From Stenomitos rutilans HA7619-LM2 (GTDB taxonomy: Bacteria; Cyanobacteriota; Cyanobacteriia; Leptolyngbyales; Leptolyngbyaceae): 59,002 bases of DNA. The notes below the pieces were generated by a model. The model saw only the letters and a list, made by a program, of their open reading frames with translations. It was not told the origin of the DNA and did not search any database. Positions 1 to 59,002 of this stretch are shown one piece after another. Numbering within the stretch: position 1 is the stretch's first letter; each line of letters opens with the position of its first letter. A program made the position numbers and the translations under genes. The stretch lies in contig JAHHIE010000041.1 in NCBI GenBank assembly GCA_019358945.1, positions 1 through 59,002 of the forward strand, given 5' to 3'.

Positions 1-120
1 TTACGGCAACGCGTCTCACGCTTGGTTCGCAAGACCCTTTCGTTCTCCAAAAAACTGGAGAATCATATTGGGGCGATCTGGTTTTTCATTCACCACTACA
101 ATGCATCCTTACCTCTTTAG
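1..120 (+). pseudogene. IS1-family transposase, C-terminal end (cut by window edge)
   Basis: The window opens inside an open frame that runs from base 1 to a TAG at 118-120. The 39 residues include RLVRKTLSFSKKLENHIGAI and a following HHYN motif. This is the C-terminal signature of IS1-family DDE transposases (family knowledge). Only the tail is in the window, so it cannot be said whether the full gene is intact. Bases 121-263 between it and the next gene hold two imperfect copies of an AATGTTCCT..AAGCAG motif and no gene; they may include the right end of the element. Confidence 0.7.
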
Positions 121-263
121 CACTACCGAAATGAGAATGTTCCTGTTTCAAGCAGAAACACTCTCGCTTAAAACAGAAATGTTCCTACTTGAAGCAGCAT
201 GAATCCTGTTTCAGGTGCAAAGCTTTTGGCTTTACGCACGATCGCCCACTGGCGAATGCCATA

Positions 264-1619
264 TTAGGGACTGTCGATCAGCAATCGTGCCAGACTGGGT
301 AACGCTTCTCCGTAGGTGGGATGGATGTGCACCGATTGTTCTAGCAATTGCCAGGTGGCTCCGGCTTCCATTAACGATAAAAAGACGTGGACTAGCTCTG
401 CGGTTTCATACCCAACCAGCGTGGCTCCCAAGATTTTGTTGGTGTCCTGGTCAATTACCATACGGTAGAAGCCGAAATCGTGCCCCCACTCGATCGCGCG
501 GGCAATCTGGCTCATGGGTAGGGTAACGCTACGCGCGTTGATGCCTTTTTTCTGCGCCTGTTCGATCGTCATGCCGACGCGTCCTACTTGCGGTTCGGTG
601 TATACGGCGTATCCCAGAACGCGATCGTCACGGGTGCGCTGTTCACCCTTAAGAATGGCTTTGAGACGACGATAATCTTCCCAAGACACATGGGTAAAAG
701 CAGGCTGCTTCGCCGCATCGGCGATCGCATACACACCAGAACAGGTGGTATGGAATTGATCGTCAATTTTGACAAAGCCTTTATCGTCGAGTTCAATTCC
801 GCTGGCTGCGACGTTCAATGCGTCTGTATTGGGTTTGCGTCCAATCACCACCAGCAATGCATCGCCTTGGAGTTGTTCCCCATTACTCAAGGTGAGCGTA
901 AACGTCTCGTTCTCATGCGCCACTTGCTCGACATTTACGCCACAGTGAAGGTGCATGCCATCCTGCTTGAGCGCATCAGCCAGAACATCGCTCACATCGG
1001 GTTCTTCTTGCCCCAACACGCGATCGCCTCGCACGATGAGATGAGTCTCACTGCCTAAGCGCGCTAATCCTTGACCCAGTTCTAGTCCGATGTAGCCTGC
1101 ACCTAGCACTAACAAACGAGACGGTAAGGTTTTCAAGTCGAAAAAATTTCGGTTTGTCAAATAGGGCGTACCTGCCAGACCAGGTACATCGGGGATCAAG
1201 GATGAAGTGCCCGTATTGATGACGACTAACGGCGCTTGTACCGTGACATCCCCACCTTTTACCGTGCGCTCACCTACAAAGGAGGCTTCGGCACAGACCA
1301 CTCTCACACCTGCACCGTCTAAGCGCTTGCGGGCACCCTGGTTAAAGCGATCGCGAATCCCGCGTACTCGTTCCATCACCGTCGGAAAATCAACTTCAAC
1401 ATGGGTATGAATGCCCAACTTTTCAGCCTGACGCGCTCGTCCTGCCCCATGAGCCGCTGCCAGAAATGCCTTGGAGGGAGTGCAGCCATAGTTAATGCAG
1501 CTACCGCCCACCGCATCGCGTTCAAACAAGACGACATTGCGCCCCTCTCTGGCATAGTCAGCCGCCAGTGGAATGCCACCCTGACCGCTGCCAATCACAA
1601 TTAAATCTGCTGTTTCCAT
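264..1619 (-). CDS. Mercuric reductase-like FAD/NAD(P)-dependent disulfide oxidoreductase
   Basis: A 451-residue class I flavoprotein disulfide reductase, the family of dihydrolipoamide dehydrogenase, glutathione reductase and MerA. Visible features are the FAD dinucleotide fold GSGQGG (10-15), the redox-active pair C41 and C46 in GGSCINYGCTPSK, a second Rossmann motif GAGYIG (173-178) for NAD(P)H, and the C-terminal His-Glu dyad in HPTYGE (H433, E438). MerA's N-terminal HMA domain and C-terminal Cys-Cys pair are absent, so mercury reduction is not supported. Cyanobacterial genomes often annotate such proteins as 'mercuric reductase' with unknown substrate. It sits alone with no operon partner. 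ATG at 1619 is preceded by GGGAGAG about 10 bases upstream. Confidence 0.9.
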   Translation of the reverse strand: METADLIVIGSGQGGIPLAADYAREGRNVVLFERDAVGGSCINYGCTPSKAFLAAAHGAGRARQAEKLGIHTHVEVDFPTVMERVRGIRDRFNQGARKRLDGAGVRVVCAEASFVGERTVKGGDVTVQAPLVVINTGTSSLIPDVPGLAGTPYLTNRNFFDLKTLPSRLLVLGAGYIGLELGQGLARLGSETHLIVRGDRVLGQEEPDVSDVLADALKQDGMHLHCGVNVEQVAHENETFTLTLSNGEQLQGDALLVVIGRKPNTDALNVAASGIELDDKGFVKIDDQFHTTCSGVYAIADAAKQPAFTHVSWEDYRRLKAILKGEQRTRDDRVLGYAVYTEPQVGRVGMTIEQAQKKGINARSVTLPMSQIARAIEWGHDFGFYRMVIDQDTNKILGATLVGYETAELVHVFLSLMEAGATWQLLEQSVHIHPTYGEALPSLARLLIDSP

Positions 1620-2138
1620 GCGGTATGGCTCTCCCTGAGACGTTTGCTTGATGGAACTGCTTTTTGAAAGTGTCGCGCCTGAAGCTAAGAAACCCTTGAA
1701 GTAAAGCTGAGTGGAGGCTTAATTTGTGAACCTGAAGCCGATGCATATTAGGACGATCGCACAAACACCGCGATCGCTCAGATACTACCACTTGAAACAA
1801 CGGATCAAAACCATACGTTCAGCCAATGTTGCCGCGATTGAAAAGACGAAACACGCGATCGCAGAAAATACAAAGACTGCAAAACGAGGTCTCTGCGGCC
1901 TCAGCACCTCAGCGGTAGAACAGCAATGAGAATGCTTTCCTTTCTTTAAGTGAGAATGCTTTCTCCTGCCACCTTGCACATTGCAGCCACAAGCCTAGCC
2001 ATTTTTCCAGGGTCTTACTCCCCATTTCGTCGATGTGGTTGAACAGGCAAAGCTTGCATCCTGAATATAGGCGGAGGCAACCATTAGCAGATGCACAAAG
2101 CGCTAATCGTTAAACGCTAAATTTTATGGAGACATGAC
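1620..2138. other. Intergenic region with a 13-bp direct repeat
   Basis: This stretch separates two divergent genes and should hold both promoters. The 13-mer TGAGAATGCTTTC occurs at 1927-1939 and 1951-1963, a 24-base period, about 180 bases upstream of the protease operon. A GGAGA motif lies just before the ATG at 2139. An open frame at 1726-1929 looks like chance. No RNA gene was recognised. Confidence 0.4.
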
Positions 2139-3095
2139 ATGACGAATTCACCCCCAAATCTACGTTCTGAGGAAAACCGATCGTTAATCGCGTTTTCGGA
2201 TCAACTGGCAACGATCGTTGAACAAGCAGGCGCATCGGTGGTAGCGATGAATGGACGACGACGGCGATCGACCAGTGGTGTTTACTGGCGACCAGGCATC
2301 ATCGTAACAGCGGAACACGCGATCGGTCGAGATGACGAACTCACAGTAACGCTGCCAGATGATCGCACCGTGACTGCAACCTTGGTCGGACGCGACCCAG
2401 GAACCGATTTAGCGGTTTTACAGCTCAGTGAAAATTCACCACCCGCTTTACAAGTCCCAACAGTTGGCGACCCTGCCGCGCTTAAAGTCGGCCATCTGGT
2501 GCTGGCGATCGCACGCGGTAGTGATAGTGGAGTGAGTGCCAGCTTTGGTGTGATTAGCGCGATCGGTGGTACATGGCGCTCTTGGCATGGTGGGCGCATT
2601 GACCAGTTCATTCGTCCGTCGGTCATGCTATATCCAGGGTTTTCAGGGAGTGCTCTAGTTGACACACAGGGGCAAGTGGTCGGCATCAATACAGCGGGAC
2701 CACGACACATGGCGCTAACCATTCCAGCTTCTACCGTGAACCGAGTGGTCGATCGCCTGCTGCAAGGTGGCGGTTCCCAACGTGGCTTTCTGGGTTTGGG
2801 GATGCAATCCGTGGAGCTACCCCGCGCACTGCTCGATCGACTGCACCTGGCTAACCGTCAGGGAGTCATTGTCGTCAGCGTCGAACCCGATGGCCCTGCG
2901 GAGCAGGCAGGTGTCTTATTGGGTGATATTCTCATTGCCCTGGGCGGCGCACCCATTAGCGATGTCGGCGATGTCCACAATTTACTAGACCCAGAACAAG
3001 TCGGGCAACCGCTTACAGCACAGATTATTCGTGGCGGCGCGTTAATTGAAATCACGATTACGGTTGGCGAACGACCACACCAAACGCGAGGGTAG
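2139..3095 (+). CDS. Trypsin-like S1C serine protease with PDZ domain, non-canonical active-site loop
   Basis: 318 residues in the HtrA/DegP-like fold. The triad can be placed at H60 (TAEHAIG), D90 (GTDLAVL) and S169 (PGFSGSALV). The usual GNSGG around the serine is replaced by GFSGS, so the serine is kept but the oxyanion loop is altered. A PDZ domain follows (about 210-310; motifs GFLGLG and GVLLGDILIALGG). There is no signal peptide or membrane segment, unlike typical HtrA, which suggests a cytoplasmic location (inference). It is the first gene of a three-gene operon; the next gene starts 5 bases after its stop. Activity on peptide substrates is likely but not certain given the altered loop. 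Confidence 0.88.
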   Translation: MTNSPPNLRSEENRSLIAFSDQLATIVEQAGASVVAMNGRRRRSTSGVYWRPGIIVTAEHAIGRDDELTVTLPDDRTVTATLVGRDPGTDLAVLQLSENSPPALQVPTVGDPAALKVGHLVLAIARGSDSGVSASFGVISAIGGTWRSWHGGRIDQFIRPSVMLYPGFSGSALVDTQGQVVGINTAGPRHMALTIPASTVNRVVDRLLQGGGSQRGFLGLGMQSVELPRALLDRLHLANRQGVIVVSVEPDGPAEQAGVLLGDILIALGGAPISDVGDVHNLLDPEQVGQPLTAQIIRGGALIEITITVGERPHQTRG

Positions 3096-3099
3096 AAGG

Positions 3100-3990
3100 A
3101 TGCAAGAGAATCAATTTGTTCAGCCAGGGATCGTTCAGCCAGACCTTGCGGGGGCGATCGCTGCGATCGCCAAACACCTTCGTCAGTCTACCGTACAGGT
3201 ACGTACCCAGCGCCAGGGAGCCGGATCAGGCGTGATCTGGAGTGCCGATGGGGTCATTATGACCAATGCCCATGTGGTCACGGGAAACAGCGCTACGGTC
3301 GAACTTGCGGATGGGCAGGTGTTGGAAGCAGTGGTAACAGCACGCAATCGGCAGCGGGATTTGGTCGCGCTAAAGGTCGAAGCAACAGGGCTGACCGCAG
3401 GAGCGATCGCGGATTCAACCCGGCTGCGGGTGGGCGAAGTCGTGGTGGCAATGGGCAATCCGTGGGGCGTTGTGGGAGCGCTCACAACGGGCATCATCCA
3501 CAGCTTCAAGCCCCATTATGGCAACCAGCACTGGATTCAAGCCGATATTCAACTTGCTCCGGGTAATTCGGGTGGTCCGTTGGCAAACGCGCAAGGACAG
3601 ATTATTGGCATCAACACTATGATTGTGCACGGTCGGGGCTTTGCGGTGCCGAGTCACGTCGTGCAGCAGTTCCTTAGCCAGGGCAGCGACGAACCATTCT
3701 TAGGGATTACTGCCCAACCAGTGGGCGTGCGGCTTGCGCGTCAGTTGGCGATCGGTCTCTTGCTAACGGCGATCGAGCCTCAGAGCCCAGCAGAAATCGC
3801 CGGATTGCAGGCTGGAGACGTGCTACTGGGCGTTCGCGGCAACCTCTTTCAATCGCCCAACGAACTCTTCCATTTACTAGAAAATTCAAACGTAGGTGAC
3901 GGGTTGCCGTTGGAGGTTTTACGGCAGAATCGGCGCTTTACAGTGGACGTGGTGCTATGCAGCAAAACCTTTCAACCACAGGCAGCATGA
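3100..3990 (+). CDS. Trypsin-like S1C serine protease with PDZ domain (canonical triad)
   Basis: 296 residues from the ATG at 3100, preceded by GAGGG at about -12. It is a second HtrA-like protease with the standard triad: H58 (TNAHVV), D87 (QRDLVAL) and S157 in GNSGGP. A C-terminal PDZ domain covers about 205-290 (FLGIT; GLQAGDVLLGVRG). As with the upstream paralogue, no export signal is visible. The gene starts 5 bases after the upstream stop and overlaps the response regulator downstream by an ATGA junction, so the three genes are very probably co-translated. The pairing of one canonical and one altered protease suggests division of labour, for example catalytic and regulatory subunits; that is inference. 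Confidence 0.9.
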   Translation: MQENQFVQPGIVQPDLAGAIAAIAKHLRQSTVQVRTQRQGAGSGVIWSADGVIMTNAHVVTGNSATVELADGQVLEAVVTARNRQRDLVALKVEATGLTAGAIADSTRLRVGEVVVAMGNPWGVVGALTTGIIHSFKPHYGNQHWIQADIQLAPGNSGGPLANAQGQIIGINTMIVHGRGFAVPSHVVQQFLSQGSDEPFLGITAQPVGVRLARQLAIGLLLTAIEPQSPAEIAGLQAGDVLLGVRGNLFQSPNELFHLLENSNVGDGLPLEVLRQNRRFTVDVVLCSKTFQPQAA

Positions 3991-4673
3991 TCCGCGTTCT
4001 GGTCGCTGCAAGCTCGGTGGTGATGCAGGCTGGGCTAGAGGCGCTCCTTTCCTCCAGCTCAGACATTGACCTTGTTAGCAGGCCTACGACGACAGAAACG
4101 CTGACACAGCAAATCGCACGATCGCAGCCTGATGTTGTGCTGTGGGAATGGAATGATGCGGAGACAGACGGTATTCCAGCGGTAATAATTACCGATCTAG
4201 GTGAAGGAAACGCTGCGCCTGCAATGGAGGGAGGGAGTATAGAGAGCCTCAGCCCCGCGATCGTCGTTATGGTGGATGACTGGCAACCGCCTGCAATTGC
4301 CAGCGTTCTCAATGCCGGAGTGCGGGGTATTCTACCAAGCGATGCCACCGCCACTGAGTTTGTGGGCGCGATCGTCGCGGCAGCCAGAGGTTTAACCGTC
4401 ATTCACCCCGACCTGCTCAGCCCCTTACTCAGCAGTTTGCCCTCCAGCACTCGTGCTACCCCTATAGAACAAGGCGAAGCGCTCACCAACCGCGAGGTAG
4501 AAGTGCTCACCATGCTGGCAGAAGGACTGGGCAACAAAGCGATCGCCCGTCGCCTTAACCTCTCCGAGCACACCGTCAAATTTCACATCGGCTCTATTTT
4601 CAGCAAGCTTCATGCCTCTAGCCGCACCGAAGCCGTAATTCTAGGCGCACGACAGGGACTTATTTTGCTATGA
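3987..4673 (+). CDS. LuxR/NarL-type response regulator with degenerate receiver
   Basis: 228 residues from ATG 3987, which overlaps the upstream TGA as ATGA; an in-frame ATG at 3957 is also possible. The C-terminus is a clear LuxR/GerE helix-turn-helix (LTNREVEVLTMLAEG; LNLSEHTVKFHI). The N-terminal receiver aligns with NarL-type domains but lacks the chemistry. The acidic pair after beta-1 is A7-A8, the phospho-acceptor Asp is E54 (VVLWEWN where VLLDLN is usual), and the conserved Lys in the LLKDA motif is replaced (ILPSDA). It is therefore probably phosphorylation-independent, with Glu perhaps mimicking the active state (inference). Operon linkage to two proteases suggests proteolysis or ligand binding as the input. 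Confidence 0.88.
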   Translation: MIRVLVAASSVVMQAGLEALLSSSSDIDLVSRPTTTETLTQQIARSQPDVVLWEWNDAETDGIPAVIITDLGEGNAAPAMEGGSIESLSPAIVVMVDDWQPPAIASVLNAGVRGILPSDATATEFVGAIVAAARGLTVIHPDLLSPLLSSLPSSTRATPIEQGEALTNREVEVLTMLAEGLGNKAIARRLNLSEHTVKFHIGSIFSKLHASSRTEAVILGARQGLILL

Positions 4674-4750
4674 GCGATCAGTTTGGCAGTGGGGAGTAGA
4701 GAGTGGGGGAAGTTTTGAGTTTTGTATAGCCTTCTTCATTCTAGAAAGGT

Positions 4751-5058
4751 TAGGACTTACGCAAATTCTCACAAAACTAGCCTACCAGCCCCAAATTTGG
4801 GCAGAGTAGCTTCATACACCAGTAGAAAAAAGCAAAAGCCCGATTGCCTTGTTTCTGCGATCGCAATTTGAAGCGAACCGCAGCGAAAAAATCAGGAGTC
4901 CAGCTTATTCTTTTCTTATATGAAACCACCCTGCCCAGCCCCCAATTTATAGCCCTAGCGGGCATACAAGAAAGGGGGAGCAAGAACTTAAAGTCCCCCA
5001 GAATTGGGGCTTAAAGCCCTTTGGGTATACAAGAAAAGGGGCGACTGCATAAGTCCTA
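4751..5058. mobile_element. MITE-like element, 308 bp, AGGACTTACGCA family
   Basis: The ends are near-perfect inverted repeats: TAGGACTTACGCA at 4751-4763 and the complement of TAGGACTTATGCA at 5046-5058 (one mismatch in 13). The interior holds paired C-rich and G-rich blocks (CCCCAAATTTGGG, CCCCCAGAATTGGGG) and two copies of a TATACAAGAAA motif. It carries no transposase, so it would be non-autonomous. The same ends flank the element at 8753-8861. Short open frames here on both strands are treated as chance. The rest of 4674-5296 holds a short TTTTGAG repeat near 4711 and the leader of the small gene at 5297. Confidence 0.75.
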
Positions 5059-5296
5059 TTGTCGTTGGATTGTTCAAGTTGTGCTGCGTCCCGAACATTT
5101 CAAACACCCTCTGAAGTTAACTTACGATTATCCACCAAGACGCAGAAGTAACAGAAACGCTTTGCGTTCTCTACGCCTCTACGGTGATTTCAAATCTGTA
5201 TTCCTGTGGAATGAGCACGCATTGGGAAAGGCCATTGAGAAAGACGGCTCGATCCTTTAGGCTAAGGTAATTGATCGGAGCTTGTGGAGGTATGAG

Positions 5297-5407
5297 ATGT
5301 CTGATCCAAAGGTGAACGTGGTTAAGGTGGATGCAGGCACACTCTTGCTCATTGTCTCTGCACTGATCTTGCTGCCACTTTTGCTCACAGGATTTTTGTC
5401 TCAATGA
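5297..5407 (+). CDS. 36-residue single-pass membrane peptide, unknown function
   Basis: This short gene starts at ATG 5297 behind a strong ribosome site (GGAGG at 5286-5290, six bases of spacing) and stops at TGA 5405-5407. The product has a charged N-terminus (MSDPKVNVVKVDAG, about 1-14) and one hydrophobic span of about 18 residues rich in Leu and Ile (about 15-32), ending GFLSQ. The size and layout resemble cyanobacterial small thylakoid or Ndh-1 subunits, but it does not match the psb, pet or psa peptides I can recall. hisC follows 48 bases later on the same strand. The strong ribosome site and clean segment argue for a real gene; function unknown. Confidence 0.6.
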   Translation: MSDPKVNVVKVDAGTLLLIVSALILLPLLLTGFLSQ

Positions 5408-5455
5408 GCTACTTTCCAGTCTGCAATTTATCTCAGCACGTATTTTTCTATAGCC

Positions 5456-6505
5456 GTGACTCATTATTTTCGCCCAGCGATCGCTGCGATGACGGGCTAC
5501 GTTCCCGGTGAACAGCCAAAGCCCAATACTACGATCATCAAGCTCAATACCAACGAGAATCCGTATCCGCCGTCTCCAGACGCGATCGTGGCACTGCAAA
5601 ACATCCAGGGCGAATGGCTGCGGCGCTACCCCGATCCCTATGCCAACGAATTTCGGCAAGCGGTTAGTGCCGCGTTAGGGGTACCGCTCGATTGGATTAT
5701 CGTGGGCAACGGCAGTGACGATATTCTCAATGTCATCATTCGCGCCTGTGCTGAACCCAAGCGAAACGTCGTGTATCCAGTACCAACTTACGTGCTTTAC
5801 CGCACATTGACCGCGATGCAGCCCGCCGAGACAATCGAAATTCCCTATGGGGACGATTACCATTTGCCGATCGCAGATTTGATTGCGACCAATGGTGCCG
5901 TTACGTTTATCGCCTCACCCAATAGCCCGTCTGGACATGTCGTGGCGATCGACGAACTACGCCAACTGGCAACTGCACTCACAGGCGTACTGGTGATTGA
6001 TGAAGCCTACGTCGATTTTGCCGAAGGTTCAGCGTTGCCCCTTGTGCAGGAGTTTGAAAACGTTATTGTGACGCGCACGTTGTCGAAGGGCTATTCCCTG
6101 GCAGGGCTGCGGCTGGGTTTTGGGATTGCTCAGCCTTCGCTGTTGAGTGGTTTGTTTAAGGTCAAAGACAGCTACAACATTGACGCGATCGCAAACGCAG
6201 TGGGTGCCGCAGCTATGCGCGATCAGGCATACAAAAACGAGTGTGCCGCAAAAGTGAAAGCATCCCGAACGAAGCTGGCGATCGACCTCAAGCAACTGGG
6301 CTTCCACCTGTGGGAATCGCACGCAAACTTTCTCCTGGCGCAGCCACCCCAAGGCAATGCGGAACAAATCTACCTTGCCTTAAAGGAACGCGGTATTTTG
6401 GTGCGCTACTTCAAGCAAGCGGGCTTAAGCGACAAGCTTAGAATTTCGGTGGGCACTGACGAGCAAAACCAGTTACTGGTTGAGGCCTTGCTGCCTTTGG
6501 TGTAG
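5456..6505 (+). CDS. hisC: Histidinol-phosphate aminotransferase
   Basis: A 349-residue class I/II PLP aminotransferase of the HisC subfamily, catalysing step seven of histidine synthesis (imidazole acetol-phosphate to L-histidinol phosphate, with glutamate as amino donor). Visible are the N-terminal LNTNENPYPPSP substrate motif (30-41), NGSDDI (85-90), the DEAY segment (182-185) and the PLP lysine K211 in SKGYSLAGLR. Length is normal for the family. The start is GTG at 5456. No other his gene is adjacent, as usual in cyanobacteria where his genes are scattered. Bases 6506-6792 downstream hold a run of TCAGC-type repeats (about 6530-6575) and no gene. Confidence 0.95.
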   Translation: MTHYFRPAIAAMTGYVPGEQPKPNTTIIKLNTNENPYPPSPDAIVALQNIQGEWLRRYPDPYANEFRQAVSAALGVPLDWIIVGNGSDDILNVIIRACAEPKRNVVYPVPTYVLYRTLTAMQPAETIEIPYGDDYHLPIADLIATNGAVTFIASPNSPSGHVVAIDELRQLATALTGVLVIDEAYVDFAEGSALPLVQEFENVIVTRTLSKGYSLAGLRLGFGIAQPSLLSGLFKVKDSYNIDAIANAVGAAAMRDQAYKNECAAKVKASRTKLAIDLKQLGFHLWESHANFLLAQPPQGNAEQIYLALKERGILVRYFKQAGLSDKLRISVGTDEQNQLLVEALLPLV

Positions 6506-6792
6506 CGATTGGGATCGTTGATTCCGGCCAGCTATCAGCGGTCAGCCATCAGCCGTCAGCTATTAGCGATCAGCTTGATTAGGGTTGAGATTATGTAAGA
6601 GGTTGGTGCAAGACAAGCTTAATCGCCATGCTGCAAGTACTGATTGAATTCTACACATCTATTGGTAAACGCTGAAGCATCTACAGTCCTCAATCCTCAG
6701 CACTCTATTTTGAGATTTGCACAGCTACCAAAGCTAACCGCCGAGAGCTGAAAGCTATCCCTCAACAATAAACACAACTCCAACTGAATCGC

Positions 6793-7287
6793 TTAGTGCC
6801 GAATATCAAGATTCAGAACGTAATGTCCAAGCAACATGTTAGCTGTCCACAGTTCATATTCCACGCGCAGAAAAGTGGGTAGTGGATGTGCTTCTAACGT
6901 CAAACTGCGAGTGAAGTTGCGCAGCTGAAAGTGTCCATCCTCCAGCTTCATCGTGTCAGACTGCAACCAGTAGCGACTTGTACCATATAGCCCCTGTCGC
7001 CAAACGTGTCGATAGCTAAACTGCCCTTGGCCTTGCATGGTTAACGTGACTTGGTAAGGCGAAAACTCTAGCCACAGTAAGCGTGGTGTCGTAATTGGAG
7101 ACGCTGTCGTCACATCGTGGCTGCCTACAAGAGACTCACGATCGCTTACCGTTGGCTCGGTCATGAGGAGATGAAACTGTTCCTGATCTTTCTGGTAGAG
7201 CGTGCCAACCGTCTCAAGCCCTGACCACATAGGTAAATCGGTTGCAGTCAGCAACAGGCTGACAGGTTTGCGGTGATGGAGTTGCAT
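6793..7287 (-). CDS. Conserved hypothetical protein
   Basis: 164 residues with no family I can name. It is soluble, rich in Leu, Thr and Gln, without signal peptide or membrane segment. The C-terminal half has alternating hydrophobic residues typical of beta-strands (LLWLEFSPYQVTLTM; LRNFTRSLTLEAHPLP), so a small beta-barrel or lipocalin-like fold is possible (inference). It is transcribed divergently from aroA with only 50 bases between the starts, so the two may share a promoter region. Codon use and a GATCGT motif match the neighbours, which argues that it is a resident gene. Confidence 0.65.
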   Translation of the reverse strand: MQLHHRKPVSLLLTATDLPMWSGLETVGTLYQKDQEQFHLLMTEPTVSDRESLVGSHDVTTASPITTPRLLWLEFSPYQVTLTMQGQGQFSYRHVWRQGLYGTSRYWLQSDTMKLEDGHFQLRNFTRSLTLEAHPLPTFLRVEYELWTANMLLGHYVLNLDIRH

Positions 7288-7337
7288 AAAGGCGGTACGA
7301 TCGCTAACGCAATGCCCACCTAGTCTATCTGATCCCC

Positions 7338-8705
7338 ATGTCGCCGAACGTGATTTCCCTCAAAGCTGCTGAACCTCACCAAGACCTCATCATTGCACCG
7401 CCCACAACCGGGCTGACCATTAACGGACGGATTCAAGTACCGGGGGACAAGTCAATCTCTCATCGAGCGTTAATGTTAGGTGCTTTAGCAGAAGGAGAAA
7501 CGACGATCGCCGGACTGCTGCTGGGGGAAGATCCCCGCAGCACGGCTGCTTGCTTTCGAGCGATGGGAGCAGAGATTTCTACCCTCAATACAGAACGTGT
7601 GACGGTACGAGGGATCGGTTTAGGGCAATTGTTAGAACCGTCTGATATTCTGAACGCGGGAAACTCTGGTACCACTTTGCGGCTCATGCTAGGGGTTCTG
7701 GCATCGCATCCTGGCCGCTTTTTTGCTGTTACCGGGGATCAATCCCTGCGATCGCGTCCCATGTCGCGCGTTGTAAAGCCACTGCGGCAAATGGGAGCCG
7801 AACTATGGGGACGGCAAGAAGGAGCCTATGCACCCTTAGCCATCCAGGGCCAATCGCTTAAGCCCTTTCATTACCACTCACCGATCGCCTCTGCTCAGGT
7901 CAAATCTTGTCTATTGCTGGCGGGGTTGATGACTGAAGGTCAAACAACCGTGACCGAACCTGCCCTCTCACGGGATCACAGCGAACGGATGCTCAAAGCA
8001 TTTGGAGCCAATCTAACGGTCGATCCAGAAACCCATAGCGTCACCGTTACTGGGCCAACCAGGTTGAAAGGGCAACCAGTAGTTGTGCCTGGAGATATTA
8101 GCTCGGCGGCTTTCTGGCTTGTGACTGGCGCGATCGTGCCCGGTGCCGATCTCACGATCGAAAACGTGGGTGTCAACCCGACTCGGACAGGGGTACTGGA
8201 AGCGCTGCTCCTCATGGGCGCAGACATTACCCAGGAAAACGCTCGGACGGTAGCTGGAGAGCCAGTTGCCGATCTGCATGTGCGCTATGCGGGTACAGGC
8301 GATCGCCCCCCTCTCTCTGCTTGCACTATTGCAGGAGACCTCGTTCCTCGGTTGATCGATGAGATCCCGATTCTGGCTGTCGCGGCTACGGTTGCTCAAG
8401 GCACCACCATTATTCGCGATGCGGCAGAACTGCGCGTGAAGGAAAGCGATCGCATTGCCGTCATGGCTCACCAACTCAATCAAATGGGCGCTCGCGTGAC
8501 GGAACAACCAGACGGCATGGAGATTGTTGGCGGCACACCGCTTGTAAGCACTGAAGTAGACAGTTATACCGATCACCGTATTGCCATGAGTCTGGCGATC
8601 GCAGCACTCACAGCAACTGGCTCCACAACCATTCATCGTGCCGAAGCGGTTGCCGTCTCCTATCCAGATTTTGTTGCTACTTTAGAACAGCTTTGCGCCG
8701 TCTAG
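7338..8705 (+). CDS. aroA: 3-phosphoshikimate 1-carboxyvinyltransferase (EPSP synthase), class II type
   Basis: 455 residues. It joins shikimate-3-phosphate and PEP to make EPSP, the penultimate step to chorismate. All four signatures used to define class II (CP4-like) enzymes are present: GDKS (36-39), SAQVKS (185-190), RDHSE (212-216) and NPTR (280-283). The [10 protein letters not shown] phosphate loop (107-115) and LRVKESDR are also clear. The glycine in NSGTT matches the position that is Ala in CP4, so glyphosate response cannot be predicted from the motif alone. ATG at 7338 was chosen because the alignable region begins at about residue 26 and the open frame has no better internal start. 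aroE lies elsewhere in the window (53575). Confidence 0.96.
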
Positions 8706-8752
8706 GTGCCTCTGAACCGCGCCCAACTCAACGAAAACTAGATAAAGGCATC

Positions 8753-8861
8753 AGGACTTACGCAAAAGCGGTCGTCTTTCGCCCCCTAGCCCCCAATGCT
8801 GGGGGAACCGAGTCAATTAAAGCCCCCAGTATTGAGGGTTTGGGGCAAGTGCGTAAGTCCT
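8753..8861. mobile_element. MITE-like element, 109 bp, perfect 12-bp inverted ends
   Basis: AGGACTTACGCA at 8753-8764 is matched exactly by its complement at 8850-8861. The interior has complementary blocks (GCCCCCTAGCCCCCAATGCT and AGCCCCCAGTATTGAGGG) that could fold. It shares its ends with the 4751-5058 element and lies just after the aroA stop, where it could also act as a terminator-like hairpin. There is no coding capacity. Confidence 0.8.
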
Positions 8862-8933
8862 AGGCATATCTGTTTGGGTGCAGCCTTTAATTGTGGAGCA
8901 GATCAAAATGCTTTAGAAAGACCCTGTTTAGAA

Positions 8934-9494
8934 TCAAGCAGAATCGAGGTGGAGCAAATTAGTGACTAGGCACAGTTGTTCAAAGAGCGCGATCGTGGCT
9001 ACCAGCTCCAACTGTTCGTCTTCTTCTAAACCCGTGTCATGTAGCGCCTGCCTGGTTTGATACTGTAGTCGATGCCACTGATGTTCAGCGGGTGTTCTGG
9101 CTAATGTTCGATTGTTGATCGCCATTGTTGTAAACCGCAGTATAGCCAGCGTTGCGTGGCTCACCTCTGCCGCTTTGTAGTTCCCTTGAATGATCGCCGC
9201 TAATGTTAGCTGTTCAGCCTGTTGTTCTATCAAGCTATGTAATAACACTGCGCAAATATGGTCACAGTTGGCGGCTGTGGCAACAACGAGCCCTACCATC
9301 TCTTTTAACACTCTAGGCAAGTCACCTTGTAACACCAAGGCGCGAAATTGTCCCCAGAGATGTGTTAGCAGTGCCGGTTGAGCCTCCAGCCGTTTAAAGA
9401 CTTTCGGTATGGTGTCTACACCAAATTCCTGCTCAATTTGCTCCAATATGTGCTTTGGTGGTGAGTCGCTAAAGGGAATTGCCCTAAGTTGCAT
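8934..9494 (-). CDS. Carboxymuconolactone decarboxylase/AhpD-like protein with altered cysteine motif
   Basis: 186 residues from ATG 9494, chosen because AAAGGAG lies seven bases upstream; an ATG at 9533 has no such site. The all-helical pattern (LPRVLKEMVGLVVATAANCDHIC) matches the CMD/AhpD-like fold, in which a CxxC plus His acts in peroxide reduction or as a thiol relay. Here the motif is CDHIC followed by LLH: three residues separate the cysteines instead of two, and the His is shifted. Redox function is therefore uncertain. It stands alone with no AhpC partner nearby. Confidence 0.72.
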   Translation of the reverse strand: MQLRAIPFSDSPPKHILEQIEQEFGVDTIPKVFKRLEAQPALLTHLWGQFRALVLQGDLPRVLKEMVGLVVATAANCDHICAVLLHSLIEQQAEQLTLAAIIQGNYKAAEVSHATLAILRFTTMAINNRTLARTPAEHQWHRLQYQTRQALHDTGLEEDEQLELVATIALFEQLCLVTNLLHLDSA

Positions 9495-10593
9495 TGGTTG
9501 GCTCCTTTCGCCATCGTAATGGGTTGATGGCAAGCAGATGGTGAAACCAAAGGCAGTAGCTTGTTAGAGCGTGGAAAGCCCACTTCTCCTATGTCAGTCT
9601 AATGAGCCGAAACTAGAAGGCATAGAAGTGCCCAAACCAGTTCTAATCATAAACTGCACGGGTTGTCAGTGGCTCCAAGTTGCTAGTACCTTGACTCGAT
9701 GATGTGATCACCAATTGCTTGCTGATTCACGTCTTCCTTTTGAGGAAGCAGCCAGTGCAGTAGGGGGCTTAACTGAATAGCTTGAGAATGGGTATAGTCC
9801 GCTTTTCGCTCGGGCAAAAAACGAAAAGTGAACAATAGCTGAGACAGTCAATTAACTAATATGAGCGTTGAAATAAAATCAACAATATCAACGCTTGTTG
9901 AGGCTCGCAGTTAACACGAGCGTGGTTCCATTTAGACCTTTGAGAAATAGCCCTCCTTTAGCTGCTTAAGCATAATTGACGCAGTGAAAAAATTCTACGC
10001 CTCAGTAAATGGTAGCTTGAAGTCTGAAGTTCAAAGGTTAAATTAAGATTTAACTTTGTTACAGCAGGTATTGTTAAGGCTCGCCATGATGGCTGATAGG
10101 GATCGATCAAGACGTTAGGCACTGTGCGATACAAATGTCCGCAACTGATGTTTGAGAGAAGGCTAAAGCTACAACCCTACACCACTGAGCAACTATGTGT
10201 TGTGGATGTAGAGCCACCGTCTGAAGATGTCAAGCAACTAAGCTTATCTTAATAGCTAAAGCAGCATCGATACAGACAATCATAAAGATAACAACGGAGA
10301 GTCTTGCCATATGAAGACTGAGTAAAAGAAAATTACCTTTCGCTAGTAAATAAAAAACGAGCGATTGTTTCTCAGCCTTCTTGTATAGGTGAGTAAGCTC
10401 TATTGATTCAACCAGATCGGTTCTGCTTCATCAAGCTATGTACGTCTCCTTTTTAGCTTTTTCGCACTGAACATGCTGTCATTGAAGCTCCATCCTGAGA
10501 TGATGGAGGAGAAAGAAATAAGTTACGGGCTTCAATTGTTCACTCAAGTCTTGACTTACAGCGGTTACTGATTAGCTAAGCCACAGCCCCTTG
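9495..10593. other. Gene-poor AT-rich region
   Basis: About 1.1 kb without a convincing gene. It is clearly richer in A+T than its flanks and almost lacks the GATCGC core that is frequent elsewhere. Two hairpins are visible: CTTTTCG/CGAAAAG (9802-9808 with 9822-9828) and AGCGTTGA/TCAACGCT (9864-9871 with 9888-9895). A 34-codon open frame at 10148-10252 has no ribosome site. No tRNA or known RNA was recognised. Confidence 0.4.
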
Positions 10594-10746
10594 AGAGGAT
10601 GTCTTAAAAGGTATGAATACCTACCCGAACCGCCCCCCTGCCCCCCAAATTTGAGGGGTTCTGAGGTGGAAGTCCCCCAGAATTGGGGGATTGAGGGGGC
10701 GAAGGCAGCGTCTCTGACACTTCTCAGACATCCTCTGAGGGCGGGC
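10594..10746. mobile_element. MITE-like element, 153 bp, AGAGGATGTCT ends
   Basis: The ends are perfect 11-bp inverted repeats, AGAGGATGTCT at 10594-10604 and its complement at 10736-10746. The interior has the same paired CCCCCAGAATTGGGGG blocks as the AGGACTTACGCA elements, so the families may be related. Open frames on both strands here are by-products of the symmetrical sequence. Bases 10747-11009 beyond it hold nothing I can identify. Confidence 0.75.
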
Positions 10747-11009
10747 TTGGGGTTTAAGGTGTTGGGTGTGGTGAATGCAATTGAAAATGGCTGTAAAAGC
10801 AAAAGGCTGGAAGTATACGCTCCAAGTGAAGGAATGGTACTCAAGGGCCGTCGATAAGGCTCAAAAGTCAACGTAATAGTGCCCAAAAAAATGAAATAGG
10901 TTACGATTGCTTGCTCGCAATCACTGAATTTAATTTATTTTTTAGAAATGCTGGTAACACCACCAAACGCTTGGCAGCATCAAATGGTCGTTATCTGACG
11001 GGAACCTTG

Positions 11010-11762
11010 CTATTGATTGGGTTGCGCAACGGTACAGGCTGCTGATGGCGGTGACTGCGTTTCTACAGTGACATTTTGGTAGCCTGCTGTTGTCAGCAGT
11101 TGGGTTACAGCTAACTTGGCGCGATCGTTCGCTTTGTCTAACACTCTGTCAGTACAGGCCGCTTCAACGATTTTTTTCAATGCCTCTTGTTGTGCCAACG
11201 CTTGTAATTCGGGGGCTACGTCAGGGCCAAGCCCAAGTGTACCTCGGTTGTAATCGTAGACATTGGAGCGGCTGACATCAATTTTGTGATCGAGTAGTTT
11301 CGGTGGCGGCAGTTGAATACGAATGGTGTCGCTAGCGATTTGGACGCGGTCAGGCGTAAGGCTGCTTAAGTCAATCCCTGCTTTTACTTCGCCGTAGGCA
11401 ATGTATAACAGCTTCGTAGTCCCGATCACAAAGCCATTAAAGGTAGTATTTTGGCTAGTGGGCACAACGGCCTGCATGGTGAACACGGCTGTGGTTAGCT
11501 CACTCACACCTTGAACTTGCTTGATAACCACCGATCGCACATCGACCTTCGGTGCTGACTGAGTTGGGTCGAAGAGGGACTGCACTGTAGAGAAGACTTG
11601 ATCGCCCATACGCCAGACACCAACACCCACCAGCAAACTACCTACGGCTATACCTCCTGTAAGCATCCAGCCTATGCTACGAAGAATGCCACCTGCACCA
11701 TACCGTTTTTTGTAATCTTCGTAATCTTCGTCGCCCATACCCTTTTCCTGATTACGCGCCAA
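11010..11762 (-). CDS. DUF4230 membrane-anchored protein
   Basis: 250 residues. After a charged N-terminus there is one hydrophobic span (about 28-50, GWMLTGGIAVGSLLVGVGVW), then a soluble domain starting near 75 with VVIKQVQGVSELTTAVFTMQ. That string is typical of DUF4230, a family of unknown function common in cyanobacteria and Gram-positives. The C-terminus has two Cys (in AACTD and AACTV) that could pair outside the membrane. An internal Met at residue 9 could be the true start. Bases 11763-11954 upstream contain a lone GACTTACGCA half-end (11788-11797) of the MITE family seen elsewhere. Confidence 0.8.
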   Translation of the reverse strand: MARNQEKGMGDEDYEDYKKRYGAGGILRSIGWMLTGGIAVGSLLVGVGVWRMGDQVFSTVQSLFDPTQSAPKVDVRSVVIKQVQGVSELTTAVFTMQAVVPTSQNTTFNGFVIGTTKLLYIAYGEVKAGIDLSSLTPDRVQIASDTIRIQLPPPKLLDHKIDVSRSNVYDYNRGTLGLGPDVAPELQALAQQEALKKIVEAACTDRVLDKANDRAKLAVTQLLTTAGYQNVTVETQSPPSAACTVAQPNQ

Positions 11763-11954
11763 AATAATTCAATTGTACTATTATAAGACTTACGCAGAGC
11801 GAAGAGGAGAGGCACTTGACTCTAACTAAAAATCGCTAGAGTGAAAGGATGAAAGACCTGTCACTCAGCTAGATTACTGCCAATATGTGCTCGTTAGCCA
11901 AATTAACTATACCTTGACCAACTTTGCCGACCACAGCGAGGTAATGCATCATGA

Positions 11955-12665
11955 CTACGCTTCCATCCACAACGGCACATGATAACGAGCGTCCCGCAAA
12001 CCTGCATCAAGCTGCTGATAGCAAGGCTCGTAGTGAGCAACCAGTGCCCAAAACGCCGATGAGTGGTTGAGATGCACGGTATGGCATAGCTCATGAATGA
12101 GGACGTAGCGCACCAGTTCACTCGGCAGAAAGAGCAGCTTACAGTTGAGGCTAATAGTCTGACGGCTAGAACAGCTTCCCCAACGCGTTTTTTGGCCCCG
12201 CACCGACGCTGTTTCAAACGGTAGCTCTAACTCTTGGCTGACGGTTCGCAACCAGGGAAGCAAATGCTTTTGAGCTTTGCCAATCACCCATTGTTTGAGC
12301 ATCTCGCTACAAGCACTCTGGTCAGCCGTTTGTCCAAAAAGCATGAGGTTCAGGTCGGGTTGTTCGATCGCCCGCACGCCTGGTAGCTGAGTGGGGCAGT
12401 AGTCAATTTGCCATGTCTGTTCGATCGCTCGCAAGCATAGCTGCACAGGTAGCTTGTCTGCGGGTTCGATCCCAACTAACGCATGGCGTGTCTCAACTTG
12501 CTGCGTGACTCGATTAATCCAGCGTTGCTTGCGCTGTAAGATCGCAGGGATCGCTGTCTGGTCATACCCTTGAGGCACCACAACCTCTAGACTGCCTGCA
12601 ACTGAAACCTTGAGAGAGACGTGCTTCGCCTTATGGCTTTCTCGCACGGTATAGCTCGGCAGCAT
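11955..12665 (-). CDS. YgjP-type M48-like zinc metallopeptidase (DUF45)
   Basis: 236 residues. The zinc site is visible as HELCHTVHLNHSSAFW: the HExxH core and the downstream His typical of the YgjP/DUF45 group, related to SprT. Upstream is the family segment TRWGSCSSRQTISLNCKLLF, which in these proteins follows a Gln/Lys-rich stretch. No signal peptide, so cytoplasmic. Physiological substrates of the family are unknown. It is transcribed away from the acetyltransferase at 12986. The 320 bases between hold no recognised element; an open frame at 12621-12968 overlaps its start antisense and is not credible. Confidence 0.88.
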   Translation of the reverse strand: MLPSYTVRESHKAKHVSLKVSVAGSLEVVVPQGYDQTAIPAILQRKQRWINRVTQQVETRHALVGIEPADKLPVQLCLRAIEQTWQIDYCPTQLPGVRAIEQPDLNLMLFGQTADQSACSEMLKQWVIGKAQKHLLPWLRTVSQELELPFETASVRGQKTRWGSCSSRQTISLNCKLLFLPSELVRYVLIHELCHTVHLNHSSAFWALVAHYEPCYQQLDAGLRDARYHVPLWMEA

Positions 12666-12985
12666 AGCGACATCAATTCGTTGTCTTTTTTTGACATTTC
12701 TATTAACGCACTCTCTTGTGAAAGTGTCACCCCTCTAAGCATAGAGACTTTACAGCCAGTTCACGCTTGGGCAACTCCACTCCGCAACAAAATCTTCAGA
12801 CTAAAAGCAGTATTCACTGCGATCGCCCCAAAAATCGGTGAATTTATTCTTCGTTTCGATACTTCTAGCGTTTTAGCAACGCCGTCTACTTCAGTAACGG
12901 CTTCCAGCAGAACGACCAATGCCAACAGCAGTGGTTCGTCCTGGTGCCAACCTCGGTATACTAAGTGACGAGTAGAGCGCTAGAC

Positions 12986-13642
12986 ATGCTATTGCAACCA
13001 TTCGCACAAAATATTACTTTGCGTCCCGCGATCTTGGACGATGTGGATTGGGCGGCTCCGCTTTTCTTTGCGGCAGGGCCAGCCTTGTTCAGCTACATTT
13101 TTGCGTCGCCCTTTGATGAATCAGAAGCAATTTTTTGTCAGGCGTTTGCCTATCCTCAACACGCTCTCAGCTACGAACACGCCCAAATTATTGAAGTGCA
13201 CAGTCAACCTGTTGGGGTAATGATTAGCTACCCTGGCTCTTTGAAGCGTCAAGCTGATGAAAAAGTGCATCAGGTGATGGCACGCATTTTGCCCCTTCGC
13301 AAGCTACCCAAAATTCTGGTCAACCTAGCCGACCTGACACGCATCAAGCAGGATATTGCAGCTCAGGACTACTATATTTTGGGTCTGAGTATCCTTCCAG
13401 CCTTTCAGCAACAGGGGTTAGGCACTTACTTGCTGACCCAGGCCGAAAAGCAAGCCCATGCCTACAATTGTCGAGCGATCGCGCTCGACGTGACCTACGC
13501 CAACACTCCTGCTAGAGCGTTATTTGAGCGCCTTGGTTATCGCGTTACATGTAGCAAATCAACCCAGCGCTTTGAGCAGCTTACCCGGTCTGGTGGGCTG
13601 CATCGCATGGTTAAACCGTTAGATAGCAACCCGTTGGCATAA
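12986..13642 (+). CDS. GNAT-family N-acetyltransferase
   Basis: 218 residues from ATG 12986 (a GTG at 12965 is also in frame). The GNAT core is seen in ITLRPAILDD near the N-terminus, and in the acetyl-CoA segment YYILGLSILPAFQQQGLGTY, where QQQGLG is the Q/RxxGxG/A pyrophosphate loop. NTPARALFERLGY is the usual C-terminal alpha-4/beta-7 motif. The insert between about residues 50 and 125 is longer than in minimal GNATs. The acceptor substrate cannot be read from sequence. Neighbours (a TIGR03643 protein and queG) do not suggest one. Confidence 0.88.
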   Translation: MLLQPFAQNITLRPAILDDVDWAAPLFFAAGPALFSYIFASPFDESEAIFCQAFAYPQHALSYEHAQIIEVHSQPVGVMISYPGSLKRQADEKVHQVMARILPLRKLPKILVNLADLTRIKQDIAAQDYYILGLSILPAFQQQGLGTYLLTQAEKQAHAYNCRAIALDVTYANTPARALFERLGYRVTCSKSTQRFEQLTRSGGLHRMVKPLDSNPLA

Positions 13643-13730
13643 TGGCCGTTGATCACTCAGGTCGTAAGCAGCCGATTAACCTCTATCAGCGTTAGGCTAG
13701 AGCTATTCGACTGCGTTTAAGGCTGCTACG

Positions 13731-13988
13731 ATGAATCTCCCAGAGCTTGATGCCGAAACCATTGGTCGTATTCTCGAAATGGCGTGGGAAGACCGCACTC
13801 CCTTTGAAGCGATCGAACAACAGTTTGGCTTGTTAGAAAAACAGGTGATTGCACTCATGCGGCGAGAAATGCAGCCATCAAGCTTCAAAATGTGGCGCAA
13901 GCGCGTTAGCGGTCGGTCTACCAAGCATCTCAAAGAGCGGGAATTTGTCGCTGGACGCTTTCGATCGCACAACCAGAAAGGTTCTTAG
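13731..13988 (+). CDS. TIGR03643 / DUF2805 family small protein
   Basis: 85 residues. The sequence from about 5 to 75 (AETIGRILEMAWEDRTPFEA, then FGLLEKQVIALMRREM and SFKMWRKRVSGR) matches the small cyanobacterial and proteobacterial TIGR03643/DUF2805 family, which looks like a helix-turn-helix and is often near DNA repair or tRNA genes (family recollection). Highly basic C-terminus. It ends 35 bases before queG on the same strand, so the two are probably co-transcribed. Confidence 0.8.
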   Translation: MNLPELDAETIGRILEMAWEDRTPFEAIEQQFGLLEKQVIALMRREMQPSSFKMWRKRVSGRSTKHLKEREFVAGRFRSHNQKGS

Positions 13989-14022
13989 CCAGCAACTCAG
14001 TAGATGCAAGAAACCAGCCGTG

Positions 14023-14952
14023 ATGTCTCTCGATCGCCAGATTAAGCAAAAAGCACTGGAACTAGGCTTTCACAAAGTTGGGATTGCTGCGATCGAGCCT
14101 CATGCATCAGATCCAGCAATACACCTGCGTACCTGGCTCAACCAGGGCTATCACGCTGATATGGCCTGGATGGAAAATCCCAAGCGGCAGGATATTCGGC
14201 AAGTCATGCCAGAGGCGCGATCGGTCATTTGTGTCGCGTTGAACTATTACACTTCGATCGCTCGTCCTGATGGCAACACAACGGCAAAAATTGCTCGTTA
14301 TGGTTGGGGGCGCGACTATCACAAGGTTCTACACAAAAAACTGAAAGCACTATCAACCTGGATATGTACTCAAGGAGAATCCATAGAGGCTCGCTACTAC
14401 GCAGATACGGGGCCTGTTCAGGATAAAGTCTGGGCACAGCAAGCAGGCATTGGTTGGCTTGCTAAAAACGGCAACGTGATCACGCGAGAATACGGTTCGT
14501 GGGTGTTTTTAGGCGAAGTTTTGACCAACCTGTCGCTCCAGCCAGATCGCCCCCATACGGCTCACTGCGGCACCTGTACGCGCTGTATGGATGCCTGCCC
14601 TACAGGGGCCATTCCTCAACCTCATATTGTCGATGCTAATCGGTGCCTTGCATACCATACGATCGAAAATCGGGCAGAAACCTTACCAGATACGATCGTG
14701 CCTCACCTTCAAGGTTGGGTTGCAGGCTGCGACATTTGCCAGGATGTGTGCCCCTGGAATCAACGCTTTGCTCAAGCCACTGATGTGCCAGATTTTCAAC
14801 CGCAGCCCTGGAATGTCACCTCAACCCTGGCAGACCTTGCTGCCATCCCAGACGAAGCTTATAAACAACGCTTGACGGGTTCCGCACTACGGCGTATTAA
14901 GCCCTGGATGTGGCGACGAAATGCTCAAGCAAACCTGAGAGACCAGCCATGA
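14023..14952 (+). CDS. queG: Epoxyqueuosine reductase
   Basis: 309 residues. It reduces epoxyqueuosine to queuosine in the wobble base of tRNAs with GUN anticodons, using cobalamin and two [4Fe-4S] clusters. Seen here: the catalytic segment RYYADTGPVQDK with D129, the ferredoxin-like cluster C182-C185-C188-C192 (CGTCTRCMDACPTGAI), and further cysteines C208, C236, C239 and C243 (CDICQDVCPWNQ). A longer frame opens at 13849 but overlaps the previous gene; ATG 14023 (or GTG 14020) matches the family N-terminus. Length is slightly shorter than the 370-380 residues of E. coli QueG because the C-terminal HEAT part is missing, which is common in this phylum. Confidence 0.93.
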   Translation: MSLDRQIKQKALELGFHKVGIAAIEPHASDPAIHLRTWLNQGYHADMAWMENPKRQDIRQVMPEARSVICVALNYYTSIARPDGNTTAKIARYGWGRDYHKVLHKKLKALSTWICTQGESIEARYYADTGPVQDKVWAQQAGIGWLAKNGNVITREYGSWVFLGEVLTNLSLQPDRPHTAHCGTCTRCMDACPTGAIPQPHIVDANRCLAYHTIENRAETLPDTIVPHLQGWVAGCDICQDVCPWNQRFAQATDVPDFQPQPWNVTSTLADLAAIPDEAYKQRLTGSALRRIKPWMWRRNAQANLRDQP

Positions 14953-15040
14953 AAAACGGTAGAAAAATGGTAATTTTTTACAATCCTTAACAATACCAGG
15001 TTATAACTATCACTATACGCAATCATACTTTTTGGACACA

Positions 15041-15760
15041 ATGTCCCAAGCACACGCGCTCACTAAAACACAGCCCAACGCGCTCCAGCAGTTGCAGTCA
15101 GAAAACGAGCAACTGAAGAAGTACCTGACAGCCCAAAAAACGGTCATTGCTTCGCTTGAGCGACGAGTGGGACGATCGCTTGACACGTTAGAGAGCCATT
15201 TGCGACCGTTGGTCGAGTCTCTTCAAGCATCACCCGATTACTATAACCACTTGTCCAACGTCCAGAACGAAGTGCATGGCCTCTGCGATTTAATTGCAGA
15301 CACCATGCTGCTGCAAAAGTTAGAAGCTGGTAAAGTTGATGTAAAGCTAGCACCACTGGCATTAGAGCCACTTTTAGGCTCGGTAAGTCGCCACCTTCTA
15401 GAGCCGAGAGACGGACGTGTTGCCTGCCTCATTTGCGAAATTGATATACCATTGCCTTTGGCCTTAGCCGACCAAGACCTTACTGAAGCCGTGCTGACTG
15501 ATCTTTTAGCCAGAGGTTCAAAATATTCTGATATTGGCTTGCCCGTAGTACTGAGCGCTGAGCATCAAGACGATCGCATTCACCTTCGCATCACAGCCCA
15601 ACGGTTTGCGCCTGCAGGTAATCGCGATTTTGCTACGGAGATTATCCTTTGCTGTCGTCGCATTGAAGTCCAGCGTGGCACCATAACCTGTCAGCAGCAT
15701 CCTGATGGCTTGCAAACGGTGACGGTTTCGCTTTACACCGCCGCTCGATCGGCTGCGTGA
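15041..15760 (+). CDS. Degenerate histidine-kinase-like protein
   Basis: 239 residues from ATG 15041 (a TTG at 15032 is in frame). An N-terminal coiled-coil (about 15-45) leads to a HisKA-like helical pair and the remains of an HATPase_c domain. The dimerisation segment LMLLQKLEAGKV-type is recognisable (TMLLQKLEAGKVDV), but there is no phospho-accepting His in the expected helix. The N-box reads LLARGSKYSD, with Arg in place of the Asn in LLSNAIKYS, and no G1/G2 glycine boxes follow. It should be unable to phosphorylate and may serve as a scaffold or dimerisation partner (inference). Confidence 0.65.
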   Translation: MSQAHALTKTQPNALQQLQSENEQLKKYLTAQKTVIASLERRVGRSLDTLESHLRPLVESLQASPDYYNHLSNVQNEVHGLCDLIADTMLLQKLEAGKVDVKLAPLALEPLLGSVSRHLLEPRDGRVACLICEIDIPLPLALADQDLTEAVLTDLLARGSKYSDIGLPVVLSAEHQDDRIHLRITAQRFAPAGNRDFATEIILCCRRIEVQRGTITCQQHPDGLQTVTVSLYTAARSAA

Positions 15761-16194
15761 AGCTGAAAAAAGAGCGGTTCTCGCTTTAAGAAAAAGACAT
15801 CCTAACTCAATCCTCTAGCCTCAATTCCTAGCTTCAGTCAGCGCTACCTGCTAGACAAGAACGATCTTTGCAGTGAATCATTTGTTGTGATCAATTCTTT
15901 AAAGATTTCGAGAAGACAATCGCTCAGCATTTTAACTTTCTTGATCGACGCAAGATACTTTAGGAAGCGATACTTTTATTCTTTGAACATTCGTAATTTG
16001 ATATTCAAGTATCTCCCCGATCAGTGCTTCGGTTTTTTGGTTCAAGCATTTTTATCCAGGTACCAAAATGCAACGTCCCTTCTCTCACTCAGTGAACGTT
16101 CTCAATTGAGTGAAGCTGACGCGCAAAAAACTTTCTTCATCTAGAGACGGCTACAACAATCTGATCGGTGAAATATAGTTAAAGCTTTAATCCT
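15761..16194. other. Intergenic region, no recognised element
   Basis: 434 bases, AT-rich. An open frame of 85 codons from a GTG at 15887 has no clear ribosome site, is rich in Phe, Leu and Tyr in a way expected of AT-rich noncoding sequence, and is not accepted as a gene. The upstream region of the 16195 gene must hold its promoter, but no convincing boxes were identified. Confidence 0.35.
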
Positions 16195-17286
16195 ATGACG
16201 CAACTGGAGTCCATGCATCAGACGAATCCCTACTTCACCGATGAGCAAAAGCCATTAGCGTTGCTGCCACATCCGGTTTATTTCATCACCAAAGATGCGA
16301 AGTGGCAAGATTTAATCAATAACCCTGATCAGCCAATTAGCAGTGCCCTTTATCAGCAGTGTGTGATCTCAGAAGACATCTGGTCTGCCCAGACATTCAT
16401 GAATTTGAAGAAGCGGGGGTTGAATGTACGCCTTGCCTCAGATCCGGTTCCTGGCTGTATCAGTATTGTGCCGTTTGATTATATCCACCTGTCAGATTTC
16501 GCATACAACAGCTATGTCGTGACTGTGCAGTACGATCGCCCACACCCCGAAATTTGTGCGCAATGCATTGTGTTAAATCAACGCGGCGTGGTTGATTCGA
16601 CTCACCACTTTATGCCCCACTGGCCCCAACCAAATTTGCAACCCCGCGATCCAGCACGTGGTACACGGGTTGAAAACCTCACCTTTAAAGGCAACAGCTA
16701 CAACTTGGCGGAAGGCTTTAAGAGTCCAGAGTTTCTAAGCGCTCTCAGCGACATGAACATTAAGCTCATGCTGAGTTCCGAAGATGAGGGCTTTGATGGC
16801 TGGCGGAACTACACAACGGCTGATGTGGTGATTGCTGTACGCAACATCACCCAATACGACAGCACCCTCAAGCCTGCGCTGAAGCTAACCAATGCCTGGT
16901 TTGCTGGTTGTCCCGCTATTATGAGTCCTGAACCTGCGTATCAGGCATTACGGCAATCCGAGTTAGATTATTTTGAAGTCACTCGACCAGAGCAGGCGAT
17001 CGCGGCCCTCAAGAAGCTACAGGATGATCCAGCACTGTACACTGCAATGGTTGAAAACGGCTTCCGACGGGCCGCCGAGTTTACAGAAGACAACGTCGCG
17101 CTGTACTTTCGGGATGTGCTAGCGGGGCCAATTGCCGCAGGGTATGAGCAGTGGATGCGCCAGTCACCGTTTCAAAAGGCGATCGGTCGGCCTCTGCAAT
17201 ATCTTGGGCGTGTTGCCAAGCAACGGCGTGCCCGTCAATACTATCTGACCAACATCCACGAGGGGCCAAGATTGCTCGATGCTTAG
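16195..17286 (+). CDS. Glycosyltransferase-like protein (GT-B type C-terminal domain)
   Basis: 363 residues, soluble. The C-terminal half resembles GT4-type glycosyltransferases: TADVVIAVRN followed by KPALKLTNAWFAGCPAIMSP, which fits the region where the nucleotide-sugar is bound and a K and P/E pair is conserved, and then EQAIAALKKLQDDPALYTAM. The N-terminal domain (about 1-170) is not recognisable to me. It might take part in exopolysaccharide or glycan transfer, but no sugar-related gene adjoins it. It faces the glutathione transferase gene across a hairpin. Confidence 0.6.
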   Translation: MTQLESMHQTNPYFTDEQKPLALLPHPVYFITKDAKWQDLINNPDQPISSALYQQCVISEDIWSAQTFMNLKKRGLNVRLASDPVPGCISIVPFDYIHLSDFAYNSYVVTVQYDRPHPEICAQCIVLNQRGVVDSTHHFMPHWPQPNLQPRDPARGTRVENLTFKGNSYNLAEGFKSPEFLSALSDMNIKLMLSSEDEGFDGWRNYTTADVVIAVRNITQYDSTLKPALKLTNAWFAGCPAIMSPEPAYQALRQSELDYFEVTRPEQAIAALKKLQDDPALYTAMVENGFRRAAEFTEDNVALYFRDVLAGPIAAGYEQWMRQSPFQKAIGRPLQYLGRVAKQRRARQYYLTNIHEGPRLLDA

Positions 17287-17299
17287 CGCAATCGTGATT

Positions 17300-17339
17300 G
17301 AAAGGCAGGATGAGGCTACTTTTTCCCATCCTACCTTTC
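17300..17339. terminator. Hairpin between convergent genes
   Basis: GAAAGGCAGGATG (17300-17312) pairs with CATCCTACCTTTC (17327-17339), a 13-bp stem with one mismatch and a loop containing CTTTTTCC. It lies between the convergent stops at 17286 and 17356 and may terminate transcription from both sides, although no long T-tract follows. Confidence 0.5.
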
Positions 17340-17355
17340 GTGCTTGCAAGCTTTC

Positions 17356-18054
17356 CTAGCGCTGGATGGTTTGAGCAGACTGGTTAAAGAGCAAGTCGCG
17401 GGACTGTTCAGGACTGACTGCTTGGTTTTTGAACGCGTCCGCTTTGGCATAGGCACGAATGGTTGCAGGGCGAGACTGAATGGCTTCAAACCAGCGCTTC
17501 AGGTTGGGGAAGGTTTCCAGCGATTGCCCCTGACGCTCGTGAGGCACGATCCAGGGATAGGACGCAATATCCGCGATCGAATACTCACCTGCCAAGAACT
17601 CGCGATCGCTCAAGCGCTTGTCCATCACGGCATACAAGCGCCCCGTTTCATTGACATAGCGATTAATTGCATAGGGAATCTTTTCGGGCGCATACTGGCT
17701 GAAGTGGTGGTTCTGCCCTGCCATTGGCCCCAAACCGCCCATTTGCCAGAATAGCCATTGCAAGACTTCGGCACGTTCATGTAAGTCGGCTGGAATCAGC
17801 TTGCCTGTTTTTTCTGCCAGGTAGAGCAAAATTGCGCCTGACTCAAACAGGGAAAGCGGTTCGCTGCCTGTTGCAGGTTCGTGATCGACGATCGCGGGAA
17901 TGCGATTGTTCGGTGCGATTTTGAGAAATTCGGGTTTGAACTGATCGCCTGCACCAATGTTGATAGGGATAAGCGTGTAAGGCAGGCCGACTTCTTCTAA
18001 GAAGATCGTAATTTTGTGGCCGTTGGGTGTCGTCCAGTAATAAAGGTCAATCAT
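17356..18054 (-). CDS. Glutathione S-transferase, YfcG/YghU (Nu-class) type
   Basis: 232 residues from ATG 18054. The longer open frame upstream to 18153 is translated heptanucleotide repeat (18060-18112) and is not part of the family. The thioredoxin-like N-terminal domain starts IDLYYWTTPNGHKITIFLEE; the TPNG(H/K)K motif is typical of the Nu-class enzymes YfcG and YghU, which reduce disulfides with glutathione. The cis-Pro segment NNRIPAIVD and the ES motif (LFESGAILLYLAE) follow, then the all-helical domain with SIADIASYPW. It is the last gene of a minus-strand group of redox and detoxification genes. Confidence 0.9.
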   Translation of the reverse strand: MIDLYYWTTPNGHKITIFLEEVGLPYTLIPINIGAGDQFKPEFLKIAPNNRIPAIVDHEPATGSEPLSLFESGAILLYLAEKTGKLIPADLHERAEVLQWLFWQMGGLGPMAGQNHHFSQYAPEKIPYAINRYVNETGRLYAVMDKRLSDREFLAGEYSIADIASYPWIVPHERQGQSLETFPNLKRWFEAIQSRPATIRAYAKADAFKNQAVSPEQSRDLLFNQSAQTIQR

Positions 18055-18136
18055 GGGGGATGGGGTGTAGGGGAAGGGGGAGTTTTGAGTTAAAAGTTTT
18101 GAGTTGTAAGTTAGAAGAGATGAGGAATGGGGTGGG

Positions 18137-18493
18137 TCAGTCGTAGACGGCACCGTTGACTAGCCCAACAGTCATATAAGTGAGATCTGCGTTTTCGAGG
18201 CAGGCGACATTGATGCGGTATTTGTCAGGTGCAGTGCGAGGTCGATGAAAGGTGTAAATGCCGCAAACCTTACAGAAGTAGTGTTTTGCGGTTTGGGTAT
18301 GGAATTGATACAAGGTCAGCAAGTCCTCACCAGCCAGCAACTTGAAGCGATCGGCAGTAACGCTATGCATGATGGCACCACGCCGAGAGCAGAACGAACA
18401 ATTGCAGCGATCGCCCCGATCGAGCATGGTCGTCACTTCAAACTGCACCTGACCGCAATGGCACTGCCCTCGGTAAGTTGTCATGCCATTCAT
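18137..18493 (-). CDS. GFA (CENP-V/glutathione-dependent formaldehyde-activating) family protein
   Basis: 118 residues from ATG 18493, with GGAG five bases upstream. This zinc-binding beta fold is defined by cysteine pairs, here GQCHCG near the N-terminus, DRCNCSFCSRRG and FCKVCGIYTFHRPR. The family name comes from an enzyme reported to condense formaldehyde with glutathione; most members have no proven activity. Its place next to a glutathione transferase and two dehydrogenases fits small-molecule detoxification (inference). Spacing to its neighbours is 34 bases upstream and 82 bases, containing repeat, downstream. Confidence 0.88.
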   Translation of the reverse strand: MNGMTTYRGQCHCGQVQFEVTTMLDRGDRCNCSFCSRRGAIMHSVTADRFKLLAGEDLLTLYQFHTQTAKHYFCKVCGIYTFHRPRTAPDKYRINVACLENADLTYMTVGLVNGAVYD

Positions 18494-18527
18494 GCTGACT
18501 CCTGACTGCTGGCTTCTGATTTCTGAC

Positions 18528-19397
18528 CTAACCGCCGATCGCACTCACAACCGACCCTTCAAACGCAGTATCAAGGCTGACCTGCTTCCATGCATCAAGT
18601 TCAGCTTTGACTGATTCCAGTTTGGCGGCGATCGTGTCTACCGCATCGGCTCCTAACGCCAACCGAAGTGGAGGATTGTCACTTTCAACAACCTGGATCA
18701 TCGCCGTCGCTGCTTTGTCTGGATCGCCCGGTTGCTTGCCGTCCATGCTCTCAAGCCATTGGAGAATGCCACCTGTGCTGTCAGCGTAATCATCAAGGCG
18801 CGTGTCTGCTATTACCAGCCCTTGCCCATTAATTTCAGTACGAAAAGCGCCTGGTTCCACGATCGTCACCTTAATGCCTAACGGAGCAACTTCTTTAGCC
18901 AGCGCTTCAGAAATGCCTTCTAGCGCAAATTTTGTGGCGCAATAAATGCCAAGCGACCCAAAGGAGACGAGACCGCCGACAGAAGAGATATTGAGAATGT
19001 GACCGCTTCTTTGCTGCCGTAGGGTCGGCAATACTGCCCGTGTCACATCTAATGCTCCAAAGAGGTTCGTCTCAAACTGGCGACGAACGGTATCATCACT
19101 CACTTCCTCAATCGCCCCAACAGAGGCAAACCCTGCGTTATTGACGACGACATCAATGCGACCAAAGGCGTCGATCGCTGCTTTAATCGCCTCTCGCACG
19201 TCTTGCGGCTTGGTTACATCCAGACGCACCACTTTGGCAGTTGTTGGGTATTGATGAATCAAGCTGTCAAGCTGTTCTGGTTTACGGGCCGTTGCGACCA
19301 CACGATCGCCATGCTTGAGAACGGCTTCTGTCAGCGATCGACCAAAGCCAGTGGAGCTACCTGTAATGAACCAGACTTTAGGATTTTGCTGGGACAT
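18528..19397 (-). CDS. Short-chain dehydrogenase/reductase (classical SDR)
   Basis: 289 residues. It has the NAD(P)-binding TGSSTGFG motif (13-20 region), DVTKPQDV, NNAG near 88, the catalytic Ser in NISSVGG and YCATK. The Arg after ATAR in beta-2 suggests NADP(H). The Shine-Dalgarno site is excellent (GGAGG seven bases before ATG 19397). It belongs to the same minus-strand group as the nitroreductase, which ends 30 bases upstream. The substrate is unknown. Such SDRs are annotated as 'oxidoreductase' in many cyanobacteria. C-terminal residues beyond about 230 are more variable, as usual. Confidence 0.93.
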   Translation of the reverse strand: MSQQNPKVWFITGSSTGFGRSLTEAVLKHGDRVVATARKPEQLDSLIHQYPTTAKVVRLDVTKPQDVREAIKAAIDAFGRIDVVVNNAGFASVGAIEEVSDDTVRRQFETNLFGALDVTRAVLPTLRQQRSGHILNISSVGGLVSFGSLGIYCATKFALEGISEALAKEVAPLGIKVTIVEPGAFRTEINGQGLVIADTRLDDYADSTGGILQWLESMDGKQPGDPDKAATAMIQVVESDNPPLRLALGADAVDTIAAKLESVKAELDAWKQVSLDTAFEGSVVSAIGG

Positions 19398-19427
19398 GGA
19401 AAAACCTCCGGTGACAAGGAAAAGAAA

Positions 19428-20108
19428 TTAACCGACGTAGGGATGGTCAATGCGATCAACAAAGACATTGGCACTCAGTGGCAGACGACCAGGGTTTTTG
19501 CGCGGTTCTTCGGCATAGCCAACGGGCACAAGCAGGGCGATCGCCAGATCATCGCTGCCCGCTGCACCAATCACCGTTTTTACCTGATCTTCCACCCAAC
19601 CGTTCATGGGGCAGGTTGAAAGCCCCAAACTTTCGGCAGCCAGCATCAAATGCGTCGCGGCGATGATGGCATCTTTCACCGCATATTCGCGCCGCTTGTC
19701 TCCCAAAGCCGTTTGACCTTGAGGAATGGCCTTTTTGAAATACTCGACGGTGCCTTCTGTCCAGGCTCCTGTTTGCAAACCCTTTTCATAAATGGCGTTC
19801 AGATCGCCCAGTCCTGCATTCGCACTTGCTGCAAAGACAACCGTTACGGGCGCTTGCACGATTTGCTGTTGACCATAAGCCGCTTGAGATAACGCCGCTT
19901 TCTGTGCAGTGTCTTGCACCAGCACAATACGCCAATCTTGAATGTTGTAGCTGCTGGGTGCCGCCACCGTTAATTCGACCAGGCGTTTGAGCAGATCGGG
20001 CGCGATCGCGTCCGGTTTGAAAGTTTTAATAGCACGGCGTTGGGCGATCGCGCTGGGTACATCGAGAGGCGCAGTGAGGAGATGTGATGGTGAGGTTGTA
20101 GCAGTCAT
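19428..20108 (-). CDS. Nitroreductase family protein
   Basis: 226 residues. FMN-dependent nitroreductase fold: RRAIKTFKPDAI near 24-35 provides the FMN-phosphate Arg/Ser region, APSSYNIQDWRIVLV the next FMN contact, and AAESLGLSTCPMNGW the C-terminal FMN loop. These enzymes reduce quinones, nitro groups or enones with NAD(P)H. An AAGGAG site precedes ATG 20108. It lies in the middle of the redox gene block, 30 bases upstream of an SDR, and is probably co-transcribed with it. Confidence 0.92.
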   Translation of the reverse strand: MTATTSPSHLLTAPLDVPSAIAQRRAIKTFKPDAIAPDLLKRLVELTVAAPSSYNIQDWRIVLVQDTAQKAALSQAAYGQQQIVQAPVTVVFAASANAGLGDLNAIYEKGLQTGAWTEGTVEYFKKAIPQGQTALGDKRREYAVKDAIIAATHLMLAAESLGLSTCPMNGWVEDQVKTVIGAAGSDDLAIALLVPVGYAEEPRKNPGRLPLSANVFVDRIDHPYVG

Positions 20109-20206
20109 AAGGCTCCTTGATCAATCAGGGTATGAGATGACGAAGCACGTAAACGGCCTAAAAGCTGAACGTTCGCTTGAGGTGAAGACTGTTTAGAGCC
20201 AGAAAG

Positions 20207-21001
20207 CTAGAGGATCGATCGCACTACGCCGCCATCGACTCGCAGTGCGGCACCGTTTGTGGCTGATGAAAGTGGACTGGAAACATAAGTAACCAGCGCA
20301 GCAACTTCTTCAGAGGTGGCGAAGCGTTTAATCAAAGAAGACGGACGCACCGACTCAAAAAATTCTTTTTCGACCTGGGCCGTATCTACGCCGCGATCAG
20401 CTGCCATCTTTTCGACAAAATCCTCAACGCCTTCAGAGCGGGTGGGGCCAGGCAGCACAGAGTTGACCGTTACGCCTGTACCAACGGTCATTTCGGCTAA
20501 ACCACGGGCGATCGCAAGCTGTGCTGTTTTGGTCATGCCGTAGTGGATCATCTCGACCGGAATTTGCACGGCTGATTCGCTGGAGATGAAGATAATCCGC
20601 CCCCAGTTGCGCTCTAGCATGGTGGGAAGATACTGACGGCTCAAACGAATACCGCTGAGCACATTGGCTTCAAAGATATTGAGCCAGTCCTCATCAGCAA
20701 TGTCACCAAAGGCTTTTGGCTCGTAAATCCCCAGGTTATTCACCAGAATATCGATCGTCGAAACTTGCTGAAAAAGCTGATCAGCAGCCTCACGCGTGGA
20801 TAGATCCAGCGCAGCACCTGACACTTTGGCGTTTGGTGTCGTGGCTTTGATTTTGTCGATCGCCTGGTTGACGCGCTCCTGCGATCGACCATTGACGATG
20901 ACCGTTGCGCCTTCCTGAGCCAGAGATTGGGCGATCGCAAACCCAATACCGCCTGTAGAACCGCTGACTAATGCCGTTTTATCAGCTAATTTCAAGTCCA
21001 T
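20207..21001 (-). CDS. Short-chain dehydrogenase/reductase
   Basis: 264 residues. The cofactor motif is TGGIGFA after SGS (13-22 region), with NGRS at beta-2 favouring NADP(H), NNLGIYEP for NNAG, the catalytic Ser in FISSESA and YGMTKTA for YxxxK. The sequence PSSLIKRFATSEEVAALVTY and the C-terminal DGGVVRSIL are typical of FabG-like SDRs. Ribosome site GGAG eight bases before ATG 21001. Second SDR of the block; it shares only family-level resemblance with the one at 18528. Substrate unknown. Confidence 0.93.
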   Translation of the reverse strand: MDLKLADKTALVSGSTGGIGFAIAQSLAQEGATVIVNGRSQERVNQAIDKIKATTPNAKVSGAALDLSTREAADQLFQQVSTIDILVNNLGIYEPKAFGDIADEDWLNIFEANVLSGIRLSRQYLPTMLERNWGRIIFISSESAVQIPVEMIHYGMTKTAQLAIARGLAEMTVGTGVTVNSVLPGPTRSEGVEDFVEKMAADRGVDTAQVEKEFFESVRPSSLIKRFATSEEVAALVTYVSSPLSSATNGAALRVDGGVVRSIL

Positions 21002-21024
21002 AATCGAGTCTCCAGAAAGATAGG

Positions 21025-21135
21025 AGGGAAGCCAGAAGGGCGCTATACTCTGGCTTCTGACTCTTGACTCCTTGTGTTCTCAAAAGGAGTTAGAAGGGCG
21101 TTATGTTCTGGCTTCTGACTCCTTGTGTTCTCAAC
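21025..21135. repeat. Tandem direct repeat between the OYE and SDR genes
   Basis: The module AGAAGGGCGxTATxxTCTGGCTTCTGACTC with a trailing CTTGTGTTCTCA occurs twice, starting at about 21033 and 21090. It separates two genes that would otherwise be closely spaced in the redox block. There is no coding potential. Confidence 0.55.
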
Positions 21136-21171
21136 CAATACTTCGTCTTGTTCTGAGCATCGACTGCCCAT

Positions 21172-22272
21172 CTAGCTAACTTGAAGCTCAAGCGCAGGGT
21201 AATCGATATAGCCCTTCTCGTCGCCGCCATAGAAGGTTGATGGGTCAGGCTCATTAAGCGAGGCGTTGGCCTGAAAGCGCTCCGGTAAGTCGGGGTTGGC
21301 AATAAACAGCTTGCCGAAGGACACCAAATTAGCCGCACCACTAGCGATCGCAGCGTTGGCTTTGTCGCGATCGTAGTCCCAGTTGACCATTAGATTGCCT
21401 TTGTAAATGGGGCGGAAGTAGGACGTGGGAATGGAGGTGCCACCGTGACGTTCATCGGCTTCGCTGGGTTCTAGCAGATGCAAATAGGCCAGCCCAAAAC
21501 GGTTCAGGGCGTCAATCGCATACCCAAACGTGGCTTTAGGGTCAGAGTCCGTCATGCTGTTGAAGGTACCGCTGGGCGAAAGACGAACACCCACGCGATC
21601 AGCTCCCCATACCCCAACCACAGTTTCGGTGACTTCTAGTAACAAACGGGCACGATTTTCAATGCTGCCACCATAGGCATCGGTGCGTTTGTTTGTACCG
21701 TCGCGCAAGAACTGATCGAGCAGGTAGCCATTCGCTCCATGCACTTCCACCCCGTCAAAGCCAGCCGTCATTGCATTGACAGCACCCTGACGGTATTGCT
21801 CAACGATACCCGGAAGCTCATTCGTCTCCAAAGCACGAGGCGTGACGTAGGGTTTGGGGCCTTCGTAGGTGGTGGCTTCACCGTCCGTTGGGGCGATCGC
21901 GCTGGGTGCTACAGGCAACACGCCATCCGGTTGCAAGGATGGATGGGAAATGCGTCCCACGTGCCAGAGTTGCAGAAAAATGCGTCCTCCACGAGCGTGA
22001 ACAGCTTTAGTCACTAACTTCCAGCCTTCCACCTGTTCGGGTGAATGAATACCTGGAGTAGCGGGATAGCCTTGTCCGTAGGGCGTAACCTGGGTTGCTT
22101 CTGTAATCAGCAAACCTGCCGATGCCCGTTGTGCATAGTAGGTTGCATTTAACTTAGTCGGGACATTCCCTTCACTGGCACGGTTACGGGTCAACGGTGC
22201 CATCACAACGCGATTTGGCAACGTGTAAGCCCCCAATTGAATGGGCGAAAAAAGATTGAGATCAGAACTCAT
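21172..22272 (-). CDS. Old yellow enzyme family alkene reductase (NemA-like)
   Basis: 366 residues. FMN-dependent ene-reductase that reduces activated C=C bonds of enones, maleimides and nitro-alkenes with NADPH. Key elements are the N-terminal FSPIQLGAYTLPNRVVMAPLTR, LQLWHVGR, the catalytic HxxN pair in VEVHGANGYLLDQFL, and ENRARLLLEV for the FMN-binding Arg. Length is standard (E. coli NemA has 365). It is the first gene of the minus-strand redox block, so its promoter should drive the group. A paired 18-bp repeat lies 110-150 bases upstream. No regulator gene of the NemR or TetR type is adjacent. Confidence 0.95.
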   Translation of the reverse strand: MSSDLNLFSPIQLGAYTLPNRVVMAPLTRNRASEGNVPTKLNATYYAQRASAGLLITEATQVTPYGQGYPATPGIHSPEQVEGWKLVTKAVHARGGRIFLQLWHVGRISHPSLQPDGVLPVAPSAIAPTDGEATTYEGPKPYVTPRALETNELPGIVEQYRQGAVNAMTAGFDGVEVHGANGYLLDQFLRDGTNKRTDAYGGSIENRARLLLEVTETVVGVWGADRVGVRLSPSGTFNSMTDSDPKATFGYAIDALNRFGLAYLHLLEPSEADERHGGTSIPTSYFRPIYKGNLMVNWDYDRDKANAAIASGAANLVSFGKLFIANPDLPERFQANASLNEPDPSTFYGGDEKGYIDYPALELQVS

Positions 22273-22696
22273 GGCACACTTACTCCAAAATTGCTGAATC
22301 GTTATCGATACATCAGCCCAACGTCTAAATGACAGATATAAACCAGGAGATGGCGGAACCAGGAACGAAGAGAATGTCTCGCTAAAAGCGACAAAACGCT
22401 TCTATCTAAAAGCGACAAAACGCCGCTGTACGCTTTGCTGGTCCTTATCAACAGGTCTGGTCTTCCTCAATAGCCTTAGTTTAATATTTCAAGATTCTCG
22501 AACTATTAAACTATACTGTGTGCGTTTCGATCGCGCAAGTAGGTTTGCAGAATCTGTGAGGCCCAGAGTAAAAATAGAACAAGTGATAGAGTAGATGGCT
22601 TGCCGATGGCCGCTTCTAACGTATGCCTGAATACATCATTGCAACCATGATGATGTGCTCTGGAGTGAAGCGGTAGCCAAGATGCAGAGTTAAAGG
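22273..22696. promoter_or_regulatory. Upstream region of the redox block with twin 18-bp direct repeats
   Basis: CTAAAAGCGACAAAACGC occurs identically at 22382-22399 and 22406-22423 (24-base period, about two helical turns and a bit). This arrangement suits binding of two protein dimers on one DNA face (inference). The rest of the stretch, 22424-22696, shows no gene or RNA that I recognise. Confidence 0.4.
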
Positions 22697-23668
22697 CTAG
22701 AAGTTAAACGTCTTACAGTCATTACGCTGCTCAACAGTGTGACGGACACGCGACCACAAGACATCCTCCTGTTGGTACAAACTTAAGGCCGCGATCGCGT
22801 CTTTTGCGTCCTGGGTTGTTCCTTTAGCGACCAGCGAAAACAGGAAATCAAGCGGTTCATCCTGCCGCAGCATCGCGATCGCCAATAAACCCGTTTGACG
22901 CAATTCGGGATCGCGCGATCGCTTCCACCACCGATGCAGTGGCTCAAAGGCTTCCGTCAAACGTGATTCACCAAGCGCCAGTGCGGTTATTTCGGCAACC
23001 TCAGCGGCTCTGTCAAGAGGGAAGAGTTCCTTGGATGGGTCAAGAAACTGAATGACCAAGGGTAACGACTGTACTGGCGCTAACTGGAGTAGTGCCAGTA
23101 GGTATTCTGAAAACACCTGCGGTTCGTCTCCAACCTGCACTCGCAAGCGCAGCAGCGGTACGGCGTCTGAATGGTTTCTGTAGGCGATCGCGCGTGCAGC
23201 ACCAATCCGTGCTTCTGCTTTGGGATCAGCCAGTAAATCGGCGAGTTCGCTCAGCACGTGCGGATAATTCATGCGCACTAGACCCAGTGCGCACACGCTG
23301 CGTAAGGCTGGGGCCGTATCTTCTTTACCACCCCATACGGCCTCTAGTTGCACGTGCCGAATGCCTGCGAGAAAAAGCGCTTCTTCCCGGTAGTCCAGAT
23401 GGTACAGCGCATCTGCGATCGCCGTTTTGGCGTGGCAGTTGGGATCGGTTGTTTCAGGCTTGATCAGACATCGCTCAAAGGCCGCAACCAGATCAGGGAT
23501 CAGCGTGTGTAGTTCTGCTTTGTGGATTAGACGGCTGGCCTGAGCAATTGCCAATCCTTGCTTGCCATGCAGCACCCGATGAAGAGTTTCAATCGCCGCC
23601 TCAGAGCTGGGATCAGTAATTTGGTTCAGTGCAGCCAGTGCTTCTTCTAATGGGCGAGATTTTGCCAT
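22697..23668 (-). CDS. HEAT-repeat protein
   Basis: 323 residues, nearly all helical, made of repeated units of about 30 residues such as DPKAEARIGAARAIAYRNHS and DPELRQTGLLAIAMLRQDEP with the Ala/Leu pattern of HEAT and PBS-lyase-like repeats. Such proteins bind partners; in cyanobacteria relatives include phycobilin lyase subunits (CpcE, NblB), but the catalytic or chromophore features are not evident, and no phycobilisome gene is nearby. Function is thus a scaffold or adaptor at most. No signal peptide. Confidence 0.82.
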   Translation of the reverse strand: MAKSRPLEEALAALNQITDPSSEAAIETLHRVLHGKQGLAIAQASRLIHKAELHTLIPDLVAAFERCLIKPETTDPNCHAKTAIADALYHLDYREEALFLAGIRHVQLEAVWGGKEDTAPALRSVCALGLVRMNYPHVLSELADLLADPKAEARIGAARAIAYRNHSDAVPLLRLRVQVGDEPQVFSEYLLALLQLAPVQSLPLVIQFLDPSKELFPLDRAAEVAEITALALGESRLTEAFEPLHRWWKRSRDPELRQTGLLAIAMLRQDEPLDFLFSLVAKGTTQDAKDAIAALSLYQQEDVLWSRVRHTVEQRNDCKTFNF

Positions 23669-23763
23669 TGATCGGGTCGGCAGCGAAGGCTGTAGCGTCC
23701 ATTTTATAATACAGATGATCTAGCTGAATGTTGAGAGAAAAAGGGTGGCAACTGTCCTTAAAC

Positions 23764-23805
23764 TGTGAAAAGCAGCCGATCGGGAAGATTGACTGCTTTT
23801 TCACA
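23764..23805 (-). terminator. Hairpin downstream of the BON-domain gene
   Basis: TGTGAAAAGCAG at 23764-23775 pairs with CTGCTTTTTCACA at 23793-23805 (one bulged base). Read on the minus strand it lies about 70 bases after the BON gene's stop and is followed by GTTTAAGG, so it may end that transcript. Confidence 0.5.
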
Positions 23806-23875
23806 ATGTCTGCTTTACATTCGTCTGAGACCTTACACCTTAGTCTGAGACCGATCTGTCACGTCAAAAGACAGG

Positions 23876-24241
23876 CTAGCCTACGTTCACTTCAGCGGTT
23901 GTGACATCGGCAGCACCATTCACAGTTCTAGCAATTTCAATGGCTTTGTTAAGAAGATCCTGGCTGGGAACTTTACCCTTTAGCACAACGGTTGTGCCAA
24001 GCTGCGCGACCCACAGCGTCTCAATGTCATCCAGGCTGGGATCTTCATCAAAAGCGAGCGCTACCCGCTTTGCCAAACCACTCTGATCGTATTCACCATT
24101 TAGGCCCACTCGCTCAGGCGCGATCGTCCCTGATGACGTCTTTTCTGCCTCTGGCACTTCTGGTGGTGCTGGTGCTGGTGCTGGATTCACTTGAGCACCT
24201 GCGGGCTTTTCTTTCCCAAAAATTCGTTGTAGCCAACCCAT
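23876..24241 (-). CDS. BON-domain protein
   Basis: 121 residues from ATG 24241, chosen for the GGAG seven bases upstream; the frame extends further upstream to 24322 without support. An N-terminal GWLQRIFGKEKP segment is followed by a Pro/Ala linker (about 18-35) and a BON domain (about 52-120) with ALAFDEDPSLDDIETLWV, TTVVLKGKVPSQ and VNGAADVTTAEVNV. BON domains bind phospholipid or hydrophobic ligands in periplasmic or membrane-linked proteins; here there is no signal peptide, and the start GWLQRIF may be a short amphipathic helix that touches the membrane (inference). Confidence 0.85.
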   Translation of the reverse strand: MGWLQRIFGKEKPAGAQVNPAPAPAPPEVPEAEKTSSGTIAPERVGLNGEYDQSGLAKRVALAFDEDPSLDDIETLWVAQLGTTVVLKGKVPSQDLLNKAIEIARTVNGAADVTTAEVNVG

Positions 24242-24434
24242 GTTTTTTCTCCAAAAGTACAGTTTTTTAACCGTCAGGCAACCAACTGAGCCTGCACTCA
24301 GTGATGATTTTCTCTCAATCAACCAATTCCTTTGTCACCCTACAGGGAGAAGAGTTGAACTTCAAGAAAGAAAGCATTAAGGTAGCGGATCAAAAACGTT
24401 AGCGTTGATACGGCTATGAGCCGCTTTAAAGCCG

Positions 24435-26594
24435 CTAGCTTTTGACGATCGCGCTAAAGTCTGCCAGCACTCGCGCATGGTTACGCAACACGCCTAACAG
24501 GTTGAGCCGATTTTGCTTAATGGCTGGATCGGGATCCATGACCAATACACTTTCGGCACCATCAAAGAAGCGACTGAGGGTCGGGGTCATCAGGCTGAGG
24601 GTATCAACCAGCCTTTGGTAGTGTGGCTGTTCTTGCGTTGACTTCCCTTGCATCAAGCGGTGCAACTCGCTGAGGGCATCGTAGAATGCCTGTTCCGAGT
24701 CTTTTTGGAACAATTTAGGATCAACAACAGCGGCAGGATCAAGCCGATCGGTGGCTAAATTGCCCTGTGCTGCAAGACGTGAGGCGCGATTTACCACTTC
24801 ATAGATGGTTGCTAGGGTGCCATCGTTGCGGCGGGCTTGCAAGAATAGGGCACGATCGCGCGCATCCAGCACGTTCTTCAAAGCCCGTTCGGCATACTCT
24901 GGGTCGTTTTCACCGAGTACCGCATGCACCAGATCGTAATCAACCTGCTGGTCTTCTTGCAGCAGGGTACGAAGACGCTGAAGCATAAAGTCTTGCAACT
25001 GTTGCAGCAAGGTTTCCCGATTCAATTTGGCAACGGTAGCGAAAGATGTAGTAAAGCGATCGGTTGTTTGCTGTAGCAGCGCGTAAACATCTAGCGGCAG
25101 GTTTGCAGACCAGATGATGTGGACGATCGCTGTAGCCGCACGACGAAGGGCGAAGGGGTCAGAAGAGCCTGTGGGCAGCAGCCCCAATCCAAAAATGCTG
25201 ACGAGCGTATCGAGCCGATCGGCTAGCCCGATCACCTGTCCCGCTAATGATTGCGGCAGACTGTCTCCTGCACCTTTGGGTAAATAATGCTCAAAAATAG
25301 CGGTGGCAACAGCCTCCGCTTCGCCACTGGCAAGTGCGTATTTTTGACCCATTACGCCTTGCAATTCAGGAAATTCGCCCACCATTTGGGTCACCAGATC
25401 GGCCTTACACAGCAGGGCCGCCCGTGGAATGTCTTTGTTGTTCTCGACGTGAAGCTGTTCTGCAATCAAAGCCGCATTGGTACAGATGCGATCGACCTTG
25501 GCACGGACTGATCCCAGGCTTTCCTGGAAGGTGACGGTATCAAGCTTCGGCAGGTAGCTTTCGAGAGGTGCGGCGCGATCGGCATCAAAAAAGAATTTGC
25601 CATCCGACAGACGTGCCCGAATCACCCGTTCATTTCCCGCTGCAATGAGGGTCGCTTTTGCTGGAGCGCCATTAGAAATGGTGATGAAATAGGGCAGCAG
25701 TTCGTTCGTTGTGCCTTGCTTGAGGGCAGGAAAGTAACGCTGATGGCTTTCCATCTCAGTCACAATGACTTCGGAGGGTAGTTCCAGAAAGGCTGGTTCA
25801 AACTTGCCTACGACAGCGGTAGGCCACTCCACCAGATTCGTCACTTCACGCAGCAGTCCTGGTGATATTACCGCCGTCCCGCCAATGTGAGCCGCTGCCG
25901 CGTGTATTTGCGCCTGAATGGCTTCCTGTCGTGGCGCTGGATCAACTATCACAAACGCCGACTCCAGGGTTCTGGCGTAAGCTTCGGCGTGCGGAAGGGC
26001 GATCGGTTGGGGATGGAGGACGCGATGTCCCCAGGAGTGGCGATCGCTGGTACAGGTTTCCGATCCGCTCACCAGCGTAATTGGTAAAACCGCATCATCC
26101 AATAGCGCGACCAGCCAACGAATCGGACGCGAGAACCGTAAATCGCCATCACCCCAGGTCATAAAACGTTTGCCCTGAAGTCCCGTAATCCACTCAGGCA
26201 CAAGCTGTTGCAGCAGGCTAGCGGTCGGCTGCCCGACGATCGTTTTGCGAACAAACACAAACTCGCCTTTCTCAGTGGGACGCACCTCCAGATCGGCAAG
26301 CGCCACGCCTTGTTTTTGCGCGAAGCCTTCAGCGGCTTTGGTTGGCTGACCGTCTTTGAAGGCTGCTTGAGCCGGTGGCCCCTTTACCTCCTCTTGCTGA
26401 TCGGGCTGTTGCAGCGGTAAGTCTTTCAGCAATAAGGCTAAGCGTCGTGGGGTACCATAAACCTCGATCGCCGTTGGGTCTAAGTAGCGCTCCTTCAGGG
26501 TTTGGGGAATGCGCGATCGCCACTGCGCCAGCGCTTCATCCACAAAGCTTGCGGGCAATTCCTCTGTCCCAACTTCAAGCAAAAACGTTGCCAT
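24435..26594 (-). CDS. glyS: Glycyl-tRNA synthetase beta subunit
   Basis: 719 residues from ATG 26594 (TTG 26603 also in frame). The N-terminal [14 protein letters not shown] is diagnostic of GlyS, the tRNA-binding subunit of the alpha2beta2 bacterial glycyl-tRNA synthetase. Other family motifs are [22 protein letters not shown] and [14 protein letters not shown], and in the middle [13 protein letters not shown]-type ([16 protein letters not shown]). The C-terminal region contains a DALR-like anticodon-binding helical part. The alpha subunit gene glyQ is not in the window; separate location is common in cyanobacteria. Confidence 0.97.
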
Positions 26595-26742
26595 AACTCC
26601 CAAACCTAACGCCAGACAGCTCTCAATTTCACCAGTTTACCGTGCTGAGAGTCGGTATCGCTGTTCTTGAGTAACGGAGAGTGGCTTGCGAAGGTAGAAG
26701 GCAGAGGGCATTCCTCACAAGTTAAGACAAAACTGTTCCTGT

Positions 26743-27112
26743 CAAGACGAATGGGGACGGCGAGCAGTCGAGCTTGGGAGGGTTTTGGCGTACCGCCTTG
26801 AGGCCAGCAAGGTCGCGAGTTGCCGATGCAGCGACGTCGGTAGCGAAGGCAGCCAATCAATGACGTCAGGTGTGTCAGAAACTCCCCTCTCGTCCGTTAT
26901 CGCTGTGGGATGCGGAGTAGCGGTGTGCCCCGTTGCGCAAACAAACCGCTGACATTGCCTGCGATCAGTGGATTCGCTTACGCGCCAAGCGAGTGCTGTA
27001 TGGTGCACCGCCGCTTGATGCTGGCACTGGACGACCGCGAGTGCAGGGCAACAAGTCTATTCTTTTACTTCCTGAAGGTCTCTTAAAGCACTCAACCGCT
27101 GCAAAGGGTTGA
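26743..27112 (+). pseudogene. IS701-type transposase relic
   Basis: Fragments of one protein are found in consecutive plus-strand frames. QDEWGRRAVELGRVLAYRLE starts at 26743. After a shift, RPLSLWDAE then TAG at 26918-26920 then RCAPLRKQTADIACDQW run on, followed by RLRAKRVLYGAPP and GTGRPRVQGNK until a stop at 27110-27112. The succession DAEY-CAPF-KQTADI-RLRxxRxLY-GRPxxxG is the C-terminal pattern of IS701-family DDE transposases (family recollection). The TAG stands where Tyr is expected. At least one frameshift and one stop show it is dead. Both flanking ends and the N-terminus are lost. Confidence 0.6.
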
Positions 27113-27156
27113 GCTATTTCCCCTGCCGTTAGTCTAAACTTCAGTTCTGCCTTTCC

Positions 27157-28233
27157 TCATCCAACCACCAATGCCCGATCTCTTTCTCGATTAGGACGTG
27201 CCGCCAGTCCAGGATATGGTTCTGACGCAAATGCGCGGTTGGGGTCACTGAGCAAGTGGCGATCGCAGGTGTCATACAGTTCCGCTTCTGTGCGAGCGTG
27301 GCGCATCTCACTCAAGAAGGCACCAGCGGCATCCACTCCCTGCCCGATGTAGTTGAGATACATCTTCATGTGGTTAACCCGTGCGCGTTCTGGTATCGCT
27401 GGGACATACATCGTGACTCGTAAGCGATCGATGTAGCCATGTACATCTGCCAGCGTGATGACCGAAACAGGCTGACTACTCAAAAATTGGCGGGTTTGCT
27501 GAAAAATCCAGGGGTTACGGATGGCAGCACGACCAATCATGACGCCAGCGGCACCCGTTTGAGCAAGAACCGTCCCTCCCGCGATCGCAGAAGTCACATT
27601 GCCATTGGCGAACACAGGACACTGCACCCGCTGCACGGCATGGGCGATCAGGTCGTAATGCACAGCACTGTGATACATTTCCCGCACGGTACGTCCATGC
27701 AAGCTTAATAAATCGATGTGGTGGTGATTGATGAGGCCAAGAATGCGATCGAAGTGGGCGGTATCCTCAAACCCGACGCGCATTTTCACCGTCAACCGTC
27801 CGTCTACAGCTTCTCGCAGTGCGCCCAGCATGGCATCAATCTTGTCTGGATCGCGCAGCAGCCCACCGCCCACATTTTTGCGGTAGATTCTGGGAGCCGG
27901 ACAGCCCAGGTTCAGGTCAATCCCGGCGATCGGGTACTGGCTCAACTCACGCGCAATGCGGATCAGGTCAGGAATGCTCTCGCCAATCAACTGGGCAAAC
28001 ACAGGGCGATCGGTGGCGTTCTCGGTAATCGATCGCAGAATGTGTTTATGCAAGCCCGAACTGGGGTAAACGCGAAAATACTCTGTAAAAAAATAATCGG
28101 GACTGCCATAGTGAGCAATCACGCTCATAAACCGCACATCGGTCACATCCTGCATCGGTGCAAGCGCTGTTAAGGCCAACCCCGGCGACAGAGGCGGTGG
28201 CAGGGGAAGGGACGAAGGCATGGGAACAGTCAT
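27157..28233 (-). CDS. tRNA-dihydrouridine synthase
   Basis: 358 residues. FMN enzyme that reduces uridine to dihydrouridine in tRNA D-loops. Seen: LAPMQDVTDVRFM at the N-terminus (FMN site), FAQLIGES, the DLNLGCPAP loop with catalytic Cys, VKMRVGF, LHGRT and FANGNVTS, and the C-terminal GVMIGRAAIRNPW phosphate-binding motif. The sequence is nearer to the DusB/DusC types than to DusA but I do not assign one. It starts four bases after the end of the upstream GT39 gene, so it is probably translated from the same transcript. Confidence 0.94.
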   Translation of the reverse strand: MTVPMPSSLPLPPPLSPGLALTALAPMQDVTDVRFMSVIAHYGSPDYFFTEYFRVYPSSGLHKHILRSITENATDRPVFAQLIGESIPDLIRIARELSQYPIAGIDLNLGCPAPRIYRKNVGGGLLRDPDKIDAMLGALREAVDGRLTVKMRVGFEDTAHFDRILGLINHHHIDLLSLHGRTVREMYHSAVHYDLIAHAVQRVQCPVFANGNVTSAIAGGTVLAQTGAAGVMIGRAAIRNPWIFQQTRQFLSSQPVSVITLADVHGYIDRLRVTMYVPAIPERARVNHMKMYLNYIGQGVDAAGAFLSEMRHARTEAELYDTCDRHLLSDPNRAFASEPYPGLAARPNRERDRALVVG

Positions 28234-28237
28234 GGTT

Positions 28238-30175
28238 TTACTTGGGTGCGTGCAACGTAGCCACTCGTATCAGGCGGTAAACGCCAGAGCGGCTGATTTC
28301 CTGATATTGATCAGGCTGTAAACCAGATTCCTGTAACGGTTTAGTTCCAGCAATGATCAGCGCGCCCGTTCGATCGCCCGGCTGCGATTGAAGGTAACTC
28401 GTCACCTTCACAGGCTGATTGAGATAGGTCACATGTTGGCGTGTATAAAACACCAAACTCGGCTTCTTAAAGCCCAACATCAGCAGATCTTCAGTAGGTT
28501 GCTTCATTTGCACCACGACCTCGGCGAGTTGCCGCAACGGGAGTTGACGCTCGACATCGGCAATCAACACCATCGGGTGAATCACGAGAATAAGAAACGC
28601 CAGAAAGCCCAGCATATTCGCCAACCACAGCCAGCGACTACGCCACAGCCATAGCCCGATCGCCGCGATCGTCGTTGCACCCCAAATCACACCTCCCACA
28701 ATGGGCAACTGTGCCTGCTGTATCTGCAACCCCAAATTTGGCATCCAGGGATCATTGCCCAACCAGTGGGGGCAATACACGCTCACTACTGTCAATACGA
28801 TTAGAAGCACAAGATTGAAAGCGCCGCTGAGCAGGAATCCTGGTTGTCTACGAATCTCTGCTTTTGTGATGTAGTCCGTCCACAGCAGCGCTACCAGAAT
28901 GGACGCAGCAGGCATCAACGGTAATGTGTAGCTGAAGTACTTGGTTGTGGCGATCGTAAAAAAGCCCAGAATCACGACAAACCAGAACAGCGCAAACAAA
29001 CCAAGCTGCTGAAAGCGGGGCTGTGCTTGCCAATAGCGGCGTTGCAACGGTTTGACGTGAGCGATCGCGGCTGGCAGATACGCCGCCCAGGGCAAAAACC
29101 CTACCAAGATGACCACGATGTGAAAGTACCACGGCCCTGCATGGCGATTGACGACCTGTGTGAACCGTTCAAAGTTGTGATAGCCAAAGAATGAGTTAAT
29201 AAACGCCTCGCCATTTGCCAGCGTCACTAGCACATACCAGGGCAGCGCGATCACCAGCACCACCAACGTGCCCCGCAGTAACCGCATTTCCCGCAGCACA
29301 GCCCTAGCGTTGCCAACGTACAGCAAAAAGCAGCCAATAATCAGTCCAGGGAGGATAATGCCGATCGGCCCTTTTGTCAGCACTGCCAGCGCCATCAGAC
29401 CATAAAACGCAAAATACCAGCGCTTCTGACTCACCGGGCGATCGGGCTGAGCGTACCCCAGAAAAAACGTGAACAGCGTCCCACCGACACACGCCGTCAG
29501 TAGCATATCCGAATAGCCCGTGCGCCCCCAAAAGAAGGTGTTGGGGTTGAGAAGCAGCATGGTTGCGCCAAGCCAGGGGGTGAGGAGTGAGGGGTGAGGG
29601 GTGAGGGGTGAGAGTTTTGAGTTTTGAGTTTTGAGTTTTGAGTTTTGAGTTGAAGTATTGGACTCAGAATTTTCTACCTCTCCACGTCTCTGCGTCTCTG
29701 CGGTGCCCCTGTCTGCTTCCCCTGCTTCCCCTGCTCCTTCTACCCCCTGCTCTCTGCCTTCTGCCTCTTGTTCCATCCCTTCTACCCCATGCCGTTGGAG
29801 TATGTAAAAGCCAAAAAGAACGATCGCAATGGCTGCAAGAACCGATGGCAGACGTGCAGCAAACTCATTGATGCCAAAGACTTGAAACGCGATGACCATC
29901 AACCAGTAGATGAGGGGCGGTTTGTCAAAGCGTGGGTCGCCATCAAAGGCAGGAGTCACCCAGTCGCCTGTCACCCACATTTGACGTGAGGCCTCGACAA
30001 ACAGGGGTTCAGTTTCGTCAATCAGGCCAATGCTGCCAACATGCCAGATGAGTGTAATCGCCGCGATCGCCGCGATCGCCAGTAGCCAGAGCCAGGGAAG
30101 CGTCTTGACCAGCGCTGGATACCTTTTTCTGTAGCGCTGTAACGGCTGCATGACACGCGCAAATTTCACACCCAT
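28238..30175 (-). CDS. GT39-family (ArnT-like) glycosyltransferase with in-frame repeat insertion
   Basis: 645 residues with about ten or more membrane spans. It uses a polyprenyl-phosphate sugar donor in the family model. The first periplasmic loop carries the catalytic acidic pair in GLIDETEPLFVEASRQM (D53, E54). DKPPLIYWLM and RTGYSDMLL are also family motifs. Residues about 132-200 are not family sequence: they are Glu/Gly-rich and then contain TSTQNSKLKTQNSKL, translated from tandem TTTTGAG and GGGGTGA heptamers (29591-29649). The insert falls in the loop between two membrane spans. The paralogue just upstream lacks it. An internal ATG at 30151 may be the true start. Confidence 0.9.
   Translation of the reverse strand: MGVKFARVMQPLQRYRKRYPALVKTLPWLWLLAIAAIAAITLIWHVGSIGLIDETEPLFVEASRQMWVTGDWVTPAFDGDPRFDKPPLIYWLMVIAFQVFGINEFAARLPSVLAAIAIVLFGFYILQRHGVEGMEQEAEGREQGVEGAGEAGEADRGTAETQRRGEVENSESNTSTQNSKLKTQNSKLSPLTPHPSLLTPWLGATMLLLNPNTFFWGRTGYSDMLLTACVGGTLFTFFLGYAQPDRPVSQKRWYFAFYGLMALAVLTKGPIGIILPGLIIGCFLLYVGNARAVLREMRLLRGTLVVLVIALPWYVLVTLANGEAFINSFFGYHNFERFTQVVNRHAGPWYFHIVVILVGFLPWAAYLPAAIAHVKPLQRRYWQAQPRFQQLGLFALFWFVVILGFFTIATTKYFSYTLPLMPAASILVALLWTDYITKAEIRRQPGFLLSGAFNLVLLIVLTVVSVYCPHWLGNDPWMPNLGLQIQQAQLPIVGGVIWGATTIAAIGLWLWRSRWLWLANMLGFLAFLILVIHPMVLIADVERQLPLRQLAEVVVQMKQPTEDLLMLGFKKPSLVFYTRQHVTYLNQPVKVTSYLQSQPGDRTGALIIAGTKPLQESGLQPDQYQEISRSGVYRLIRVATLHAPK
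29580..29770. repeat. Composite STRR repeat inside the GT39 coding sequence
   Basis: Three GGGGTGA units (29591-29611) and five perfect TTTTGAG units (29615-29649) are followed by a 62-base segment, 29643-29704, that recurs inverted with only about three mismatches at 31961-32022 in noncoding DNA, then CT-rich 9-mers of TGCTTCCCC type. The reading frame of the host gene stays open through all of it. Confidence 0.8.
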
Positions 30176-30242
30176 GCGGTTCTTCAGTTCAACATCTTGC
30201 GTTGTTCAGACTCACTGTAGCGGGAAATGGGCACAGGTGGCT

Positions 30243-31889
30243 TTATACCGACTGTGTTTTTCCACGCGTCAGCAAAACCAAACCTTCGGCGCTTCCTAAT
30301 GGTTGGGCAGACGGCAAGGCAAGGTGGGCCAAGGCTGCTTTTTCTACCAGAATATAGGGGTGAGGCTCTTCCTGCCAGTAGGATGCGATCGCTGCTTCGG
30401 TCGCCGTTTGCTTGATGCGTCGATCGCTATAAAAGTTGAGCGAGGGACGACTGTAAGGATAGAGTATCCAAACACTGGCATCCGGTGGCGTGTATTGGCG
30501 CACAAGAGCGGCAACAGGCTTGACTGGATAAGACTCATCTAACTCCCAGATCCAATAGGGGGATGCTACAAAAAGCACCAATGAAACATACATGCCCCAT
30601 AGCAGCACCAGGAGAAACTGCGAATCATGTTGCCAGAGCAGCACGATCGCTACGGTAAGCGTGAGGGCGATTGCTCCAAGAATGACGGGTAAACCAGCTT
30701 GAGAATCAGGCCCAGCGGAACTGAAATAGACACTGCCGATCCAGCCTGCGATCGCCACCAGACCCAGCAGCCCAGTCCAGGCGATCGGATAGCGGGGGCG
30801 ATCGTGACGTAACCCAACCAGATCTGAAGGGTGCCAAAGCTCAGCAAAATAGACTCCAATAATCAGCGCCAGGGCAGGATAGGCTGGCAGCACATACCAG
30901 GGCAATTTTGTACTCATCAGCGAAATCACGAGCAGATAGCCAGCCACCCACACCAGCGTCAGCTTTGCCCAGCTTAAACTCCGATGTTCCCACGCCAACC
31001 GAAAGCCCTGGGGAAAAAACAGCAGCCAGGGGAGGCTGTATTTTGCAATTTCGAGCAGGTAGTACCAGGGTGCGCCCCGATTGCCTTCGACGGAAACCAC
31101 CACCCGATCGAGCGATTGACCCAACACGCTCGTACTCAAGAACTGCTGACCGTAGTGCAGCCATTGCGCCCAGTACCAGGCAATGACTGGCGCACTGCCC
31201 AGCAGTACCCCCAGCCAGACATAAGTAGACGTGAGTAACCGAGGCGTATCCCATGCGATAAAAGCGATCGCGATCGCGCCCAGCAGTAGCGCTACAATCC
31301 CTTTCGTCAGGCAAAGCAGCCCAAACGACAACCCAACCCCCAGCCCCCAACGCAAATCTCGTCGCGATCGCAGCAGACAAAAGACCAGCAGCAGAAAAAA
31401 GCACAGCACCGTTCCATCCAGCATTGCCAACCGTCCATGTCGCACGACGGGCAGCAGCGTCAGGTAGACCAATGCCGCAAAAATGGCGGGTGAACGACGA
31501 GCAAAGAGTTCTCGACCAATGCTATAAAGCAACGGCACCGAGAGCGCAGTCAGGGTTGCTCCAGGCAGACGCGCCATCCACTCATTCACACCCCCTAGAC
31601 GAAACGCTAGCGCCATCAACCAGTGCATCAAAGGCGGCTTGTTGAGATACGGTTCGCCCGCGATCGTGGGATGCAACCAGACCCATGAACCGGGTGACGA
31701 TCGCCAAATATCCCGCGCCACTTGTGCCACTGTTCCCTCATCCCAGTCTCGCAGCGGCAACGTGCCCAGATTCAAGCCAAACAACACACCTGCTGCTAAC
31801 AGAAGTCCAAGTAGCCACAGACGATCGATCCATACGGGAGCGATCGTCAAGTGACCGGAGTTGTTCCAGGGAAGCGGCTTGCGAAGCAT
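30243..31889 (-). CDS. GT39-family (ArnT-like) glycosyltransferase
   Basis: 548 residues, polytopic. N-terminal span, then the catalytic loop LPLRDWDEGTVAQVARDI with acidic residues, LNKPPLMHWLMALAF, RLPGATLTAL and RLAMLDGTVL, as in ArnT and Pmt-like transferases. It is paralogous to the next gene (67 bases downstream) and similar in architecture, so the pair may handle different sugars or act on different lipid-linked acceptors (inference). Together with the tRNA-dihydrouridine synthase gene they form a minus-strand transcription unit. The acceptor, for example lipid A, protein or glycan, cannot be inferred. Confidence 0.92.
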   Translation of the reverse strand: MLRKPLPWNNSGHLTIAPVWIDRLWLLGLLLAAGVLFGLNLGTLPLRDWDEGTVAQVARDIWRSSPGSWVWLHPTIAGEPYLNKPPLMHWLMALAFRLGGVNEWMARLPGATLTALSVPLLYSIGRELFARRSPAIFAALVYLTLLPVVRHGRLAMLDGTVLCFFLLLVFCLLRSRRDLRWGLGVGLSFGLLCLTKGIVALLLGAIAIAFIAWDTPRLLTSTYVWLGVLLGSAPVIAWYWAQWLHYGQQFLSTSVLGQSLDRVVVSVEGNRGAPWYYLLEIAKYSLPWLLFFPQGFRLAWEHRSLSWAKLTLVWVAGYLLVISLMSTKLPWYVLPAYPALALIIGVYFAELWHPSDLVGLRHDRPRYPIAWTGLLGLVAIAGWIGSVYFSSAGPDSQAGLPVILGAIALTLTVAIVLLWQHDSQFLLVLLWGMYVSLVLFVASPYWIWELDESYPVKPVAALVRQYTPPDASVWILYPYSRPSLNFYSDRRIKQTATEAAIASYWQEEPHPYILVEKAALAHLALPSAQPLGSAEGLVLLTRGKTQSV

Positions 31890-31904
31890 TGGCAGCGTTT
31901 AGAA

Positions 31905-32060
31905 GGAGAAGGTAGAGGAGGGAGCAGGGGAAGCGGGGAGCGGGGGAGGCAAAGGGGGCAACCGCAGAGACGCAGAGACGTGGAGAGGCAGAAAATTCTG
32001 AGTCCAGTACTTCAACTCAAAGCTCTCCCCTCACTCCTCTCCCCTCTCCCCTCTTTTCTT
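31905..32060. repeat. Composite STRR repeat, noncoding copy
   Basis: Purine-rich units (GAAGCGGGGAGCGGGGGAGG) are followed by ACCGCAGAGACGCAGAGACG and GGAGAGGCAGAAAATTCTGA, a reverse-complement copy of the module inside the GT39 gene. Its right part supplies the last codons and the stop of the MgtC-like gene. Confidence 0.75.
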
Positions 32061-32534
32061 CTCATGAGGCACAGGCACAAATTGTTCAAGCCACTTTGCT
32101 CCACTTAACGTTAGCAGTGCCATTAGTGTTCCAACTAAGCTAGCTTGCCAATACCCAACGCTGGCAACCATCCCCAACGCGGCTGTTACCCAGATAGCGG
32201 CGGCAGATGTTAAGCCTTTTACTTCTGATTTGCCTGACTTCGCACGCGACTGATGCACAATCTCGCCCGCACCTAAAAAGCCAATACCTGTTGCCACACC
32301 TTGAACCGAACGGCTGACCGCATCGGGGTGAGCTGTACCGCCGATCGTATTAATCACGACAAACAGCGCCGCCCCCAAACTCACCAGCATATGCGTTCTC
32401 AAGCCACCCGCTTTACCAGCCATTTGCCGATTTAAGCCGATTGCCCCGCCCAACAGCGACGCTAACAGCAAACGCCAGGTCAACCCCCACCAATCACCCG
32501 CGTCAACCGCAAGCGCCTCTACAGATATTGCCAA
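32031..32534 (-). CDS. MgtC/SapB-family membrane protein
   Basis: 167 residues from a TTG at 32534 with GAAGGTGA five bases upstream; the open frame continues upstream to 32816 but that part overlaps the next gene's 3' end and repeat sequence. The MgtC core is clear: WRLLLASLLGGAIGLNRQ, GGLRTHMLVSLGAALFVV and GIGFLGAGEIV, then GLTSAAAIWVTAALGM. Four to five membrane spans. MgtC proteins affect Mg2+ and ATP homeostasis, although in most bacteria the role is unproven. The C-terminal EKKRGERGEE is translated from the neighbouring repeat, so the repeat has reset the stop. Confidence 0.88.
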   Translation of the reverse strand: MAISVEALAVDAGDWWGLTWRLLLASLLGGAIGLNRQMAGKAGGLRTHMLVSLGAALFVVINTIGGTAHPDAVSRSVQGVATGIGFLGAGEIVHQSRAKSGKSEVKGLTSAAAIWVTAALGMVASVGYWQASLVGTLMALLTLSGAKWLEQFVPVPHEKKRGERGEE

Positions 32535-32700
32535 TGAGTCACCTTCATGCAAAAAACTAGAAGACTCATTATACGGCGAGGGGAAGCTGTGGGATGAAGG
32601 ACCCTTTCTTGTATGCCTGAAAGGCTCTAGGGCTTTACAACCAGAAACTTCTTCTGCCTTCAACCTTCGACCTTCGACCTTTTGCCTTCTACCCTCTACC

Positions 32701-34389
32701 CTAATACCCGATCGGCAAGGGTCTTGTCGTCGGATTAATCTCTGGCTGAGCAGGTGGCGACGTGATCGACATTTCTGGCTCCGGAGCAGACATGCGATCA
32801 GCTTTGGTAAGGTCAATCGATGCGATCGGCGTTGGTTGAACAGCAGCTTTGGCTAGTGTCGGCTTGGAATTAGAGGCCTCTGGCTGTCGAACCGGAATGT
32901 TTGCAAGAGGGGTCACTGAGTGCGCTTGCATTTGATGGAGCGATATCTGCCGTTTCGGACTAACCGAGAGTTTACCGTTACGCAAGGCAGCTTCAATAGC
33001 ATCTAATGCGATCGGTTTGCTGGCGTTACCCGGCAGATCCACGACAACGAGGTAGCCTGTGAATTTCTTACCACCGACCATTTCTAGTGCATTGAGAATT
33101 TTGGGCATATCTGCCTGCACGAGTTGCCCTTGTTCGTTGTAGAGTTCCAGTGCCGACAGACAGCCGATCGTGGGATTCCAGTTGTAGATATCAGGATTTT
33201 TGTCTTTGCCGCTGAAAAAGTCTGGTGACTCACCCGTGCCATGAATGCGAAAGAACGATCGTCCAGCTTTACCAGCCCAGAAGCTTTCCTGAAGCGGCCA
33301 ATGACTGCGCCAGGAGGGCGGTAGCAGGCGTTTGTAATCTGCCAGGCTGCCTCTAAAAGGTCCCGACTTTCCGGGTAAAAACTGTTTCGCACCCGACTCA
33401 AATGGGACGAACAGATTCACCAGCGCGAACTGACCGTATGCTCTGAAAAATTCATCATCGGGCTGGGGCACTTCGCCTTCGATGCGAAAAATCCCTTGAG
33501 GCGTTTCGCCCCGAATGAAATTCCAACTGAGGCCGTGAATCGATCGCAAGAGCAGCGGCACCGACCAAAGCTGCCCGTTCTGCTGCCGCACGAATCCGCC
33601 CTTGCGATCTTTCAGCACCGTCTGGCAGAGCACATCTCGATTTTGCTGACACAGGACGTACATTTGCAGTTGATTAGGGGCGATCGTCCAGGTGAGCAAA
33701 TCTCTCAGGGGGGGTACCGGGCTGGGCGAAATCAACTCAGCCATTTCGCGCAGGGTGGTTTGCAGAGAGATATTGGCTGACCAATTGGGAAACCGGGCCT
33801 TGATCCGCCCTACGAGTGGTTGAATTTGCTCTGGCTCCAGACCGCCTTTAGCAAGTCCAGAGAGCGCCATTGCGACCCATTCAGGGTCAGGGCTGCGATC
33901 GATCGTTTGGCGAAACTGCTCACCAATGCTGGCATAGCGGTTGGGATTGCTTAGATACAGTTGCGTTCCTACCCGTGCCGCTGCGTCAATCGTTCGTTTT
34001 TGCGCATCCGATAAACCAGGATTGAGCGTCATTGCCAACACCCGCTCGATCGTATCGGCAACAAACGTCTCCTGGGGTTGCACCACGGCAGTTGTCCACA
34101 GCAAATTGCGCCAGTATTTTTCGGTTTTGTTCGTAACAGGATAACGATTGAGATCAAAATTTTCAGGCAAAATTTGGCGCTGTTGTTCTTGCCGTTGCTG
34201 CACTCTAAAGGCAACACTTGCCTGACTTTGTTCGCGATCACCGCCGGCCAATACTTGAGGGATATCAGCATTCGATCGCAGCGCTGGTTTGAGTGCTAGT
34301 CCAGCGCCCAACAGCAACAGACCCAGTGCTCCTACCGCACCGTAGCGCCGAAGCAACTGATCATTAAATGAGGGGGAGAAGCGTTTCAT
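32701..34389 (-). CDS. Membrane-anchored protein with divergent L,D-transpeptidase-like domain
   Basis: 562 residues. One N-terminal hydrophobic segment (about 16-33), a helical region (about 95-225), then a domain with features of the YkuD/L,D-transpeptidase type: ETPQGIFRIEG (295-305), FRIHGTGE with H383, and NPTIGCLSALELY with C410. In true enzymes the Cys motif is SHGCIRM; here the adjacent His and Arg are missing (IGCLSA), so activity is doubtful. The C-terminus (about 480-562) is Pro/Ala-rich and disordered. The assignment is inference from motifs. It is transcribed away from the Gfo/Idh gene across 283 bases without a recognised element. Confidence 0.6.
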   Translation of the reverse strand: MKRFSPSFNDQLLRRYGAVGALGLLLLGAGLALKPALRSNADIPQVLAGGDREQSQASVAFRVQQRQEQQRQILPENFDLNRYPVTNKTEKYWRNLLWTTAVVQPQETFVADTIERVLAMTLNPGLSDAQKRTIDAAARVGTQLYLSNPNRYASIGEQFRQTIDRSPDPEWVAMALSGLAKGGLEPEQIQPLVGRIKARFPNWSANISLQTTLREMAELISPSPVPPLRDLLTWTIAPNQLQMYVLCQQNRDVLCQTVLKDRKGGFVRQQNGQLWSVPLLLRSIHGLSWNFIRGETPQGIFRIEGEVPQPDDEFFRAYGQFALVNLFVPFESGAKQFLPGKSGPFRGSLADYKRLLPPSWRSHWPLQESFWAGKAGRSFFRIHGTGESPDFFSGKDKNPDIYNWNPTIGCLSALELYNEQGQLVQADMPKILNALEMVGGKKFTGYLVVVDLPGNASKPIALDAIEAALRNGKLSVSPKRQISLHQMQAHSVTPLANIPVRQPEASNSKPTLAKAAVQPTPIASIDLTKADRMSAPEPEMSITSPPAQPEINPTTRPLPIGY

Positions 34390-34672
34390 CAGAGCCCAAA
34401 AGTATCAAAGGACACAAAGCGATGATGTCAAAAGAGTTCCCTATTTTTAGCATTCCTCAGCCATTTATCCGAGGATGTGCAAAATCTTAAAAAGTATCAG
34501 ACACGAAATATTGGTTCAAAGGCTGTTTTCCAAAAAGTATGAATGCTTTGGGAACTTTGTCATAGCTTTGAAATTCTTCACAAACAGAGATGCCATGTTA
34601 CCATCTGGATGGCTAACGTAGCTCTATTGCATTAGTTGGTCAGATTCTCGGTGGTGGAGGAGATTAATAGAA

Positions 34673-35779
34673 ATGCAAAATAGCATTTCGTCGGGTTTTA
34701 CGGGCGCACAGGCCGCAAGCGCTCATCTTACAAGCGCTCAGTTACAGCGAAATCACCCCGAACCGATTCGGGTTGGTGTGATCGGGGTTGGTAACATGGG
34801 TCAACATCATACTCGCGTTCTGAGTATGTTGAAAGACGTTGAGCTGGTGGGTGTGTCTGATGTCAATGTCGAGCGCGGCATTGATACGGCTAGTAAGTAT
34901 CGAGTTCGCTTTTTTGAAGACTATCGCGATTTGTTGCTACACGTTGATGCCGTTTGTGTCGCTGTACCGACGCGGCTGCATCATCAGGTAGGTATGACGT
35001 GCCTTCAAGCAGGCATTCATGTGTTGATTGAAAAGCCGATCGCGGCCAGCATTGCCGAAGCCGAATCTTTGGTGAACGCAGCGGCAGCATCACAATGCAT
35101 TCTGCAAGTTGGACATATCGAGCGCTTCAATCCAGCGTTTCAAGAGCTGAATAAAATTTTGAAGGGCGAGGAACTGCTGGCCTTAGAAGCACATCGGATG
35201 AGTCCCTACTCCGATCGTGCGAATGACGTGTCTGTCGTTCTGGATCTGATGATCCACGATATTGATCTGCTGCTGGAGCTAGCTGCGTCACCTGTTGTTA
35301 AGCTCACCGCTAGCGGCAGCCGCGCTTCCGATTCCGGCTTCTTAGACTACGTGACCGCAACGCTGGGCTTTGCAAATGGCATTGTGGCAACGTTAACCTC
35401 TAGCAAAGTGACCCATCGCAAAATTAGACGCATTGCGGCTCATTGTAAGAATTCGCTGACTGAGGCAGATTTCCTGAACAATGAAATCTTGATTCATCGC
35501 CGCACCACGTCCAACTGCATGACCGATCATGGGCAGGTACTCTATCGGCAGGATGGCCTGATCGAAAAGGTCTACACCAGCAACATTGAACCACTCAATG
35601 CCGAACTGGAGCATTTTGTGGGCTGTGTGCGAGGTGGTAATCAGCCATCAGTTGGCGGCGAGCAGGCACTCAAAGCACTGCGGCTCGCTAGCCTGATCGA
35701 ACAGATGGCGCTGGATGGGCAGGCATGGCAGCAAAAGGATGAGCGCTTGAAGGAGTACTCTCAGGCTGTTGCCGTCTAG
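34673..35779 (+). CDS. Gfo/Idh/MocA-family oxidoreductase
   Basis: 368 residues. The N-terminal Rossmann fold is IRVGVIGVGNMGQHHTRVL, followed by VPTRLHHQVGMTCLQAGIHV and the signature EKPIA (around 122-126). The C-terminal alpha/beta dimer domain includes ERFNPAF and DLMIHDIDLLLELA, where the His and Asp take part in catalysis in sugar dehydrogenases. Such enzymes oxidise or reduce sugars, often UDP-sugars in envelope glycan synthesis (WbpB/WlbA-like; the GHIERFNPAF motif is common in those). Ends well before a MITE and a strong terminator. A GGAGGAG site lies about ten bases upstream of ATG 34673. Confidence 0.92.
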   Translation: MQNSISSGFTGAQAASAHLTSAQLQRNHPEPIRVGVIGVGNMGQHHTRVLSMLKDVELVGVSDVNVERGIDTASKYRVRFFEDYRDLLLHVDAVCVAVPTRLHHQVGMTCLQAGIHVLIEKPIAASIAEAESLVNAAAASQCILQVGHIERFNPAFQELNKILKGEELLALEAHRMSPYSDRANDVSVVLDLMIHDIDLLLELAASPVVKLTASGSRASDSGFLDYVTATLGFANGIVATLTSSKVTHRKIRRIAAHCKNSLTEADFLNNEILIHRRTTSNCMTDHGQVLYRQDGLIEKVYTSNIEPLNAELEHFVGCVRGGNQPSVGGEQALKALRLASLIEQMALDGQAWQQKDERLKEYSQAVAV

Positions 35780-35852
35780 AAACTACCAAACTTTCTAGTG
35801 AGTCGGCGGTTTCTCAATTTCTTCGGCGTTTCAGCCCAAAGCTTGAGTACTT

Positions 35853-36028
35853 TACCCTGATAGACTGACAGATCGTTTGTTGCGGGTTGGGTTAAGCAGC
35901 ATGAAACCCAACGCCGAGCTTACTCCTGCTGAGCGACACTAACGCTTTCTGGTACGCCAGAACAGCTTACCCAACCGACGAGGTGTTGGGATTGCAGGCG
36001 TTTTGTCAGTCTATCGGGTATTTTACCC
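35853..36028. mobile_element. MITE-like element with GATAGACTGACA ends
   Basis: GATAGACTGACA at 35859-35870 is matched exactly by its complement at about 36004-36015, and the repeats extend outwards as TACCC on both sides with one gap. The interior contains GTTGGGTT...AAACCCAAC and other self-complementary pieces, a common plan in cyanobacterial small dispersed repeats. There is no coding capacity. A GGGTA/TACCC hairpin overlaps the right end. Confidence 0.65.
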
Positions 36029-36054
36029 GTTTCCAGAACTTAATTTAATTGTTA

Positions 36055-36084
36055 GGGTTCAATAAGCTCATTGAACCCTTTTTT
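36055..36084 (+). terminator. Rho-independent terminator
   Basis: GGGTTCAAT (36055-36063) and ATTGAACCC (36070-36078) form a perfect 9-bp stem with a six-base loop followed by six T residues. It would end transcription from the Gfo/Idh gene 276 bases upstream, or of an RNA made from the intervening MITE-like element. Confidence 0.85.
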
Positions 36085-36237
36085 ATCGTTTGTACGTATC
36101 TTTTCTGGTTCCAAACAGAAAGTAGCGATTCAGCGATTCTTTCGGGCATCTTTAGCTAAGGATCGTGGATTAAATAAGAGATTTGTTGAGGAATAGATCT
36201 GGTAGTGGAAATAGGGTTTTCCCACTTCATCTCTCCC

Positions 36238-37119
36238 CTAGGCTGCCTCCAAGTAAAAGTTCCACAAGCCTGCTGCATTGAACATCAAGCGGTCATCGAA
36301 ATCAGGCACACGATTGCGATAAACATCCGTTACCGACCGATACCGCTTGATGCCTGCATGGGCATGTTCACACTTGACTCGTTGACGACTAAATGCTCGA
36401 TTTTCTTGCTTTTGCTGGTCGCTCAGTTCTTTGCCTCTGGGCTTTTTATGGGGAAAATGAATGTTGTCAAACTCATTTTGTAATCCTTGAAAGCCTAAAT
36501 CTCCTTCCACAGCCACCGCATCGGGGATGTGACCCACTAAATCCTCTTCATCCAACTGCCGTTTGTCGTGGATTTTGCCTGCTTTAGCGTTCGGCAGCAG
36601 GATCACCCGCTTTTTTCGCGTACTCCCCGTCATGTGCTTGCAGGTATGCCGTTTCTTCTTACCAGAGTAATGCTCATGCTGTTTCTCTGAGTCTTTGGGG
36701 CGTTGGACTGGACGTTCTGTGCCATCTAGGATGACTTCTTCAATGTCGGGAAAGCGTTCTGGCAACGCCTGTTTGTACCCCAAAGCCTGCTCTCAGGGCA
36801 ACAGTCCATGCACCCAGTCCCAAGCGCAGGAGCGGTCAAAGCCAAACAACACACTCATCAAGTCGAAGGTGCAATAGCACTTGCAGTACAGCAAAATGTA
36901 AAACAGTTTGTCTTGAGTCGTTCCTAAGGTCGCTTTGCGTCCCCCGCCAGGTGCGCGTTTGCGCTTTACTTCTGGTTTGATTTGACTTTGCCGATAAGCT
37001 TCGCTAAAACTGGGCACTAGTTCTTCAAAGGCTTTACGGTTGAGTCCTGTCATGGCTCGCATCATGCGGTTATTCTGGAGGATGCGCTCTAGATTTAGCA
37101 TCGGTACAGTACCCGGCAA
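36238..37119 (-). pseudogene. IS5-type transposase interrupted by one in-frame TGA
   Basis: Two open stretches in the same frame are separated by a TGA at 36793-36795. Joined, they give about 293 residues. The N-terminal part (LNLERILQNNRMMRAMTGLN) is followed by the HTH-containing region, then the DDE segments ILDGTERPVQRPKD (first Asp), AVEGDLGFQG (second Asp) and VKCEHAHAGIKRY (Glu), typical of IS5/ISL-like transposases. Without the stop it would be full-length, so inactivation looks recent. Candidate imperfect ends are ATAGATCTGGTAG near 36193 and ATAGACCTGTTGG on the minus strand near 37156; these are tentative. Confidence 0.85.
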
Positions 37120-37215
37120 CTGCTGCTTATTATCCCTTATATCCCAACAGGTCTATCATTGTACTGGCTGAAACTGAGCCATTCTTACCCTCCTGTAATT
37201 TCAAGTGGGTCGGTG

Positions 37216-39765
37216 TCACGTTAAAATTGCACCACCCATTAAGCGACGGTAGCGGTAGTCTAGCTCTTGCTGCAAGAGTGTCCAGCGGCTCAGGGTTTCG
37301 TCTTTTGCCATCACTTTTTCGGCGGCCTGTCGTGCAAGTTCCAGCACGTCTTGATCTTCGACCAAACTTGCTAGCGCAAAGTCGGGTAAGCCTGACTGAC
37401 GGGTGCCCAACACTTCACCGGGGCCGCGAAAGCGCATATCCATTTCGGAGATGAAGAAGCCATCCTGGGATTGTTCCAGCACCTTTAGCCGTTGTCGTGC
37501 GGTTTCGGTTTTGGAACTGCTCATGAGTAGGCAGAAGGACTGAGAGCCACCGCGTCCGACTCGTCCTCGTAGTTGATGAAGTTGGGAAAGACCGAAGCGA
37601 TCGGCGTGTTCAATCAGCATCACTGTGGCGTTAGGGACATCGACACCGACTTCTACCACGGTGGTGGAGACGAGAATTTGCGTTTCGTTATCGCGGAAGC
37701 GGGTGATAGCATCGTCTTTTTCGGCGGAGGTCATGCGTCCGTGCAGCAGACCCACCTGAAATTCGGGGAAGACGCTTTCTTGCAGGGCGTGGTGTTCGTC
37801 GATCGCCGACTTCAAATCGAGCTTTTCTGACTCTTCTACAAGGGGCAAGACTATGTACACCTGCCGTCCCTGAGCGATTTCGCGGCGAATCAGGTCATAT
37901 GCCTGCATTCGTTCTTTCCCAGTGAGTACGGTCGTTTGAATGACCTTCCGTCCGGGTGGCAGTTCGTCAATCTGACTGACATCCAGGTCGCCGTGCAGGG
38001 TCAGCGCTAGCGTGCGAGGAATGGGGGTTGCCGTCATCGTCAGCACATGGGGATGTTCGCCCTTTTGCTGGAGCCGTGCCCGCTGCTGGACACCAAAGCG
38101 GTGCTGTTCGTCGATCGCCACCAGTCCCAACCGCTGAAAGTTCACGGTGTCCTGAATTAGTGCGTGGGTGCCGACTAGCAAAGGCAACGCTCCGGTTTCT
38201 AGCTGCGCGTGAATTTCGCGTCGTTTGGCGGCTTTTGTAGAACCTGTCAGTAGTTCAACGGGGAGATGCAACAGGTTAAACCAACCGACGAGCTTGCGAT
38301 AATGTTGTTCTGCTAATACTTCTGTAGGTGCCATCATCGCCGTTTGGTAGCCCGATTGAATGGCGGCGAGTAAGGCAACTACTGCCACGACTGTCTTCCC
38401 AGAGCCGACATCGCCTTGGACGAGCCGATTCATCGGTGACGGCTTTTGCAAATCGTTGAGAATGTCGTTGATAACGCGCTGTTGGGCATTCGTCATGGCA
38501 AAGGGCAGGATGTCGTAGAACTGATCGATCAGTGTGCCTGTGGGAGCCATCACTGCGCTGGCTTGAATCTGGCGTTGGCTCTGACGACGCTTGAGTAAGC
38601 CCAGTTGCAGGTAAAAGAATTCGTCAAACACCAGACGACGACGAGCCGTATCTAACGCAGCGCCATCGGGCGGAAAGTGGATATGGGCGATCGCGTCCTG
38701 AATCCCCACCAGGCCATACTGTTCGCGCAGGTTCTCTGGCAAGGCTTCCTGGATTTGCTTGACTGCAGGAAGTGCGGCGATTACGGCTCGGCGTACCAGC
38801 GCGGCATCTACGCCTTCGGTCAGTGGATAAATGGGCACGACACGTCCCACCGTAAGGGAGTCGATCGCATCGCCAGAATGCTGCAACACCTCGATATCGG
38901 GAGCATCCAGCGTCATGCCAAATTTGCTTTTTTTGACCAGACCAGAGGCGGCGATCGTGGCACCAGGTGGGTATTGTCGCTTCTGCTGCTCCTGCCAGCC
39001 TCGACTACTATAGCGACTGCCTGCAAAAAAGCGACCGAGCTTGATCTGTCCCGTGTGATCGCGAACAAGCAATTCTAAAATCGTTAGCTTGGGGTTACGA
39101 GGACTGGAAAAGCAGGTGCAGCGCTTCACTGTGCCCAGCAGCGTCACCGTTTCGCCCTCCTTTAAATCGCGAATGTTGACCTGACGCGCATAGTCAATGT
39201 GGTCACGCGGATAGTAGAACAGCATATCCCGCACCGTGAACAGCCCTAGCCTGGCTAACTTCTCTGCGTTCTTGGGGCCAATTCCCGGCAAATACGTGAC
39301 GGCTTGATCAAGGGAGAGTTTTGAGTTTTGAGTTTCGAGTTTCGAGTTTTGGGTCAGTGAAGCAGTCTTGGGGTGTTTGTCAGAAGACGTAACAGATTTT
39401 AATGCCGCTGACTCTTGACTTTTCTCTTCCCGCGTTTGGCGTATCTGATGCAAAAACCGCCGTGTATCGGCAACGAGATGCTGACGTTGCGCGAAAGACA
39501 ACTCAGAGTAGGTGGTGAATTGCTTACCCAATTCTTGCCAGCGATGCTGGTCGATCGCAGGCAAACCAGCGGGCAACTCACTCAAGGTCATGCTAAGAAA
39601 CACGCTAAAGCGATGCTTTTTGCCTTCTACATCGTCGAAACCGTTTTCGGCTTCATAGGAAAGGGCTTTTTGCAGGCGAATCCAATCTGGGGTGTGGGGT
39701 GTGGGGTGTCGGGTATCGGGTGTCGGCATATCTGAAGCCGTTGGCTTTTGCTCTAAATCACTCAT
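37216..39765 (-). CDS. recG: ATP-dependent DNA helicase RecG
   Basis: 849 residues. Superfamily 2 helicase that drives branch migration and fork regression. Visible motifs: OB/wedge domain (about 155-330, starting TYLPGIGPKNAEKL), Walker A QGDVGSGKTVVA, DEQH box (AIDEQHRFGVQQR), TATPIPRTLALTLHGD, LLHGRM, VSTTVVEVGVDVP and QLRGRVGR. Cyanobacterial RecG has an N-terminal extension, and here it contains two repeat-derived tracts: PTPDTRHPTPHTPDW (about 14-28) and SLTQNSKLETQNSKL (136-150). The second comes from five tandem 7-mers at 39319-39353. Both lie outside the helicase domains and should be tolerated. The next gene upstream shares its strand and may be co-transcribed. Confidence 0.97.
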   Translation of the reverse strand: MSDLEQKPTASDMPTPDTRHPTPHTPDWIRLQKALSYEAENGFDDVEGKKHRFSVFLSMTLSELPAGLPAIDQHRWQELGKQFTTYSELSFAQRQHLVADTRRFLHQIRQTREEKSQESAALKSVTSSDKHPKTASLTQNSKLETQNSKLSLDQAVTYLPGIGPKNAEKLARLGLFTVRDMLFYYPRDHIDYARQVNIRDLKEGETVTLLGTVKRCTCFSSPRNPKLTILELLVRDHTGQIKLGRFFAGSRYSSRGWQEQQKRQYPPGATIAASGLVKKSKFGMTLDAPDIEVLQHSGDAIDSLTVGRVVPIYPLTEGVDAALVRRAVIAALPAVKQIQEALPENLREQYGLVGIQDAIAHIHFPPDGAALDTARRRLVFDEFFYLQLGLLKRRQSQRQIQASAVMAPTGTLIDQFYDILPFAMTNAQQRVINDILNDLQKPSPMNRLVQGDVGSGKTVVAVVALLAAIQSGYQTAMMAPTEVLAEQHYRKLVGWFNLLHLPVELLTGSTKAAKRREIHAQLETGALPLLVGTHALIQDTVNFQRLGLVAIDEQHRFGVQQRARLQQKGEHPHVLTMTATPIPRTLALTLHGDLDVSQIDELPPGRKVIQTTVLTGKERMQAYDLIRREIAQGRQVYIVLPLVEESEKLDLKSAIDEHHALQESVFPEFQVGLLHGRMTSAEKDDAITRFRDNETQILVSTTVVEVGVDVPNATVMLIEHADRFGLSQLHQLRGRVGRGGSQSFCLLMSSSKTETARQRLKVLEQSQDGFFISEMDMRFRGPGEVLGTRQSGLPDFALASLVEDQDVLELARQAAEKVMAKDETLSRWTLLQQELDYRYRRLMGGAILT
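39319..39353. repeat. Heptanucleotide repeat inside recG
   Basis: Five consecutive 7-mers: TTTTGAG, TTTTGAG, TTTCGAG, TTTCGAG and TTTTGGG. They encode TQNSKLETQNSKL on the minus strand because the 7-base period shifts the frame every unit and repeats after 21 bases. A second low-complexity tract (TGGGGTG units, about 39690-39730) lies near the recG start. Confidence 0.8.
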
Positions 39766-39804
39766 CTCCTACTCCCTACTCCCGATTCCCAACTCCCCTT
39801 TTCC

Positions 39805-40749
39805 TCACTCTTCTGTCCAGCTCGATCGCCATGCAGCCTGTGCTTCGGCGATCGACTGTTCGTGCCGTTTTTTCTGATAGTCTCGCCCCAGAGCTTTCAA
39901 TCGGGCAAACAAGCTGCGAATTTTGCTACGAGCTGCCGCAACAGCCGGATCAGCAAACTCAATTTCGGCAAGGCGTAAGTAAATGGCAACGATATGCATG
40001 AGAGCATTTCCGTTAGATTCCTCCGCTGATTCGGTTTCTGCTGCATTGCTACTCGTTTCTACCAGCAAATTCAACAAGTTGGGAGCGCCTGCTCTTGCTT
40101 CCGAACCCTCAGCTTTGGTTGCGGCTTCCAAGACGGGTTCAGGCAGCGTTTGGGGCAAAATTTGGGCTTGCTGCAACAGCCGATTTGCTGCATGGGACGT
40201 TGCTTTAAGTTCAGCCACGATCGCATGCTCTAGCTCTTCACGCCAGTGGGCAAGATGGCTAGGTGTGAGCGATCGTGGCTCAGGGGGTGTCGATGTAGCA
40301 AACGTTGGGTTAACCGTTAGCGATGCTGGATTGGGCTGGCTGGAAGTGTCTGCGGTGGCATTTTCCGTGCCTAGCGCTGGATCTCCCACTGCTGGATCTC
40401 CCGCCGCTACGTCTCCCAATAAAGCATCTAGAGAAACTGGATCAATCTCTGGATCATCCAGCAAAACCGGAACATGAAGTTGGGCTAGAATTTCTTCCTG
40501 CACCTGCAAGCCCAGATTTCGCAGCCGTTGCTGTAGCTGCTGCCGTTGGCTGTACGGCAGGCGCAAAAATGCTTCTGGATAGCCCTGGGTACAGACGTGG
40601 TAGCTGGCAAGAATCAACTGTTGGCGCACAGTTTGCCCCAAAACGACGAGGTATGCCGAGTAGGCGCTATAAAGTTCGTCCGCGATCGCGCTGGTTGCCT
40701 TGTTTAATGCAGCGATTTCCTGTGCAATACGCTCAATCGTTCCGACCAT
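39805..40749 (-). CDS. Conserved hypothetical protein upstream of recG
   Basis: 314 residues from ATG 40749; the frame extends to 40851 but the extra 34 residues look unlike protein. The N-terminal region (about 1-100) is helical (IERIAQEIAALNKATSAIADELY; QLILASYHVCTQGYPEAFL). A low-complexity middle (DVAAGDPAVGDPALG, about 125-145) repeats Asp-Pro-Ala. The C-terminal region is helical and rich in Glu and Ala, ending in a basic segment (KALGRDYQKKRHEQSIAEAQ). No catalytic motif was seen. It precedes recG on the same strand with a 39-base gap. Function unknown. Confidence 0.75.
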   Translation of the reverse strand: MVGTIERIAQEIAALNKATSAIADELYSAYSAYLVVLGQTVRQQLILASYHVCTQGYPEAFLRLPYSQRQQLQQRLRNLGLQVQEEILAQLHVPVLLDDPEIDPVSLDALLGDVAAGDPAVGDPALGTENATADTSSQPNPASLTVNPTFATSTPPEPRSLTPSHLAHWREELEHAIVAELKATSHAANRLLQQAQILPQTLPEPVLEAATKAEGSEARAGAPNLLNLLVETSSNAAETESAEESNGNALMHIVAIYLRLAEIEFADPAVAAARSKIRSLFARLKALGRDYQKKRHEQSIAEAQAAWRSSWTEE

Positions 40750-41226
40750 AGACCTGCTGATCCTTGCCCTAGCCAAGACACTATATTCCAGGATAGCGGG
40801 TTCGCTGAAGCATCTGTAGGACAGAATGAAACAGCGATCGACCGCTATCACTCTTTACCGAAGCTCATCTTTGCTCTCTTCAGCACTAATCGCAGATCAG
40901 CACTAATCGCAGAAAGGGAGCGATCAATAACAGTCACCCTTAAACCAGCCTGCTGAGAAAGTGTTTGTTTATCGAGAACTTACTCTAAACGGTCTCTTTA
41001 AGCTTTGCGATCGACCTTCAAGAGTTTTCTGATTCAGTGTTTTTTCTAAGCTGAACGCTAAAAGCTCAAAACAGTAGAGCCACGAATGTGACGCCTTTAC
41101 AGGCTACCGTCATCCAATTTTTTTATCGTCTGCCAGTCATCGACACGGTCTTTTAGTCGCTTAAGCACCGCTCAAATGGCAGTCTTGTTACAATCATTAT
41201 CCTTGGGATAGAGATTTAAAGGTTTT
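40750..41226. other. Divergent intergenic region with 16-bp tandem repeat
   Basis: CAGCACTAATCGCAGA occurs at 40881-40896 and again at 40898-40913. The stretch carries the promoters of the recG-partner gene and of the RlpA-like gene. No RNA or coding element was recognised. Confidence 0.35.
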
Positions 41227-42474
41227 GTGAAGGGTACTATAGAGTACTGTTTTTCGCTTTGTAGTGCTTACTACCATTTACCAAACTTATTCATGCCAAT
41301 TTTCGGACTTGTATGGGTTGCATCTTGGGTAAACTGCTTTTTCTCGTCTAGCCAAGACCTCCTGCGCGCACCCTCTTACCTGGCAAATATTTTGCCAACT
41401 CAGACAACCACTCATTTGAGTGGTGCTCAAACTGCGTTACTGTTACCAACGGTTCACGATCGTCATGACATTGCATTGTCTGATGCATCGCTAAAGCGTT
41501 CATTCGGACAGTCAATACAGCCTTTTCACACGGTTTCATCCGCCTCAGCACTACTGCCTTTTCATAGAGACACACCGTTGCCTTCACTTGGCTTTCTAAG
41601 TGCCTTTAAAGGGTTGCTCTCCGGGTTTCAAAAATTGACAGCGGTTAATAATGCACCTTCAGTAGTGGTTACTCCGGTTGATCCAAAGCAACTTGCAGTA
41701 GAAAGGTCGCATTACTCAAGCACAGCAGGGGTGGGTTTTGATCAATGCCTATCACTTGCTCCAGAGCAGCCATCAACGTCCAAACAGGCCGCTCTAAAGC
41801 ATCGCCTCTTTCAGGTCAAGGTAAAGGGGCATGTGGTGAGCACTGCCCCCAAACAACAGCAAGCAGTGCGCATCGCGCATCGCCTCGAGCAAGTGCTGAG
41901 TGAAGTGAAGCCTCCATTGCAACAACTTCAACCAGGTATCGTCAACGGCGTTCCGGTTGGGCAGATTGGCGATCGCGTCCTTTTTAAGGTTGATCAACAG
42001 GTCGCCGCTCAGTGGGATTGCACCCCTGAGATGCTGGCTATTCAATGGATCAACGATTTACGTATGGCTGTTGCAGAACCGCCTCTATCGCTTGCCGACG
42101 CTCAGGCGAAGATGTATGGACTACAGGCAACGGGAGCATACATTGAAGGACTCGCGTCTTGGTACGGCCCGTATTTTCACGGACGGCAAACGGCTACGGG
42201 AGAAACATTCAACCAAGACGGCTTTACTGCGGCCCATCCGTCACTCCCGTTTGATACCTTTCTCAAAGTCACCAATGTCGAGAATGGCAAGAGCGTGATT
42301 GTGAGAGTAAACGATCGTGGCCCTTATTTTGAAAACCGAACACTAGATCTTTCGCGGGAAGCGGCGCGTTGTCTTGGCAGCGAGAATGTAGGCGTTGTGA
42401 CCGTAGAAGCTGAGATTATGCAATCGGCAAAATCACCGATAGATATAAGTCAAACGATCGCCCAACGGTTATAG
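41227..42474 (+). CDS. RlpA-like septal/envelope protein with double-psi beta-barrel domain
   Basis: 415 residues from GTG 41227, or 393 from ATG 41293. The C-terminal domain (about 300-400) is a double-psi beta-barrel of the RlpA type: ASWYGPYFHGRQTATGE, then FDTFLKVTN, VRVNDRGPYFENRTLDLS and AARCLG. RlpA acts as a lytic transglycosylase on denuded glycan strands at septa in Pseudomonas; the Glu of ATGE and the Asp of VNDRGP match its active-site residues. An N-terminal hydrophobic stretch (about 23-37) probably serves as signal or anchor. The central part is low complexity. The gene's last six bases overlap the convergent regulator gene. Confidence 0.85.
   Translation: MKGTIEYCFSLCSAYYHLPNLFMPIFGLVWVASWVNCFFSSSQDLLRAPSYLANILPTQTTTHLSGAQTALLLPTVHDRHDIALSDASLKRSFGQSIQPFHTVSSASALLPFHRDTPLPSLGFLSAFKGLLSGFQKLTAVNNAPSVVVTPVDPKQLAVERSHYSSTAGVGFDQCLSLAPEQPSTSKQAALKHRLFQVKVKGHVVSTAPKQQQAVRIAHRLEQVLSEVKPPLQQLQPGIVNGVPVGQIGDRVLFKVDQQVAAQWDCTPEMLAIQWINDLRMAVAEPPLSLADAQAKMYGLQATGAYIEGLASWYGPYFHGRQTATGETFNQDGFTAAHPSLPFDTFLKVTNVENGKSVIVRVNDRGPYFENRTLDLSREAARCLGSENVGVVTVEAEIMQSAKSPIDISQTIAQRL
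41234..41247 (+). promoter_or_regulatory. NtcA-type box GTAN8TAC
   Basis: GTACTATAGAGTAC is a perfect palindrome that fits the GTAN8TAC consensus bound by NtcA in cyanobacteria. A TAN3T-like -10 (TACCAT, 41272-41277) lies 24 bases downstream, close to the 22-23 typical of NtcA-activated promoters. If used, transcription would start near 41284, so translation would begin at ATG 41293 rather than GTG 41227. Chance occurrence cannot be excluded. Confidence 0.4.
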
Positions 42475-43131
42475 CACCACCCCGACTGGCAGAATCAAAT
42501 GGCGACTGGCATCGACAATCAGCCGTCCTTCACTCCGAAGTTGTCCTAATAGTCGGGTGACAGTCACGCGAGTCGTGCCGATCGCGCTTGCAAGATGTTG
42601 ATGGGTTAGTCTCACGCTAATGCGAGTGCCTTCGGCTACCGGCTGACCAACCTCCATCTGCAACAGCAACAGCAACTGACGCAGCCGATCTTCAACACGT
42701 CGATAGCCAGCCATCGCCAGCATGGCCTCTGTTTGCCGCAGCCGACGTACCGTATGGCGACCAATTTCTTGCGCTAATGGGGGTGATTGATCAATTTCAG
42801 CGCTGGTTAGCCCCATCAGGTCAACATCAGATAAAGCTGTTGCCTGGTAGGGATAAATCAACGTCAACGGTAAGCCAAACGGCATTGAAGGCCCTGCTAA
42901 GCCCAGGAGTGCCTCATCACCACTTTGGTATAAAGTGCTGAGTTGCACCACCCCACGGCAAACCACCCAAACCACCTGCGAACTCATGGGAATGGACTGA
43001 CCAGGCTGAAACGAAGTCAGATCGCGCCCCTGATAGAGTTCTTCCAAAAATTGACGCAGATCGGGTTGAGAAAGTTCTCTAGGGGCGTAGGCTTGCAGCA
43101 TAGAGCATACGAGTGTGATGGAGATTACCAT
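42469..43131 (-). CDS. CRP/FNR-family regulator with NtcA-like recognition helix
   Basis: 220 residues. The N-terminal part (about 20-140) is a cyclic-nucleotide-binding-type beta roll without the cAMP-binding RS motif. After a long helix (VRRLRQTEAMLAMAGYRRVE) comes the winged helix: RLTHQHLASAIGTTRVTVTRLLGQLR. The string TRVTVTRLLG is the same as I recall for the recognition helix of NtcA, the nitrogen regulator, which reads GTAN8TAC sites. The N-domain differs clearly from NtcA, so this is a relative and not NtcA itself. It is convergent with the RlpA gene, overlapping by six bases. An AGAGG site ten bases before ATG 43131 supports this start. Confidence 0.88.
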   Translation of the reverse strand: MVISITLVCSMLQAYAPRELSQPDLRQFLEELYQGRDLTSFQPGQSIPMSSQVVWVVCRGVVQLSTLYQSGDEALLGLAGPSMPFGLPLTLIYPYQATALSDVDLMGLTSAEIDQSPPLAQEIGRHTVRRLRQTEAMLAMAGYRRVEDRLRQLLLLLQMEVGQPVAEGTRISVRLTHQHLASAIGTTRVTVTRLLGQLRSEGRLIVDASRHLILPVGVVL

Positions 43132-43236
43132 CAGACTAGAACCTCTATTTCAAGGGAAGTTAATTGGGAGGTTGGCTTCAGGTTAAATTTTGCCGCAGGT
43201 TGAAACAAGCCTGCCTGATGCAAGCCCTCTACCCGC

Positions 43237-43719
43237 CTAATCGCCACCCCGCCACATATCAATCAGTTCATCCATGCTTAGCCCCAGGATGCGTGCTAGC
43301 GGGCTGAGTTGAGTATGCTCAATGTCTTCGCCCAGATAAATCGCCTGGAGTTCGGCGCGGGAAAGCCGGAACGTATCGCAGAATTTGGCAAACTCTGCAT
43401 CTGTCAAGTCCAGGTCTTCTTGACGGTGCTGCAATAGCATGACGATCGCCGCTGTACCGCTCTTAGGGCGTGTAGCCTTGCTCAAATATTGCTGCACTAT
43501 CTCACCGACACTGGCAGTACTCCCACCCGATCGTGCCGTCAGGTCATAGCAAGCCAGCTCCAGCGCTTTATATAATTGCTCCGCCTCATTCAACTGCTTC
43601 ACGACATGACGCGCATAGGCTGGCTGGCAGAAACCAACAACTTTACCCTCATGGATCATGGAGATAAAAGAGTCAGATTCGTTGACGACCCAAGGTAACG
43701 GTTGCTGCATTTTCGCCAT
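43237..43719 (-). CDS. Conserved hypothetical protein
   Basis: 160 residues from ATG 43719 with GGAG seven bases upstream. The N-terminal half has AYARHVVKQLNEAEQLYKAL (helical), then a linker. The C-terminal half (about 85-160) reads VMLLQHRQEDLDLTDAEFAKFCDTFRLSRAELQAIYLGEDIEH, a helix-rich segment that could be a small DNA-binding or adaptor domain (LDLTDAEFAKFC / LSRAELQAIY looks like helix-turn-helix spacing; inference). No known family is assigned. 105 bases separate it from the CRP-family gene downstream on the same strand. Confidence 0.7.
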   Translation of the reverse strand: MAKMQQPLPWVVNESDSFISMIHEGKVVGFCQPAYARHVVKQLNEAEQLYKALELACYDLTARSGGSTASVGEIVQQYLSKATRPKSGTAAIVMLLQHRQEDLDLTDAEFAKFCDTFRLSRAELQAIYLGEDIEHTQLSPLARILGLSMDELIDMWRGGD

Positions 43720-43906
43720 GCGGTTGCTCCGGGAGAACTCAGAACTCTCATTCCTCACTATTCCCTAAACACAACCAAACAGCACAGTGGTCATGTAGTG
43801 ATTTGCCCGCGCCCACGACCAGATCGGTACCAAATATGGGCAGTGCATAGTCCGATCGAGAAACATGACGCAATGCAAAATGCCGAGGGTTAACCGACAG
43901 CGGTTG

Positions 43907-45319
43907 CTATGGCTTAAAGCCACTCCACCGCCACTTAGTCACCGACGAAGCTTTACGCAACCATGCCACAAGTAGCCCACCCACAATCAGCAGCGAGAGC
44001 ACTGATGCTGCGATAAAGAGAGGCTGACGGCGCGGAATAGTCGCAGCCGTAGGCAAATTTGGTTCAGCAACGAGTTGAATCGGTGGGTAAGACCCAAAAA
44101 TATCACCTTTATCAACCTGTAACCCCGCCAGGGTAGAAGAGAAAATCGCTTGAGCGATCTGCACATCCCGGTTAAGCGCTTCGAGGGTAGAGCTGCGCTG
44201 CGACAAAACGCTGAGCCGTTGCTCTAGCTGTTCTAGCTGGCGATCGAGCTCTTGCACGCGTGCTACCAGTCCACGCTGATCTACATCATTGGTCACAACA
44301 TCTTTGAAGAGAAGCTCACGTGGGGTACTACCTTGCGCACTAGTACCTGTGTTGAGACGAGCGATCGTAGTCAAGTCAGTCGGATGCCCCAGCAGCGTCT
44401 GCCCACGGCTTTGAAGAGCGCTTTCAGCCGTTGTTTGGCTGGTTGTTGCCTGCACCACTACGGGATGTTTAGGGCCAAACTTAGCCGAGACATCAGCCAG
44501 ACGGGCCGTTGCTTCGCTGTATGCACGCAGATATTCCTGAAACAGCGGATCGGCTCGCAGCGTAAATGCCTCCGTTGCCATTTGGGAGGAAAGATTCAAG
44601 CGGCTCGACAATTGCTGAGTCCGTATCACGGCATCGCGTTGTTGAACGATCGCTTCCACCCGTTGCCGCCGAAGCGCCTCAATGTTGTTCGCAAGCTGAT
44701 CAATTTGCTCGTTCGATGCGAGTCCAGAGCGTACCTTATAGTCAGAAAGGCGAAGCTGAGCAGTTTCCAGCTTTTTACGCACGACGCCCAGAGAGTTTTC
44801 AAATCCGGTATCGACTTCGGCTGACTGCTGTAAGCGCAGTTGAATCAACCGCTCTTGAAACGCTTCGTACAATGCTTGTGCTTTTTTCTGCGCTTCCTCT
44901 GGCGTTGAGCCTACGATGCCAAAATTCATGAGCGCGGTGCCCTTGGCCCCTTCCACCCAGGGAATGCCAAACTGCGAGGGTGTCATTCCCAGCTTGTTAG
45001 CCGCCGATCGACGCACTTCATCCGTGGTGGCAATCAGCTTGTAGCTAGCCTTCACATTTTCGCGGGTACTGTCCGTTATTGCGGTAGGAGACTCAAAGGC
45101 TGGACGACCAGACGAACTCTCTTTGGTGCGGCTAATTTGTTCTGGTAAAACAATGGCATACAGGCTGGTGTAAAGACGCGGTGAATCTTTGAGCAAATAG
45201 AGCGCTAGCCCCCACACGGCTGCATTTAGCGCTGCCGCGATCGCCAGGTACCGCAGTCCACGCCCCCGGTCTACTGCTGACAATGATGCAGATTGGGAAA
45301 GTTGAGGAAACTCATTCAT
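43907..45319 (-). CDS. Exopolysaccharide chain-length determinant (Wzz/GumC-like)
   Basis: 470 residues. Polysaccharide co-polymerase: an N-terminal membrane span (about 24-43, YLAIAAALNAAVWGLALYLL), a large periplasmic coiled-coil region with YEAFQERLIQLRLQQ and LSDYKVRSGLASNEQIDQL, the GNVR-type segment (about 385-420) and a C-terminal span (about 434-456, FIAASVLSLLIVGGLLVAWL). No cytoplasmic BY-kinase domain is fused. It controls polymer length and export in Wzx/Wzy-type systems. It overlaps the upstream export gene by 8 bases, which means translational coupling. Confidence 0.9.
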   Translation of the reverse strand: MNEFPQLSQSASLSAVDRGRGLRYLAIAAALNAAVWGLALYLLKDSPRLYTSLYAIVLPEQISRTKESSSGRPAFESPTAITDSTRENVKASYKLIATTDEVRRSAANKLGMTPSQFGIPWVEGAKGTALMNFGIVGSTPEEAQKKAQALYEAFQERLIQLRLQQSAEVDTGFENSLGVVRKKLETAQLRLSDYKVRSGLASNEQIDQLANNIEALRRQRVEAIVQQRDAVIRTQQLSSRLNLSSQMATEAFTLRADPLFQEYLRAYSEATARLADVSAKFGPKHPVVVQATTSQTTAESALQSRGQTLLGHPTDLTTIARLNTGTSAQGSTPRELLFKDVVTNDVDQRGLVARVQELDRQLEQLEQRLSVLSQRSSTLEALNRDVQIAQAIFSSTLAGLQVDKGDIFGSYPPIQLVAEPNLPTAATIPRRQPLFIAASVLSLLIVGGLLVAWLRKASSVTKWRWSGFKP

Positions 45320-46403
45320 TCCGAAACAACCTGTGGATTAAGAAGAACGGACTGGCAATATCAGTAATCAAACGGAAGATGCTGGCAAGATTCGTGACAG
45401 TTGAATCGTAGCAAACTACCCCATCCTGCGGCATTAAAAAGGGATTTTCCGTATCGTCATCCGATCGCCTGAGTAGACGCTCAATTGGACGTTCGAGAAC
45501 CGTCGTTTTGCCCGTCAGTTGGTCGGTTTGTACCAGCACAGCACGTCTTCTGGCATTGGTGCGCTGGGTGCCACCCGCACAGCCTGCCACGATCGCAGCC
45601 TGAGAAAGGCGCGACCCATAGGCAAGCATGATAACCTGTCCACCCTTACTGATATTGGGGGCATTCGGAACCGTCAGGTTCGATAGAAAGACCGGGATTT
45701 CCGTTGGCGTGAGCTGTGATGGACGCACCAATGCATTTTGGCTATAGCTTAACGCTGGTACCACAACCTGATCACCCGCAATTAGCGGTAGGTCAGGCAC
45801 GGCTGTACCCGTCAGAATGCCGGAAAAATCTACGGTTTTTTCCTGCTTGCCGCGTACCAGACGAATGTGTTGCAAATCGGCAGCAGGTTTCAAGCCACCC
45901 GCATGACGAATCGCCGTGCTGAGATAGCGATCGGGTGTGTAACTACCACTCACCACTTCTGTTGTAAGCGTTGATCGTGCTGCATCCCTCGGTTCATTCT
46001 CGGTGGGCGTGTTAATCAGTACACGCCCTGGCCGAAACGTTTCACCCATCACCGTGACCTGCACGGGTGCCCAAGCCACCACGCTAACGCTTAACTCCAG
46101 CGATTCGGGACGAAAAAACCCTTTGTCAACCAAAGCCGCCGCCAACTTTTTTTGCACCTCAGACACTTCCAACCCCACCGCAGGCTGTGGTTCTAAAAAC
46201 GGGATTTGCAGGGTGCCATCCAGGTTGACCTCATACAATCCACTGAGACGAAAGCGGCTATCTGTTGGCAGTTCATCATCCATCGGCGTTAACACCCGCA
46301 ACCGATCTCCCGGTGATAGCGGCAACGCACAACCAGGAAACGCCGATACCGTTGCGATCGCAAACGCTGTAAAGATGGAAAGAGCCGCCTGTTGAACGTG
46401 CAT
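45312..46403 (-). CDS. Polysaccharide export outer-membrane protein (Wza-like)
   Basis: 363 residues. Signal peptide (about 1-25; the cleavage region FPGCALP could also be a lipobox: SAFPGC). Then a polysaccharide export (Poly_export) domain with LSPGDRLRVL and YEVNLDGTLQIPFL, and two SLBB-type segments, the first with VQVTVMGETFRPG. The motif YSTAIRHAGGLKP-type (LSTAIRHAGGLKP) is typical. It would form the outer-membrane channel that pairs with the Wzz/GumC-like inner-membrane protein encoded by the overlapping next gene. Between it and the lipoxygenase gene at 46549 lies TTTTGAG and TCAGC repeat DNA. Confidence 0.92.
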   Translation of the reverse strand: MHVQQAALSIFTAFAIATVSAFPGCALPLSPGDRLRVLTPMDDELPTDSRFRLSGLYEVNLDGTLQIPFLEPQPAVGLEVSEVQKKLAAALVDKGFFRPESLELSVSVVAWAPVQVTVMGETFRPGRVLINTPTENEPRDAARSTLTTEVVSGSYTPDRYLSTAIRHAGGLKPAADLQHIRLVRGKQEKTVDFSGILTGTAVPDLPLIAGDQVVVPALSYSQNALVRPSQLTPTEIPVFLSNLTVPNAPNISKGGQVIMLAYGSRLSQAAIVAGCAGGTQRTNARRRAVLVQTDQLTGKTTVLERPIERLLRRSDDDTENPFLMPQDGVVCYDSTVTNLASIFRLITDIASPFFLIHRLFRNE

Positions 46404-46548
46404 TGAGGGAGAGATAAGAAATAGGAGTTTTGAGTTTTGAGTTTTGAATTAGATAGCCATCAGCGGTCAGCGGTCAGCCTTTTTCTAAAAATTAAAAACT
46501 AAAAACCAACAACTTCTTTAGCCTTTAGCCTTTTACCTTTTGCCTTCT
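46404..46548. repeat. Heptanucleotide and TCAGC repeat cluster
   Basis: Contains TTTTGAG units (about 46427-46448), AGCGGTCAGCGGTCAGCC (46461-46479) and the CCTTT-type run that complements the GCAGAAG modules at 48580, 50745 and 51835. No gene. Confidence 0.6.
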
Positions 46549-48459
46549 CTAAATGTTGATGCTATTCGGAATGCGCGACGGCAGCAGATACGGATACTCT
46601 ACCCCGCTCTCGGCGAGTCGTTGCTGATTGCGGGCGTTGATTTTGGCTTCGATCGTTGCGAGATCTGCCTGAAATTGAGCCAGGATCTGGCGATCGCCCG
46701 CCTCCACAAATTGCATTAGCTCTGAGCTACCCAAGGTGCCCCAGCGAATACCGCTCAGGGCAAACGAGAGTTCCATTTGAGCCAGATCCTGATCAGCGGC
46801 TGGTAGCAGTTGTTGCACCGAAGCGGCTGTATCGGGCCGTCCATAAAGCGCGAGTGGGGCATTAGGGGCATAGCCAACATAGTCAAACTGGCTAAAGTTA
46901 ACCGCTGCGTGCTGTGGGCCACAGGTGAAAATAACCTGCGTTGCAATGTCGATTAGCTGTTGCACACTAGTTAACGAGCCGCTATCCGTGTCTGAACCGA
47001 CATGCGGTGGAAACCCTGGTACACGCGGGTAGGTTGGTAAAGGGTCAGGGACAAGTTTGGTTTGCTGGAGCCACTCCGGTGGCAACCATGCAGGCGCTTG
47101 GGGAAACTCAGTTGATAGGCGAGAGTCTAACGGAGCGCCCAATTCTGCTGCCCAAGCTTGCAGGTACGGGTCTTGCCGAATGGCCTGATCGTCTGGATAG
47201 TACCGCTGCAAAAACTGGGTGACGTAGCGCGCGATCGCCTCCCAAAGCAACAACGCATCATCCCGATACGGAAAGGGCAATGCCTCTGAGTCAAGCCCTC
47301 GCTGCGAAATGACCGTGGGTAAAGCGTAATCCTGAAACGATCGCGATCGATACGCCTGGTTAATGATGCCTAGTGAAGCTGCCCGCGTGGGAGCCATCAG
47401 GTTATCGATGGCAGCGCCTTCGCCCAACAAAATCGTATTGCCGCGCGTATTAATTGCCAGTAGAAACCGGAAATGAGGACGCAACAAACGATATATGGGA
47501 TGAGTTGTGGGTAACTGACGGGGAGTGGCGATCGCAAACGCCTCCATCGCTAGATGAGTATCACAGAGATGCACAATCAATTCGTGAGCGGTGACATCTG
47601 CCGTCTGCACAAACAGCTTTGCCTGCATCCAGCGATCGACATCCGGTTGGGTGGGCGTGACCAATCGACCCGGTTCAACCTGAATCAGCACAGGCTCCAA
47701 ACTAGTATCAGCGCGATAGAAGACGGCGATCGGACTACCGACATAGCGCCCAGTTTGCAAATCAGCGGGAGTCAGTTTTTCTAACCAGGGGTAATCCGCC
47801 ACAAAAAGGCGATTTGCCGCTGCCGCCTGGATGAGATCAACAGCCCCTTCTGCGCTGGCATATTCAGCCCACGTTTGCAGACGTGCTTGATCCGCGTGTT
47901 GTATCTGACGCAGCGCCATCGGATTCTGCCCTGCCACTCGCTGACGCGCAAATTCACGATCGCTCAATCCACCCTCGCGCTCATGAATGCGGCTCACCAC
48001 AGGACGGATACGTCCCAAATCTTCCAGCATTTGATAGAACTGCGATCGACGCACTCCTGTATCAGCATGCAGCTTAGAGGCAGCTTTCGCGGCCAGTAGC
48101 GTCCCTGTCATGGCACGTCGTTCACGCACAAACGCGGCATCAAACTGCTCGTTAGGCGGTAGGTTGGCGTTAAACCAACCCGATTGCAACACTTTAAAAT
48201 CCACCAATAGCGTGGCAAACTGTGACCAGGCTTTTTCCAGCGTCTGATGCGTTTCCTCAAACTGTCGCAACCATAAACTTAATGGTTCTGATAATTGACC
48301 CTGAGCCAGCAAATTGTGGCGCAGTTGAGTCAGCACATACTGCAACAGGCCATCTGCACCAGCATGGGGAAATAGACGGGCAGGCCCTTGCTGGTCAAGC
48401 GCCGTCGGATCATAACGATAGTGACCCTGCTGCTCAGTCGGAGAAACATGGAATCCCAT
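46549..48459 (-). CDS. Lipoxygenase
   Basis: 636 residues. Non-heme iron dioxygenase that adds O2 to polyunsaturated fatty acids. The iron ligands can be placed: H297 and H302 in HLCDTH (within TAHELIVHLCDTHLAMEAF), a third His and an Asn in CGPQHAAVNFSQFDYVGYAPN (around residue 510), and the C-terminal isoleucine carboxylate in RIPNSINI (I636). Thus the site is complete. The protein is the catalytic domain without a recognisable PLAT domain, as in several cyanobacterial lipoxygenases that make hydroperoxy fatty acids. Regiospecificity cannot be read. There are no hydroperoxide lyase or allene oxide genes next to it. Confidence 0.95.
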   Translation of the reverse strand: MGFHVSPTEQQGHYRYDPTALDQQGPARLFPHAGADGLLQYVLTQLRHNLLAQGQLSEPLSLWLRQFEETHQTLEKAWSQFATLLVDFKVLQSGWFNANLPPNEQFDAAFVRERRAMTGTLLAAKAASKLHADTGVRRSQFYQMLEDLGRIRPVVSRIHEREGGLSDREFARQRVAGQNPMALRQIQHADQARLQTWAEYASAEGAVDLIQAAAANRLFVADYPWLEKLTPADLQTGRYVGSPIAVFYRADTSLEPVLIQVEPGRLVTPTQPDVDRWMQAKLFVQTADVTAHELIVHLCDTHLAMEAFAIATPRQLPTTHPIYRLLRPHFRFLLAINTRGNTILLGEGAAIDNLMAPTRAASLGIINQAYRSRSFQDYALPTVISQRGLDSEALPFPYRDDALLLWEAIARYVTQFLQRYYPDDQAIRQDPYLQAWAAELGAPLDSRLSTEFPQAPAWLPPEWLQQTKLVPDPLPTYPRVPGFPPHVGSDTDSGSLTSVQQLIDIATQVIFTCGPQHAAVNFSQFDYVGYAPNAPLALYGRPDTAASVQQLLPAADQDLAQMELSFALSGIRWGTLGSSELMQFVEAGDRQILAQFQADLATIEAKINARNQQRLAESGVEYPYLLPSRIPNSINI

Positions 48460-48769
48460 AAGCTACTCCAATCGTAGATGGCTCAATTAAGACAAAGGCG
48501 ATCACGACGCATCATAGCAAGTAGATTGCTGCGATGCGATAAACCAGCAAACAATTGGCGAGGAGAGGGGAGGGGGAGAAGGTAAAAGGTAGAAGGCAGA
48601 AGAAGTTTTTGGTTGTTAGAAGCTGGCAGAAGGCAGAAGCTGACTAGTTTTTGATTTTTGGTTTTTGGAAGGAGGCAGGGGCAGAAGGTAGAAGGCTAAC
48701 CCCTAACCCATGCCCCCTCAATTAACTCTTACCTCCGCTTCCCCTGCTTCCCCTGCTTCCCCCTCTTCC
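48460..48769. repeat. GCAGAAG-type STRR cluster
   Basis: From about 48575 the sequence consists of AGAAGGCAGAAG units, TTTTTGGTTGTTAGAAGCTG and TGACTAGTTTTTGATTTTTG, then CTTCCCCTG units (48735-48765). Copies of the same module string are found at 46490-46550, 50740-50815 and 51835-51935. No gene is present. Confidence 0.7.
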
Positions 48770-50584
48770 CTACCTGCCAGCCAAATTTGTTTCTTGCAGA
48801 TAGCTCCCCGGATTCAAATCCTGCATCGCTAGCACGTCTGCCCGCACCCGCTGTTTTTCGCTATACTCACGCACCTTCAATTGTGCAGTGGTGTAAGTTG
48901 GTGTCGCTTGAGAAATTTGATGGAGCGTTTCAAGTGCTTGATCAAATTCCTTGGCTTCGGCCTGATCGTAAGCCTTCTGGAGGTAGCTTACAGCCTGAAT
49001 CTGCTGTTTCTCACCATACTCACGGAGCTTTTCCTGCGCTTTCTGGGACACAGAGGTATCTGCGGGAATTTGTTTGAGTGCCTCGATCGCACTAGCAAAA
49101 TCTTTGTTGATCGCTCGACTGTACGCTTCTTTCAACGATTGAGCCGCCGCAACCTCAACTGGATCGTTTGACGTTTGGGCTGTTGTTGCAAGCGGCGATG
49201 GCTGAACGCCCGTTTGCGGTAGCCCCTGTACTGCCGCCATGAACTCGCTACTACGCCGAAACGACGGCTTGGAGAACAGGGCCATACGGTCGTCGAGAAG
49301 GGGGTTACGCTGCTGCGCGACGATCTTGTCACGGTTGGGTGCAGCGACACCGCCATTGGAACTTGAGTGAGAAGGGATTGACTCTGCCACCGACACAGCC
49401 TTGGGAATCTGCCTTGCTTGCTGGCGCTGGGTTGCATCTGCTACCGATTGACCATCCTGATCACCGTCGCTAAACAAGGTGCGATCGAGCAAATGGGGTA
49501 GGGCATAGCCACAAACGGCTGCTGCCATAACAGCACCAATGCCAACTCCAATTTGCACCGCCGGACTAAAGAATCGATCCACCAGCGTTTCTCGATCGGG
49601 CGCGCTCAGGGTGGGGAGTGGCAAAGCGTCCTGTAGAGGCAAGAGGGGCGCGATCGTAGAAACCGCTAGCTTCTCCACTGACTCCTGACTTGCAGAACCA
49701 ACTGAAACAGCCTGCGCAAGCTGACGCAGAGCCTGCAATGCTTCTTTTGCAGACGGGTACCGTTGGGTATGGTCAGCACGCACCATCCGGCTTAGCACGG
49801 CAACCAACCCATGCCGCAGCGTTGAACCAGCCGTTTGACCAAAGGGCTGCCAGGTAATCTCTCCTGTTACAGGATCACGGCTCAACTGTACTGGTGAAAT
49901 ACCTGTCAGCGCTTGAATGCCGATTAACCCAACCGCATAGATATCGCTGGCGAGGCACGGTAGCCCTTGCACTTGTTCTGGAGGCTGATAGCCTTCCAGA
50001 TTGGGTACCATTGAGGGCGCAGCCTGACCTTGCAACGTCATAAGCGACAAATGGCTATCGCGTACAGTACCAAAGTTGGTCAGAATGAGTGCACCGTCCT
50101 GCGATCGTCGAATCACATTATCTGGCCGCACATCACCATGTCGGCAGCAGTCTCCATGTACTACTGCTAGCACCTCCAGGCACTCCAGCAGCAGTTGCAC
50201 CACCCGATCCTCCTGCCAGGGCTGAGACCCTAGCTCCACACTCAAGGCGGTACCGCTCACAAATTCCTGCACCAAATGAAAGCCCTGTTCATCCTCAAAA
50301 CAGGCAAGCAGTGCGGGCAGGTGCTCGTGCCCACCTAGGCGCTCCAAAGTCGCCGCCTCGCGGACAAACACCTGCCGCAACGCCGCCTGATAAGCAGAAT
50401 CATGATCGACTGGTAGAACGTGCTGAATCACGCATTCTGGTTGACTGGGGCGACGAGTATCTTGCGCAAGATACGTATGCCCCCAACGGCCAGTCGCCAA
50501 AACTTGAATAACTTGATAACGCCCATCCAGTAAGCGATCTAGCCCTGGATAATTGATTTCAACAGGAGTTAATACATTTGGCAT
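48770..50584 (-). CDS. Membrane-anchored protein kinase-like protein, predicted pseudokinase
   Basis: 604 residues: kinase fold (about 20-290), a membrane span (about 341-363) and two TPR-like repeats near the C-terminus (around 478-585, each ending REYxEKQ). The kinase resembles cyanobacterial Ser/Thr kinases but the catalytic residues differ. The first Gly of the P-loop is Ala (LATGRWG). The VAIK lysine is Q54 (CVIQHV). HRDIKPEN reads HGDVRPDN (H149-N156), which keeps the Asp. DFG is NFG (N170). Lacking both the beta-3 lysine and the metal Asp, it is expected to be inactive or ATP-independent, probably a scaffold that binds proteins on the other side through its repeats. Confidence 0.88.
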   Translation of the reverse strand: MPNVLTPVEINYPGLDRLLDGRYQVIQVLATGRWGHTYLAQDTRRPSQPECVIQHVLPVDHDSAYQAALRQVFVREAATLERLGGHEHLPALLACFEDEQGFHLVQEFVSGTALSVELGSQPWQEDRVVQLLLECLEVLAVVHGDCCRHGDVRPDNVIRRSQDGALILTNFGTVRDSHLSLMTLQGQAAPSMVPNLEGYQPPEQVQGLPCLASDIYAVGLIGIQALTGISPVQLSRDPVTGEITWQPFGQTAGSTLRHGLVAVLSRMVRADHTQRYPSAKEALQALRQLAQAVSVGSASQESVEKLAVSTIAPLLPLQDALPLPTLSAPDRETLVDRFFSPAVQIGVGIGAVMAAAVCGYALPHLLDRTLFSDGDQDGQSVADATQRQQARQIPKAVSVAESIPSHSSSNGGVAAPNRDKIVAQQRNPLLDDRMALFSKPSFRRSSEFMAAVQGLPQTGVQPSPLATTAQTSNDPVEVAAAQSLKEAYSRAINKDFASAIEALKQIPADTSVSQKAQEKLREYGEKQQIQAVSYLQKAYDQAEAKEFDQALETLHQISQATPTYTTAQLKVREYSEKQRVRADVLAMQDLNPGSYLQETNLAGR

Positions 50585-51782
<1,198 letters not shown>

Positions 51783-52216
51783 AGGAGGAAGTACATTGAG
51801 GAGCCAGGGGGCAGTCTTTAGCCTTCTGCCCTCGTCTTCTGCTCTCTGCCTTCTGCCTCCTTCCAACAACCAAAAACCAACAACTAGTCAGCTTCTGCCT
51901 TTCACCTTCTGCCCCCTGCCTTCTGCCTTCTTCTTAAAATTGCTTTTTCTGATACCACGATCGGAATGTTACAGACGGAGTATAAGGATAGTCAGGTTCG
52001 GTATAGTTAAAGCACTGGTACTGAAACGTCTTGAGCGTCCGATACTGCACTGTTAATTCACCGCGTTACGTCTCAGCCATTTGTCCAGCGTCAGATGCAT
52101 TTAGTGTCAACACTTTAAGGCATCATTTAGAGTTTAAAAGCAGATGGTGCCACTCTCTGCCTAAAGACCTCCGGTCATTCAGTCCATTGTCCCTGTCGTT
52201 ATTTACTGCCTAGTCC
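51783..52216. repeat. minC-minD spacer with STRR modules
   Basis: 51835-51935 is the reverse-oriented GCAGAAG module cluster (CCTTCTGCCTCCTTCCAACAA and TCTGCCTTCTGCCTTCTT). Bases 51940-52216 hold no recognised gene; minD's promoter should lie here. Confidence 0.55.
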
Positions 52217-53023
52217 ATGAGTCGCATAATTGTTGTCACATCTGGCAAGGGGGGAGTGGGCAAGACCACGACTACCGCCAATCTAAGCATGACGTTGGCA
52301 CGGCGAGGCCGTAAAGTTGCCGTGGTGGATGCCGACTTTGGTTTGCGCAACCTGGACTTGCTGCTGGGTTTAGAGAATCGCGTGGTTTACACGGCGGTAG
52401 ATGTGCTGTCAGGGCAGTGTCGCCTGGAGCAAGCGCTGGTGAAAGATAAGCGCCAACCCAATTTAGTTTTGTTACCCGCTGCGCAAAATCGTACCAAAGA
52501 TGCGGTCAATCCTGACCAGATGAAGCAACTGGTGCTGGCATTAGCGCAAGCCTACGAATATGTGTTTGTGGATTGCCCAGCAGGCATTGAAATGGGCTTT
52601 CAAAACGCGATCGCCGCTGCCAGAGAAGCGATCATCGTCACGACCCCAGAAATTGCTGCCGTCCGTGATGCCGATCGCGTCGTCGGGCTGCTCGAAGCCA
52701 ACAACATCAAAAAGATCCAGCTCGTCGTCAACCGCATTCGCCCTGCGATGGTGCAGGCAAACGACATGATGTCGGTCGAAGATGTGCAAGAAATTTTGGC
52801 AGTTCCGCTCATCGGAGTCGTGCCTGACGATGAACGTGTCATTGTCTCCACGAACAAAGGCGAACCGCTTGTGCTCTCAGAAACTCCTTCCCTTGCGGGA
52901 TCAGCCTTCGACAATATTGCCCGCCGATTAGAAGGCGAAAAAGTTGAGTTCCTGGACTTAAGCAACACTAATGACAGCTTCTTCACCAAGCTACGCAAGG
53001 TTTTGAATAAGAAGATCTTTTAG
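52217..53023 (+). CDS. minD: Septum site-determining ATPase MinD
   Basis: 268 residues. Deviant Walker A P-loop with SGKGGVGKTTTTANL (about 9-23), with the signature second Lys. Switch regions VVDADFGLRNLDLLLG and FVDCPAGIEMGF are those of MinD. The amphipathic C-terminal helix FFTKLRKVLNKKIF is the membrane-targeting sequence. MinD recruits MinC to the membrane and is displaced by MinE. The sequence is of normal length and fully conserved in the motifs. minE begins 175 bases later. Confidence 0.98.
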   Translation: MSRIIVVTSGKGGVGKTTTTANLSMTLARRGRKVAVVDADFGLRNLDLLLGLENRVVYTAVDVLSGQCRLEQALVKDKRQPNLVLLPAAQNRTKDAVNPDQMKQLVLALAQAYEYVFVDCPAGIEMGFQNAIAAAREAIIVTTPEIAAVRDADRVVGLLEANNIKKIQLVVNRIRPAMVQANDMMSVEDVQEILAVPLIGVVPDDERVIVSTNKGEPLVLSETPSLAGSAFDNIARRLEGEKVEFLDLSNTNDSFFTKLRKVLNKKIF

Positions 53024-53197
53024 TGATACAGGAGTCAGAAGTCAGAAGTCAGGAGAGAAAAGCCGATGGCTGCCCCCTTAATCAACGCAAAACTTTGAAT
53101 TCAAAACTCAAAGCTGTTTCCCTTGCTTCCTCTGCTCCCCCCGCTCCCCTTGCTCCCTCTATACCCTCCTCCCTCATCCTTCACCTCTGTATGCTCC
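53024..53197. repeat. STRR-rich minD-minE spacer
   Basis: Tandem CAGAAGT units (53031-53050), an AAAACTCAAAG heptamer tract (53085-53115) and CTTCCTCTGCTCCCCCCGCT runs fill the spacer. An open frame through it extends minE upstream but encodes only Pro/Leu-rich sequence. Confidence 0.55.
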
Positions 53198-53542
53198 ATG
53201 TTGATTGAACTTCTCGAACGCCTCTTTGCTCGCCCCGGTGACAACAGCCGCAGCCAGGTGAAGAATCGGCTTAAGCTCGTACTGGCGCACGATCGCACAG
53301 ACATTCCACCTCAAGCACTGGAAGCAATGCGCAAAGAGATTCTGGAAGTGGTTTCTCGCTACGTGGAGCTTGACACCGAAGGCATGGAATTTGCACTCGA
53401 AAACAGCGATCGTACCACTGCCCTCATCGCCAACTTACCGATTCGTCGAGTTCGCCCCACTTCTGAAACCCAACCAACAGAGCCAATCAAACCTGCAAAC
53501 GTCAACGCCGAACCCACCACAGACTCTATTGTTTTAGAGTAA
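53198..53542 (+). CDS. minE: Cell division topological specificity factor MinE
   Basis: 114 residues from ATG 53198, chosen because the family begins [10 protein letters not shown] (membrane-binding N-terminal helix). The anti-MinCD region includes [20 protein letters not shown] and the topological domain ends near residue 85 ([11 protein letters not shown]). A Pro/Glu/Thr-rich tail of about 25 residues follows, absent from E. coli MinE (88 residues) but seen in some cyanobacteria. Together with MinC and MinD it sets the mid-cell position of the division ring. aroE starts 33 bases downstream. Confidence 0.95.
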
Positions 53543-53574
53543 CCTGCACCCTATCCCCCCACCCCATTCTCCCG

Positions 53575-54438
53575 TTGATTACTGGTAAAACGAAACTGCT
53601 CGGTGTCATCGGCTCACCGATCGCCCATTCGCTATCGCCCATTATGCATAATGCTGCGATCGCTCACCTTGGAGTTGATTACGCGTATTTGCCATTTCTC
53701 GTCCAGGCAAACTCGTTGAAGCAGGCGATCGAGGGGTTCGCGGCTATTGGACTTCAGGGATTCAACATTACGATTCCTCACAAGCAGGCCATCATTCCCC
53801 TGCTAGCAGACATCGATCCGATCGCGCAAGCCATTGGAGCCGTTAACACCGTCTGGCGTACAGAAAAGGGCTGGAAGGGTACTAATACTGATGTTGCAGG
53901 CTTTCTGCATCCACTGACGCTGTTAGCGCGAGATTGGAGTCAAACAACGGCTGTGATTCTGGGCAACGGGGGGGCTGCCAGAGCCGTGGTTGCAGGCTGT
54001 ATGCAACTTGGCTGTGCTGCCATTCAGGTTATTGGACGCGATGCTCAGAAGCTAGAGAACTTTTTGCACAGTTGGGTTGGCTTTTCAAGGAGCGCCAAGG
54101 TCGAAGTCTACACCTGGTCAGCATTACCCCATCTGCTGCCGCAAGCAGGCTTACTTGTGAATACAACCCCGATTGGTATGTCGTCTCATGAGGCGAGATC
54201 GCCCCTCACGTCCAAAGAAACCGACGGTCTCGCGCCCAACGTCATAGCTTACGACTTAATCTATACGCCCAGTCCGACGGTTTTTCTACAGCAAGCCGTT
54301 GATCGAGGCGCGATCGCTATTGATGGGTTAGAAATGCTCCTTCAGCAAGGCGCGGCGGCTTTAGAAATCTGGCTACAGCAACCTGCCCCTGTAGAAGTGA
54401 TGCGGCGATCGCTCAAGCAGCAACTGGGGATTGCTTAG
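53575..54438 (+). CDS. aroE: Shikimate dehydrogenase
   Basis: 287 residues from a TTG at 53575. NADP-dependent reduction of 3-dehydroshikimate to shikimate. N-terminal GVIGSPIAHSLSPIMHN provides the shikimate-binding Ser pair; NITIPHKQ contains the catalytic Lys, and GAVNTVW and NTDVAGF are both typical. The cofactor loop is GNGGAARAV. The C-terminal motif NTTPIGM and GLEMLLQQGAAALEIW are present. It follows minE by 33 bases, an uncommon min-aro arrangement that could simply be a local linkage. aroA of the same pathway lies 45 kb away in this window. Confidence 0.96.
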   Translation: MITGKTKLLGVIGSPIAHSLSPIMHNAAIAHLGVDYAYLPFLVQANSLKQAIEGFAAIGLQGFNITIPHKQAIIPLLADIDPIAQAIGAVNTVWRTEKGWKGTNTDVAGFLHPLTLLARDWSQTTAVILGNGGAARAVVAGCMQLGCAAIQVIGRDAQKLENFLHSWVGFSRSAKVEVYTWSALPHLLPQAGLLVNTTPIGMSSHEARSPLTSKETDGLAPNVIAYDLIYTPSPTVFLQQAVDRGAIAIDGLEMLLQQGAAALEIWLQQPAPVEVMRRSLKQQLGIA

Positions 54439-54471
54439 AGAAAACCCGCACAGTAGGCAGGGTAAAACCGT

Positions 54472-55263
54472 TTAAAACCCTTGTAGCCCAGCATCACTCA
54501 CGCCTGTAAACATAATCCAGGAGAGAAAGAAATCAGAGATAATGATGGCAAGAATGCTGGTCACGACGGAAGTTGTAGTTGATTGCCCCACGCCCTTTGC
54601 GCCACCGCTCGTCGTCAGGCCCCAGCTACAACCAATCACAGCAATCAGCATCCCGAAAATGATGCCCTTGATTGGCCCAGCGAAAATATCCCAAACGGTC
54701 ATGAGGTCGTGGGCAGATGAGAGAAAAACGTTTGGAGACATATCATACATCTGCGTGGAAATGAGTAAGCCACCAGCCATGCCCGTGAAAAAAGAAAGAA
54801 TGGCTAAACCCGGCAGCATCAAAGCACAGGCCACCACGCGGGGTACAACCAGGTAATCGACCGGATCTGTTTTCAGCATGTAGAGTGCGTCAATTTGTTC
54901 AGAAACGCGCATGGTGCCTAACTCAGCAGCGAAGGCAGCCCCCACCCGTCCCGCTACCACAACCGCCGTGAGAATGGGCGACAACTCGCGGGAAAGCGCG
55001 ATCGCCAAAATGCCCCCCACTGCCGAGCCTGCACCCAGGCGCAAAAATTCTCGTGAAACCTGAATGGTGAACACCATGCCAATGAACGCCGCTGTAATCA
55101 GCACGATTGAGAGCGATTGAGGCCCGACAACCTTCATTTGCTCGATCGTGTTGCGGCGATCGATTTTACCCGTCAGCAGGTGATAGATGACTCGTCCAGC
55201 CAGCAGCACAGCCGCCCTTAACCGTTGATTCCATGCTTCTAAAGACGACAACGTTTCATTCAT
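54472..55263 (-). CDS. MlaE/YrbE-family lipid ABC transporter permease
   Basis: 263 residues from ATG 55263 (GTG 55272 in frame). Five or six membrane spans with the family signatures VLITAAFIGMVFTIQV, AGRVGAAFAAELGTMRVSEQIDAL and DPVDYLVVPRV, and the C-terminal FGMLIAVIGCSWGLTTSGGAKGVG. The MlaE fold exports or retrieves phospholipid together with an ATPase (MlaF) and an MCE protein (MlaD). In cyanobacteria and plastids the homologue is TGD1-like. Neither the ATPase nor the MCE gene is adjacent in this window. It is convergent with aroE (33-base gap). Confidence 0.94.
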   Translation of the reverse strand: MNETLSSLEAWNQRLRAAVLLAGRVIYHLLTGKIDRRNTIEQMKVVGPQSLSIVLITAAFIGMVFTIQVSREFLRLGAGSAVGGILAIALSRELSPILTAVVVAGRVGAAFAAELGTMRVSEQIDALYMLKTDPVDYLVVPRVVACALMLPGLAILSFFTGMAGGLLISTQMYDMSPNVFLSSAHDLMTVWDIFAGPIKGIIFGMLIAVIGCSWGLTTSGGAKGVGQSTTTSVVTSILAIIISDFFLSWIMFTGVSDAGLQGF

Positions 55264-55451
55264 CGGAAACACCAGTGCAAATTATTTGTGATCATACTTC
55301 CTAGTCCACTGTAGGCAAGAGCACGGACGAAAACATCACCCCTTACCCCAACTTTTCCTGCTGCTCTGCTGCCGCAGCGTCTCTACGCCATCCTAGAAAC
55401 GTCTTCACCAGGCTGGCACGTGCTGGAGCAAGCCGATTTGAGCCGTTGCCC

Positions 55452-56243
55452 TCACCACAGTACGTTTTCAGGCGGTTGTTGGCTGTTCAAATACTCCTGA
55501 TAGCCGTTTCTGTAGCCATTGGTGTAAGCCTGCTGCTCTCTTGCAGTGACCAAACCCAACTGGTTAATCCCGTTGTTTGGATCTCGAGGCAAATTTGCTT
55601 GAGCATCGGCATAGCCATTATTACGGCCTTGCTGCCTCAGTTCAGAAAGCCGTCCCGGTGAAATGGTTGGTAGAGGCGATGGCGACGGTGAAGGACGCTG
55701 CTGATACCCCGCATTATAGGCATCGGTATAGATCTGGATCTCTGTAGGGTTTGTCAGCCCAAGCGCTGCAATACCGCTGCCAGGGTTAGACGCAAAGTTT
55801 GACTGAGCATCGATTGACCCCTCTTGATACCCACGTCGTTGTAATTCGGCTTTGCGGTCAGGTGAAACCGAACTGGTCGGAGATGGAGACGGAGAGGGTG
55901 ACGGCTGTTCTCCTTTTCCCTGAGCGTAACCACGGTTGTAAGCATCGATATAAATCTTCTTCTCAGCCTCATCAGTAATGTTCTGACTCACAAGGCCGAT
56001 ATTTGAGTTAGATGGAAACCTTCCAGATCCGTCTTCATAACCATCCCGGTAGCCCTGCTCGTCAAGCTGGTTTTGGCGATCGGAGGCAAACCGTTGAGAC
56101 TTAGGCGGTAGCGCCGTAGTCTGCCTTGATGTTTGTGAATTCGTTGCCTGATTTGAGCTTTTTGCTGTTGGCGTGGAGATGGGGACACTACAACCAGTGA
56201 CGATAAAGAGTGCAAACGAAAAGGCGGCAATCCTAATCAACAT
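55452..56243 (-). CDS. Lipoprotein with three GY-D-A-N repeats
   Basis: 263 residues from ATG 56243. Lipobox IVTGCS gives Cys18 as the lipidation site. The mature part consists of three related units of about 50 residues with the plan RGYQEGxxDAQxNxxxxPxxGIxxLGLxxxxExxxYxDAYNxGY (for example GYRDGYEDGSGRF, GYQEGSIDAQSNF, GYADAQANLPRDP). The units are separated by Pro/Ser linkers (PSPSPSP). Such Gly-Tyr-Asp repeats look like a surface-exposed solenoid or cell-wall-binding unit (inference); I do not know a named family. No transposon signs, and codon use matches the surroundings. Confidence 0.75.
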   Translation of the reverse strand: MLIRIAAFSFALFIVTGCSVPISTPTAKSSNQATNSQTSRQTTALPPKSQRFASDRQNQLDEQGYRDGYEDGSGRFPSNSNIGLVSQNITDEAEKKIYIDAYNRGYAQGKGEQPSPSPSPSPTSSVSPDRKAELQRRGYQEGSIDAQSNFASNPGSGIAALGLTNPTEIQIYTDAYNAGYQQRPSPSPSPLPTISPGRLSELRQQGRNNGYADAQANLPRDPNNGINQLGLVTAREQQAYTNGYRNGYQEYLNSQQPPENVLW

Positions 56244-56489
56244 TCGTTCCTTTGATGGATCATCTAACAAGCTCAACCATGACGCAAAAGAGAGCGCATA
56301 CGGAGCATTACATCGCTATTAGCTCCAAAGCTCGTAAGTAGCCGAAAGCAAATGGCTTCGATGCTTTCATATTCCACTAAACAAGTATTTTTTGAACGAA
56401 AAACGGTGAAGTTTTTTGGGCACACGATCGTCAATCCACGAAGCCTGTTAAAACCATCCGTGATCGGATCTCAAGCTAGCGGCGATCGT

Positions 56490-56593
56490 TATACCAATTT
56501 GAATTGAAAATGCGACACATCCTGTAGGGGCAAGGCATTGCCTTGCCCCTACCCACCGATTGATCTGTAGCCGTCATTCTTTAAATCGGTATT
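56490..56593. mobile_element. MITE-like element with ATACCAATTTGAA ends and a hairpin core
   Basis: The ends ATACCAATTTGAA (from 56491) and the complement of ATACCGATTTAAA (to 56592) form a 13-bp inverted repeat with two mismatches. At its core GTAGGGGCAAGGCA (56524-56537) pairs with TGCCTTGCCCCTAC (56539-56552) through a one-base loop, a perfect 14-bp stem. Very similar repeats are dispersed in many cyanobacteria. The remainder of 56244-56721 shows no gene. Confidence 0.75.
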
Positions 56594-56721
56594 AGACATG
56601 GAATGCCCCCAGCCAAAATGGAAGCAATGCGAATAAATCTTGCTTCTAGAGGCTACGCGGCTTACAAAGGTGCTATGGCTTGTTTGCAGCCAGCGATCAT
56701 CTTTCCACGCGCTAGCAGAAT

Positions 56722-57378
56722 TTAACGCAAGCTGGGAACTGCTTGCTTAACCAAATCCGCTACACCATCTGCCACAAACTGCACAGCTATCGCCAGGATA
56801 AAAAAGCCCAACACACGGTTGAGCGCACCTAGACCACTACTACTCATGCGTTTTGCCAGTGTTTCACCTAAAACAAGACAAAGATAAAGCACGATGCCCA
56901 GAAGCCCAATACCAACCAGGCAGCCGACGTAATCTACAACTTGGGTAGCCCGCTCAGACATGCCGATGACAACCCCGATCGCACCCGGCCCACCGATAAG
57001 GGGAACAGCCATTGGTGTGAAGGAAATATCATCCTTATCCTGCGCGTCCTGGTGCTCGGTTGCGTTGAGGCGTTGCCGTGCTGTGACCATCTCCCAGGCA
57101 GTGTGTCCAACGAGAAGTCCGCCCGCTATACGTAGCACTCCAAGTGAAATACCAAAAAAGGCTAGGATAAATTTGCCAATCAAAAAGAACGCTGCCAGTA
57201 ACCAGATGACATTGATGGCAGTCATACGTGCCTGCTGCATGCGGTAGCGATCGCTATCAGCTTCTGTCAGGCTATAGAAAACGGGAGCAGCACCAATTGG
57301 GTTCGCAATGGGGAATAGTGCCACAAAGGTACCCAAGCTGTACTTTGTTAAAGACTGAATGATTTCACCAACGAGCAT
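56722..57378 (-). CDS. MarC-family integral membrane protein
   Basis: 218 residues with six predicted spans. It shows the MarC (UPF0056) pattern, including FVALFPIANPIGAAPVFYSLT near the start, LRIAGGLLVGHTAWEMV and FTPMAVPLIGGPGAIGVVIG, ending in a hydrophobic helix (VLGFFILAIAVQFVADGVADLV). Some MarC proteins were once linked to multiple antibiotic resistance, but that was later withdrawn; function remains unknown. It is a single-gene unit on the minus strand. Confidence 0.93.
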   Translation of the reverse strand: MLVGEIIQSLTKYSLGTFVALFPIANPIGAAPVFYSLTEADSDRYRMQQARMTAINVIWLLAAFFLIGKFILAFFGISLGVLRIAGGLLVGHTAWEMVTARQRLNATEHQDAQDKDDISFTPMAVPLIGGPGAIGVVIGMSERATQVVDYVGCLVGIGLLGIVLYLCLVLGETLAKRMSSSGLGALNRVLGFFILAIAVQFVADGVADLVKQAVPSLR

Positions 57379-57509
57379 GTCTGCATACTCAACGCCTTAT
57401 CGCTACACTACAGCAATTAAACCAATGTTGCTGACTTTAGATGTTTAAAAGACTGGCTAAACGAAGCAGTATTGCTACGGCAGCCGACGTTTCGGCAGTC
57501 GCTTTGAGT

Positions 57510-57743
57510 TTATGTCCAATCGTAGACTAGCTCTCCATTGGCAACTTTCTCGTGAATGAGTTCTCGGACGAGGTCTAGTTCTTCTGGGCTAACTTTGCCA
57601 TTTGACCAAATGATCGTTTTGATCGCGTGCATTTCTTGAGCTGTCACCTTACCATCTGCGATCGCCCGTTCAATGACGCTCTTCAACTTTTCCAAATGTT
57701 TTGCATCTTCCAGCATACTCACTGGCTCATGGCGGTTTTCCAT
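57510..57743 (-). CDS. Small helical protein, possibly TerB-like
   Basis: 77 residues from ATG 57743 (TTG 57749 in frame). The whole protein is amphipathic helix. It contains KSVIERAIADGKVTAQEMH and IIWSNGKVSPEELDLVREL: two repeats of the type xxDGKVTxxE and xNGKVSPEE, resembling Ca-site or TerB-like helical pairs. TerB relatives are associated with membrane stress, but this one is too short for a confident call. No membrane segment. Conserved small proteins like this are common near stress genes; the MarC-like gene lies 130 bases downstream. Confidence 0.6.
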   Translation of the reverse strand: MENRHEPVSMLEDAKHLEKLKSVIERAIADGKVTAQEMHAIKTIIWSNGKVSPEELDLVRELIHEKVANGELVYDWT

Positions 57744-57883
57744 TGGCAAGCGACTCCTAAAACGTTGGTTATAAAAGTAGGCAGTCTACCTCATGGCAGT
57801 GATAACCATTTTCAAGGAAGCGCTCACTCAATGTTGCTCATCCAGCACAAGAAGCTGTCGTTTACATGATTTGCTAATTCGTA

Positions 57884-58831
57884 CTACGGATGAACACCAT
57901 TCTGTTGTTGCAGGAGCCTGAGAAATCGCTGTATTGCCTTCAAGTAGGATTGTGTTCCAGGTTGATATAGCCTGACATGCTCAGCACCCGCAATGAAAAA
58001 GAGTTGCTTGGTCTCTGAAGCGGCATCATACAACCGTTGACTCATTTGAGGTGGCACAACAGAATCAGCCGTTCCATGCAGAAATAAGACGGGAATCTGG
58101 AGCGATCGCACTTTGGAAAGGGAATCAAACCGCTCTGTCAAGAGCCAACGAACCGGGAAGAATCGCAAGAATCCTCTTTGCTCAACCACTTCAGCCATTG
58201 AAGTAAACGAGCTTTGCATGATTAGCCCTTCTGCTTCAGGGTGTTTCACCGCTAGATCGAGTGCGATCGCGCCTCCTAAAGACTCCCCGTACAGCACAAT
58301 CTGTTTAGGCAGCAGATGGCAGCGTTCACGGAGGTAAGACCAAGCAGCCTGACTATCTTCATAAACTTGGCGTTCGCTTGGGAAAGATCCCTCACTGCTA
58401 CCATAGCCTCGGTAATCGACCGTAAGGACAGAAAACCCAAGCTGATGAAATGCAGCGACTCTAGCAAGGTAGTTATAGTCGCCCATGTTTCGTCCCACCC
58501 CAGAAAAATACAGTATGGTTTTTGGAGTAGTCAGTACCTTCACAGGCTCATCGGAAAGCACCGCATAGTGTTCTTGCGTAGAAGGCGAGGGTATCCACCA
58601 ACCATGTAGACGATCGTGGGTTCTCGCAATTGGTATCCAAACGTCTTCATACGGCAAGTTGAATGCTGTTGCAGCAGGCAGCATAGACAACTCAGATTTA
58701 GGACGGTAAAGCAAATAGCGTTGCCCAAAGAAGAGTAAAAAACAGGCTAGGGTATAAGCGATCGTAATGGCACTGACCACCAACAGTCGTTGCTTCCATG
58801 CGTAAGAGCGCTTGCCTCTGCGGCTTACCAT
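57884..58831 (-). CDS. Alpha/beta hydrolase, membrane-anchored
   Basis: 315 residues with an N-terminal membrane span (about 15-36, RLLVVSAITIAYTLACFLLF). The core resembles BEM46/ABHD13-like hydrolases: YFSGVGRNMGDYNYLARV, VDYRGYGSSEGSFPSE, the nucleophile S184 in YGESLGGAIALD, the acid in LHGTADSVVPPQ and the His of GAEHVRLY. The triad is complete. The substrate is unknown; such proteins are often thought to be lipases, thioesterases or esterases. It lies downstream of psbA on the same strand but separated by a strong terminator, so it has its own promoter. Confidence 0.9.
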   Translation of the reverse strand: MVSRRGKRSYAWKQRLLVVSAITIAYTLACFLLFFGQRYLLYRPKSELSMLPAATAFNLPYEDVWIPIARTHDRLHGWWIPSPSTQEHYAVLSDEPVKVLTTPKTILYFSGVGRNMGDYNYLARVAAFHQLGFSVLTVDYRGYGSSEGSFPSERQVYEDSQAAWSYLRERCHLLPKQIVLYGESLGGAIALDLAVKHPEAEGLIMQSSFTSMAEVVEQRGFLRFFPVRWLLTERFDSLSKVRSLQIPVLFLHGTADSVVPPQMSQRLYDAASETKQLFFIAGAEHVRLYQPGTQSYLKAIQRFLRLLQQQNGVHP

Positions 58832-58884
58832 TTTAAATGACCCAAGTGTTGATGTCGTGAATCAGACTCTACTATCTCCACACA

Positions 58885-58915
58885 AAGAGCGCTCCCTCAC
58901 TGAGGGAGCGCTCTT
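58885..58915 (-). terminator. Perfect hairpin terminator of psbA
   Basis: AAGAGCGCTCCCTCA (58885-58899) and TGAGGGAGCGCTCTT (58901-58915) form a 15-bp perfect stem with a one-base loop, 48 bases after the psbA stop. The sequence is a nearly perfect palindrome, so it could act on both strands. It would prevent readthrough of the highly expressed psbA message into the hydrolase gene. Confidence 0.8.
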
Positions 58916-58962
58916 CATTCAGACCATCAATCAATCAACGCGTGAGACCAACCGCAGTGAGA

Positions 58963-59002
58963 CTAACCGTTGATGGAGGGAGCCGCGAGGGCGACCGGAG
59001 CC
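58963..59002 (-). CDS. psbA: Photosystem II D1 protein, C-terminal end (cut by window edge)
   Basis: The last 40 bases on the minus strand read ..APVALAAPSING followed by TAG (58963-58965). The C-terminal extension APVALxAPxING after the processing site is characteristic of cyanobacterial D1 (PsbA), the reaction-centre subunit of photosystem II, whose C-terminal tail is cleaved by CtpA. Only 12 residues are present, so the assignment rests on this tail and on the strong terminator behind it. The rest of the gene lies beyond the window. Confidence 0.8.
   Translation of the reverse strand, partial: APVALAAPSING

Follow-up and report, generated by a model that had tools for sequence, protein, structure and literature searches.

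We find that two HtrA-like proteins, P1 and P2, and a LuxR-type regulator with a dead receiver, P3, are encoded by a three-gene operon whose P1-P3 pairing recurs in four phyla, beyond close relatives, and that a conserved two-site element lies upstream of it. In our judgement the chances are about even that the operon is a self-contained autoregulated cassette, in which P3 would set operon transcription, its PDZ-bearing HtrA partners would control P3, and titration would provide the feedback.

Operon layout and linkage across phyla

The window (the whole stretch of DNA that was analysed, 59,002 nucleotides) carries the three genes on the forward strand: P1 (2139..3095), with a trypsin-like domain and one PDZ domain; P2 (3100..3990), an HtrA-like protease with the same two kinds of domain; and P3 (3987..4673), a NarL/FixJ-type protein in which a pseudo-receiver is joined to a LuxR-type helix-turn-helix (HTH). 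The sequence and its open reading frames (ORFs) confirm the operon. The P1 stop codon (TAG) lies at 3093-3095 and the P2 ATG at 3100, so that the gap is 4 nt and not the 5 bases given by the first-pass annotation, which had correctly described an ATGA overlap between P2 and P3 (the P2 stop ends at 3990 and the P3 ATG is at 3987). It had also found no sensor kinase gene nearby, and a Pfam scan agrees: neither ten ORFs in the neighbourhood (5.5-17.3 kb; four gave no Pfam match of any kind) nor the oxidoreductase gene upstream of the operon showed a histidine kinase domain. That FAD oxidoreductase gene has a counterpart in the near relative L034 only, and in a set of 23 loci no gene flanking the cassette is shared by three or more, save among close Nostocaceae-like relatives.

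Among 140 loci found with P1 alone, P3 lies near P1 on the same strand in 121: 27 of 30 Nostocaceae-like loci (the remaining three are incomplete), 5/5 in other cyanobacteria, 9/9 in Acidobacteriota, 16/16 in Pseudomonadota and 64/80 in Chloroflexota. P3 was found in none of 74 loci of ordinary HtrA proteins. The 140 loci do not include L036, which carries an in-frame deletion, and three Chloroflexota match rows (G961:C185, G841:C30 and G1006:C440) are not among the fetched loci. Of the 16 Chloroflexota P1 loci where P3 was not seen, two look by eye like ordinary HtrA, a third clusters with ordinary HtrA proteins in the tree, two are truncated by the end of the contig, and in the other 11 the fetched flank contains no P3. 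The linkage is not confined to close relatives, which would have refuted the first-pass proposal; gene order within the cassette is permuted among loci.

Several other readings of the cassette were rejected. PADLOC returned only weak generic matches to the trypsin and HTH parts of a supposed phage-defence module; a plasmid-borne element was represented by one plasmid record at E<=1e-30 (a Paraburkholderia sprentiae megaplasmid); and the 14 phage-collection records behind a phage-borne element were weak Deg/HtrA-like matches at 28-36% identity.

A dead receiver encoded beside HtrA-like proteins

Alignment with the solved chain of VraR/LiaR located the receiver residues of P3. As annotated earlier, the acidic pair is missing, although at A8-S9 and not at A7-A8; E54 does occupy the phospho-Asp position, and the Lys is indeed absent, S118 standing in its place. 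Across 120 P3 receivers, of which at most nine have gaps at these columns, the acidic pair and the Lys are each present in none and the Asp in 68. Judged by these residues, ordinary aspartyl phosphorylation cannot switch P3, which supports the earlier inference that its activity is not set by phosphorylation. Pfam does not report a receiver domain in P3 at E<=0.01; Foldseek identifies the predicted fold as that of a receiver (TM 0.80-0.82 against receiver chains of DesR), and the P3 profile matches VraR over almost its full length (E 2.8e-41). Some groups have a P3 of 123-125 aa, with the receiver cut to about 60 residues.

At its other end, P3 of the window finishes in GLILL-COOH. The pattern G-phi-phi-x-phi-COOH closes 94 of 95 P3 proteins compared with 3 of 48 control LuxR-type proteins drawn from seven genomes, and the final residue is hydrophobic in 95/95 versus 14/48; these controls (23 of 24 other own-genome LuxR-type matches, and 25 of 30 loci, the five adjoining P1 being excluded) were chosen by HTH score, and a few of their ends are possibly wrong. 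The P3 C-terminus is plausibly a PDZ ligand, and its near-invariance is circumstantial backing for control through such a ligand; alternatively, hydrophobic ends of this kind may do no more than pack into the HTH fold.

Both P1 and P2 match Pfam Trypsin_2 followed by PDZ_2, and both score below the cut-offs of TIGR02037 (180.6 and 206.1 bits, respectively, against 416.2) and NF041521 (134.3 and 170.5 against 450). In the window, the triad H60-D90-S169 and the GFSGSA motif of P1 and the canonical triad H58/D87/S157 of P2 are all as first described. The P1 triad is conserved in 90 of 138 loci, the window's own P1 among them (L260 and L261, ordinary HtrA by eye, were left out of the residue counts), and 47 of the 138, spread over separate lineages that retain P3, have lost the catalytic Ser, among them all 30 Nostocaceae-like loci and 15 of 16 in Pseudomonadota. 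The P2 triad is intact in all 96 readable copies, any HtrA-type ORF within 1.1 kb of P1 being counted as P2. Since P1 is catalytically dead in whole lineages, proteolysis is not its conserved job or mechanism, and the earlier label of two proteases fits P2 wherever it was read and P1 in the window, but not P1 in those lineages. No export signal is recognisable in either protein, in keeping with the reported lack of a signal peptide: a hydropathy cut (maximum 19-residue Kyte-Doolittle mean before the catalytic His, >=1.6) was passed by 0 of 138 P1 and by 1 of 97 P2 proteins (1.66, Ala-rich), in a test of only fair sensitivity, as it flags four of six other HtrA-type paralogs of the same genome.

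An intact P2 beside a near-invariant free C-terminus would also fit regulated proteolysis, with P3 a substrate of P2 through a C-terminal degron, P1 an adaptor or pseudo-subunit, and the level of P3 the switch; the P2-P3 overlap, which is exactly 4 nt long in 18 of the 26 Nostocaceae-like loci measured (the other eight were scored with longer ORF starts), points the same way. We nevertheless consider this unlikely, as P1-P3 persists without an adjacent P2 in 9 of the fetched loci from Pseudomonadota, 22 from Chloroflexota and 2 from Acidobacteriota, some of them possibly incomplete, and P1 is dead in eight of those nine Pseudomonadota loci. One of the 22 Chloroflexota loci has a second LuxR-type gene. 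P2 is missing beside P1-P3 in a share of the loci, so the presence of an active protease nearby is not a requirement.

The upstream two-site element

The first-pass annotation overlooked a conserved element upstream of the operon. It comprises two putative operator sites on the forward strand: site I, CTAGCCATTTTTCCAGG, an imperfect palindrome at 1995..2011, and site II, CTCCCCATTTCGTCGATG, at 2018..2035, 23 nt downstream of site I from start to start. The first 13 bases of site I have one match in the window at 0-1 mismatch, against 0.09 expected, and in the organism's own genome the copy at 1995..2011 is the only one with no mismatch. A footprint of site I is seen across Nostocaceae-like and other cyanobacteria, and the best spacing of the two sites in 35 cyanobacterial loci, chosen from 22-25 nt, is 24 nt in 32 and 23 nt in three.

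A single copy of the strict two-site pattern is found in 59 of the 145 Nostocaceae-like genomes, and the reversed pattern in none. It is present in 58 of the 65 genomes with strong P1 (cut at about 1e-116; 30 of them were read for gene order) and in 1 of the 80 others, a tandem-repeat exception; a total of 72 of the 145 genomes pass 1e-65, the other seven (matches of 1e-66 to 1e-70) being counted as P1-less. In held-out Chloroflexota, 33 of 39 loci have the element at p<=0.005, compared with 1 of 71 control promoters. At this threshold the two-site profile failed in 16/16 Pseudomonadota and 6/9 Acidobacteriota loci; two Pseudomonadota groups have related palindromes conserved within each group, and in one of these P2 diverges from the palindrome region.

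Single sites were surveyed in 16 genomes. Copies with no mismatch occur once each in 10 of the 16, always at the operon, and 11 one-mismatch sites lie away from it in seven. Of the seven one-mismatch sites inspected, six fall within reading frames (four of them form two pairs, each pair from one gene present in two genomes) and the seventh lies 56 nt before an ORF; no wider regulon emerged from the off-operon sites, and that reading was rejected. In most of the 16 genomes, single sites with up to two mismatches outnumber those of the reversed-pattern control, an excess left uninterpreted because the reversed control differs in CTAG/GATC content. An RNA leader or riboswitch was likewise rejected, as positions 1600-2300 matched nothing in Rfam at E<=1.

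It is improbable, in our view, that the element is a promoter or the site of a host-wide regulator instead of a P3 operator. It may be paired with P1 as much as with P3, and Chloroflexota L220, L226 and L229, which have P1-P2 and no nearby P3, still score for it; yet it occurs at most once per Nostocaceae-like genome (145) and only with strong P1, with the one tandem-repeat exception, and it is common to phyla whose other regulators differ. Because P3 is the sole DNA-binding protein found travelling with the site, we infer that P3 binds there.

Autoregulation alone would explain the conserved element even in a housekeeping operon, where P3 would sense some other cue independently of phosphorylation (for example, a small ligand in its pseudo-receiver) and the HtrA proteins would be output, with no contact between them and P3. 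Ligand-binding pseudo-receivers are known, according to a review (PMC12632262), but output enzymes should stay active, and dead P1 is kept beside P3 in whole lineages; the receivers of about 60 residues argue against ligand sensing in the groups that have them. We regard this explanation as rather unlikely.

A proposed mechanism and known systems

The earlier proposal of a signalling unit that works without phosphorylation is favoured by linkage in four phyla and by the dead receiver, but proteolysis by P1 is not a conserved mechanism. In the autoregulated cassette that we propose, P3 would bind the two palindrome-like sites and set operon transcription, and contact with P1, a DegS-like, presumably intracellular and often catalytically inactive protein, would switch P3 in place of phosphorylation. 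The PDZ domain of P1 (and of P2) would most likely grip the free hydrophobic C-terminus of P3, and P2 would be the working protease, probably paired with P1 as active enzyme and pseudo-enzyme. The PDZ domains would become occupied by the hydrophobic tails of unfolded or cleaved proteins, so that P3 would be released or stabilised and operon expression would change; the resulting loop would be an HspR-DnaK-type titration feedback made of HtrA parts. It is the binding, the signal and the polarity that we infer here.

The cassette suggests that protease-like partners can control a gene switch in a manner not described before. More tentatively, and with somewhat more doubt than belief, it may represent a new class of signal transduction, present in at least four phyla, in which an HtrA-fold protein without an export signal, repeatedly a pseudoprotease, replaces the histidine kinase, its PDZ domain reading protein C-termini and signalling to a pseudo-receiver regulator through the regulator's PDZ-ligand tail, with one dedicated two-site operator. 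For such a regulator the cassette supplies candidates for the partner, for the contact (the PDZ-ligand-like tail) and for the DNA target. P1 also exemplifies a pseudoprotease that has arisen repeatedly and for which a selective reason is plausible, and the cassette opens a way into HtrA biology inside the cytoplasm. The cyanobacterial family that carries it has culturable members.

A full-text literature search found no described system of this type, in agreement with the first-pass annotation. DegS, which acts with RseA/sigma-E, is a PDZ-gated HtrA stress sensor whose ligand is a hydrophobic C-terminal peptide. Like P1, it has a trypsin-like domain and one PDZ domain, and DegS chains with activating or YQF-type (C-terminal-type) peptides take ranks 1-3 in the PDB against the P1 model, which is mediocre (mean pLDDT 67) and so was used for fold only. 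In contrast to DegS, P1 has no recognisable export signal and is often catalytically dead, and its candidate partner is a DNA-binding pseudo-receiver protein instead of a membrane anti-sigma factor.

MamE and MamO of magnetotactic bacteria, an active HtrA protein and a pseudoprotease with repeated loss of catalysis (PMC4794232), resemble P2 and P1 in that an active HtrA-type protein is accompanied by a degenerate one. They differ in serving magnetosome biomineralisation, and the available part of that source mentions no regulator or operator partner (PMC4794232). The MamE and MamO equivalog scores of P1 and P2 are far under the 800-bit cut-off, and no magnetosome families were found among the ten neighbouring ORFs scanned.

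HspR is a MerR-like regulator, whereas P3 is of the NarL/FixJ type, HtrA/PDZ takes the place of the chaperone, and feedback is here proposed. HspR-DnaK/HrcA would otherwise work like the proposed P1-P2-P3 cassette: the regulator is encoded together with genes for protein quality, its own promoter is proposed to carry several dimer sites, and the regulon is restricted (PMC6102357). NblR, ChxR, BldM/WhiI and other atypical regulators share with P3 a receiver fold without the phosphorylation residues, and some atypical regulators are controlled by degradation, sequestration or inhibition by a bound partner (Rem/MirA), as described in a review in whose text 'protease', 'PDZ' and 'proteolysis' do not occur (PMC12632262). 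P3 differs from these atypical response regulators in having a dedicated candidate partner of the HtrA type.

Linkage and distribution of the three genes

The window encodes on its forward strand two HtrA-like proteins without a recognisable export signal, P1 (2139-3095, 318 aa) and P2 (3100-3990, 296 aa), which each combine a trypsin-like and a PDZ domain and are about 27% identical, followed by the NarL/FixJ-type regulator P3 (3987-4673, 228 aa), which has a LuxR-type HTH and for which Pfam reported no receiver. All three scored far under all curated NCBIfam cut-offs shown, and therefore none is a member of a named equivalog. Elsewhere in this genome, P2 has five HtrA-type relatives at E≤1e-31 and a further three that are weaker and share a single contig, with P1 itself ranking between these two sets, and P3 has 24 other matches; a row of three trypsin-like/HtrA-type matches lies at G000:C93:69345-72714.

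We surveyed the distribution with P1 as the sole search key, and in each genome only the top few candidates from a first look were scored. P1 was found at E≤1e-45 in 9 of 386 cyanobacterial genomes, including that of the window. Profile searches (E≤1e-65) detected it in 76/251 Chloroflexota, 15/398 Pseudomonadota, 7/396 Acidobacteriota, and 72/145 genomes of the Nostocaceae-like family f7 (65 of them strong, cut ~1e-116), where this family name and part of the phylum names come from a named locus at the centre or are inferred. Scans of genome contigs added P1 relatives in Lyngbya sp. HA4199-MV5 (at 91%), an Oscillatoriales MAG, Stenomitos frigidus, and Acidobacteriota (at 43-48%), and P1 is also present on a Paraburkholderia sprentiae megaplasmid.

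When gene order was read at 140 loci (flanks usually 1.5-6 kb), P3 lay on the strand of P1 in 121: 5/5 in other cyanobacteria (window counted), 9/9 in Acidobacteriota, 16/16 in Pseudomonadota, 27/30 in Nostocaceae-like loci (the remaining three are cut by the locus end), and 64/80 in Chloroflexota. The 16 Chloroflexota loci lacking P3 comprise two judged by eye to be ordinary HtrA, one (L259) that clusters with ordinary HtrA on the tree, two that reach a contig end, and 11 in which P3 is missing inside the fetched flank. Control loci with an ordinary HtrA as best match had P3 in 0 of 74. The gene orders include P1-P2-P3, P1-P3, P3-P1-P2, and P1-P3-P2, with P2 divergent from P1-P3 in seven Pseudomonadota, and an all-against-all comparison of 23 loci found no flanking gene common to three or more, close relatives excepted. 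This constant content in permuted order favours function over shared descent of one stretch.

Individual loci depart from this layout. Three Chloroflexota loci (L220, L226, and L229) have P1-P2 and the upstream element with P3 not nearby, and here P3 may act from another place in the genome. In Stenomitos frigidus ULC18 (L036:5977-6810), an in-frame deletion joins the P1 protease domain, without its PDZ, to the P3 HTH, and P2 is gone; this could be a natural fusion, a decay product, or an assembly error. The P1-P2 spacer reaches ~370-530 nt in four Nostocaceae-like loci (L027, L029, L030, and L031) and is far shorter in other close relatives.

Catalytic state of P1 and P2, and the two ends of P3

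In an alignment of 138 P1 proteins, the H-D-S triad was intact in 90, among them the window's P1 and all 78 from Chloroflexota. It reads E-D-A or E-D-V in 30/30 Nostocaceae-like loci, and in 15 of 16 Pseudomonadota His is replaced by Glu together with Ser by Glu or Gln (seven also carry Asp to Gly); single loci show Glu for Ser (L033), Ser for Asp plus Ala for Ser (L134), and Glu for Asp (L038). On a quick 68-row tree with the triad columns masked, a starred branch (98) parted P1 from ordinary HtrA, with one stray Chloroflexota row on the wrong side, and at least four changes between the intact and not-intact states were needed. P2-type neighbours kept H-D-S in all 96 readable copies. Judged by its triad, P1 is often a dead enzyme, in whole lineages. 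Since the P1 triad is often lost and that of P2 is kept, we predict that selection maintains P1 as a scaffold with its PDZ, and P2 as the working enzyme.

Receiver residues were mapped on VraR/LiaR for 120 P3 proteins with a complete N-terminus. All of them lack both the acidic pair at positions 8-9 (a lone acidic residue, at 9, occurs in four) and Lys at 118, and Asp at 54 is retained in 68, with gaps at scored columns in up to 9 of the 120, where the receiver is vestigial or diverged. The predicted fold is still that of a receiver (TM 0.80-0.82 to DesR receivers). Short P3 proteins (~123-125 aa, only ~60 residues ahead of the HTH) occur at one Acidobacteriota locus and most of eight Pseudomonadota loci (L170-L177; seven are short, and the eighth ORF is called from a longer start). 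By these residues, P3 is a pseudo-receiver regulator whose receiver is dead.

The C-terminus of P3 lies at a fixed place. Of 95 complete copies, 94 end in G-phi-phi-x-phi-COOH (phi, hydrophobic), and the one that does not is a second LuxR-type gene in L233. This tail was found in 3 of 48 other LuxR-type proteins from seven genomes, and the last residue is hydrophobic in 95/95 P3 versus 14/48 of the others, given as counts without a P value because the sequences are related and not independent. HtrA PDZ domains bind hydrophobic free C-termini, and the best three PDB matches of the P1 model were DegS with peptides having such a C-terminus.

A two-site element upstream of P1

The upstream element (1995-2035, forward strand, 103 nt ahead of P1) consists of two putative operator sites, CTAGCCATTTTTCCAGG (site I, 1995-2011) and CTCCCCATTTCGTCGATG (site II, 2018-2035), 6 nt apart. 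Upstream of 14 Nostocaceae-like loci it forms a 42-nt island amid unconserved flanks, in 13 by alignment and in the last by scan. Across the 145 family f7 genomes, a strict two-site pattern (≤3 mismatches) matched once each in 59, and the reversed pattern in none. Of these 59, 58 belong to the 65 with strong P1; the single match without P1 (genome G048) looks like a tandem repeat, and P1, P2, and P3 are all absent from the 5 kb around it. Seven strong-P1 genomes were missed, and the two inspected both carry the element, with 6-nt spacing in one and wider spacing in the other.

A two-site profile, trained on cyanobacteria and on 23 sites taken from one half of the Chloroflexota and assessed with 200 Markov shuffles, detected 33 of 39 held-out Chloroflexota loci at p≤0.005 versus 1 of 71 control promoters (upstream regions of ordinary HtrA genes), along with 3/9 Acidobacteriota (one weak) and 0/16 Pseudomonadota. 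At p≤0.05 the counts were 37/39, 5/9, and 7/16, with 5/71 controls. Upstream alignments of Pseudomonadota revealed palindromes of the same type as the element. The group in which P2 diverges from this region has CTGACCARATGGCCAG and CTAGCCGTCAGGCGAG in 7/7 loci, and the other group has CTNNCCAYCMGGCYAG in 8/8; this evidence is weaker, because each group consists of close relatives whose flanks are partly alike too. The common core, by eye, is the palindrome CTRGCC-N4/5-(GG)CYAG. P3 is the only DNA-binding protein found accompanying the element. Single sites (≤2 mismatches) outnumbered the reversed-pattern control in most of 16 genomes, which may reflect a composition effect or minor targets.

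Proposed mechanism and known systems

At the level of sequence comparison, we showed that the cassette is co-conserved, the P2 triad is intact, the P3 tail is near-invariant, and the two-site element co-occurs. We propose that P3 likely binds the upstream element; plausibly, P3 would be held through its tail by P1/P2, and unfolded proteins would compete with that tail. Judged by titles and abstract beginnings in the full-text literature, a scope that most subscription journals fall outside, we recognised no description of the three-gene unit, nor does it appear in excerpts of work on PDZ domains in microbes (PMC6411480), prokaryotic serine proteases (PMC2605481), or conflict systems with trypsins (PMC7159879). 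The proposed P3/HtrA feedback would work like that of HspR-DnaK, as described in PMC6102357, yet the cassette is not of that family. As a putative pair of active enzyme and pseudo-enzyme, P1/P2 resemble MamE/MamO, which form such a pair according to PMC4794232.
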